In this document: positions 1 through 27,475 of the stretch, piece after piece | Position numbering within the stretch: position 1 is the first letter of the stretch | Layout of the letters: every line of letters starts with the position of its first letter | Virus record (IMG/VR): IMGVR_UViG_3300008261_001936 | Location: 1 to 27,475 of that record | Reading direction: 5' to 3' (one strand) | From: a virus | Length of the DNA: 27,475 bases | Made by a program: the position numbers and the translations under genes | Notes under the pieces: generated by a model | What the model was told of the DNA's origin: nothing | The model's input: the letters and a program-made list of their open reading frames with translations, nothing else | The model's database searches: none

Positions 1-96
1 TTGTTTTGCAACATAGGTAGAATAGAAAGAACTGATAGCTGGCAAATACACAGCGTAGTCTTTCTGTAATGGGGTTAAGTTAACTGGTTGTTTCAT
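1..96 (-). CDS. N-terminal part of an unknown phage protein, cut by the window edge
   Basis: An open frame starts with ATG at 94-96 and reads 32 codons without a stop to base 1, so only the N-terminus is visible. It begins MKQPVNLTPLQKDYAVYLPA and continues into an aromatic-rich stretch. A purine-rich Shine-Dalgarno-like GAGAG lies a few bases before the ATG. The start overlaps the last 17 bases of the next gene upstream (stop at 80), the usual packing here. It lies downstream of the gp43-gp45 replication genes, but I do not recognise the family from this fragment and assign no function. Existence of the gene is fairly likely from start, SD and overlap. Confidence 0.6.
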   Translation of the reverse strand, partial: MKQPVNLTPLQKDYAVYLPAISSFYSTYVAKQ

Positions 97-445
97 GTTC
101 TCTCGATAAATGTGCAATTATTGTTAGTTGTTCTTGTGCCTCTTTTACATTCTCTAGTGCAATGCGAACGGCCTCGTTTTTTGTAGCTATTTCTAATATT
201 TCAATCTCTTGGCGTTGTTTACTTTTTGCCCAAGATAATAAATTTTGTGTTTCATGATCTAGGCCTACGCTAGCATAGCTAGTACTCATATTGACCCATA
301 TGTTGCCGTCAAATGCTTGCAGCTCATTACCCCATACACGAACCACACCTTGCATGGGGTTATTAGTATTTTGATTAACATATGGTACACTGGTGTTACC
401 ACCAGATACTGTTAGTCCGCTGTTACCTAGTAGGCCTTTGATCAT
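80..445 (-). CDS. Conserved phage protein with beta-type N-terminus and helical C-terminus
   Basis: A protein of 121 residues. The first half (about 1-60) is Gly/Asn/Ser-rich and looks like beta structure with a V-R-V-W-G-N-E-L-Q-A-F-D-G-N-I-W stretch, a pattern seen in small phage virion-associated proteins. The second half (about 65-118) is charged and helical, a likely coiled coil. The ATG at 443-445 lies two bases after the restored stop of gp45 (448-450), so translation is probably coupled to the clamp gene. No catalytic motif is visible. I know similar-looking proteins from uncultured T4-like phages, but not their role. The gene call is strong and the function is unknown. Confidence 0.75.
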   Translation of the reverse strand: MIKGLLGNSGLTVSGGNTSVPYVNQNTNNPMQGVVRVWGNELQAFDGNIWVNMSTSYASVGLDHETQNLLSWAKSKQRQEIEILEIATKNEAVRIALENVKEAQEQLTIIAHLSREHETTS

Positions 446-447
446 AT

Positions 448-1145
448 TTAGGCAGCTTGTGCTGGAATAATATATTTGTAAGTTGCCAACCCGCTGTCTA
501 GAGTGATCTGAATAGCACCTTCATTTGACAAAGACATCTTGGTGTTGTTGACATCTGCAATCTTAAGGCTAGTTTACCTGCAACGTTCTGTGCAAAAATA
601 AACTCACCACCGTGTGTACTGGCATCACCAAAGATAAACTTCAAGTTGCCGCTTTCTGTTTTAGCAAGGAAGGTTGGATGTTCGTTGTTAGCACCTGCTT
701 GGAAGTTGAAGCGTTGTACTGCATTAACAGTTGGCTCAACTTCTACGTCCCACTTAACTCCACGGAACTTTACAGTTTTCATCTTTTCGTTAATAATTTC
801 TGTTGACATAAAACGATAATCGTTTTTAAAGTCGCCATCTTTATTTTCAAAATGTAAACCAACTGGCAATGTTTCACCGTTGCGATCGGCTGTAGTAATA
901 CTAATTTTAGCATTGTCTTTGTACTCGCTACCATCAAGCAAATATTTTAATTTTTGCAATTGTGGCATTCCAAACACACCAAGCATGTCTGGATAAGGAT
1001 TAGCAGTTTCTGCTTCCATAATAACTGAGCGATCCTCAGCCATTGAGTTAACAGTTGTACCTTTGTCAGTACCTGTAATTTTAACTGTAGTTAAAAAGCC
1101 AAGATTTTGTGTATGGCTTACGATGTCTTGTAAAATGTCTTTCAT
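448..1145 (-). CDS. 45: DNA polymerase sliding clamp (gp45-like), with a one-base frameshift near its 3' end
   Basis: In T4-like phages gp45 is the trimeric clamp that tethers gp43 to DNA and also activates late transcription. Residues 1-190 read as a gp45-type protein, with LGVFGMPQLQKLKYLLDGS at about 55-73 as a recognisable core. The uninterrupted frame ends at 498 with an implausible tail after FAQNVAGKLA. If one base is missing near 569-575, the frame continues as SLKIADVNNTKMSLSNEGAI, then LDSGLATYKYIIPAQAA, and stops at 448-450. That gives about 232 residues, close to the 228 of T4 gp45, and puts the stop two bases before the next ATG. The SD is GGAG, 8 bases before the ATG. A sequencing or assembly indel is the simplest cause; a real mutation is possible. 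Confidence 0.85.
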
Positions 1146-1169
1146 TTAGATTTCTCCGGTTATGTTAAT

Positions 1170-1198
1170 ATTATATTTAGATCGTAGGTAAAAAGCAA
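1170..1198 (-). promoter_or_regulatory. Candidate promoter upstream of gp45
   Basis: On the minus strand a perfect TATAAT (1170-1175) follows a weak TTGCTT (1193-1198) with a 17-bp spacer, in the 60-bp gap between gp43 and gp45. The same place reads CTAAATAT (1173-1180), which resembles a T4-type late -10 element. The sequence supports a promoter but does not decide its class. The gp45 SD and ATG follow 25 bases downstream. Confidence 0.4.
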
Positions 1199-1205
1199 AT
1201 ATATT

Positions 1206-3875
1206 TTACTCAAAATCAAATAATTTGTTGAAGTTGTTATCACTTCGAGTTGAACTGATATCCCATTCTAGAACACCAATTAAATTTCCTAACTTTTCAT
1301 CAATGACTGTAGTTTCCATTTCGCCATCGTCAAACGGTAGGTCTTTAAACCATTGCGGTAATCGCAATTCGTCTACAGGATATGCCACTGAGGTATACCC
1401 CATTGGATTCTCCTTGAGTTTACATACAATAACTTTAGCACCATCAACAATCTGCGTTGAGTACTTGTCATCCATCATACGTTTCAGTGTATTCCAGTTA
1501 AGACTTGCTCGAACATGCCCGGGCATGTTGGTCTTACCGGCTTTCTTTTCTTTGTCTCGATATTGAGAAATGTTGTTTGCACGTTTTGGCGAGCCTTTCT
1601 CCCAACCCGGTCTAAGTTTAAACTCGGTTCTAAAGTCAGTAATGTAATTCAGTACTTGTTCTTTTTCAGCACCGTTCAATACCTGAGTCAACACTTCGCT
1701 TAAGAAATCTTGGATAACAACCGGGGTATCTGAACGCTTGAGGTCCAGCCCCATAGCTTTGATCTTGCCTGGCTTGCCTTCAATGTCTGCTCGTTTGCCT
1801 TCTTTGTCGTAGTAGAGAACAGCGTATCGTTTCTTGGTAATGAATAGTCCTTTGGAAGCAACAATCTCGCGACCTGCTTTAATGACCTCCCCTCGTGTTT
1901 TTGGACAGTGGAAGGCGTCTTGCATAAATTTGGGAAATGTTCCATTTACTTCTTCTCCTATAGTATCGTAAAGATCAACAACGTTTTCTCGACTCCAAGG
2001 AATTGACCCTTTGTCAATTTCTTTCTTTAAAGTTGTGTAAGCTGAAAAATAACACGAATCGGTATCACCATAGATAATTGCTTTACCTGTGTGATCGTTA
2101 GTTCCTGTAATAATTTCATTTACTTTGCCAGCCATATGACGAGCAATGGCTCGTCCAGTAAGTGTGGTTGATTGACCAATCCGGTTATCAAAGAAACGAC
2201 AGCCAGGATTAAGAATAGCACCATACAGACTATTAAGCAAAATCTTTTTAACAAGTTGACGCTTGTCCCAATATTCTTCTTCAATTTTATTTCCCGCCTT
2301 TATACATTCTTTTAATTTGGCCTGCATTTCTTTACGTTCAGCATACCAACGCTTTAACAGTCCAGGAATAATACCTTCCTTATCGTAGGTAAAGATAGTA
2401 CCGTTGGCACTAAGCATCCATGGCTGATTGCTTTCAAATATCAAATCATGCGCCTGTGCCGCAGATAGCGTATCGTTTCCGCCATCTTCCCAGTCGATAG
2501 TAATGTCACGGCCGACTTCTTTGTTCATAACAGAACTGTATTCGACACTACCGAACATGCCTTCCCACGCAGATGCAAAACTTTTACCTTTGCCTATTTC
2601 GGCAGCAATAAAGTCTTTGGTACCATCTTGACGTAATTGTCCAACAATAGTTTCTGGACCCATGTTCAATGCACGAATTGCTGAAGGATACAGACTGTTG
2701 ATGTCTAGTGAACCGATCCACTCGTGAATACCTTTTTTGGGATAAGCAACATAAGCACCAGCAGCTTGATTGCTTTCATTAGGATCACGTTGTACACGAT
2801 TAGGAACAACCATGCCTCTTCGATGACTTTCATTAATAATAGCCTGCTCAGTTACTGCAACAGCACCCATTGTGGTTTGAATTAACACCGTATTCTCGTG
2901 AGCAATAGTATTTGCAAGATCAATAAATTTTAATTTTTTATCTAGCTTATCTAGAAGCGCACAGTCTTGCCTATTATACTCGATAAATTTACGGAAGTCG
3001 TTGTTATATAACTGATCAAGTGTACCTTCGTAGACAGTCTTATTCTCGCCTATCTCCATCTCTCCAATGGCATCCAATCGGTATGTGTGCCTTTCCTCAT
3101 ATGTGTATTTGCGGTACAACTCGAGACTGTCCAGATGAACACGACCAATAAAATCATAAGTAATAGCGGCCTTTCCATATTTCTCATACTCTCTCTTCTT
3201 TGGGAATTGATTCCATAAACAAAATCTACGTGTGTCCTCTTTACTTAGGACTTTAGTAACACGGTTGACAGTATATGGAATATCAAAGCCCTCACTGTTC
3301 CAGCCTGATAATGCATCGGCATCTTGAATTAGATCTAAGAACGTGTCTAACATATCTGCTTCATTGTCAAACAGCATGGTGTTAGGAAATTCTGCTACCT
3401 GTTTAGTAGCTTCTTCCATACTTAGGGTCTTGGGAGGAATAGCTAAACAGATCATAGTTTGCATCCATTGTAGGTAAACAGCAATCGCAGTAATAGGCAT
3501 GAATGCATCTTCTGGTGATGCATAGCCACGTTCTGGATCAAAGTCTACCTCAATGTCGAAGAACGCTACATTTAGTTTTGGAGCATCTTGATTAAGATAG
3601 TTGTCTTCTAGACAACGATAAATTGGATTAATGTCGCTTTCAAACAGTTTCTTGCTTGAATGAATTGCAAGTTCTTTGCGATGCTCTTTGACGTTTTTAG
3701 AACTTACTCGTGAAAGAGGTTGTCCAAAAATGTTTGTGAATTTACCCTTGGCGTCTGGGTAATAAAAAATATGTCTAGCAGGATATTCTTTGTAATGTCG
3801 TTCGCCTTTATCATTGCGCTCAACAACATTGATGATATCCTGCTCTCTATTATAGAAAGCGTCTACATAACTCAA
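1206..3875 (-). CDS. 43: Family B DNA polymerase, replicative (gp43-like)
   Basis: Replicative polymerase with 3'-5' proofreading, 889 residues against 898 in T4. Exonuclease motifs: FDIE at 106-109 (D107, E109), GWNSEGFDIP at 191-200 (N193, D198), and YNRQD at 300-304 (D304). Polymerase motifs: A, SLDINSLYPS at 389-398 (D391); B, KKILLNSLYG at 543-552; C, YGDTDS at 602-607 (D604, D606); then a KKRY element in the thumb-proximal region. All catalytic acids of both sites are present, so the enzyme should be active. The C-terminus NFNKLFDFE looks like a clamp-binding peptide. The SD AGGAG precedes ATG 3875. It lies just upstream of gp45 in transcription order. No intein or frameshift is seen. 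Confidence 0.98.
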   Translation of the reverse strand: MSYVDAFYNREQDIINVVERNDKGERHYKEYPARHIFYYPDAKGKFTNIFGQPLSRVSSKNVKEHRKELAIHSSKKLFESDINPIYRCLEDNYLNQDAPKLNVAFFDIEVDFDPERGYASPEDAFMPITAIAVYLQWMQTMICLAIPPKTLSMEEATKQVAEFPNTMLFDNEADMLDTFLDLIQDADALSGWNSEGFDIPYTVNRVTKVLSKEDTRRFCLWNQFPKKREYEKYGKAAITYDFIGRVHLDSLELYRKYTYEERHTYRLDAIGEMEIGENKTVYEGTLDQLYNNDFRKFIEYNRQDCALLDKLDKKLKFIDLANTIAHENTVLIQTTMGAVAVTEQAIINESHRRGMVVPNRVQRDPNESNQAAGAYVAYPKKGIHEWIGSLDINSLYPSAIRALNMGPETIVGQLRQDGTKDFIAAEIGKGKSFASAWEGMFGSVEYSSVMNKEVGRDITIDWEDGGNDTLSAAQAHDLIFESNQPWMLSANGTIFTYDKEGIIPGLLKRWYAERKEMQAKLKECIKAGNKIEEEYWDKRQLVKKILLNSLYGAILNPGCRFFDNRIGQSTTLTGRAIARHMAGKVNEIITGTNDHTGKAIIYGDTDSCYFSAYTTLKKEIDKGSIPWSRENVVDLYDTIGEEVNGTFPKFMQDAFHCPKTRGEVIKAGREIVASKGLFITKKRYAVLYYDKEGKRADIEGKPGKIKAMGLDLKRSDTPVVIQDFLSEVLTQVLNGAEKEQVLNYITDFRTEFKLRPGWEKGSPKRANNISQYRDKEKKAGKTNMPGHVRASLNWNTLKRMMDDKYSTQIVDGAKVIVCKLKENPMGYTSVAYPVDELRLPQWFKDLPFDDGEMETTVIDEKLGNLIGVLEWDISSTRSDNNFNKLFDFE

Positions 3876-3952
3876 ATTTTTCTCCTATGCAATTTAGGGC
3901 TTGCAAATACCAATTGTGCGGTTTATGGCCCGGCCTACCATCTAACATATAT

Positions 3953-4246
3953 TTAATTAATTATCATTCTTATTAGGCCAAACATATCAATTGCGGTTAG
4001 CAAGATGTAGTTAGCCAACATGCCAAATGATTTCCTAGTATAAGCAGCCCAAGCATACATAGCACAACCAGCGATCCACACAGGGTAAAGAGCAAGTAAT
4101 GGAGGGTTGGGTACAGTGACGGCCATTGTAATGGAGCAGCCGATAGAGATCGCCCAAGCAAGAAGCTCAACAATAAAGCGAAAAGGATGAGTAGTATAGT
4201 CATCTTTGATCCAATCTACAGTAGGTTTAAAAAAATCAATAATCAT
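3953..4246 (-). CDS. Small three-helix membrane protein, conserved in T4-like phages
   Basis: A protein of 97 residues with three probable transmembrane helices, about 24-44, 49-68 and 75-95. A short amphipathic N-terminus (MIIDFFKPTVDWIKDD) probably lies on the cytoplasmic side. Pro-rich turns (VPNPPLLALYPVW) separate helices 1 and 2. ATG 4246 overlaps the stop of the dsbA-like gene by four bases (ATGA), so the two are co-translated, and gp43 follows 77 bases downstream. No transporter motif can be made out. I recall similar proteins beside replication genes of marine T4-like phages without known function. The gene and its membrane nature are well supported; the role is unknown. Confidence 0.85.
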   Translation of the reverse strand: MIIDFFKPTVDWIKDDYTTHPFRFIVELLAWAISIGCSITMAVTVPNPPLLALYPVWIAGCAMYAWAAYTRKSFGMLANYILLTAIDMFGLIRMIIN

Positions 4247-4503
4247 TCAGGTAGACGTTTAGTTACACCAAGAATCATTTCAATTTCGTCCCACTCTTCT
4301 TCGTGTGATTTCCAATTGTCTTTGTGTGCAATCTTAATTGCCTTATTAATAATGCTTGGTTTAATTTGCAGTTCTTCTGCTACTGCCTTAACAGTTTCTT
4401 TTAAACCTTCACTTAGATCTTCAATTTCACGCAATACATTACCGCCTTCATTGATAAGACGTTCTAGTTTTGCTTTTTCTTCCGGACCATACATTTTAGC
4501 CAT
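4243..4503 (-). CDS. dsbA: DsbA-like double-stranded DNA-binding protein (late transcription)
   Basis: In T4, DsbA is an 89-residue dsDNA-binding protein that binds near late promoters. This protein has 86 residues, is all helical and charged, and contains IAHKDNW at about 58-64, which matches the HKDN region of T4 DsbA as I remember it. The start is set at 4503 because AGGAG lies eight bases upstream; the longer frame to 4554 would run through the -10 box and terminator, so it is not used. It is the first gene after the promoter at 4526-4554 and overlaps the membrane-protein gene by four bases. The family assignment rests on length, position and the short motif, so it is probable but not certain. 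Confidence 0.7.
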   Translation of the reverse strand: MAKMYGPEEKAKLERLINEGGNVLREIEDLSEGLKETVKAVAEELQIKPSIINKAIKIAHKDNWKSHEEEWDEIEMILGVTKRLPE

Positions 4504-4525
4504 ATTAATATCTCCTATGTTAACT

Positions 4526-4554
4526 ATTATACAGTCATAAAAAAAGCCAGTCAA
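4526..4554 (-). promoter_or_regulatory. Strong sigma70-type promoter for dsbA-like/gp43 unit, merged with a terminator
   Basis: On the minus strand TTGACT (4549-4554), a spacer of exactly 17 bp, and TATAAT (4526-4531). The -35 lies in the loop and 3' stem arm of the terminator at 4538-4570, and the terminator T-tract forms part of the spacer. Predicted transcription start is about 4519-4520, giving a 16-17 base leader with AGGAG before the dsbA-like ATG. Early class is inferred from the host-type consensus. Confidence 0.85.
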
Positions 4555-4570
4555 CCTAATGACTGGCTTT
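4538..4570 (-). terminator. Intrinsic terminator of the late unit ending with the gene at 4588
   Basis: On the minus strand the 10-base arm AAAGCCAGTC (4561-4570) pairs with GACTGGCTTT (4543-4552) around an 8-base loop, followed by a run of seven T (4539-4545, partly in the stem). It lies 18 bases after the stop of the Lys-rich late gene. The arm is T/A-rich at its base in both directions, but only the minus strand has a clean T run. Confidence 0.9.
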
Positions 4571-4587
4571 GTTTACCAAACGGTAAA

Positions 4588-5559
4588 TTACTTTGTTTCT
4601 GCTAGAACGTCGTACATTTCAAATATGCCACCGTTGCGTTCATAAATTAAACCGGCGTATATTTCTGCTTTAGCTGACTCGTTAAACTTGGCAGCAGCAA
4701 CTCGTTGGGCCCATGTAAACAATGCTGTGTCTACTGGATCAATTTGTTGTTGACCACCGCTTTCTTGAACGAGCTTGATCATTTCTTTAAAAGTTAGTTT
4801 ACCTTCAACTGATTCTTTGACTGTTTTCTTTTTACCAAAGTACTTTGCTTGTGCAGCACTCATACCCTTCTTACCATCTTTTTTGTCGCCGCCTTTATTG
4901 CCGGCTGCACTTTTCATTGGCTCTTTTTTGTCACCGTCTTTGTCTAAATCTAAGAAATCTGGTTTAGCACCTTCATCTAATGTCTTTTTGCAATCAGCTA
5001 CCATTTGTTTTAATTCTTTTTGGTCGCAATCAGGATGCATTTTGCAAATTTCTGCTACAGTTTTTCCATCCTGACACATTTTTTTAATGTGTGACATTGG
5101 AGGACATTTCTTTTTGTCAGTAGCTTCTTTAACTTCTTGTTTCTTTTCGCCTTTCTTTTTAGCAATCATTGCTTTGAATTTGTCTTGAGCCGCTTTTTTA
5201 GCATCGCTAGCTTCTTCAACAGATTCTTTCTTGACTTTCTTCTTTGGCTTGTCGTCTTCGTCATCAGCTGCTTTTTCTTCACTGCCGCCATAAGCCTTGT
5301 TACTCTTATGAACAATACCAGTTTTAGTTTTTTCAACTGTGCCGCTAGCAATATTTTTCTTATCGCCCACTTTCATTTCTTCAGCAACTTTTTCATCAGC
5401 TTGTTTCTTAGCTTCAGCAAGAATTGTTGTTTGTCCAGCTAGAACACGCATTTGTGCGTTTTCGTCTAACTGTACAGATTTTGGTAGAACCGGAGCCCGT
5501 ACATGTTCTACGGGATCGTTTAATTGGTTAATTTTGCTAACTAGTGATTTGAAATCCAT
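4588..5559 (-). CDS. Lys/Glu-rich core or internal-head-type protein with several prohead-protease-like sites
   Basis: A highly charged, Lys/Ala/Glu-rich protein of 323 residues, like phage scaffold-core or internal head proteins. Parts: a helical N-terminus (1-60); a low-complexity KKK/EED region (60-148); a Cys-containing helical module (C152, C162, C172, C178, C190) resembling a small helix-turn-helix; a D-L-D-K-D-G-D stretch at 204-210 (calcium-loop-like); a KKGMSAAQAKYFGKKK linker; and a folded C-terminus (256-323). Tripeptides matching a T4 gp21-type cut (L/V-x-E before A or G) sit between parts: LAE|A at 47-50, VEE|A at 114-117, VKE|A at 143-146, LDE|G at 194-197. GATAAATA lies 33 bases upstream of ATG 5559 and the SD is AAGGA. 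The role as core or ejected protein is inferred; no enzyme motif is seen. Confidence 0.85.
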   Translation of the reverse strand: MDFKSLVSKINQLNDPVEHVRAPVLPKSVQLDENAQMRVLAGQTTILAEAKKQADEKVAEEMKVGDKKNIASGTVEKTKTGIVHKSNKAYGGSEEKAADDEDDKPKKKVKKESVEEASDAKKAAQDKFKAMIAKKKGEKKQEVKEATDKKKCPPMSHIKKMCQDGKTVAEICKMHPDCDQKELKQMVADCKKTLDEGAKPDFLDLDKDGDKKEPMKSAAGNKGGDKKDGKKGMSAAQAKYFGKKKTVKESVEGKLTFKEMIKLVQESGGQQQIDPVDTALFTWAQRVAAAKFNESAKAEIYAGLIYERNGGIFEMYDVLAETK

Positions 5560-5591
5560 TTTATTTTCCTTGCTTTTTTTGGAGCATAAAG

Positions 5592-5599
5592 TATTTATC
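5592..5599 (-). promoter_or_regulatory. Late-promoter-like GATAAATA upstream of the gene at 4588-5559
   Basis: GATAAATAC on the minus strand, one base from the T4 late -10 consensus TATAAATA. It includes the stop codon of the preceding gene (AGA TAA ATA). The predicted start leaves a leader of about 25 bases with the SD AAGGA before ATG 5559. Confidence 0.65.
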
Positions 5600-5852
5600 T
5601 CTTGATGGCAGAGCCACCGCCGAATATACTGGTCTTCATATCTAGGGCATTTTTAGCAGTTCCGTTGGAGTTTTTTGCTTGGTTAACTTTAGGAACTTTT
5701 GGTGCTTTAGTGCCGCTACGACCCGGGCTTCCAGTATAGCTTTTATTTCCGCGATCTTTTCCGATAGCAATATGCGGGTTAGCTACAGAGCCGACGTTAG
5801 CCGCTGATGTTGCTCCTGCTGTTGCATCTTCGAATATTTCACGTATTTTCAT
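5595..5852 (-). CDS. Small basic late protein with a capsid-targeting-like N-terminus
   Basis: A protein of 85 residues, strongly basic and Gly/Ser/Ala/Lys-rich, with little hydrophobic core and probably disordered. It begins MKIREIFEDATAG: a short amphipathic peptide with I6-F7-E8, resembling the T4 capsid-targeting sequence that ends in L/I-x-E before the prohead-protease cut. The rest contains KSYTGSPGRSGTKAPKVPK and ends GGGSAIKR. A head-packaged, DNA-binding internal protein would fit, but this is inference. I recall near-identical small proteins as common in uncultured T4-like phages. It follows the gene at 5863-6048 with a 10-base gap, and GATAAATA lies seven bases before the ATG; no clear SD is seen. 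Confidence 0.85.
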   Translation of the reverse strand: MKIREIFEDATAGATSAANVGSVANPHIAIGKDRGNKSYTGSPGRSGTKAPKVPKVNQAKNSNGTAKNALDMKTSIFGGGSAIKR

Positions 5853-5859
5853 AATGTAT

Positions 5860-5867
5860 TATTTATC
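5860..5867 (-). promoter_or_regulatory. Late-promoter-like GATAAATA immediately before the gene at 5595-5852
   Basis: GATAAATA on the minus strand, overlapping the stop of the previous gene. Only seven bases separate it from ATG 5852, so a transcript starting here would have almost no leader. It may be a promoter for a leaderless message, or the match may be by chance through the TAA stop. Confidence 0.45.
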
Positions 5868-6048
5868 TTATCTCGTGTATGCTGGCAATCGATGCTGTTT
5901 TGCCGTACTGCGCTTTAAGTAATCTTCGGGCCATATCGCGATCTTTAGCAGTAATTGTAGTATCAAGTATCTCGTAGTATCCGGGTTGTTTAACTTTAAT
6001 ACGGGCACTAAACAATTTATACGGGTGTGTTATATCGGAAAATTTCAT
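5863..6048 (-). CDS. Small conserved phage protein of 61 residues
   Basis: The protein has two probable beta strands (FSARIKVKQPGYYEILDTTI, about 13-32) followed by a helix (AKDRDMARRLLKAQYG, 34-49) and a short final strand. This compact beta-beta-alpha-beta pattern looks folded and is not low complexity. Its ATG overlaps the stop of the nucleotidase-GH19 gene by four bases (ATGA), so expression is coupled. I recall such short proteins with MAR-LLKAQYG-like helices in many uncultured T4-like phages, none with known function. The gene call is secure through overlap and sense of composition; the role is unknown. Confidence 0.8.
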   Translation of the reverse strand: MKFSDITHPYKLFSARIKVKQPGYYEILDTTITAKDRDMARRLLKAQYGKTASIASIHEIR

Positions 6049-7226
6049 CGCATTGCTACCTGAAATGCTTGTTGTTTTTCTTGGCGTTTATCTAGGTGTC
6101 TCATGCCAGGGTTGATAGTTTTAGTAACAGCTTTAGTATCTTTGAAGCTATCGACTTTATTAGCCACTCTAGTTTTCCAATACCACACAGCTACTTTGGC
6201 AGCAACTTCTGGTTTTTCAACAAGTTCGGGTTTAGCTTCTAACGGTAGACCTAATGCTGCGCCTGCTCTTTTGTAATTATCACGACCAGTTAACTGTATG
6301 TAACCTCGACCTTTATATTTTGCTCCGTCACCTATTTGTTTGTTTCCTAATGCTTTTGCTTTTTTAGGAGCATACTTAGGATCGTACTTGCGGAAATCTA
6401 AGCTACCGCCAATTTCTTTCATGTGTTTAAAGTCAAGAGTTTCATGGGCACATTGTGATAAAAACGATACAAGTTCGTTACCAGTAATACCTGCTTTTTC
6501 AGCTGCCTTTCTTAAGTACACTTCGTGCGGATTTCCTGTAACACTTTTTGCAACATCTTGTTTACTAACTTGTTGAATAACGCTGGGCTTTTGTGTAGTT
6601 GGTTGAGACTTGGCGTCGGCATTGCCTGCTCCGCCAAATGCCAATCCAGTAGCTAGTGCTCCAGCAGCAGCGATGTCTTTCCACCCTTCGTCAACATCTC
6701 CTTTACTTGCTGCCTGTAATGCTTTAAATACTTTACTTAAACTATCTTCATCTGCTTGATACTTGATGGCGATGCCGCCAGCATCAGCCCACTTTCGAAT
6801 GTTTACACCATAGTCGTCGATTAATACATTTGGCGTACCGTTGGAGTTAACTGCATATTTGTATTTCTCGTGTTCAAAGATGATCTGATCTGCTGGAACA
6901 TTAATATGCTTTGACAGCCATTCACGTTTGCCTTTGATACTTCCGGCCTTGTCAAAATTTAACGGACTGCTTAAAATATTATATCCGCCCGCATAATTAA
7001 CAACCATTTGTAATAATTTATTTGCTGTAGGAAATACCGGCAAACTTTTAAACAACTCGTAAGCATTAGAATTTTTAAAAAACTCCTCCCACTGTGCCTG
7101 AGTCATTTGATTGTAATGCTCTACATCGTTTACTGATCCTGCGTGGTTAAATAAATCCGCTAGAACACCGTCCATGTCAACATAGACTGTTGTTCCTTCT
7201 GGTAATTTTAACTCACTTGCTTTCAT
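6045..7226 (-). CDS. Two-domain protein: 5'-nucleotidase-like HAD domain and GH19 lysozyme/chitinase domain
   Basis: A 393-residue fusion. Residues 12-170 form a HAD-fold 5'(3')-deoxyribonucleotidase-like domain: VDMDGVLAD at 16-24 (D17 nucleophile, D19) and LIDDYG at 135-140. Residues 225-393 form a GH19 domain: QCAHET at 258-263 with likely catalytic E262, E271 nine residues on, and GRGYIQLTGRDNY at 306-318. Between them V178-D-E180|GW starts a link with a hydrophobic Ala/Gly run (186-200) ending NADA at 202-205. The VDE|G resembles a prohead-protease site, and what follows looks like a signal peptide (inference). The true endolysin is elsewhere (16690-17316), so this GH19 may act in the virion or during entry. 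The usual INGG of GH19 reads INPG here. It overlaps a 35-residue ORF upstream by 14 bases. Confidence 0.9.
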   Translation of the reverse strand: MKASELKLPEGTTVYVDMDGVLADLFNHAGSVNDVEHYNQMTQAQWEEFFKNSNAYELFKSLPVFPTANKLLQMVVNYAGGYNILSSPLNFDKAGSIKGKREWLSKHINVPADQIIFEHEKYKYAVNSNGTPNVLIDDYGVNIRKWADAGGIAIKYQADEDSLSKVFKALQAASKGDVDEGWKDIAAAGALATGLAFGGAGNADAKSQPTTQKPSVIQQVSKQDVAKSVTGNPHEVYLRKAAEKAGITGNELVSFLSQCAHETLDFKHMKEIGGSLDFRKYDPKYAPKKAKALGNKQIGDGAKYKGRGYIQLTGRDNYKRAGAALGLPLEAKPELVEKPEVAAKVAVWYWKTRVANKVDSFKDTKAVTKTINPGMRHLDKRQEKQQAFQVAMR

Positions 7227-7320
7227 AGAAAAGTCCGCCTAGACCACAGCCAAATTGTATTACACCCTGCCAAACGTCTTTAAACAGGACTGTAAGGATT
7301 TCTGAAACGGTCATGACCAT
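7213..7320 (-). CDS. Small ORF of 35 residues with strong SD, possible membrane peptide
   Basis: On the minus strand GGAGGACG directly precedes ATG 7320, one of the best SD sequences in the window. The frame has 36 codons and stops at 7213-7215, inside the start of the nucleotidase-GH19 gene, so it would couple translation of that gene. The peptide MVMTVSEILTVLFKDVWQGV and following IQFGCGLGGLFYESK is hydrophobic with one possible membrane-inserted helix and one Cys. The second ATG (7314) is an alternative start. There is no homologue I recognise. It could be a real micropeptide or a leader that sets translation of the downstream gene. Confidence 0.55.
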   Translation of the reverse strand: MVMTVSEILTVLFKDVWQGVIQFGCGLGGLFYESK

Positions 7321-7353
7321 CGTCCTCCGGGTATACTGGGTATTGATTTGGGT

Positions 7354-7680
7354 TCATACTGAAAAACTACTGCCACATCCACAAGTGCTTTTTGCAATGG
7401 GATTTTTAATAGTAAATTGAGAACCTTGGAGGTCTTCTTTATAATCAATAGTAGCGCCGGTTAGGTATTGCATACTCATTGCATCAACTAACACTTTATA
7501 TTTTTCATCTAATGGAAATTCAAAATCATCTTCGTTTGTCACTTCGTCAAACGTAAATCCGTAACTGAACCCACTACACCCGCCACCTTGCACAAATGTA
7601 CGTAATGCCAGTTTGGGATTATTTTCTTCTGATAATAAATCTAATATTTTAACTTTTGCTGACTCTGAAATTTCAATCAT
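7354..7680 (-). CDS. A-type iron-sulfur cluster carrier (IscA/ErpA family)
   Basis: A protein of 108 residues, the usual length of this family. The three conserved cluster-ligand cysteines are present: C35 in GGGCSGF and C100/C102 in TCGCGSSF at the C-terminus. The N-terminus [16 protein letters not shown] and core [17 protein letters not shown] also fit the HesB/IscA fold. Such proteins pass Fe-S clusters to apo-proteins in the cytoplasm. Here the gene sits among late genes, overlapping the gene at 7673 by eight bases, with SD AAGGAA before ATG 7680. The target is unknown; it could be a host or phage Fe-S enzyme outside this window. ErpA-like rather than IscA-like is suggested by [11 protein letters not shown] but is not firm. 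Confidence 0.95.
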
Positions 7681-7879
7681 TTATTTTCCTTTCACCTGTT
7701 AAGTATGGTTTTGAAAACCATAGTTGAAACCATTCGGGGGTTCCTGGTTTGATATTATGTTTTCGCTCCAACTCTTGATTAGACATACCTGTAATACTGA
7801 TGTTACTGCCGCCGTATGGCTGTAGCCCTTTAAACTCTGTAATACCCGCAAGACGTTTGATATCAGCAAGTTCGTCCAT
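7673..7879 (-). CDS. Small conserved phage protein, LAGI-type N-terminus
   Basis: A protein of 68 residues with start set at 7879: the upstream stop TAA and this ATG share one base (TAATG), the coupling seen repeatedly here; the frame upstream to 7918 would run into the previous coding region. It begins [13 protein letters not shown], then a Gly/Ser stretch, a short helix (SNQELERKH) and an aromatic C-terminus [20 protein letters not shown] recall the PEWF-LWFS-PYLTGE ending from uncultured T4-like phages, without function. The N-terminal helix is of the tag-like kind found in neighbours but lacks the E-I/L-F-E pattern. Gene real, role unknown. Confidence 0.75.
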
Positions 7880-8727
7880 TATGCTGTAGCCGGTTCGCCA
7901 GTAGGAGACACTGTCCACTTCTTCCCAGTAGCAGCAGATTTTTTATCAGCCCATGCTCTTAGTTGTTGATAGTGAGCTTTTTCACGATAGTCGTCAGCAT
8001 AGGTGCCACGCCCAGCAAATACTTTCCATTTTTTACCGTTGATATAAACTGCAAAATTATTTGGTGGTTCAGTATTACCTTCATCCCAATCCTCTGGATC
8101 TCTATCTCGTTCCATTGTTATATCTTCGCCTACATCGTGAGCTTGTCTTTGTAGCCATTTGTATGCACCGATCATTTCGCCTGGAAAGTCTTCATCGTAG
8201 TTGAACATATAGTTGGCACGTTTTTTATTGCCGCCCATCATTTTAACCACATGGGGAAACGCTGCATTTAGAATGTCATCTTCGGAATCAAGGTCTGGAT
8301 TTTCAGCATAGACATCTTGTGCTATGCTCATATCGCTATGTTGGCTTTCACCTTCTGCTACACCTTGCTGACCATGCTTCTTAAGATCATTGTCAAACTG
8401 TTTGTTGGTAGCTTTGTTAATACCTTTAAAACGTTTGTCACCACGAGCATACTTTCCGTCCGCATCTGCTTTCTTGGCATCTGCACCCGCGGCCGTTTTA
8501 TATTGTGCCAGCTTCTCAGTAGACAACTCTTTTAAATCGCCTTCACCAACTACCGCTTTATGTTTTTGGTGACGAGGTAATTCTTTAGTTTTATCTTTGT
8601 GTGCGCCTGATGCAGATCCGCCAATAACACTTTGAGATGCATGTGCTACTGGATTGCGCGGCTTAGGATTATGCCTAACAGCTTTGCGACCTTTCTTATG
8701 TTCTTCAATAATTTCTTTTACTTTCAT
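7879..8727 (-). CDS. Multidomain conserved late protein with tag-like N-terminus and protease-like sites
   Basis: A protein of 282 residues. Start chosen at 8727, two bases after the stop of the upstream gene, giving MKVKEIIEEHKKGRK, similar to the N-termini at 5852 and 9851; the frame to 8778 lies inside the previous gene. Parts: a basic His/Lys-rich disordered region (10-58); a helical module LSTEKLAQYKTAAGADAKK (68-86) to FDNDLKKH (111-118); an acidic helical part (128-215); and a C-terminal beta-helix module NNFAVYINGKKWKVFAGRGT to WTVSPTGEP (223-279). Candidate prohead-protease sites lie at the borders: VGE|G at 60-63 and VAE|G at 123-126, plus IIE|E at 6-9. No enzyme motif. I infer a head-associated polyprotein; function unknown. 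Confidence 0.8.
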   Translation of the reverse strand: MKVKEIIEEHKKGRKAVRHNPKPRNPVAHASQSVIGGSASGAHKDKTKELPRHQKHKAVVGEGDLKELSTEKLAQYKTAAGADAKKADADGKYARGDKRFKGINKATNKQFDNDLKKHGQQGVAEGESQHSDMSIAQDVYAENPDLDSEDDILNAAFPHVVKMMGGNKKRANYMFNYDEDFPGEMIGAYKWLQRQAHDVGEDITMERDRDPEDWDEGNTEPPNNFAVYINGKKWKVFAGRGTYADDYREKAHYQQLRAWADKKSAATGKKWTVSPTGEPATA

Positions 8728-8729
8728 AA

Positions 8730-9851
8730 TTACCCTTTCATTGCCCGTTTTAATTTCCACTGTTCTACAGAATTCCATTCTCGATCAGTGAGTGGTATGC
8801 CTCTACGATGTTTATCTAGTAAAAGTTTAATCCAGGCATTGTCGTTATCTTTTTTATTGCTAATGACTCTTGAATCTTTAGCAGGATCCCATGCTTTCTT
8901 TTTTGGAGCAGGTTCGGTTTTAAGAAAACTCATAAAGCCTTCTTCTACATCTTTGGGTTTTACACGTTCAAGACTGAAATTGTAAAATTTAATACCCTTA
9001 GACTTTAAGAATTTTTCAAGGGCTTCGGACGCCTCTTTTGGAGACTTGTATTGTGTTCCTAGATTAATGTCTTTAGATATTTCTTTGCCGTTGACTTTAA
9101 ATTTAACGTGAGCAACAATATCTGGAAGATAATCTTCTCCCGAACTCTGAGCATAAGCTCCGCCACTCCCTAACGCACCTAGGCCAATAGCACCTGCCAC
9201 CGCAGCCTTCTTACCGAATTTTTTAACATCGTCCCAACCTTCGGGCACAGCTTCTTGATTTAACCAAGGCTCAAGTCCTTGTCTAACTGCAGAAAATACT
9301 TGATCGGCATCACTGCCTAGTCCTGCTGGCAAGCCGGTCTTAAATGATTCAAAGTCATTTGCAATTGCAGCAGCTCGCATTTTACTTGCACTCATACCGT
9401 CTGCACCTTCTGCATCGGGATCTCTAGAACCACTGGATACAACATTGATTGACTTAAGATTATAATCAATGCCGTTTTGTTTATTGAACAATTCATTAAA
9501 CGATGCAACACGATCTGAACCGGCAACAAAGATAACGTTCTCAAATCCTTGTTGTTCTAAAAATTGTAACATGCCAATTGCTGTGCTTACAGATGTATCT
9601 CCGATATCGATATTAGGAAATGCTTGCTGTATAAATCCCAACTTAACATCAAACGGTAACGGATTTTCGTATCTTGTTTGATTTTTGCCAGTTGGTTTGT
9701 GAGTTTGAGAAACAAATAAAAAATGAGCATCGGCTTTTTGTTTTAAAATAGCTTCAACCACCTTCTGGTGACCAATCGTAGGAGGGTTCATTCTACCGAA
9801 TGCAACGGCTACTGTTTTTCCTGATTGCTCAAACAATTCTTTTAATAACAT
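8730..9851 (-). CDS. Nucleotidylyltransferase (NMNAT/cytidylyltransferase-like) fused to a signal-like segment and two unknown domains
   Basis: 373 residues. Residues 12-195 are an HIGH-type nucleotidyltransferase: VAVAFGRMNPPTIGH at 14-28 (TIGH as the HxGH motif) and MSASKMR at 153-159 as the ISxxxxR-type motif. Substrate is not decided by sequence; NMN adenylyltransferase is one option. The N-terminus MLLKELFEQ resembles a capsid-targeting peptide (L6-F7-E8). V202-P-E204|GW begins a link with basic residues (DVKKFGKK), a hydrophobic Ala/Gly run (216-231) and AYA|Q at 232-235, like a signal peptide. Next come a small alpha/beta domain (240-299), V302-E-E304|G and a Lys-rich C-terminal domain. 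The layout parallels the gene at 6045-7226. It follows the gene at 9854 by two bases. Confidence 0.88.
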   Translation of the reverse strand: MLLKELFEQSGKTVAVAFGRMNPPTIGHQKVVEAILKQKADAHFLFVSQTHKPTGKNQTRYENPLPFDVKLGFIQQAFPNIDIGDTSVSTAIGMLQFLEQQGFENVIFVAGSDRVASFNELFNKQNGIDYNLKSINVVSSGSRDPDAEGADGMSASKMRAAAIANDFESFKTGLPAGLGSDADQVFSAVRQGLEPWLNQEAVPEGWDDVKKFGKKAAVAGAIGLGALGSGGAYAQSSGEDYLPDIVAHVKFKVNGKEISKDINLGTQYKSPKEASEALEKFLKSKGIKFYNFSLERVKPKDVEEGFMSFLKTEPAPKKKAWDPAKDSRVISNKKDNDNAWIKLLLDKHRRGIPLTDREWNSVEQWKLKRAMKG

Positions 9852-9853
9852 AA

Positions 9854-10189
9854 TTAATCGTACTGCTTGTCTTTAATATAATTGGTTTGAGAAGAAGCCA
9901 TATTTTTAGCTAGTTCTTCAATTTTATCAACAGGAAAACATTCTTCTTTATTTTCAACATCGAATGTTTCACAATATTCATTGACACACTTCATTAATGG
10001 TTTCATATAAAGTTTATATGCATTTGGATGATCTACATATTCTTTGTGACGATGTACAGCCGGCATAATATGTTGTGATAACAGATCGTTATTGTGGTCT
10101 ATAAAAAATTTCAAATCGTCAAGCCAATCGACGTCCTGATTGTCGTCTTGCGGAGCTCCGATAGGTGAAAACATTTCCTTTAATAGCAT
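9854..10189 (-). CDS. Conserved late phage protein of 111 residues
   Basis: The first five residues MLLKE and the following MF match the N-terminus of the nucleotidyltransferase gene next door (MLLKELF), but with different codons, so the likeness is at protein level. The rest is helical: DWLDDLKFFIDHNNDLLSQH, then HRHKEYVDHPNAYKLYMKPL and a C-terminal helix KIEELAKNMASSQ. Two cysteines (C68, C73) and a third at about 84 are present but no metal motif is clear. ATG 10189 shares one base with the upstream stop (TAATG). I recall homologous-looking proteins in uncultured T4-like phages only as hypothetical. Function unknown; late and perhaps head-associated by context. Confidence 0.8.
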   Translation of the reverse strand: MLLKEMFSPIGAPQDDNQDVDWLDDLKFFIDHNNDLLSQHIMPAVHRHKEYVDHPNAYKLYMKPLMKCVNEYCETFDVENKEECFPVDKIEELAKNMASSQTNYIKDKQYD

Positions 10190-10413
10190 TATTGTTCCTT
10201 GCCTGTAGTTACACCCTTGGCTTTTGCTTCTTTATCAAGGTCTAACTTACGTTGTTGAATAGCTTTAGAAATTTCGGGGTCGTCCGTAGCTATTGTATTC
10301 ATTTCTAAATCGTGCAGGGCTTTGCGTTTTGCATTATAATCGGCAGCAGGATCCGCTGAATTTAACGCTGTTTCAAACATTGCAAGCTCAATTTTAGTGA
10401 TAAGATCTCTCAT
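10189..10413 (-). CDS. Small helical late protein
   Basis: Start chosen at 10413 (MRDLITKIELAMFETALNSA, 74 residues). The upstream ATG at 10434 is possible and would add seven residues, but it lies four bases from GATAAATA and would be at or before the transcript start. The protein is one long run of charged helix with KRKALHDLEMNTIATDD and a Lys-rich end (DLDKEAKAKGVTTGKEQ). No motif of known function. It overlaps the next gene by one base (TAATG). First gene after the GATAAATA at 10439, so it probably opens the late unit running to the terminator at 4538. The short N-terminal helix is of the tag-like kind seen in neighbours. Confidence 0.7.
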   Translation of the reverse strand: MRDLITKIELAMFETALNSADPAADYNAKRKALHDLEMNTIATDDPEISKAIQQRKLDLDKEAKAKGVTTGKEQ

Positions 10414-10438
10414 AGTACGATTCCGTAAGGTCATACTA

Positions 10439-10446
10439 TATTTATC
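10439..10446 (-). promoter_or_regulatory. Late-promoter-like GATAAATA heading the unit 10413-4588
   Basis: GATAAATA on the minus strand in a 24-base intergenic gap. With the start at 10413 it leaves a leader of about 20 bases. This is the best-placed late promoter candidate for the run of tagged late genes. Confidence 0.6.
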
Positions 10447-10458
10447 TAGTTACAATGC

Positions 10459-10809
10459 TTAGAAGTTATATTGAATAGAAACAATAGTACCGTTTTGTAC
10501 GTTGTATGCAGCACGAATCCATACAAAATTGCCGGTAAAATTTACAGAATGCAATGTTGTCCAGTAAGAACTATCCTCTCCTGTTCCTAGCAGAGTATTA
10601 TCGATATCGAACCAGTCTGCATCGGCCGGATCAATTGCTAGTGTAGCTTGAAGTTTAATAGTGCCTACAAACGAATTCACATTGTAAACAGCGGTATGTG
10701 TACAATCCAATTGACGATGATATCCAGCCCCAGGCTTTTTATCAGTATATGCAAAAGAAGAATCGAGCGATTCGGTTGAAAAGGATGAAATTAAAGTTTC
10801 GTTGGACAT
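10459..10809 (-). CDS. Small beta-rich probable virion (fibre/baseplate-associated) protein
   Basis: A protein of 116 residues, almost wholly beta by appearance. It has the strand pattern SFVGTIKLQATLAIDP (46-61), DADWFDI and TLHSVNFTGNFVWIRAAYNV (85-104), ending in VSIQYNF. Jelly-roll-like small domains with a GTIKLQATL and D-W-F pattern are common in phage fibre and baseplate proteins, so a virion role is likely, but no specific T4 homologue is recognised. ATG 10809 lies three bases after the stop of the preceding gene, with GATAAATA overlapping that stop. No good SD is visible. Asn/Ser/Thr-rich composition contrasts with the Lys-rich gene upstream. Confidence 0.75.
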   Translation of the reverse strand: MSNETLISSFSTESLDSSFAYTDKKPGAGYHRQLDCTHTAVYNVNSFVGTIKLQATLAIDPADADWFDIDNTLLGTGEDSSYWTTLHSVNFTGNFVWIRAAYNVQNGTIVSIQYNF

Positions 10810-10812
10810 CTC

Positions 10813-11487
10813 TTATTTATCGACTAGTCGATACTCGTGTACTCTGCCCACAATTTCTGAATTTCTCAAATTAAGCATTAACAATGTTCCTTCATCTTCA
10901 ACTAAAATGTATCTACGATCCCAGTTCCATTCAGTTTTAATAAACCAGGATTTTACAGCCTTGCTCATTCTAACTCTAGGATCCTGATCGCTAGCCCATG
11001 AAATGAAATTAGTTTTTTGCTCTTTGTTATTTTTCAACTTGTGTGGCAACAAATATACTTTAAATTTGTATTTGTTATGCGGCAATTTAGTAGTGTAGAT
11101 ATATGAAGAATTAAGAATATCATCTTCGTGACCGGGCAGAGGTTCAGACCCGTATCGCACAACATTATTGAATTTTTTTAAAAAATCTTTATAAAACTTG
11201 ATATCGTTAGAATAGAAATCAATTAAGCTTCTTTCTATTCGTTGTGCATATAATACATCTTTATTATTTTCTAAAAATTTAACAATATCTAAAATGATAT
11301 CTTTATTCTTTAACGCATTTTGCTGATGATCGTAGAATGAGATGTTTATTTCTTTACCGTTACAGTAATCCTTGATGTTATCAAAATTGTTATTTCTAAA
11401 GATTCCACACCCGCTGACATCTAAACTAACTTTGTAAAGCCATTTATTGTAGAATTTTTTATTGCTGTATTTTATTTTCAACGTCAT
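10813..11487 (-). CDS. Unknown Lys/Asn/Tyr-rich protein, last gene of the dnaJ-def-clpA unit
   Basis: A protein of 224 residues, rich in Lys, Asn, Tyr and Ile, with lower GC than its neighbours. It begins MTLKIKYSNKKFYNKWLYKV, contains helical charged stretches (NKDIILDIVKFLENNKDV) and ends with a beta-like region NWDRRYILVEDEGTLLMLNL and IVGRVHEYRL. It overlaps the 3' end of clpA by 29 bases in another frame; GAGG lies about nine bases before its ATG. I do not recognise the family. The tight overlap makes co-expression with the chaperone genes likely, so an adaptor or unrelated passenger are both open. The skewed composition could mean recent acquisition. Confidence 0.75.
   Translation of the reverse strand: MTLKIKYSNKKFYNKWLYKVSLDVSGCGIFRNNNFDNIKDYCNGKEINISFYDHQQNALKNKDIILDIVKFLENNKDVLYAQRIERSLIDFYSNDIKFYKDFLKKFNNVVRYGSEPLPGHEDDILNSSYIYTTKLPHNKYKFKVYLLPHKLKNNKEQKTNFISWASDQDPRVRMSKAVKSWFIKTEWNWDRRYILVEDEGTLLMLNLRNSEIVGRVHEYRLVDK
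10814..10821 (-). promoter_or_regulatory. GATAAATA four bases before the gene at 10459-10809
   Basis: GATAAATA on the minus strand formed by the last codons and stop of the upstream gene (GAT AAA TAA). If used as a late promoter the message would be leaderless. The match may be coincidental because Asp-Lys-stop yields most of it. Confidence 0.3.
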
Positions 11488-13786
11488 CTTGAAGAACCTC
11501 TACTATTGGTGTTTCCTTTTTTGAAGCTCGTTTTTGTTCTTTAGTTAGAATAGGACTAATTTCAAATGTTAGATCATCGTCTACAATCGAAACATTGACT
11601 CTTCCACCATCTACTAAATCACCAAACAGCACTCTGCGGCTCAACGGAGATTTCAATTTGTTATCAATTAATCGAGCAAGCGGCCTTGCACCCATCTTGC
11701 GATCGTATCCTTTTTCTGCTAACCATTTAGTAGCAGAGGCATTGACTGTAATTTCGATACCTTTTTCTTTAAGTTGAGAATTTAGTTCATTAATAAATTT
11801 CTTAACAATCTGAACAACAACAATTTCGCTTAGTTTAGTAAACTTAATAACTGCGTCTAGTCGATTACGGAACTCAGGTGCAAAGAACTTTTTAACAGCT
11901 TTGTCGTCCTCGCCCTCTTTACCTAGCTCACCAAATCCAATAGTATTATTTTCATTATCGCGAGCACCTAAGTTGCTGGTCATAATTAAAATGCAATTAC
12001 GTCCGTCTGCAACCTTTCCATTAGAACCAGTTACAAATCCGTTATCCATGAATGCTAACAGAATGTTTGTAACGTCTGGGTGTGCTTTTTCAACTTCGTC
12101 TAATAATAAAATACAATTAGGAGTTTCTTGTAGTTTAGTAATTAACTGACCAGCATTGTCTTCATACCCCACATAGCCAGGAGGTGCACCAATTAATCGA
12201 GACACTGAGTGTTTTTCTTGATATTCGCCCATGTCAAAGCGCACAAGAGGCATACTCATCTTTTCACTCAATTGTTTTGCAGTTTCAGTCTTGCCACAAC
12301 CAGTTGGCCCTAAAAATAAGAAACTACCAATAGGCTTATTGGGCGATTTCATACCTGCCTGTGCCACAAAGATTTTATCAAGCAACGTGTTAACAGCAGT
12401 ATCCTGACCGTATACCGCAGTTTTCATTCCGTCCTCTAATCCAGAAAGATTTTTGCTTTCTTTCTGAGCCACTGTTTCTAATGGCATATTAATCATCTTA
12501 CTTAACTCGTAAGTAATTTGTTCAATGTCAACCAATTGTTCAACACCGTCCATATCTGGATCGTCTTTAATTTTATAACGTGCGGCAGCACAATCTAAAA
12601 TATCAATTGCTTTATCTGGCAATTTTTTATCTGACATATACTTAATAGATAACTTGACAGCTTGCTCAATTGCTGCATCAGTAATCCTAACATTATGATG
12701 TTTTTCATAATATTTTTTAATACCCTTAAGGATCTTAATAGTTACTTCTGCAGTCGGTTCGTCAATAGTAACACGTTGGAATCTGCGCATCAGCGCACGA
12801 TCCTTTTCAAAGTACTTGCGATACTCTTCCCATGTGGTCGAGGCAATTAACTTAATTGTACCTTTAGTGAGAATTGGCTTAAGCATATTGGCCATGTCAT
12901 TAGAACTTTGGCTTGAAGCTCCTGCACCGTTGATCATGTGTGCTTCGTCGATAAAAAGAATAATTTTTCCTTTCTTTTCTAATGCTCCTAACACAGCTTT
13001 AAGACGTTCTTCAAAATCTCCACGATACTTACTGCCAGCAATCAATGAACTAACGTCAAGTGTGTATACTTGATGATCCTGAATAAATTTTGGAACTTTC
13101 TTTTCAAAAATCTTACGAGCAAGCCCTTCGGCAATAGCAGTCTTACCAACACCGGGCTCGCCTACCATTAATACATTGCATTTATTGCGTCGTGCCAATA
13201 CTAGTTGAATTTTTTCTAGTTCTTCATCACGACCAATTACCGGATCAATTTTACGTTGTTTTGCTTGTAGGCTAAGGTTTGTACAGAATTGATTAATAAT
13301 TCGCTCCATTTGATTAGGTGTTGTGATTGCATTTTCAGTTTCGTGTTCTTCGTCACCTATCATTTCTTGGAAATATGTAACAAATTTATCTTTAGTTAAT
13401 CCGCCTTTTGTTAGGAAATAGAATCCAAACGAATTTTTTTCACTAAGGATGCCAATAACTACATCGGCAATTTCGATACGTTGGCGACCGCTAAACAGTA
13501 CCTGTGTAAAACAACGATTCAACACACGCTCTACCGCATGTGTCTTTTTTGGTTTATCGTTACTAGAATTTTTAATATCGTCTAAATTATTTTTAAGATA
13601 ATGTTCTAGATTAGTTTTGATAAAATTTGAATCAACACCAAATTTTTCTAACATCTCGTAGGATTCTTTGTCACTCATTATACCATATAAAATATGTTCA
13701 ATGGTGACATATTCATGCTGGTGTTGTTTAGCAACACTTACTGAATATTCAAAAACCGTTTGTAATCCTTGACTTGGTTCGATCAT
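11459..13786 (-). CDS. clpA: ClpA-type AAA+ unfoldase with ClpP-docking loop
   Basis: 775 residues (E. coli ClpA has 758). N-domain 1-145 (YSVSVAKQHQHEYVTIEHIL at 14-33). D1: Walker A GEPGVGKT at 209-216, Walker B LFIDEAH at 277-283, pore loop KYRG at 253-256. D2: Walker A GPTGCGKT at 493-500, Walker B LLLDEVEKAH at 560-569, pore loop GYVG at 537-540. No ClpB-type coiled-coil middle domain is inserted after D1, which makes it ClpA. NTIGFGEL at 614-621 sits where ClpA has its IGL loop, so an IGF ClpP-docking tripeptide is kept. No ClpP gene is in the window, so host ClpP is the likely partner. ATG 13786 shares its first base with the def stop. Unusual cargo for a phage. Confidence 0.95.
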   Translation of the reverse strand: MIEPSQGLQTVFEYSVSVAKQHQHEYVTIEHILYGIMSDKESYEMLEKFGVDSNFIKTNLEHYLKNNLDDIKNSSNDKPKKTHAVERVLNRCFTQVLFSGRQRIEIADVVIGILSEKNSFGFYFLTKGGLTKDKFVTYFQEMIGDEEHETENAITTPNQMERIINQFCTNLSLQAKQRKIDPVIGRDEELEKIQLVLARRNKCNVLMVGEPGVGKTAIAEGLARKIFEKKVPKFIQDHQVYTLDVSSLIAGSKYRGDFEERLKAVLGALEKKGKIILFIDEAHMINGAGASSQSSNDMANMLKPILTKGTIKLIASTTWEEYRKYFEKDRALMRRFQRVTIDEPTAEVTIKILKGIKKYYEKHHNVRITDAAIEQAVKLSIKYMSDKKLPDKAIDILDCAAARYKIKDDPDMDGVEQLVDIEQITYELSKMINMPLETVAQKESKNLSGLEDGMKTAVYGQDTAVNTLLDKIFVAQAGMKSPNKPIGSFLFLGPTGCGKTETAKQLSEKMSMPLVRFDMGEYQEKHSVSRLIGAPPGYVGYEDNAGQLITKLQETPNCILLLDEVEKAHPDVTNILLAFMDNGFVTGSNGKVADGRNCILIMTSNLGARDNENNTIGFGELGKEGEDDKAVKKFFAPEFRNRLDAVIKFTKLSEIVVVQIVKKFINELNSQLKEKGIEITVNASATKWLAEKGYDRKMGARPLARLIDNKLKSPLSRRVLFGDLVDGGRVNVSIVDDDLTFEISPILTKEQKRASKKETPIVEVLQDDVENKIQQ

Positions 13787-14280
13787 TACTTCATTTTCCT
13801 TATTTTCTTCATAGCTAAGTTTAACTTCATTTGTGACACTTTGTCAACAAAACAAATGCCTAACAAGTGATCATACTCGTGTTGAAAGCATCTTGCAACT
13901 AGTCCATCCATCTCTGCTTCGATCGTATCGCCGCTACTGTTTTGATACTCTACTAGAATCTTTTTAGGACGTTTAATTTTTAACCATAGATCCGGATAAC
14001 TCAAACATCCTTCTTTTTCTAAAATTACATCTTCACTAACTTTTAATATTTTAGGATTAAACACAGCAAACGGAATAGGAAATCCTTGAATATTATTACT
14101 ACCAATAGTGAATACTTGTTTTGTAAGACCAATTTGATTTGCAGCCAATCCTATGCCGTGATTTGCAACCATAAATTCGCACATGTCTTTTTCAAGTCGA
14201 TCAGCATCTCCGTCAACTGCAAAATCCCAAGGAGTGCTTGGCACTACAAGAGACTGGTGAGGCCCTAATTTAAACTCCAT
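13786..14280 (-). CDS. def: Peptide deformylase
   Basis: Removes the formyl group from the starting Met of new proteins; a metalloenzyme in the cytoplasm. 164 residues with all three family motifs: GIGLAANQ at 42-49, EGCLS at 90-94 with metal ligand C92, and QHEYDH at 133-138 with metal ligands H134 and H138 and catalytic E135. The length is near bacterial enzymes, with a full C-terminal helix, unlike the shortened forms known from some cyanophages. It overlaps dnaJ by 11 bases upstream and clpA by one base downstream, so it is the middle gene of a tight proteostasis operon. Probably active. Confidence 0.97.
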   Translation of the reverse strand: MEFKLGPHQSLVVPSTPWDFAVDGDADRLEKDMCEFMVANHGIGLAANQIGLTKQVFTIGSNNIQGFPIPFAVFNPKILKVSEDVILEKEGCLSYPDLWLKIKRPKKILVEYQNSSGDTIEAEMDGLVARCFQHEYDHLLGICFVDKVSQMKLNLAMKKIRKMK

Positions 14281-15121
14281 CTCTAATTTCCTGTATTTTT
14301 TGTAATTGAGATTTAGATAAATTTTTCGGAATATCTACTTTAATACGAACTAATAAATTACCGCGTACTCTAGTTCGCATGTTTGGAATGCCTTCACCTT
14401 TGCAACTTAATACTGTATCTGGTTGTGTGCCGTGTGGAATGTTAATAGTTAAATTTTTCCCATCAACAGTTGAAATGGCTATAGCAGAACCCAACATTGC
14501 TTGCCATACATCTACTCTTTTTTCAGTAATGATGTCATCGTCTTCTCGATAGAATTCCGGATGAGCTTTAACATACACATTGACAATTAAATCGCCTGCT
14601 GGAACATCACGCATACTTTGATCGCCTATTCCCTGATATCTAATTTGCTGACCATGTTGCACACCAGGTGGTATAGAAATATTAACAATCTTTGATTGTC
14701 CGCCTGGGACACTTAGTTCAGCATTTAATTCTTTTCCAGCAATAACATCGTTCAACGTTAATTCAACATTAACATTTAATGTGCGATTTTTGCGCATCTG
14801 ATTCCTAAAACCAAATCCAAAGGCTTGTCCAAACAGGTCATCCATTCCAGGAGCACCACCAAAGTGGAATTCAAATGGATTTCCGCCACCTTGATGATAA
14901 AACCCGCCACCCTGTTGTTGACGAGTTGGATCCATGCCAGAATCAATCATTTGTTTCTTTTGAGGATCGCACAAAAATTCATATGCCTGACTAATTTCTT
15001 TAAATTTCTTTTCATCACCCCCACGGTCGGGATGATGTTTCATAGCCATGCTACGATATGCTTTTTTAATATCGGCGTCTGTTGCGCCACGTTGTAAACC
15101 AAGAGTTGAGTAATAATCCAT
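14270..15121 (-). CDS. dnaJ: DnaJ/CbpA-type J-domain co-chaperone
   Basis: Stimulates DnaK ATPase and delivers clients. 283 residues. J domain at 1-65 with the HPD motif at 30-32 (KHHPDRGG). Gly/Phe-rich linker at about 72-107. C-terminal substrate-binding domains I and II at about 110-283 (RTLNVNVELTLNDVIAGKEL and SIPPGVQHGQQIRYQGIGDQ). The four CxxCxGxG zinc repeats of DnaJ proper are absent, so it is the type B (CbpA-like) form. The J domain must begin at MDYYSTLGL, fixing the start at 15121, only nine bases from the -10 box; the predicted leader is three or four bases and no SD is possible on that transcript. First gene of the dnaJ-def-clpA unit. Confidence 0.95.
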   Translation of the reverse strand: MDYYSTLGLQRGATDADIKKAYRSMAMKHHPDRGGDEKKFKEISQAYEFLCDPQKKQMIDSGMDPTRQQQGGGFYHQGGGNPFEFHFGGAPGMDDLFGQAFGFGFRNQMRKNRTLNVNVELTLNDVIAGKELNAELSVPGGQSKIVNISIPPGVQHGQQIRYQGIGDQSMRDVPAGDLIVNVYVKAHPEFYREDDDIITEKRVDVWQAMLGSAIAISTVDGKNLTINIPHGTQPDTVLSCKGEGIPNMRTRVRGNLLVRIKVDIPKNLSKSQLQKIQEIRDGV

Positions 15122-15130
15122 AGTCTTTAT

Positions 15131-15159
15131 ATTATACGATAAAAAAAGGACTGTGTCAA
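15131..15159 (-). promoter_or_regulatory. Perfect-consensus sigma70 promoter for dnaJ-def-clpA, merged with a terminator
   Basis: On the minus strand TTGACA (15154-15159), exactly 17 bp, TATAAT (15131-15136): both boxes match consensus fully. The -35 forms most of the loop of the terminator at 15140-15170, and the T-tract lies in the spacer. Predicted start at 15124-15125, three or four bases before the dnaJ ATG. Confidence 0.92.
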
Positions 15160-15170
15160 GCAGTCCTTTT
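15140..15170 (-). terminator. Intrinsic terminator of the lysis unit
   Basis: On the minus strand the arm AAAAGGACTG (15161-15170) pairs with CAGTCCTTTT (15144-15153) around the 7-base loop CTTGACA, and seven T follow from the stem into 15141. It lies 25 bases after the stop of the secreted-peptide gene, closing the late unit that starts at 18593. Confidence 0.92.
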
Positions 15171-15194
15171 ATTTAATACAGATTTACTGAGTGC

Positions 15195-15410
15195 TTATTT
15201 TTTCTTTTCTGGAACTGGAGTACCGTCGTGTTTTTTATGCACTTTGATAGTTTTGCAAGTTTGTTTTACGCTACCATCTTTGTTCTTAACTGGTTTCTTA
15301 TCCTTGCCAATTGTGTCTTTGCAGACCTGTTTAGTTTTTGCTGCCCCATCTGCTGCAAAAACAGGAGCAATAAATGCTAACGATATTAATAATACTAATA
15401 TTTTTTTCAT
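15195..15410 (-). CDS. Small secreted Lys-rich two-cysteine protein at the end of the lysis unit
   Basis: A protein of 71 residues with a clear Sec signal peptide: basic MKK, hydrophobic ILVLLISLAFIAPVF, and a cut after A19 (VFA|AD). The mature part is about 52 residues, strongly basic (KKHDGTPVPEKKK at the end), with two cysteines (C30, C52) that could form a disulfide in the periplasm. The Asp/Lys/Gly-rich KDKKPVKNKDGSVKQ lies between them. It follows the holin gene by 12 bases (SD AAGGAAAA) and precedes the terminator. No family recognised with a function. Context suggests a role in lysis, envelope damage or exclusion of other phages, but this is inference. Confidence 0.85.
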   Translation of the reverse strand: MKKILVLLISLAFIAPVFAADGAAKTKQVCKDTIGKDKKPVKNKDGSVKQTCKTIKVHKKHDGTPVPEKKK

Positions 15411-15422
15411 TTTATTTTCCTT

Positions 15423-15908
15423 TTACAGTTCTGGTTCAGCAGCCGGTGCTGGACCTAATTTGCCGTTACCTGCCGCTGTTGGTGCTGATTTTGTTGCTAT
15501 TGGTGTTGCGCCCCAGCTCGGTGCCGGTGTAAAACTTGTGCTCGGTGCCGGTGTACCAAACCCACCTGATTGTGGTTGACCAAATGTTGTTGTGACGCTC
15601 TGTGATACTGGTGCAAGTCCGCCATTATTTGCCCCACCTAGTTTTTCTTGTGTTCGTCCCCATGCTGCCAAACCTAGTACTGCACCCATGGCAATATGAA
15701 ACAGTCCAGCACCTTGCAGTGTTATTGGTTGCCATTGAGTTTTAACTTCACCACCACCTATAACTTGGATCACGCTCCATAGTACAGGGAACAACATAAA
15801 ATCTGCTGAACATACAGCCATGTACATCCAACCCATCATTGGACGCCATTTTGAATTCATCCAATCTTCTTTTTGTTGTTCGCTTGCGCTTTTAATTTCC
15901 TCTGCCAT
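15423..15908 (-). CDS. Holin of the 3-TM type (probable)
   Basis: A protein of 161 residues. An amphipathic N-terminus (to 22) is followed by KWRPMMGWMYMAVCSADFML (20-39), typical of the 3-TM holin family in which a W-R-P-x-x-G-W motif begins the first helix. Hydrophobic helices lie at about 24-50 (perhaps two, broken near P41) and 65-84. The C-terminal 70 residues are a Gly/Pro/Ala/Thr-rich low-complexity tail (TPAPSTSFTPAPS), unusual in length. It lies in the lysis cassette after the spanins and a 38-residue membrane peptide. The holin role, a timed inner-membrane hole that frees the endolysin, is inferred from motif and place. Confidence 0.8.
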   Translation of the reverse strand: MAEEIKSASEQQKEDWMNSKWRPMMGWMYMAVCSADFMLFPVLWSVIQVIGGGEVKTQWQPITLQGAGLFHIAMGAVLGLAAWGRTQEKLGGANNGGLAPVSQSVTTTFGQPQSGGFGTPAPSTSFTPAPSWGATPIATKSAPTAAGNGKLGPAPAAEPEL

Positions 15909-15930
15909 AGTTTTCGCTCCTATTAGTTTA

Positions 15931-16047
15931 TTATTTCTTAGCTAACATTGTTTGAATCTTTTCCTGAATTGCTTTGGCCCAGAATGGCTGAGGAAAATTC
16001 CATCCTACAAATGCTCCTACTGCTACCCATAATAAAATATCTAACAT
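15931..16047 (-). CDS. Small membrane peptide of 38 residues in the lysis cassette
   Basis: The frame of 39 codons runs from ATG 16047 to TAA 15931. GGGAG lies seven to eleven bases upstream as a good SD. The peptide begins MLDILLWVAVGAFVGWNFPQ, one transmembrane helix, and then PFWAKAIQEKIQTMLAKK, an amphipathic basic tail. It fills the gap between the i-spanin and holin genes, which would otherwise be 165 bases of empty sequence. I recall close look-alikes in other T4-like phages. It may be an accessory holin, an antiholin or a pinholin-like regulator, but the sequence does not decide. Confidence 0.75.
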   Translation of the reverse strand: MLDILLWVAVGAFVGWNFPQPFWAKAIQEKIQTMLAKK

Positions 16048-16073
16048 AACAACGCTCCCTATTGTTTATACTA

Positions 16074-16688
16074 TTATTTAACGCTTTCAAAGATTTTCTT
16101 CTGCTCTCGATACCATTCTTGCCACATTCTCAATTTTTCTGCGTTTTCGTGGCAGGCTCCGTAGTTTTCAACGACTCTGTCGAGGAGCTGACTGGCTTCA
16201 ATGCCACTGGGGGTTCCATCAGTTGCGGCGGCACGCTCGGGAACTTCATTACGACTGGCGCTGTCGTGCAAGCTGACAGTAGACTTAGGCAAAGTACACT
16301 GAGCATCCAACTGTTTACCCGCAACTTCTTTGATAATTTCTCTGTTGACATAGACATTTTCCTTAATGACTTTAACTTTTGTAACTATTTTTGTTTCGAT
16401 GACTGTGTTAACCTGCTGGCTTTTTTCTTCAGCAACCTTAACTTTGGCTTCTAATTCTGCCACACGAGCCTGCCATGCAGACTGTACACCGTAGCCACCG
16501 TAAAAGTAAGCCCCGATAACTAGCAATACAACACCAACAACTTCTGCTGGTAATTTGTACTGACCCATCATGGGTATCCATTGTACTAATTTGCTGGCAA
16601 TGTACAGCACGACACCTGCTGACAGCATGATATAGTATATAAAAATAAAAATGCTTTCAGGCATAATGCTTAGTAACCAACCAAACAT
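16074..16688 (-). CDS. Rz: i-spanin (Rz-like) inner-membrane subunit
   Basis: 204 residues. Two hydrophobic helices at about 12-34 and 47-66, then a long helical coiled-coil region (72-125, AWQARVAELEAKVKVAEEKS) and a C-terminal periplasmic part with C131 in QCTLPKSTVSLHDSA, a pattern typical of phage Rz proteins. Most Rz proteins have one N-terminal helix; the extra one here is notable. A lipoprotein frame (16130-16351) lies wholly inside this gene in another frame, the Rz1 arrangement. Upstream is the GH19 endolysin, whose stop is one base before ATG 16688. Together they would fuse inner and outer membranes in the last step of lysis of a Gram-negative host. Confidence 0.88.
   Translation of the reverse strand: MFGWLLSIMPESIFIFIYYIMLSAGVVLYIASKLVQWIPMMGQYKLPAEVVGVVLLVIGAYFYGGYGVQSAWQARVAELEAKVKVAEEKSQQVNTVIETKIVTKVKVIKENVYVNREIIKEVAGKQLDAQCTLPKSTVSLHDSASRNEVPERAAATDGTPSGIEASQLLDRVVENYGACHENAEKLRMWQEWYREQKKIFESVK
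16130..16351 (-). CDS. Rz1: o-spanin (Rz1-like) outer-membrane lipoprotein, embedded in the i-spanin gene
   Basis: A frame fully inside the i-spanin gene. With start at 16351 (AAGGA eight bases upstream; ATG 16357 also possible) it encodes 73 residues. A basic N-terminus (STEKLSKKLR) is followed by a hydrophobic stretch and the lipobox LSAC, with lipid-modified Cys at residue 28 (30 from the longer start). The mature part is Pro-rich (FPSVPPQLMEPPVALKP), as in known Rz1 proteins. It ends 56 bases before the i-spanin stop. Lipobox, Pro content, embedding and place after endolysin together make the call strong. Confidence 0.88.
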   Translation of the reverse strand: MSTEKLSKKLRVNSWMLSVLCLSLLSACTTAPVVMKFPSVPPQLMEPPVALKPVSSSTESLKTTEPATKTQKN

Positions 16689-16689
16689 A

Positions 16690-17316
16690 TCAAACCCCTA
16701 GTACGTGCAATGCGTGTTCGTAATGCTTGATTCGATCTTCTAGGCCAATAGTGCCACCGTTAATGCGTTTTGTTAATGTGAGGATGTCGCCCTTGTCTGC
16801 CCATTGATTTAGATTATTTGTTTCCCAAAACCAACAAGCTGATTGTAAGGCACCTTCAAATGTTGCTAGGTATTCTGGAACTTCTTCGACAGTCATTTCA
16901 AGGCTTTCGGCAAATGCTGTGTAGTTTTGCTTGCCGGTAAGTTGTATAAGGCCTCTACCGCAGTAGCGGAATCCGTCACCACTTGCTTCATCGCCATTGC
17001 CCATTCGATTGCCATAAACTCTGTTGGCAATTTTTTCACCTTGCTTTTCGTATTGTTTTGCAATTCCTAGATCTGGAAAATACTTTGGAAATACTTTTAC
17101 AAGACTTTCTGCACGATAGTTTAAATTTTCTTTTAATGCAGTGAACCCTGCACTCTCGTGAGCGCACTGAGCAATAAACGCTGCTACACGCTGTGGAGTA
17201 TTAATTTCATATTCTGGAAGTATATTACTACAAGCATCATACCATTGATCCACATAGGGATTCTTTGGAATCATTTCTTGTAATTGTTCTTTTGTAAATT
17301 CAAATGTAAAGCTCAT
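16690..17316 (-). CDS. Endolysin, GH19 (chitinase-like muramidase) family
   Basis: 208 residues, a single GH19 domain. QCAHESAGF at 50-58 carries the likely acid E54, with E63 nine residues on (LKENLNY) as second catalytic Glu. Further motifs: GRGLIQLTGKQNY at 119-131 and RINGG at about 184-188. No signal peptide or membrane helix, so release depends on the holin. ATG 17316 shares one base with the stop of the previous gene. It stands at the head of a full lysis cassette: endolysin, spanins, membrane peptide, holin. A second GH19 domain in the window (6045-7226) differs clearly in sequence and is fused, so the two probably have different jobs. Confidence 0.93.
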   Translation of the reverse strand: MSFTFEFTKEQLQEMIPKNPYVDQWYDACSNILPEYEINTPQRVAAFIAQCAHESAGFTALKENLNYRAESLVKVFPKYFPDLGIAKQYEKQGEKIANRVYGNRMGNGDEASGDGFRYCGRGLIQLTGKQNYTAFAESLEMTVEEVPEYLATFEGALQSACWFWETNNLNQWADKGDILTLTKRINGGTIGLEDRIKHYEHALHVLGV

Positions 17317-18056
17317 TAATCTATCCTTTGTAACAGCATTGCCATGGTTCCGTTTTCAAAAACAAAACTCTCACCAATTTTATTAATATTATAATCGCCT
17401 AATACTTTAGTAAGCCAAAATACTTCGCTAGTTGCTTTTTCATCCAATGTAATTGCATCGGTAGTATTTTCTAAGACTGATTCCTTTTCACCTTCTTTAA
17501 CCATACGTAGTTGAATTTTTTGATTAAATGGTTTATAGATAGTGATTACGTCACCGTCTAATGTAAAGTCGTCCATTAGTGTTTTACTAAAGAAACGTTT
17601 TACGCCTTCTGTTTTGTACTTGTTCATTAACCCATCGTATGCACCTGCATCAGACGGAACAATTGATTTTAATTGTTGTTCTGTAACTTCGTGGACACCT
17701 TGATGTTTGTAATATTTAAATTTAAAATCATCAATGCCTGTTAACCTACGTACTCCGTAAGTGATTTCTTTGATGTGCTCTGCAAGGCGACTAGTCCTCG
17801 GTAGCTCGACAAATACATTGTATTCGCCATTTTCATTTTCGCCAGAGCTTACGTCGGCATCAAGTACAAAGCTGTAGCCCTTTTCAATAAATTCCATTAG
17901 GTCTTTTGCTGGATTACGATCTTTAACGCCAAAGCTGATAACACATACATCGCGATCCTCGCCCATCTTTGATTTGTAGGTATCAACTTCTAAAAGTGAG
18001 TGTACCATGTCTTGGAGGTCGTTGGCTCTAAGCCCTTCATTTAAAGTATTAAACAT
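17316..18056 (-). CDS. Conserved T4-like phage protein of 246 residues
   Basis: Start chosen at 18056 (MFNTLNEGLRANDLQDMVHS), overlapping the upstream stop by eight bases; the longer frame to 18116 lies inside that gene. An alpha/beta protein with a conserved-looking KMGEDRDVCVISFGVK region at about 30-45, FVLDADVSSGENENGEYNVF (about 64-83) and a C-terminal strand-rich part ending FVFENGTMAMLLQRID. No catalytic motif I know. I recall homologous proteins beside another conserved gene (as here, 18049-18570) in marine T4-like phages, annotated only as hypothetical. Late by position after the GATAAATA at 18586. Possibly a virion or assembly factor. Confidence 0.8.
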   Translation of the reverse strand: MFNTLNEGLRANDLQDMVHSLLEVDTYKSKMGEDRDVCVISFGVKDRNPAKDLMEFIEKGYSFVLDADVSSGENENGEYNVFVELPRTSRLAEHIKEITYGVRRLTGIDDFKFKYYKHQGVHEVTEQQLKSIVPSDAGAYDGLMNKYKTEGVKRFFSKTLMDDFTLDGDVITIYKPFNQKIQLRMVKEGEKESVLENTTDAITLDEKATSEVFWLTKVLGDYNINKIGESFVFENGTMAMLLQRID

Positions 18057-18570
18057 TTGCAGTATCCTGTTGTATCTGTTGTTCACCAGCATCTTCTTGA
18101 GATTGTGCAACCCCATTTTGATCTAAGATGTCTTGAACTTTATTTGTATCAAGATTTCTATGGCCACGATCAATGTCTGCCATTAATTTTTTAGGCATTT
18201 TAATTTTAACCATCCAAATTTCTTCGCGGTCAATTTTACCTTTCTTTGTTCCGGGACGAATATCGTCTGGATCTTTGATTTTACGAACTTTGGTTATGTA
18301 AGTTTCTGCATACTGTACTGTACAACCGTAGTCTAGAAGTTTCTTTCCGCCTTCTGGATCGGGCATTTTATCTTTATCCCACATGAATGTACACTCTATA
18401 AAATAGCGTGATTCTTTAGGACCAGCTACAAGTTCGCCGTCCATCCAGTTATCGTAGACGTAGATGTCTAGTTCGTCAATAACTCGCTCGAAATTTTTAA
18501 GCATATTCAAGCTGTTATTTGACCCGTATATGTTTTCTATATTAGAAATAATGTCTTTTAAATCGGCCAT
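18049..18570 (-). CDS. Conserved T4-like phage protein, first gene of the lysis-region late unit
   Basis: Start chosen at 18570 (MADLKDIISNIENIYGSNNS): GGGAG lies seven bases before it, whereas ATG 18582 falls near the predicted transcript start. 173 residues. Core region with ELDIYVYDNWMDGELVAGPK (33-52), FIECTFMWDKDKMPDPEGGK (57-76) and IWMVKIKMPKKLMADI (about 121-136), then a Gln/Asp-rich disordered tail (SQEDAGEQQIQQD). The W-M-DGELV-GP and F-MW-MPDP pattern is one I remember from cyanophage and pelagiphage hypothetical proteins. No function known. It overlaps the next gene by eight bases. Confidence 0.82.
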   Translation of the reverse strand: MADLKDIISNIENIYGSNNSLNMLKNFERVIDELDIYVYDNWMDGELVAGPKESRYFIECTFMWDKDKMPDPEGGKKLLDYGCTVQYAETYITKVRKIKDPDDIRPGTKKGKIDREEIWMVKIKMPKKLMADIDRGHRNLDTNKVQDILDQNGVAQSQEDAGEQQIQQDTANV

Positions 18571-18585
18571 GTTTTCTCCCATTTG

Positions 18586-18593
18586 TATTTATC
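18586..18593 (-). promoter_or_regulatory. Late-promoter-like GATAAATA for the lysis-region unit
   Basis: GATAAATAC on the minus strand, 15 bases before ATG 18570. The predicted start near 18579 leaves a short leader containing GGGAG. It heads the unit that ends at the terminator 15140-15170. Confidence 0.7.
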
Positions 18594-18645
18594 GTCAAAA
18601 CTTAAACGTAACTTATAATATTCTTTCAAGATAGTTAAATACTTT

Positions 18646-18691
18646 TGTGTTCGGCTACGGACACAAACGGTTTGAGGTCCGTGCCTACACG
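18646..18691 (+). ncRNA. Structured RNA element in the phoH leader
   Basis: In the plus-strand transcript GGC (18653-18655), a bulged U, and ACGGAC (18657-18662) pair with GUCCGU (18677-18682) and GCC (18683-18685). The hairpin continues through CAAA (18664-18667) with UUUG (18671-18674) to a CGG loop, and is extended outward by GUG (18647-18649) with CAC (18688-18690). A rival pairing TTTGTGT with ACACAAA (18644-18650/18661-18667) exists. It lies about 22 bases before phoH, and an AGGAGG SD follows. It is much more GC-rich than the flanks. It could act as a stability hairpin, protein-binding site or switch; no known class recognised. Confidence 0.55.
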
Positions 18692-18712
18692 TAAAAGGAG
18701 GGCTAACCTTAT

Positions 18713-19450
18713 ATGAAGCGTAAAAGAGCAGCAACAGCACTGAAAGCTAATCATTATCACGAAGAGTCTAATGTGATAAATCTAGTAGACAAAAAATATC
18801 AAAAACGTCCACGAGTTCAAATATATCCCAAAAATCTTAGTCAAGAAGGCTATCTGTTAAAGCTAAACGATCCAACTAAAATGATCGTGTTTGCTACAGG
18901 TCCAGCAGGCACGGGTAAAACCATGTTGGCTGTACAATGGGCTGTAGATCAACTCAAATACGGTGATGCTACTAAGATTATTGTAACTAGACCAGCTGTT
19001 TCAGTAGACGAAGAGCATGGGTTTTTACCAGGTGACCTAAACGAAAAAATGGCTCCCTGGACACGCCCTATTTTTGACGTAATTGCAGAAAATTACAATG
19101 CAAAAGAGATTGAACACATGGTTCTAGAAGGAATCATTGAAACCAGTCCACTAGCATACATGCGAGGAAGAACGTTTAAAAACGCTGTCGTCATAGCCGA
19201 TGAAATGCAAAACACAACACCTAGTCAGATGAAAATGCTGCTAACTCGTCTAGGGCAGGGATCTAAAATGGTCGTTACTGGTGATCTACAGCAGGCTGAC
19301 CGCCCAAGCAATAATGGGTTGCTTGAATTCCTGAAGTTATATAATAACTTTGAAAATCACAGGTATGTAGACATTTGTCATTTTTCTGTGGATGACGTAG
19401 AACGACATGAAGCTGTTAAGGAGATATTAGCAATCTACGGAGATCAATAA
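18713..19450 (+). CDS. phoH: PhoH-like P-loop ATPase
   Basis: The only plus-strand gene. 245 residues. Walker A ATGPAGTGKT at 61-70, Walker B VVIADEMQN at 158-166, and the family stretch VTRPAVSVDEEHGFLPGD at 90-107, with MVVTGDLQQAD near the end as sensor region. PhoH proteins are cytoplasmic ATPases common in T4-like and other marine phages; the proposed RNA-related role is not proven. Start at 18713: a full AGGAGG SD lies about 12 bases upstream. A basic N-terminus MKRKRAATALKAN precedes the core. It is divergent from the late unit at 18570 and converges on the nitrilase gene, sharing a terminator. The leader holds a strong hairpin. Confidence 0.96.
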   Translation: MKRKRAATALKANHYHEESNVINLVDKKYQKRPRVQIYPKNLSQEGYLLKLNDPTKMIVFATGPAGTGKTMLAVQWAVDQLKYGDATKIIVTRPAVSVDEEHGFLPGDLNEKMAPWTRPIFDVIAENYNAKEIEHMVLEGIIETSPLAYMRGRTFKNAVVIADEMQNTTPSQMKMLLTRLGQGSKMVVTGDLQQADRPSNNGLLEFLKLYNNFENHRYVDICHFSVDDVERHEAVKEILAIYGDQ

Positions 19451-19476
19451 AAAAGGGCCATAGGGCCCTTTTTTTA
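19449..19476. terminator. Bidirectional intrinsic terminator between phoH and the nitrilase gene
   Basis: AAAAAGGGCC (19450-19459) pairs with GGCCCTTTTT (19464-19473) around the loop ATAG. Seven T follow on the plus strand and six on the minus strand. Its position right at both stops (19450 on plus, 19474 on minus) means it serves both convergent genes. Confidence 0.92.
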
Positions 19477-20316
19477 ATTCTTGCCCGGACCGTTGGGCCA
19501 GTCTCTATGAATTAGATTTCTTATCGGAAAATCATAAAAGAAGTACTGGGTGCCGTGACTGGGAACTTGCACCACCCACTTGCCGCCTATCAGTACACCA
19601 CTGGGACTGCTTGTTTGTCCATCCCAGTCGTCACCGTTCATGAGATTGCAATTGTCTACAGTAATAAAAGGACCACCTGCTAGATAAGATACAATTTGCA
19701 AGTTTGCGTTATGCCAGTCGTACATTACCTTGTCGTAAACGTCACCGACATTTCTCATGGCGTTTGTGGCATGTATGCCAATCATAACTCCAGCTTCTCT
19801 AGCCATTGACGGTAGATTAGGAAAGTTTGATCGACCGTAAAGATCTTTACATATAAATCCTGCCGCACTAATAGCAATAGGATTTCCAGTTTCATCGGTG
19901 CCTGGAACAAAACAAGCACCGGGTGTTTTGTTAGGAATAATACCTATATCGTGATCCTCTGGACAAATTAGAGTTTTATTAACTGCCCCAATAAATTTTC
20001 CTGTAGAATCGTATACTCTAAGTTGATTTCTTTTAACTTCTTTGCCACCGGGATCAGTGTCAACCCATAACGTTCCTAAAAATAATCCCACAGACTTTTT
20101 AACAGCATAAGATACAATTTCTTTTTCCGCAGCTACTACATCGCCGTTGATATTAAAACCTTTTATGTATCCGCTCAATGATGCTTCGGGGGTAACCAAA
20201 TAATGTACCTCATTATCGCTAGCCCAATCAATTGCAGTCTTAAGCGTAATAATATTTTCTTCGACAGTTTTTCTAACAGGAATCTGCGCTCCTGCAAATC
20301 TTAAAAATGATTTCAT
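19474..20316 (-). CDS. Nitrilase-superfamily carbon-nitrogen hydrolase
   Basis: 280 residues from ATG 20316, which overlaps the preceding stop by four bases (ATGA). The Glu-Lys-Cys triad is complete: E44 in TPEASLSGY, K114 in NKTLICPE and C156 in GFICKDLYG. The N-terminus FAGAQIPVRKTVEENI is the family's first strand and helix. The enzymes hydrolyse nitriles or amides in the cytoplasm, often in N-carbamoyl or amidase roles; the substrate here cannot be told. Last gene of the gp44 unit, next to the terminator shared with phoH. Such a hydrolase is unusual in a phage and could be metabolic cargo. All residues needed are in place. Confidence 0.93.
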   Translation of the reverse strand: MKSFLRFAGAQIPVRKTVEENIITLKTAIDWASDNEVHYLVTPEASLSGYIKGFNINGDVVAAEKEIVSYAVKKSVGLFLGTLWVDTDPGGKEVKRNQLRVYDSTGKFIGAVNKTLICPEDHDIGIIPNKTPGACFVPGTDETGNPIAISAAGFICKDLYGRSNFPNLPSMAREAGVMIGIHATNAMRNVGDVYDKVMYDWHNANLQIVSYLAGGPFITVDNCNLMNGDDWDGQTSSPSGVLIGGKWVVQVPSHGTQYFFYDFPIRNLIHRDWPNGPGKN

Positions 20317-20783
20317 TCTATTTCCATCCATGTATGGTCTCCCATATACTTAACCTGAGTTTGATATACATAATCGACCGGAGCCCCACTACTCCAATCT
20401 GTTGGGCTGTGATGTGTCAATATCATTTTTTCTTTCCTACTGTCCCAAACTAACCAATAACACTGCCCCATTACTATTTGAAATTGATATTCGGCAGCAT
20501 GCACTGCATCAGTAACATCCAGTCTTCTCTTAATATCTTGAGCCTGCTTTTCTAATACAGCTACCAGTTCCATAATACGATCATATTCTTGCTGGGCATA
20601 AATCCTAGCATGATTAATCATGATGTCTTTTTGTTTAGTAACAGGAACTAAATCAAATTTTGGACCACCTGCTTCTGTAGGATAGGGAGTTACATTCCTA
20701 TTAAAAAATGGAATAATCGATCCGCCTATTTTAGAATCGTAACTGTTTCTTCCTTTTGCTAAATTAGATTTTTTTTTAGACAT
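20313..20783 (-). CDS. DUF2452-like conserved protein
   Basis: 156 residues with start at 20783 (MSKKKSNLAKGRNSYDSKIG), inside the last codons of gp44 and overlapping it by eight bases. Conserved-looking YPTEAGGPKFDLVPVTKQKD (about 34-53), a long helix INHARIYAQQEYDRIMELVA (about 56-75) and a C-terminal beta part with GQCYWLVWDSRKEKMILTHH (about 106-125) and KYMGDHTWMEIE. The pattern fits DUF2452 as I remember it; the function of that family is not known. ATGA overlap to the nitrilase gene downstream. No catalytic residues can be named. Confidence 0.82.
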   Translation of the reverse strand: MSKKKSNLAKGRNSYDSKIGGSIIPFFNRNVTPYPTEAGGPKFDLVPVTKQKDIMINHARIYAQQEYDRIMELVAVLEKQAQDIKRRLDVTDAVHAAEYQFQIVMGQCYWLVWDSRKEKMILTHHSPTDWSSGAPVDYVYQTQVKYMGDHTWMEIE

Positions 20784-21696
20784 CAATCTTTGCAAGTTTG
20801 ACCAGTGTGGCTGCTAAATTAATTTCAGAATCAGCGCATACTACATGATCTACCAGTCCTTGCTTAATTACAAGAATAGCAGTATTTTGATTTTGCTCAG
20901 ATCCAAAAATTGCAAGGTTGTCGTATAACCAACGATACACTTCTTCCATTTCTTCTGCACGAATCTTACCACACAACAGTTTACGAGCGTCTGTAATCTT
21001 GCCGGCCTTAAACAGTTCAACCATATCGAACTTCCAGTCTGCTTCACCACCATCTGCTTTGTTAGGCGCCGCTAATTTTCCTTCGTTGACATTTTGTTGT
21101 ACAAGATTAATGCATTTACGCAAATCCGGATAAGCAACTTTGACATAGTTATCTAATGTGTCAAGATCAAAGTCTACTCCTTCTTCTACAAGAATTGTAG
21201 CAACACGGGCAGTATACTCTGTCATGTCTGTGCGTTCAACATGAAATCCTTGACATCTGCTGTGGAGAGCAGGAATAATTCGATTGGGATAGTTACAGGT
21301 AAGAATGAAACGACTAGTCTGACTATACTCTTCCATAACCCCGCGTAGCGCCGCCTGTGCGTTGGGACTCAGATAATCTGCCTCATCTAGCAGTACAACT
21401 TTAAACGGACCAAATGGAATCATTTGAACAAAGTTTGTAATTTTGTCACGAACGTCGTCTACTGAGTTAGTACGACTGGCATTGATTTCTAGCACATCGT
21501 AATCTTCAATGCCAATTTCATTAATAAGAATTTTAGCCAGTGTAGTCTTGCCAATACCGGCCGCACCACTTAGTAACAGATGTGGGATACTTTTGTCTTT
21601 GATCCATGTGGCAATTTGTTTGCGCTGATGATCATCTCTAAAAACATAACCGTCTGCGGTATTCGGACGATACTTTTCTACCCATAAGTCTTTCAT
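20776..21696 (-). CDS. 44: Clamp-loader AAA+ ATPase subunit (gp44-like)
   Basis: Loads the gp45 clamp onto primed DNA, working with gp62. 306 residues (T4 gp44 319). Start MKDLWVEKYRP fits the family's VEKYRP opening. Walker A SGAAGIGKTT at 43-52, Walker B LLDEAD at 102-107, and the SRC arginine-finger motif at 146-148 (HSRCQGF). Helical collar domain to the end. ATG 21696 overlaps the upstream membrane-protein gene by four bases. gp62 is not recognisable here; in T4 the order is 45-44-62, but here gp44 stands 20 kb from gp45 within this window, so the replication genes have been split. Confidence 0.96.
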   Translation of the reverse strand: MKDLWVEKYRPNTADGYVFRDDHQRKQIATWIKDKSIPHLLLSGAAGIGKTTLAKILINEIGIEDYDVLEINASRTNSVDDVRDKITNFVQMIPFGPFKVVLLDEADYLSPNAQAALRGVMEEYSQTSRFILTCNYPNRIIPALHSRCQGFHVERTDMTEYTARVATILVEEGVDFDLDTLDNYVKVAYPDLRKCINLVQQNVNEGKLAAPNKADGGEADWKFDMVELFKAGKITDARKLLCGKIRAEEMEEVYRWLYDNLAIFGSEQNQNTAILVIKQGLVDHVVCADSEINLAATLVKLAKIDV

Positions 21697-21890
21697 TCTT
21701 TTGCCTTTTCAATGTATGGTTCGACAGGTGGATTAAACCCCTTCCAACTATCAGGAGTAAATATTTTAACAGGTTTCCAATATTTGTGCAAGATGTTATT
21801 AACCACAATAATACCAACAATAATTACAACAAAGCCCAAGGTAGTTAATATACTACCAGCAAGCCAAACAGAAGCTTGATCCATACTCAT
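21693..21890 (-). CDS. Small single-helix membrane protein
   Basis: 65 residues with start at 21890, one base after the upstream stop; ATG 21884 is an alternative. One transmembrane helix at about 8-31 (WLAGSILTTLGFVVIIVGII), then a hydrophilic tail KYWKPVKIFTPDSWKGFNPP. The tail motif P-D-S-W-x-x-F-N-P-P is one I recall from T4-like marine phages, function unknown. It overlaps gp44 by four bases (ATGA), so the two are co-translated. A link with the clamp loader is suggested only by position. Gene secure, role unknown. Confidence 0.8.
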   Translation of the reverse strand: MSMDQASVWLAGSILTTLGFVVIIVGIIVVNNILHKYWKPVKIFTPDSWKGFNPPVEPYIEKAKE

Positions 21891-21891
21891 A

Positions 21892-22119
21892 TTACACCAA
21901 TTCCTCAATAATGCCAAGTATTTCAGCAAAAATTAACAAGCCGCCAGCAAACAACAAGTTGCCTTGAATTAGACACCCACCTGCTCCAATACGAATAATA
22001 CTTTTTACAAGACTGATGTAAAGGTGTTTTTTTGCATCTGGATATTTTTTAGCTTCAGGAATCTCTAATGCAGCTTTTGCTTTTTTGATATCTTGAATTG
22101 CTTCATCTAAATTACTCAT
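21892..22119 (-). CDS. Small membrane protein with helical N-terminus
   Basis: 75 residues. A charged helix MSNLDEAIQDIKKAKAALEI (1-20) and KYPDAKKHLYISLVKS are followed by one or two hydrophobic segments at about 40-73 (SIIRIGAGGCLIQGNLLFAG and LLIFAEILGIIEELV). The SD AGGAAA lies seven bases before ATG 22119. It is directly followed by the next membrane-protein gene with a one-base gap. Similar pairs of small membrane genes next to gp44 occur in other T4-like phages to my memory. No function known; could modify the host membrane early in infection. Confidence 0.78.
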   Translation of the reverse strand: MSNLDEAIQDIKKAKAALEIPEAKKYPDAKKHLYISLVKSIIRIGAGGCLIQGNLLFAGGLLIFAEILGIIEELV

Positions 22120-22120
22120 T

Positions 22121-22882
22121 TTAATTTCCTTTTTTAATAGTACTGCTTTTTATAAGTTTTAAAATACGTTGTCTCATCTTAAATTGATCAAAATATTCAT
22201 AACATTTTGCTAACGGAATAATCCCCTGCGATTGTTTTTTTAACATAGAGCATAACACAGCAGGGTTTTCTTCATTGTCTAAATTAGTTTTTGGATTATC
22301 GAATTCAATTAAATTGACCTTTTCGGTAGTGTTTAATTTAAAATAAATTAATGCATCGCCTTCTTTTATATTAATTTCTTTTACACCTGGTCTAATTATA
22401 AAAGCAGGCTTGGCTGCAGGCCTAAACCATCTACCAATATCAAAACTAGCTGAAATAGCAAATGTATTTTCGGTAAAACTATTTTGATCGTAATATGCAG
22501 GCAATTGCGTAGCCATTAGGCTCTTGTCTGAAAAGAACAAATAGCCCAGCCCTAATTGATGTATGCCAAATTTTCCTTGAGGATTTCCCAAGAATGATTT
22601 TGCAAAGTCAATAGTTTGTCCAGTAACATTCATTCTAGTGTTACCAACTTCTATTTTTATAGAAACGGGACTTTTGATGACAAATATATTTTTTAAATCG
22701 TCAACAATTGCCGGACATTTTGATACTGCCGGTCCAAAAAATTCTTTGTAATCAATGTGTTTGAGTAGCGGCTCAGGTACCGCTACACGGAGAGGTGATA
22801 TAAATGAATCAATACCACCACCAGCAGCTATGACTTCTTGCATACTTGACATCGAGCGACACCAATAAACGTTTATACTCAT
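22121..22882 (-). CDS. Unknown conserved phage protein of 253 residues
   Basis: Start chosen at 22882 (MSINVYWCRSMSSMQEVIAA), overlapping the MazG stop by four bases (ATGA); the frame to 22915 would lie inside MazG. The protein has mixed alpha/beta character, with FIIRPGVKEINIKEGDALIY (about 166-185) and YFKLNTTEKVNLIEFD as strong beta strands, IGRWFRPAAKP before them, and a basic helical C-terminus KMRQRILKLIKSSTIKKGN. No motif of a known enzyme. W-x-R-P followed by strand pairs suggests a small beta-barrel, but this is only an impression. It lies between MazG and membrane genes in the early-type cluster, so a takeover role is as likely as any. Confidence 0.75.
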   Translation of the reverse strand: MSINVYWCRSMSSMQEVIAAGGGIDSFISPLRVAVPEPLLKHIDYKEFFGPAVSKCPAIVDDLKNIFVIKSPVSIKIEVGNTRMNVTGQTIDFAKSFLGNPQGKFGIHQLGLGYLFFSDKSLMATQLPAYYDQNSFTENTFAISASFDIGRWFRPAAKPAFIIRPGVKEINIKEGDALIYFKLNTTEKVNLIEFDNPKTNLDNEENPAVLCSMLKKQSQGIIPLAKCYEYFDQFKMRQRILKLIKSSTIKKGN

Positions 22883-23244
22883 TTTATAAACTGCCCCAAT
22901 GCCGGTGGTTCCCATCCAATTGGTTTTAGAACCTTGCCATCTTCACGTTTGCGCACTTTACCGGTTTCGTGATCAATTTTAGCAAAGTTAGTCTGCATGA
23001 CTTCTTTCCAAGCACCTTCAGCATCTGCGCCCATGCTGTGAATAGCGCCAATGGTAACAACAACAATGTCAATTAATGCATCAAGAGTTTCGACCTGATC
23101 AACATTATCTACTGCTACTTTAAGTTCTTTGAATTCTTCTTCGATCAGTTTAGTGTATAAATTAAACTGTCCCGTATTAAACTCACCTACGGATTGATCG
23201 CAAGCAGTCATAAATTTCGCTTGATCGCGAAACGGATTAGTCAT
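22879..23244 (-). CDS. mazG: MazG/PRA-PH-type nucleotide pyrophosphohydrolase
   Basis: 121 residues, all helical. EEEFKE at 35-40 and DALID at 55-59 make the metal-binding EExxE...DxxxD pattern of the MazG/HisE superfamily. The ending KVLKPIGWEPPAL is also typical for phage members of the PRA-PH-like group. These enzymes hydrolyse NTPs or dNTPs, or perhaps alarmones, to monophosphate and PPi in the cytoplasm; phage MazG is common in cyanophages and its true substrate is debated. SD AAGGAG precedes ATG 23244. A good sigma70-type promoter lies 30 bases upstream. ATGA overlap with the gene downstream. Confidence 0.9.
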   Translation of the reverse strand: MTNPFRDQAKFMTACDQSVGEFNTGQFNLYTKLIEEEFKELKVAVDNVDQVETLDALIDIVVVTIGAIHSMGADAEGAWKEVMQTNFAKIDHETGKVRKREDGKVLKPIGWEPPALGQFIK

Positions 23245-23254
23245 TTGTATCTCC

Positions 23255-23470
23255 TTAAGACTTTAATATCTTAATGATACGCTTTTTTTCTCGCTCTGTC
23301 AACCACTGTTTTTCAATTTCTCCAAAGTCTGGAGACATTTCAAATGCTTGATCGACTATTTCTTTTAAAAGGTGTAAATCTTTTTTAAGTTCAAATGCAG
23401 TGAACCCGTCATTGTAAGGACTGGCACATTCTCTAGCCAGTGCATGTATTTGGCTACTGATGTCGGCCAT
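23255..23470 (-). CDS. Small helical conserved phage protein
   Basis: Start chosen at 23470 (MADISSQIHALARECASPYN, 71 residues) because AAGGA lies at ideal distance. The alternative ATG 23497 adds nine residues and shares one base with the GroES stop (TAATG), so it cannot be excluded. The protein is helical with ASPYNDGFTAFELKKDLHLL (15-34) as its most distinct part and a Lys/Arg-rich C-terminus REKKRIIKILKS. I recall cyanophage proteins with the SPYNDGFTA pattern, function unknown. The last codons hold the promoter for mazG. Confidence 0.78.
   Translation of the reverse strand: MADISSQIHALARECASPYNDGFTAFELKKDLHLLKEIVDQAFEMSPDFGEIEKQWLTEREKKRIIKILKS
23274..23302 (-). promoter_or_regulatory. 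Sigma70-type promoter for mazG
   Basis: On the minus strand TTGACA (23297-23302), 17 bp, TATCAT (23274-23279). It lies inside the 3' end of the small helical gene. Predicted start about 23267, leader about 23 bases with AAGGAG before mazG ATG 23244. Confidence 0.75.
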
Positions 23471-23496
23471 GCTCCAGTCCTTTTTTTTAAGATGCA

Positions 23497-23895
23497 TTAT
23501 TGATTAATAAAATCTTCTGGGCGAATGTTTGATGACAACGATTCAAATTCTTGCCCAATATAAAAATCATTTGGTTTTTCGTCAGCTACTGCTATGACAG
23601 ACTTTGTTTCTACTTTTTGAAATTCTTTGTCACCGTCACCGTCGTTGATTTTAATCTTGCGAGTCCAACGTCCATGTTCAATAAGAATCCATTGACCTTC
23701 TTTAACAAAATCAATTTCTGAACCAACCTTGTATACTTTGGCCCAGCGTGGTTTAACACCATGTGCTTTACCGTCGTCGCTGGCAATAAAAATGCCGCCA
23801 TTGGATACTTGCTCGCCCATGTGCATGTCAACAACAAGGATGTCTTTTGGCAATGCACGAATTTTAACCTTCTTGGCTTCAAATGCAAAGCTCAT
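23497..23895 (-). CDS. 31: GroES/gp31-type co-chaperonin
   Basis: 132 residues from ATG 23895, one base after the upstream stop; the longer frame to 24024 would cover most of the preceding gene. GroES-like barrel: VKIRALPKDILVVDMHMGEQ (10-29), a mobile loop at about 26-37 ending NGGIFIA (32-38), like the GGI hydrophobic tip that docks on GroEL, then WAKVYKVGS and GQWILIEHGRW strands. T4 gp31 (111 residues) replaces host GroES to fold the capsid protein gp23. The C-terminal 25 residues (NDFYIGQEFESL...) are extra. Together with dnaJ and clpA it gives the phage parts of three host proteostasis systems. Confidence 0.87.
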   Translation of the reverse strand: MSFAFEAKKVKIRALPKDILVVDMHMGEQVSNGGIFIASDDGKAHGVKPRWAKVYKVGSEIDFVKEGQWILIEHGRWTRKIKINDGDGDKEFQKVETKSVIAVADEKPNDFYIGQEFESLSSNIRPEDFINQ

Positions 23896-23896
23896 A

Positions 23897-24124
23897 TTAA
23901 CCTTTTCTACGTGCGGCAATTTCTTCTTGTACAGCTCTAGGATTTGCTGCATAGTAGTCTTGCAAAATTTGTTCTTTTGTACGCACAATTTTGCCGCCAA
24001 CACCGATTTCGTCTCCTCGAGCATTTACTTTCATATTGCCTACTGCTGGCAACAGCTCATTTTGAAGATTTAACTTTTCCATGTCAACTTCTTTACCGCG
24101 CATACTCATGTGAGTTTTACCCAT
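23897..24124 (-). CDS. Conserved small phage protein
   Basis: 75 residues. MGKTHMSMRGKEVDMEKLNL at the start, LPAVGNMKVNARGDEIGVGG (25-44), then a helix TKEQILQDYYAANPRAVQEE. The N-A-R-G-D-E-x-G-x-G-G-K-I-V pattern is very well conserved in T4-like cyanophages as I remember, yet has no known function. It has a strong SD (AAGGAG, eight bases before ATG 24124) and follows the DnaE-like gene at once. Placement next to gp31 may hint at a structural or assembly role. The gene call is secure. Confidence 0.85.
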   Translation of the reverse strand: MGKTHMSMRGKEVDMEKLNLQNELLPAVGNMKVNARGDEIGVGGKIVRTKEQILQDYYAANPRAVQEEIAARRKG

Positions 24125-24125
24125 T

Positions 24126-24593
24126 TTATATCTCCTTAAAGAATTCTTCTATTGGTATATTGTATTTAATACTGTCAATCTTATGGACCCCTATGATGTG
24201 GAGAACATAACTGGCTACACTAGAGCCACGTCCTACACCCCAAACTACATTATTGGCCCTTAATGTGTCTACTACATATTTCATAGTTCTAAGTACTGGT
24301 ATCATATTGTGTTTTTCAAACAATTTTATTTCTTGAATTACACGCTGGTGATTAATACTGGGACTATTTTGAATTAGAAATTCTGTAATGTTTAGTTCTT
24401 GATATTCTTTTGGAAGATGCCAATTAGCAACATCTATAGTTTGTTTTGGTCGGGGATAGTTTAAATGCTCAATATCTAATCTTTCTAGGTATTGAGTTAA
24501 TTCGGCAGAATCTGCAAGACACTTGGCCAGTATGTCTGGACCATGCCTTAATACACCTTCTATAAGTTGTTCTTGTGTGCTGTTAGTCCACAT
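24126..24593 (-). CDS. Truncated DNA polymerase III alpha (DnaE)-like protein
   Basis: 155 residues. VVWGVGRGSSVASYVLHIIG (116-135) followed by VHKIDSIKYNIPIEEFF (136-152) matches the palm start of bacterial DnaE (GPGRGSxxGSLVAY...ITDxDPLxxxLxFERF). The protein ends there, before the PDFDIDF motif, so catalytic Asp residues and the fingers are missing; it cannot be a polymerase by itself. The first 100 residues are helical and could match the region just before the palm. It overlaps the gene upstream by 11 bases. A regulatory, primer-binding or decoy role is open, or a remnant kept for structure. No stop or frameshift remnant of a longer gene is seen downstream. Confidence 0.75.
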   Translation of the reverse strand: MWTNSTQEQLIEGVLRHGPDILAKCLADSAELTQYLERLDIEHLNYPRPKQTIDVANWHLPKEYQELNITEFLIQNSPSINHQRVIQEIKLFEKHNMIPVLRTMKYVVDTLRANNVVWGVGRGSSVASYVLHIIGVHKIDSIKYNIPIEEFFKEI

Positions 24594-24816
24594 TAATTAA
24601 TTGACCCAAATCGCCGTCCAGTTGCTGGTTTAGTCTAATTGCATTTCTTTTAGACATCTCTTGTTTATACATTATAACAAAAGTTGCGAGTTGTGTCAAC
24701 ATTTCTGTCTTGCCTAATCGTTGAGCAACAAAATATTTTTTGCTCAATTCCAAGATTTTGTCTTCAACCTCGTTATCTTTGAGGTGACTAAGATCATCGA
24801 CTAGGGGGCTAAACAT
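24583..24816 (-). CDS. Conserved small helical phage protein
   Basis: 77 residues with start at 24816 (MFSPLVDDLSHLKDNEVEDK), one base after the upstream stop (TAAAATG); the frame to 24879 lies inside the previous gene. Entirely helical: VEDKILELSKKYFVAQRLGK (17-36), TQLATFVIMYKQEMSKRN and a short C-terminus DGDLGQLINVD. I recall this pattern in many T4-like phages as a hypothetical gene near virion genes. A perfect sigma70 promoter lies within the second half of the gene. It overlaps the DnaE-like gene by 11 bases. Function unknown. Confidence 0.8.
   Translation of the reverse strand: MFSPLVDDLSHLKDNEVEDKILELSKKYFVAQRLGKTEMLTQLATFVIMYKQEMSKRNAIRLNQQLDGDLGQLINVD
24671..24699 (-). promoter_or_regulatory. 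Perfect-consensus sigma70 promoter inside the gene 24583-24816
   Basis: On the minus strand TTGACA (24694-24699), exactly 17 bp, TATAAT (24671-24676). Predicted start near 24664, about 70 bases before ATG of the DnaE-like gene. It marks the change from virion genes to the early-type cluster. Confidence 0.88.
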
Positions 24817-24817
24817 T

Positions 24818-25480
24818 TTAGGAAAACTGTCCAATATAATGGAAGAATACCAATTCACTACTGTGACGCCAGACATCAATTACGATAGGATTAGTATTAG
24901 ATGGAATTACCACATTAACTGTAATAGGATATATAGGGTCGCTGGTAAGTGGGCCTGGGCCCGAAGGAAACCCCAAGCGTTTGATAGTTGTTCCGTTTTG
25001 CACAATAAATGATATAGTTTTTGATTCTGAATTTGCGCTGTATAGTTCTAACCGTACTTTACCGACACTAGATGATGTATCGCCCACTGCTCCGGGAAAA
25101 TCAACTAATTGGATAGCTTGGGCACCAGTCCAACTTTGGGCAAATTGCCATACTTGATATGACCCCGACATGAAGCTAATATTGCCGCCTTGGTATCCAG
25201 GAACTAAACCTCCGTATGGTCCACCGTCGAATTTTTTATCTCTAACAGTTAACAATACAGCATTTGAGATAGTATTGGTATTAAAGTCGTTAGCAGTTTC
25301 ACGGTTAGCTGCTCCGGAATAATTTTCGCCCGTTCCTTGTAGAGCTGACAACTCTATATTGGCATTTTCAAGTCCAGTTTTGATTGTAGCAAAGTTATCT
25401 CTAAATACCTTCGTATCGTTGTCTTGCCCTGCTACAGGGAAGTTTGTGTTAATTCCTGCGTATGTTACATTACTAGTCAC
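24818..25480 (-). CDS. Probable virion (fibre/baseplate-associated) protein, GTG start
   Basis: 220 residues, start codon GTG at 25480 with GGAG eight to nine bases upstream. The opening TSNVTYAGINTNFPVAGQDN (2-21), then DTKVFRDNFATIKTGLENAN as a helix, is a pattern I know from marine T4-like virion proteins. The rest is beta-rich and Gly/Ser/Asn-rich (GGNISFMSGSYQVWQFAQSW) with no enzyme motif. GATAAATA lies 33 bases upstream. It follows the subtilase gene. The C-terminus VVIPSNTNPIVIDVWRHSSE has a regular strand pattern. A structural role at the tail tip or fibre is the best guess. Confidence 0.78.
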   Translation of the reverse strand: MTSNVTYAGINTNFPVAGQDNDTKVFRDNFATIKTGLENANIELSALQGTGENYSGAANRETANDFNTNTISNAVLLTVRDKKFDGGPYGGLVPGYQGGNISFMSGSYQVWQFAQSWTGAQAIQLVDFPGAVGDTSSSVGKVRLELYSANSESKTISFIVQNGTTIKRLGFPSGPGPLTSDPIYPITVNVVIPSNTNPIVIDVWRHSSELVFFHYIGQFS

Positions 25481-25513
25481 GGTTATATCTCCACTTATTG
25501 TGTTTTCTTTGTG

Positions 25514-25521
25514 TATTTATC
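25514..25521 (-). promoter_or_regulatory. Late-promoter-like GATAAATA upstream of the gene 24818-25480
   Basis: GATAAATAC on the minus strand in the gap after the subtilase gene, 33 bases before the GTG start, leaving room for a leader with the SD GTGGAG. Confidence 0.65.
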
Positions 25522-25523
25522 AG

Positions 25524-27029
25524 TTAACCTTTTGCTCGTATGCGCACTCTGGGATAAACTGATCCTGATGTAGGTCTGTTTTTAAATGTGGTTTTTGGCA
25601 GACTTTGTCCGCTTACGGGTCTTTCTAAATTATAAAATAGATATCGATTATTTCCGTTATCTCCAAACCATTGATAGTTTGCAATGCTTGCACCAGTAGT
25701 TCCGACTTGGTTCTTTTTGGAATGTGTTATTAGATAAGTTAACGCTTCGCTTGAACCTAGATTTGGATTTTGTTCAGCATAACAGGCTAACAGGCCACAT
25801 ACTTGCGGTGATGCCATACTGGTTCCAGAAATGCTACCTAGTTTATAACTGGCATTTCTAGGATCGTTTACTAGGGTAATACTAAATTCGGCAGCAGCAG
25901 TTGAGTCATAGACTGCGGACGCAATATTGGTTCCCGGAGCCCATACGTCAACTCGGTTGCCAAAGTTACTTGAGCTATTTTTATATTCTTGTTGGGCACT
26001 ACCAACATTGCCTACAACAACTACTCCAGGCGCTACAGCAGGACTTGATCCTTGAGAATGAACATAATCAAATCCACCGCTTCTAATGCTATTATTGTAA
26101 TCTTGATCGCCACTGTATGCAGAATTCCAAAAACTGTTGCCAGCCGCCGCCACAACAATAACTCCGTCTGCTAGGGCATCTGCTACGTCGGCATTGAGGG
26201 CAGCATAGGTATAGGGCATTCTATAAAGATATGTGCTGCCAGGAACCGGAACACCGTTTGCTTCCAATATGGTTTTTTTGGCCGCATCAGTTCCTGACAC
26301 TGCTGTAGTAACTCCTCTGTAAGTTACACTGGTAATTGACGATAGTTGAATATCATCATACGAGTAGCCCCAACTGTGATTGGTTATGGTTGGGTTTCTT
26401 TTTCCAGTAGTGGTGTTAACAGTTTTATTTTTATGGAATGCTCTGAGATAATCAAAAATATAAAGTTCCCAGTTGGCAGGAGAGTTTGCTCCTACATAGC
26501 TGAATTCCATGTTATAGATGTTGGCATCACGTGCCCAGCCTTGTGTGTTGCCCGCCACTGTGCCAGCCACGTGTGTTCCGTGGTTGCTGGAGATATCACT
26601 GTAATCATAAGCACCAACAGTGCCTACTCCAACAATACCACTTAACGCAAACCAATTGTATTGATTAACTCTTGATCCACCAGTGCCGTCTGCATTAACA
26701 GCAAACTCAGGATGAAGGGGATTAATGTGCGCATCGACGACCACAACGTCCACATTCTTTCCTGAGCTGGTTGTAGTCACAGTTTGCGTTGTTTGTGTAA
26801 ATGAAGCATCAGTACCCCAGCCTGCCAATGTGTTGCCTGCTGTGGTTCTATACAGTCCCCAATTTTTATCATTGGCATCGATGTTTCTACTAAGTTCTCT
26901 CAACTGTGTTATGCTAACTTGTCTGTTAGGAATATAAAGATTTCCGTTAGGTGACTCCATATCTGCAATAATTGAATCAGCGTCGCTCATTGTCTGAGCA
27001 GTAACAACGTATTCTTTTAAGTCGCTCAT
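25524..27029 (-). CDS. S8 family subtilisin-like serine protease, probably virion-associated
   Basis: 501 residues with start at 27029 (MSDLKEYVVTAQTMSDADSI), one base after the stop of the gene upstream. The catalytic triad is complete: D99 in VVVVDAHINPLHPEF, H150 in NHGTHVAG, S404 in GTSMASPQV, and oxyanion N298 in AAAGNS. No signal peptide. The N-terminal 70 residues are a pre-domain of unknown kind, which could act as an inhibitory pro-region, and the C-terminal 50 residues are a basic linker (RPTSGSVYPRVRIRAKG). It is flanked by virion-type genes, so it may be part of the tail and digest host surface protein, or mature other tail proteins. Similar proteases occur in cyanophage virions to my memory. 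Confidence 0.93.
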   Translation of the reverse strand: MSDLKEYVVTAQTMSDADSIIADMESPNGNLYIPNRQVSITQLRELSRNIDANDKNWGLYRTTAGNTLAGWGTDASFTQTTQTVTTTSSGKNVDVVVVDAHINPLHPEFAVNADGTGGSRVNQYNWFALSGIVGVGTVGAYDYSDISSNHGTHVAGTVAGNTQGWARDANIYNMEFSYVGANSPANWELYIFDYLRAFHKNKTVNTTTGKRNPTITNHSWGYSYDDIQLSSITSVTYRGVTTAVSGTDAAKKTILEANGVPVPGSTYLYRMPYTYAALNADVADALADGVIVVAAAGNSFWNSAYSGDQDYNNSIRSGGFDYVHSQGSSPAVAPGVVVVGNVGSAQQEYKNSSSNFGNRVDVWAPGTNIASAVYDSTAAAEFSITLVNDPRNASYKLGSISGTSMASPQVCGLLACYAEQNPNLGSSEALTYLITHSKKNQVGTTGASIANYQWFGDNGNNRYLFYNLERPVSGQSLPKTTFKNRPTSGSVYPRVRIRAKG

Positions 27030-27030
27030 A

Positions 27031-27475
27031 TTAGGCCTCAAGTTGCAACACAGTTAGTGTAACAGTAATAGCCGCCACACCGCCGCTTTTATTTGTAACT
27101 GCTAACTGAATGTTAGTTGAAGGAGTACTTTCATTGCTGAATCCCATTGAGCCTGGACTAATCAATATAGTTTCTGCTCCTGTGGTAATAACTTCAGCTA
27201 TCACGCCGGCTCCTGGAAGGGGATCTGTTAATTCACTTCGGCCAGCATCTGCTGTTCTACTAGCAACATCAGTGTAAATTCTAACCCAAGCCGCTGCCGA
27301 AGTCTGTATTTTATACAACACATAACCTTTGAAACCAGTTATGGTTAGATTTCCTGTGGCAGCATTGGCCAAACTAGCTGTGGTAGCATTAGCTGTGGTA
27401 CGTGTGATAGGTGCTTGATAATCAGTACCTGCCACAGCAATGGACAATACTCCTGTTGTGGTTGTGCTTTTTACA
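27031..27475 (-). CDS. C-terminal part of a probable tail fibre or baseplate protein, cut by the window edge
   Basis: The frame stays open from TAA 27031 to the end of the window; the inner TTG at 27447 is not a convincing start since the frame reads on upstream with VKSTTTTGVLS. The visible 148 residues include GVLSIAVAGTDYQAPITRTT, then Ala/Thr-rich repeats (NATTASLANAATGNLTITGF) and a beta-sandwich region (YKIQTSAAAWVRIYTDVASR) to VTLTVLQLEA. G-x-L-S-x-A-x-A-G-T-D-Y is typical of the repeat junctions in phage fibre proteins. The stop is one base before the subtilase ATG. Fibre is likely; exact part unknown. Confidence 0.75.
   Translation of the reverse strand, partial: VKSTTTTGVLSIAVAGTDYQAPITRTTANATTASLANAATGNLTITGFKGYVLYKIQTSAAAWVRIYTDVASRTADAGRSELTDPLPGAGVIAEVITTGAETILISPGSMGFSNESTPSTNIQLAVTNKSGGVAAITVTLTVLQLEA

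Follow-up and report, generated by a model that had tools for sequence, protein, structure and literature searches.

A predicted intrinsic terminator nested with a near-consensus sigma70-type promoter between head-to-tail units of a freshwater phage

In Escherichia coli, the ampC promoter overlaps the end of the frd operon, i.e., the promoter of one unit and the terminator of the previous unit share DNA; there the start site comes before the terminator, which serves as an attenuator. In T4-type phages, the PeSL (promoter early stem-loop) cassettes are described as composite promoter-terminator motifs (doi 10.1093/gbe/evq006, Arbiol 2010; doi 10.1093/gbe/evu129, Comeau 2014; both as cited in PMC4503421). 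Other studies report that RNA polymerase (RNAP) need not leave the DNA upon intrinsic termination and can start anew from promoters close by (PMC6978380), and propose gene coupling from promoters that adjoin terminators (PMC6978322). No direct precedent for phage promoters overlapping terminators was found in the literature searched, in which the PeSL papers are represented by their citation in PMC4503421.

The stretch of DNA analyzed here (the window) is the whole of a 27,475-bp IMG/VR virus contig from a freshwater phage. Judging from its sequence, it very probably carries, before dsbA and again before dnaJ, a single bifunctional boundary between head-to-tail units, in which the intrinsic terminator of the upstream unit is nested with a near-consensus sigma70-type promoter. 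As described for the PeSL cassettes, a stem-loop that should act as terminator and a strong early promoter of the sigma70-like kind would together form one unit between head-to-tail phage genes.

Anatomy and genetic setting of the two elements

The minus strand is the RNA-sense strand of the first copy, and on this strand the sequence between the gene for a 323-aa Lys-rich protein and dsbA reads AAAGCCAGTCATTAGGTTGACTGGCTTTTTTTATGACTGTATAAT. The features of this copy and its neighboring genes are the following.

4588..5559 (-): upstream gene, Lys-rich protein of 323 aa; its stop codon is shortly upstream of the hairpin, which should end its transcript
4543..4570 (-): predicted terminator hairpin, AAAGCCAGTCA-TTAGGT-TGACTGGCTTT, 11-bp stem, 6-nt loop, -17.4 kcal/mol, z -6.3
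4549..4554 (-): -35 hexamer TTGACT, made up of the final loop base and the beginning of the hairpin 3' arm
4539..4545 (-): T7 tract within the promoter spacer, read from the sequence; its first T bases also pair with the A-run
4526..4531 (-): -10 hexamer TATAAT, 17 bp from the -35
4519..4521 (-): predicted transcription start, placed by its distance from the -10
4243..4503 (-): dsbA (PF11126 Phage_DsbA; AGGAG and ATG), first gene of the presumed downstream unit
3953..4246 (-): 97-aa ORF, presumed downstream unit
1206..3875 (-): gene for a gp43-like family B DNA polymerase (Pfam DNA_pol_B), presumed downstream unit

Read in RNA sense, AAAGCCAGTCA-TTAGGT-TGACTGGCTTT is followed by TTTTATGACTG and then by TATAAT, which agrees with the initial annotation of 4526-4570, where the -35 had been placed in the hairpin loop and 3' arm, the T-tract in a 17-bp spacer, and TATAAT after it. 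A stable, G+C-containing hairpin stands directly before a T run (11-bp stem, T7), as in intrinsic terminators, and the hairpin RNA has a folding energy of -17.4 kcal/mol, compared with -4.5 on average for shuffles (z = -6.3). The promoter is near-consensus, with 11/12 matches and a 17-bp spacer, and the corresponding match in the second copy is 12/12, again with a spacer of 17, so that both copies show the TTGACA/TATAAT-like hexamers 16-18 bp apart that define sigma70-type promoters, although hexamer strength and terminator efficiency were judged by E. coli rules, which may not be those of the host. A small palindrome, TTTACCGTTTGGTAAA (window 4573-4588, minus strand), separates the upstream stop codon from the hairpin, and TTTGGTAAAC, immediately before the hairpin, is found again in many relatives.

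The second copy, at 15170-15131 on the minus strand, precedes dnaJ, and the sequence of its stem is unrelated to that of the first.

15144..15170 (-): hairpin, 10-bp stem, 7-nt loop holding TTGACA, -12.0 kcal/mol, z -5.0
15154..15159 (-): -35 hexamer TTGACA, wholly in the loop, 12/12 consensus, 17-bp spacer
15131..15136 (-): -10 hexamer TATAAT
14270..15121 (-): dnaJ-like gene (Pfam DnaJ and DnaJ_C), presumably driven by the second copy

Genes for peptide deformylase and a Clp ATPase come after the dnaJ-like gene. For the first copy, the Pfam matches to Phage_DsbA and DNA_pol_B speak for the proposal that the downstream unit probably consists of dsbA/gp43 genes. A family search with the 97-aa ORF returned no match, and the 323-aa Lys-rich protein matched no family except, weakly, one whose function is not known. 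This upstream gene had been called late, a label that was dropped because the T4 late promoter TATAAATA occurs 0 times in the window against 2.85 expected. Elsewhere in the window, the ORF at 6045-7226 (-) appears, by eye, to join an N-terminal nucleotidase-like stretch to a C-terminal lysozyme/chitinase-like stretch, the latter resembling the ORF at 16690-17316.

Conservation among relatives and spread among phages

Loci of relatives (n = 224) were obtained from DNA polymerase, DnaJ and DsbA scans of IMG/VR. The merged element was present in 82 of the 90 distinct dsbA upstream regions, although these relatives share ancestry and their counts are therefore not independent events. The spacer was 17 in 84 of 87 distinct strong merged elements. 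As would be expected of a terminator just downstream of a co-directional gene, the gene upstream of the element was co-directional in 83/83 loci, and the distance from stop codon to hairpin start was 20-27 nt in 81 of them. This gene was a homologue of the window's Lys-rich gene in 81/83 loci and a different one in the other two; overall, a few changes of neighboring gene at the element were seen among the relatives, and three loci (L050, L062, L067) have an extra gene between the element and dsbA. The element was absent from its usual place in 8 of the 90 regions; L168 and L222 keep the promoter upstream of dsbA without a nested hairpin, whereas in L062 and L067 the element is found further upstream, behind the inserted gene. 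Since some of these exceptions keep the promoter alone or a displaced element, nesting is not obligatory.

Two further observations were made on the relatives. In L065, what may be a degenerate second copy, AAAAGCCATTGACCATATAAT, stands in the dsbA upstream region (about 1340-1400), directly upstream of an intact merged element, and is perhaps a relic of duplication. Four records (G001, G002, G007, G008; L255-L286 and L293-L312) have dozens of near-consensus promoters in their early regions, which share TTGG before TTGACA and a AYACAYAYACACA leader and have no nested hairpins; in some of them a terminator T-tract adjoins the -35.

Beyond the dsbA loci, IMG/VR was scanned with the pattern TTGAC-CTTTTT-TATAAT at loose spacing, and only candidates with spacers of 16-18 were kept. 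Of the 95 candidates among the matches listed, 45 have 6 bp or more of stem running up to the T-tract, an underestimate because the hairpin finder missed a family with two-part hairpins; permutation gave a mean of 4.0 and a maximum of 8. In bacterial and archaeal genomes, the same pattern yielded 6/92 among the matches listed (Fisher p = 1e-10 against the 45/95 of IMG/VR). At least 33 different sequences form the 3' arm among the IMG/VR matches listed; T4-like cyanophage relatives contribute many of them, and others come from the window's own clade and from unrelated contigs. The family with two-part hairpins is a further merged family, of the form gaggggc-aactggcaaaatccag-TTGACGCCCCTCTTTTTT-TATAAT (L317, L348, L356, L362, L363, L394, L400, L420, L429).

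Among public phages, a similarity search of the element DNA against the phage collection gave weak, short matches only, and the strict pattern had no match in RB49, T4, Syn9, 121Q, Phosso and Atu_ph07. Full scans followed for RB49, T4, Syn9 and 121Q, with Phosso and Atu_ph07 covered by the strict pattern alone. The whole-genome scan of 121Q returned 12 merged elements against 1.0 under random placement; there were 3 against 0.23 in KVP40 and 3 against 0.15 in the first 140 kb of nt-1, and the genome scans of S-PM2 and P-SSM2 also exceeded random placement, while those of T4 and Syn9 revealed no merged element. The -35 takes three positions: loop plus 3' arm at dsbA, the loop at dnaJ and in cyanophages, and 5' arm plus loop in 121Q, KVP40 and nt-1. 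In coliphage 121Q (L624-L641), at least 11 of the merged elements are similar, with the form AAGGGTTGACTTCGGTCAGCCCTT-TTTGCTATAAT, and make up a repeated family.

Stem pairing, mechanism and alternative readings

In the dnaJ stem, 6 of 9 pairs were changed on both sides among 16 distinct sequences, and its covariation score was 0.339 as opposed to 0.169 in shuffles, none of which (0/500) reached 0.339; when the stem was slid, the score did not exceed 0.156. In the dsbA family (63 distinct sequences), pair 4 of the stem was A-T in 44, G-C in 19 and mismatched in 0, and the sixth base of the -35 was T in 44, C in 19 and A in 0/63. Related genomes, in contrast, have A as the sixth base in 89/111 of their unmerged near-consensus promoters, so that in the dsbA family pairing takes precedence over the -35 consensus; the sequences compared share ancestry, and the counts are not independent. 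The rest of the hexamer, TTGAC, is constant while the stems change by compensatory pairs. It was also considered that the T-tract might be a normal promoter feature of these phages; this was rejected, as the spacers of 109/119 near-consensus promoters of these genomes are free of T5 runs.

The two signals, the fixed register between them, the conservation, the compensatory stem changes and the constant position after the upstream stop were read directly from the DNA, and together with the recurrence in other phages on unrelated stems they strongly uphold the core of the initial annotation, i.e., a terminator and a sigma70-type promoter that share about 45 bp. By the rules of intrinsic termination, RNAP arriving from the upstream gene would pause in the T-tract and the RNA would be released near 4540; by those of sigma70 promoters, host RNAP would start near 4520. 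Geometrically, a paused elongation complex and a promoter-bound holoenzyme should not be able to share the approximately 45 bp, and because RNAP at either site would cover most of the element, termination and initiation are expected to exclude each other while RNAP is bound. Mutual interference or polymerase recycling at the element is plausible. The likely benefit of the nesting is that it shields a strong early-type promoter from readthrough in little space; compaction and insulation are enough to account for the element, and it is possible, though speculative, that the promoter reuses RNAP that has just terminated.

A stronger version of this last idea is that nesting was selected for coupling. 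RNAP freed after the upstream transcript would sit over the -35 and -10 and reinitiate with sigma at once, and upstream transcription would feed, or when heavy occlude, the promoters of the dsbA-polymerase and dnaJ-clp genes, an arrangement that would have evolved repeatedly, with three -35 geometries. We regard such selection as unlikely.

According to another reading, the inverted repeat is a DNA operator, a palindrome over the -35 to which a regulatory protein of phage or host would bind to control the promoter, with the T-tract being incidental. The dyad does span the -35, a classic repressor position, and the dsbA arms, GCC[A/G]G, are highly conserved. However, the arms of the two copies are unrelated although one genome carries both, the arms drift by compensatory pairs, and the distance between them shifts by 1-2 bp (span 21, 22 or 23); moreover, every stem is followed by a T-tract, which most of the other promoters in these genomes lack, and the placement 20-27 nt past the stop codon suits a terminator. 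An operator is, on this evidence, very improbable.

It could also be argued that the promoter alone works and that the hairpin is a relic or causes negligible termination, since promoter-bound RNAP would block oncoming transcription before the hairpin forms. Bound holoenzyme would reach from about -55 to +20 and thereby lie over the hairpin DNA, and the T-tracts are short or interrupted in several of the public phages with merged elements (KVP40). Nonetheless, the hairpins fold far better than shuffles, and the compensatory stem changes, made at a cost to position 6 of the -35, indicate that pairing is selected, which makes a functionless hairpin very improbable. Lastly, coincidental adjacency in a compact, AT-rich genome, although the genomes are gene-dense with many terminators and promoters, was rejected as having next to no chance of being correct, since 400 dinucleotide shuffles of the window produced 1 merged element in total against 2 in the real window, random relative shifts of promoters and terminators gave 0.02 expected against the 2 observed, and the element is conserved in most upstream regions and built on many distinct 3' arms.

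With the nested boundary as the preferred reading, phages would time and again combine, within about 45 bp, the signal that stops one unit with the signal that starts the next, and the hairpin overrides the -35 consensus at one base. Annotation programs that seek promoters and terminators separately will misjudge or miss such elements, which offer natural tests of whether terminator-released RNAP is reused at a co-located promoter and may serve as compact parts for gene stacks.

Comparison with known systems

In RB49, a PeSL phage, 13-32 nt separate the hairpin with its T-tract from the -35 downstream of it, and the two do not overlap, whereas in the window the hairpin contains the -35 and the spacer contains the T-tract. 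RB49 accordingly has 8 abutting and 0 overlapping elements, as opposed to 2 overlapping and 0 abutting in the window, neither of which shows the RB49-type order of a terminator abutting the -35. Furthermore, the PeSL cassettes are described as repeated in variable regions, with many similar copies acting as exchange points in hyperplastic regions, while the window has just two copies, with unrelated stems, one per locus and at core genes.

The merged elements of coliphage 121Q and the Vibrio phages KVP40 and nt-1 are similar, as the hairpin, T-tract and -10 likewise share the promoter spacer. They differ in that the 5' arm and loop hold the -35 (aaagggTTGACTacggTCAACCCTTTcttgTATTAT), which brings the whole 3' arm into the spacer, and in that 121Q has many similar copies. 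Both nt-1 and KVP40 are reportedly phages of the 2014 PeSL paper, and because they carry nested elements, nesting may already be implicit in that work.

In ampC/frd, the hairpin is downstream of the start site, whereas in the window it is upstream. As in RNAP recycling, an RNAP left on the DNA could start at a nearby promoter, but recycling was reportedly shown in vitro with separated promoters (PMC6978380, PMC6978322), and the window would offer a natural nested element as the extreme case. Overall, the nested element is best read as a variant of the PeSL cassettes that differs in its geometry, its tie to core genes and its non-repeated copies.
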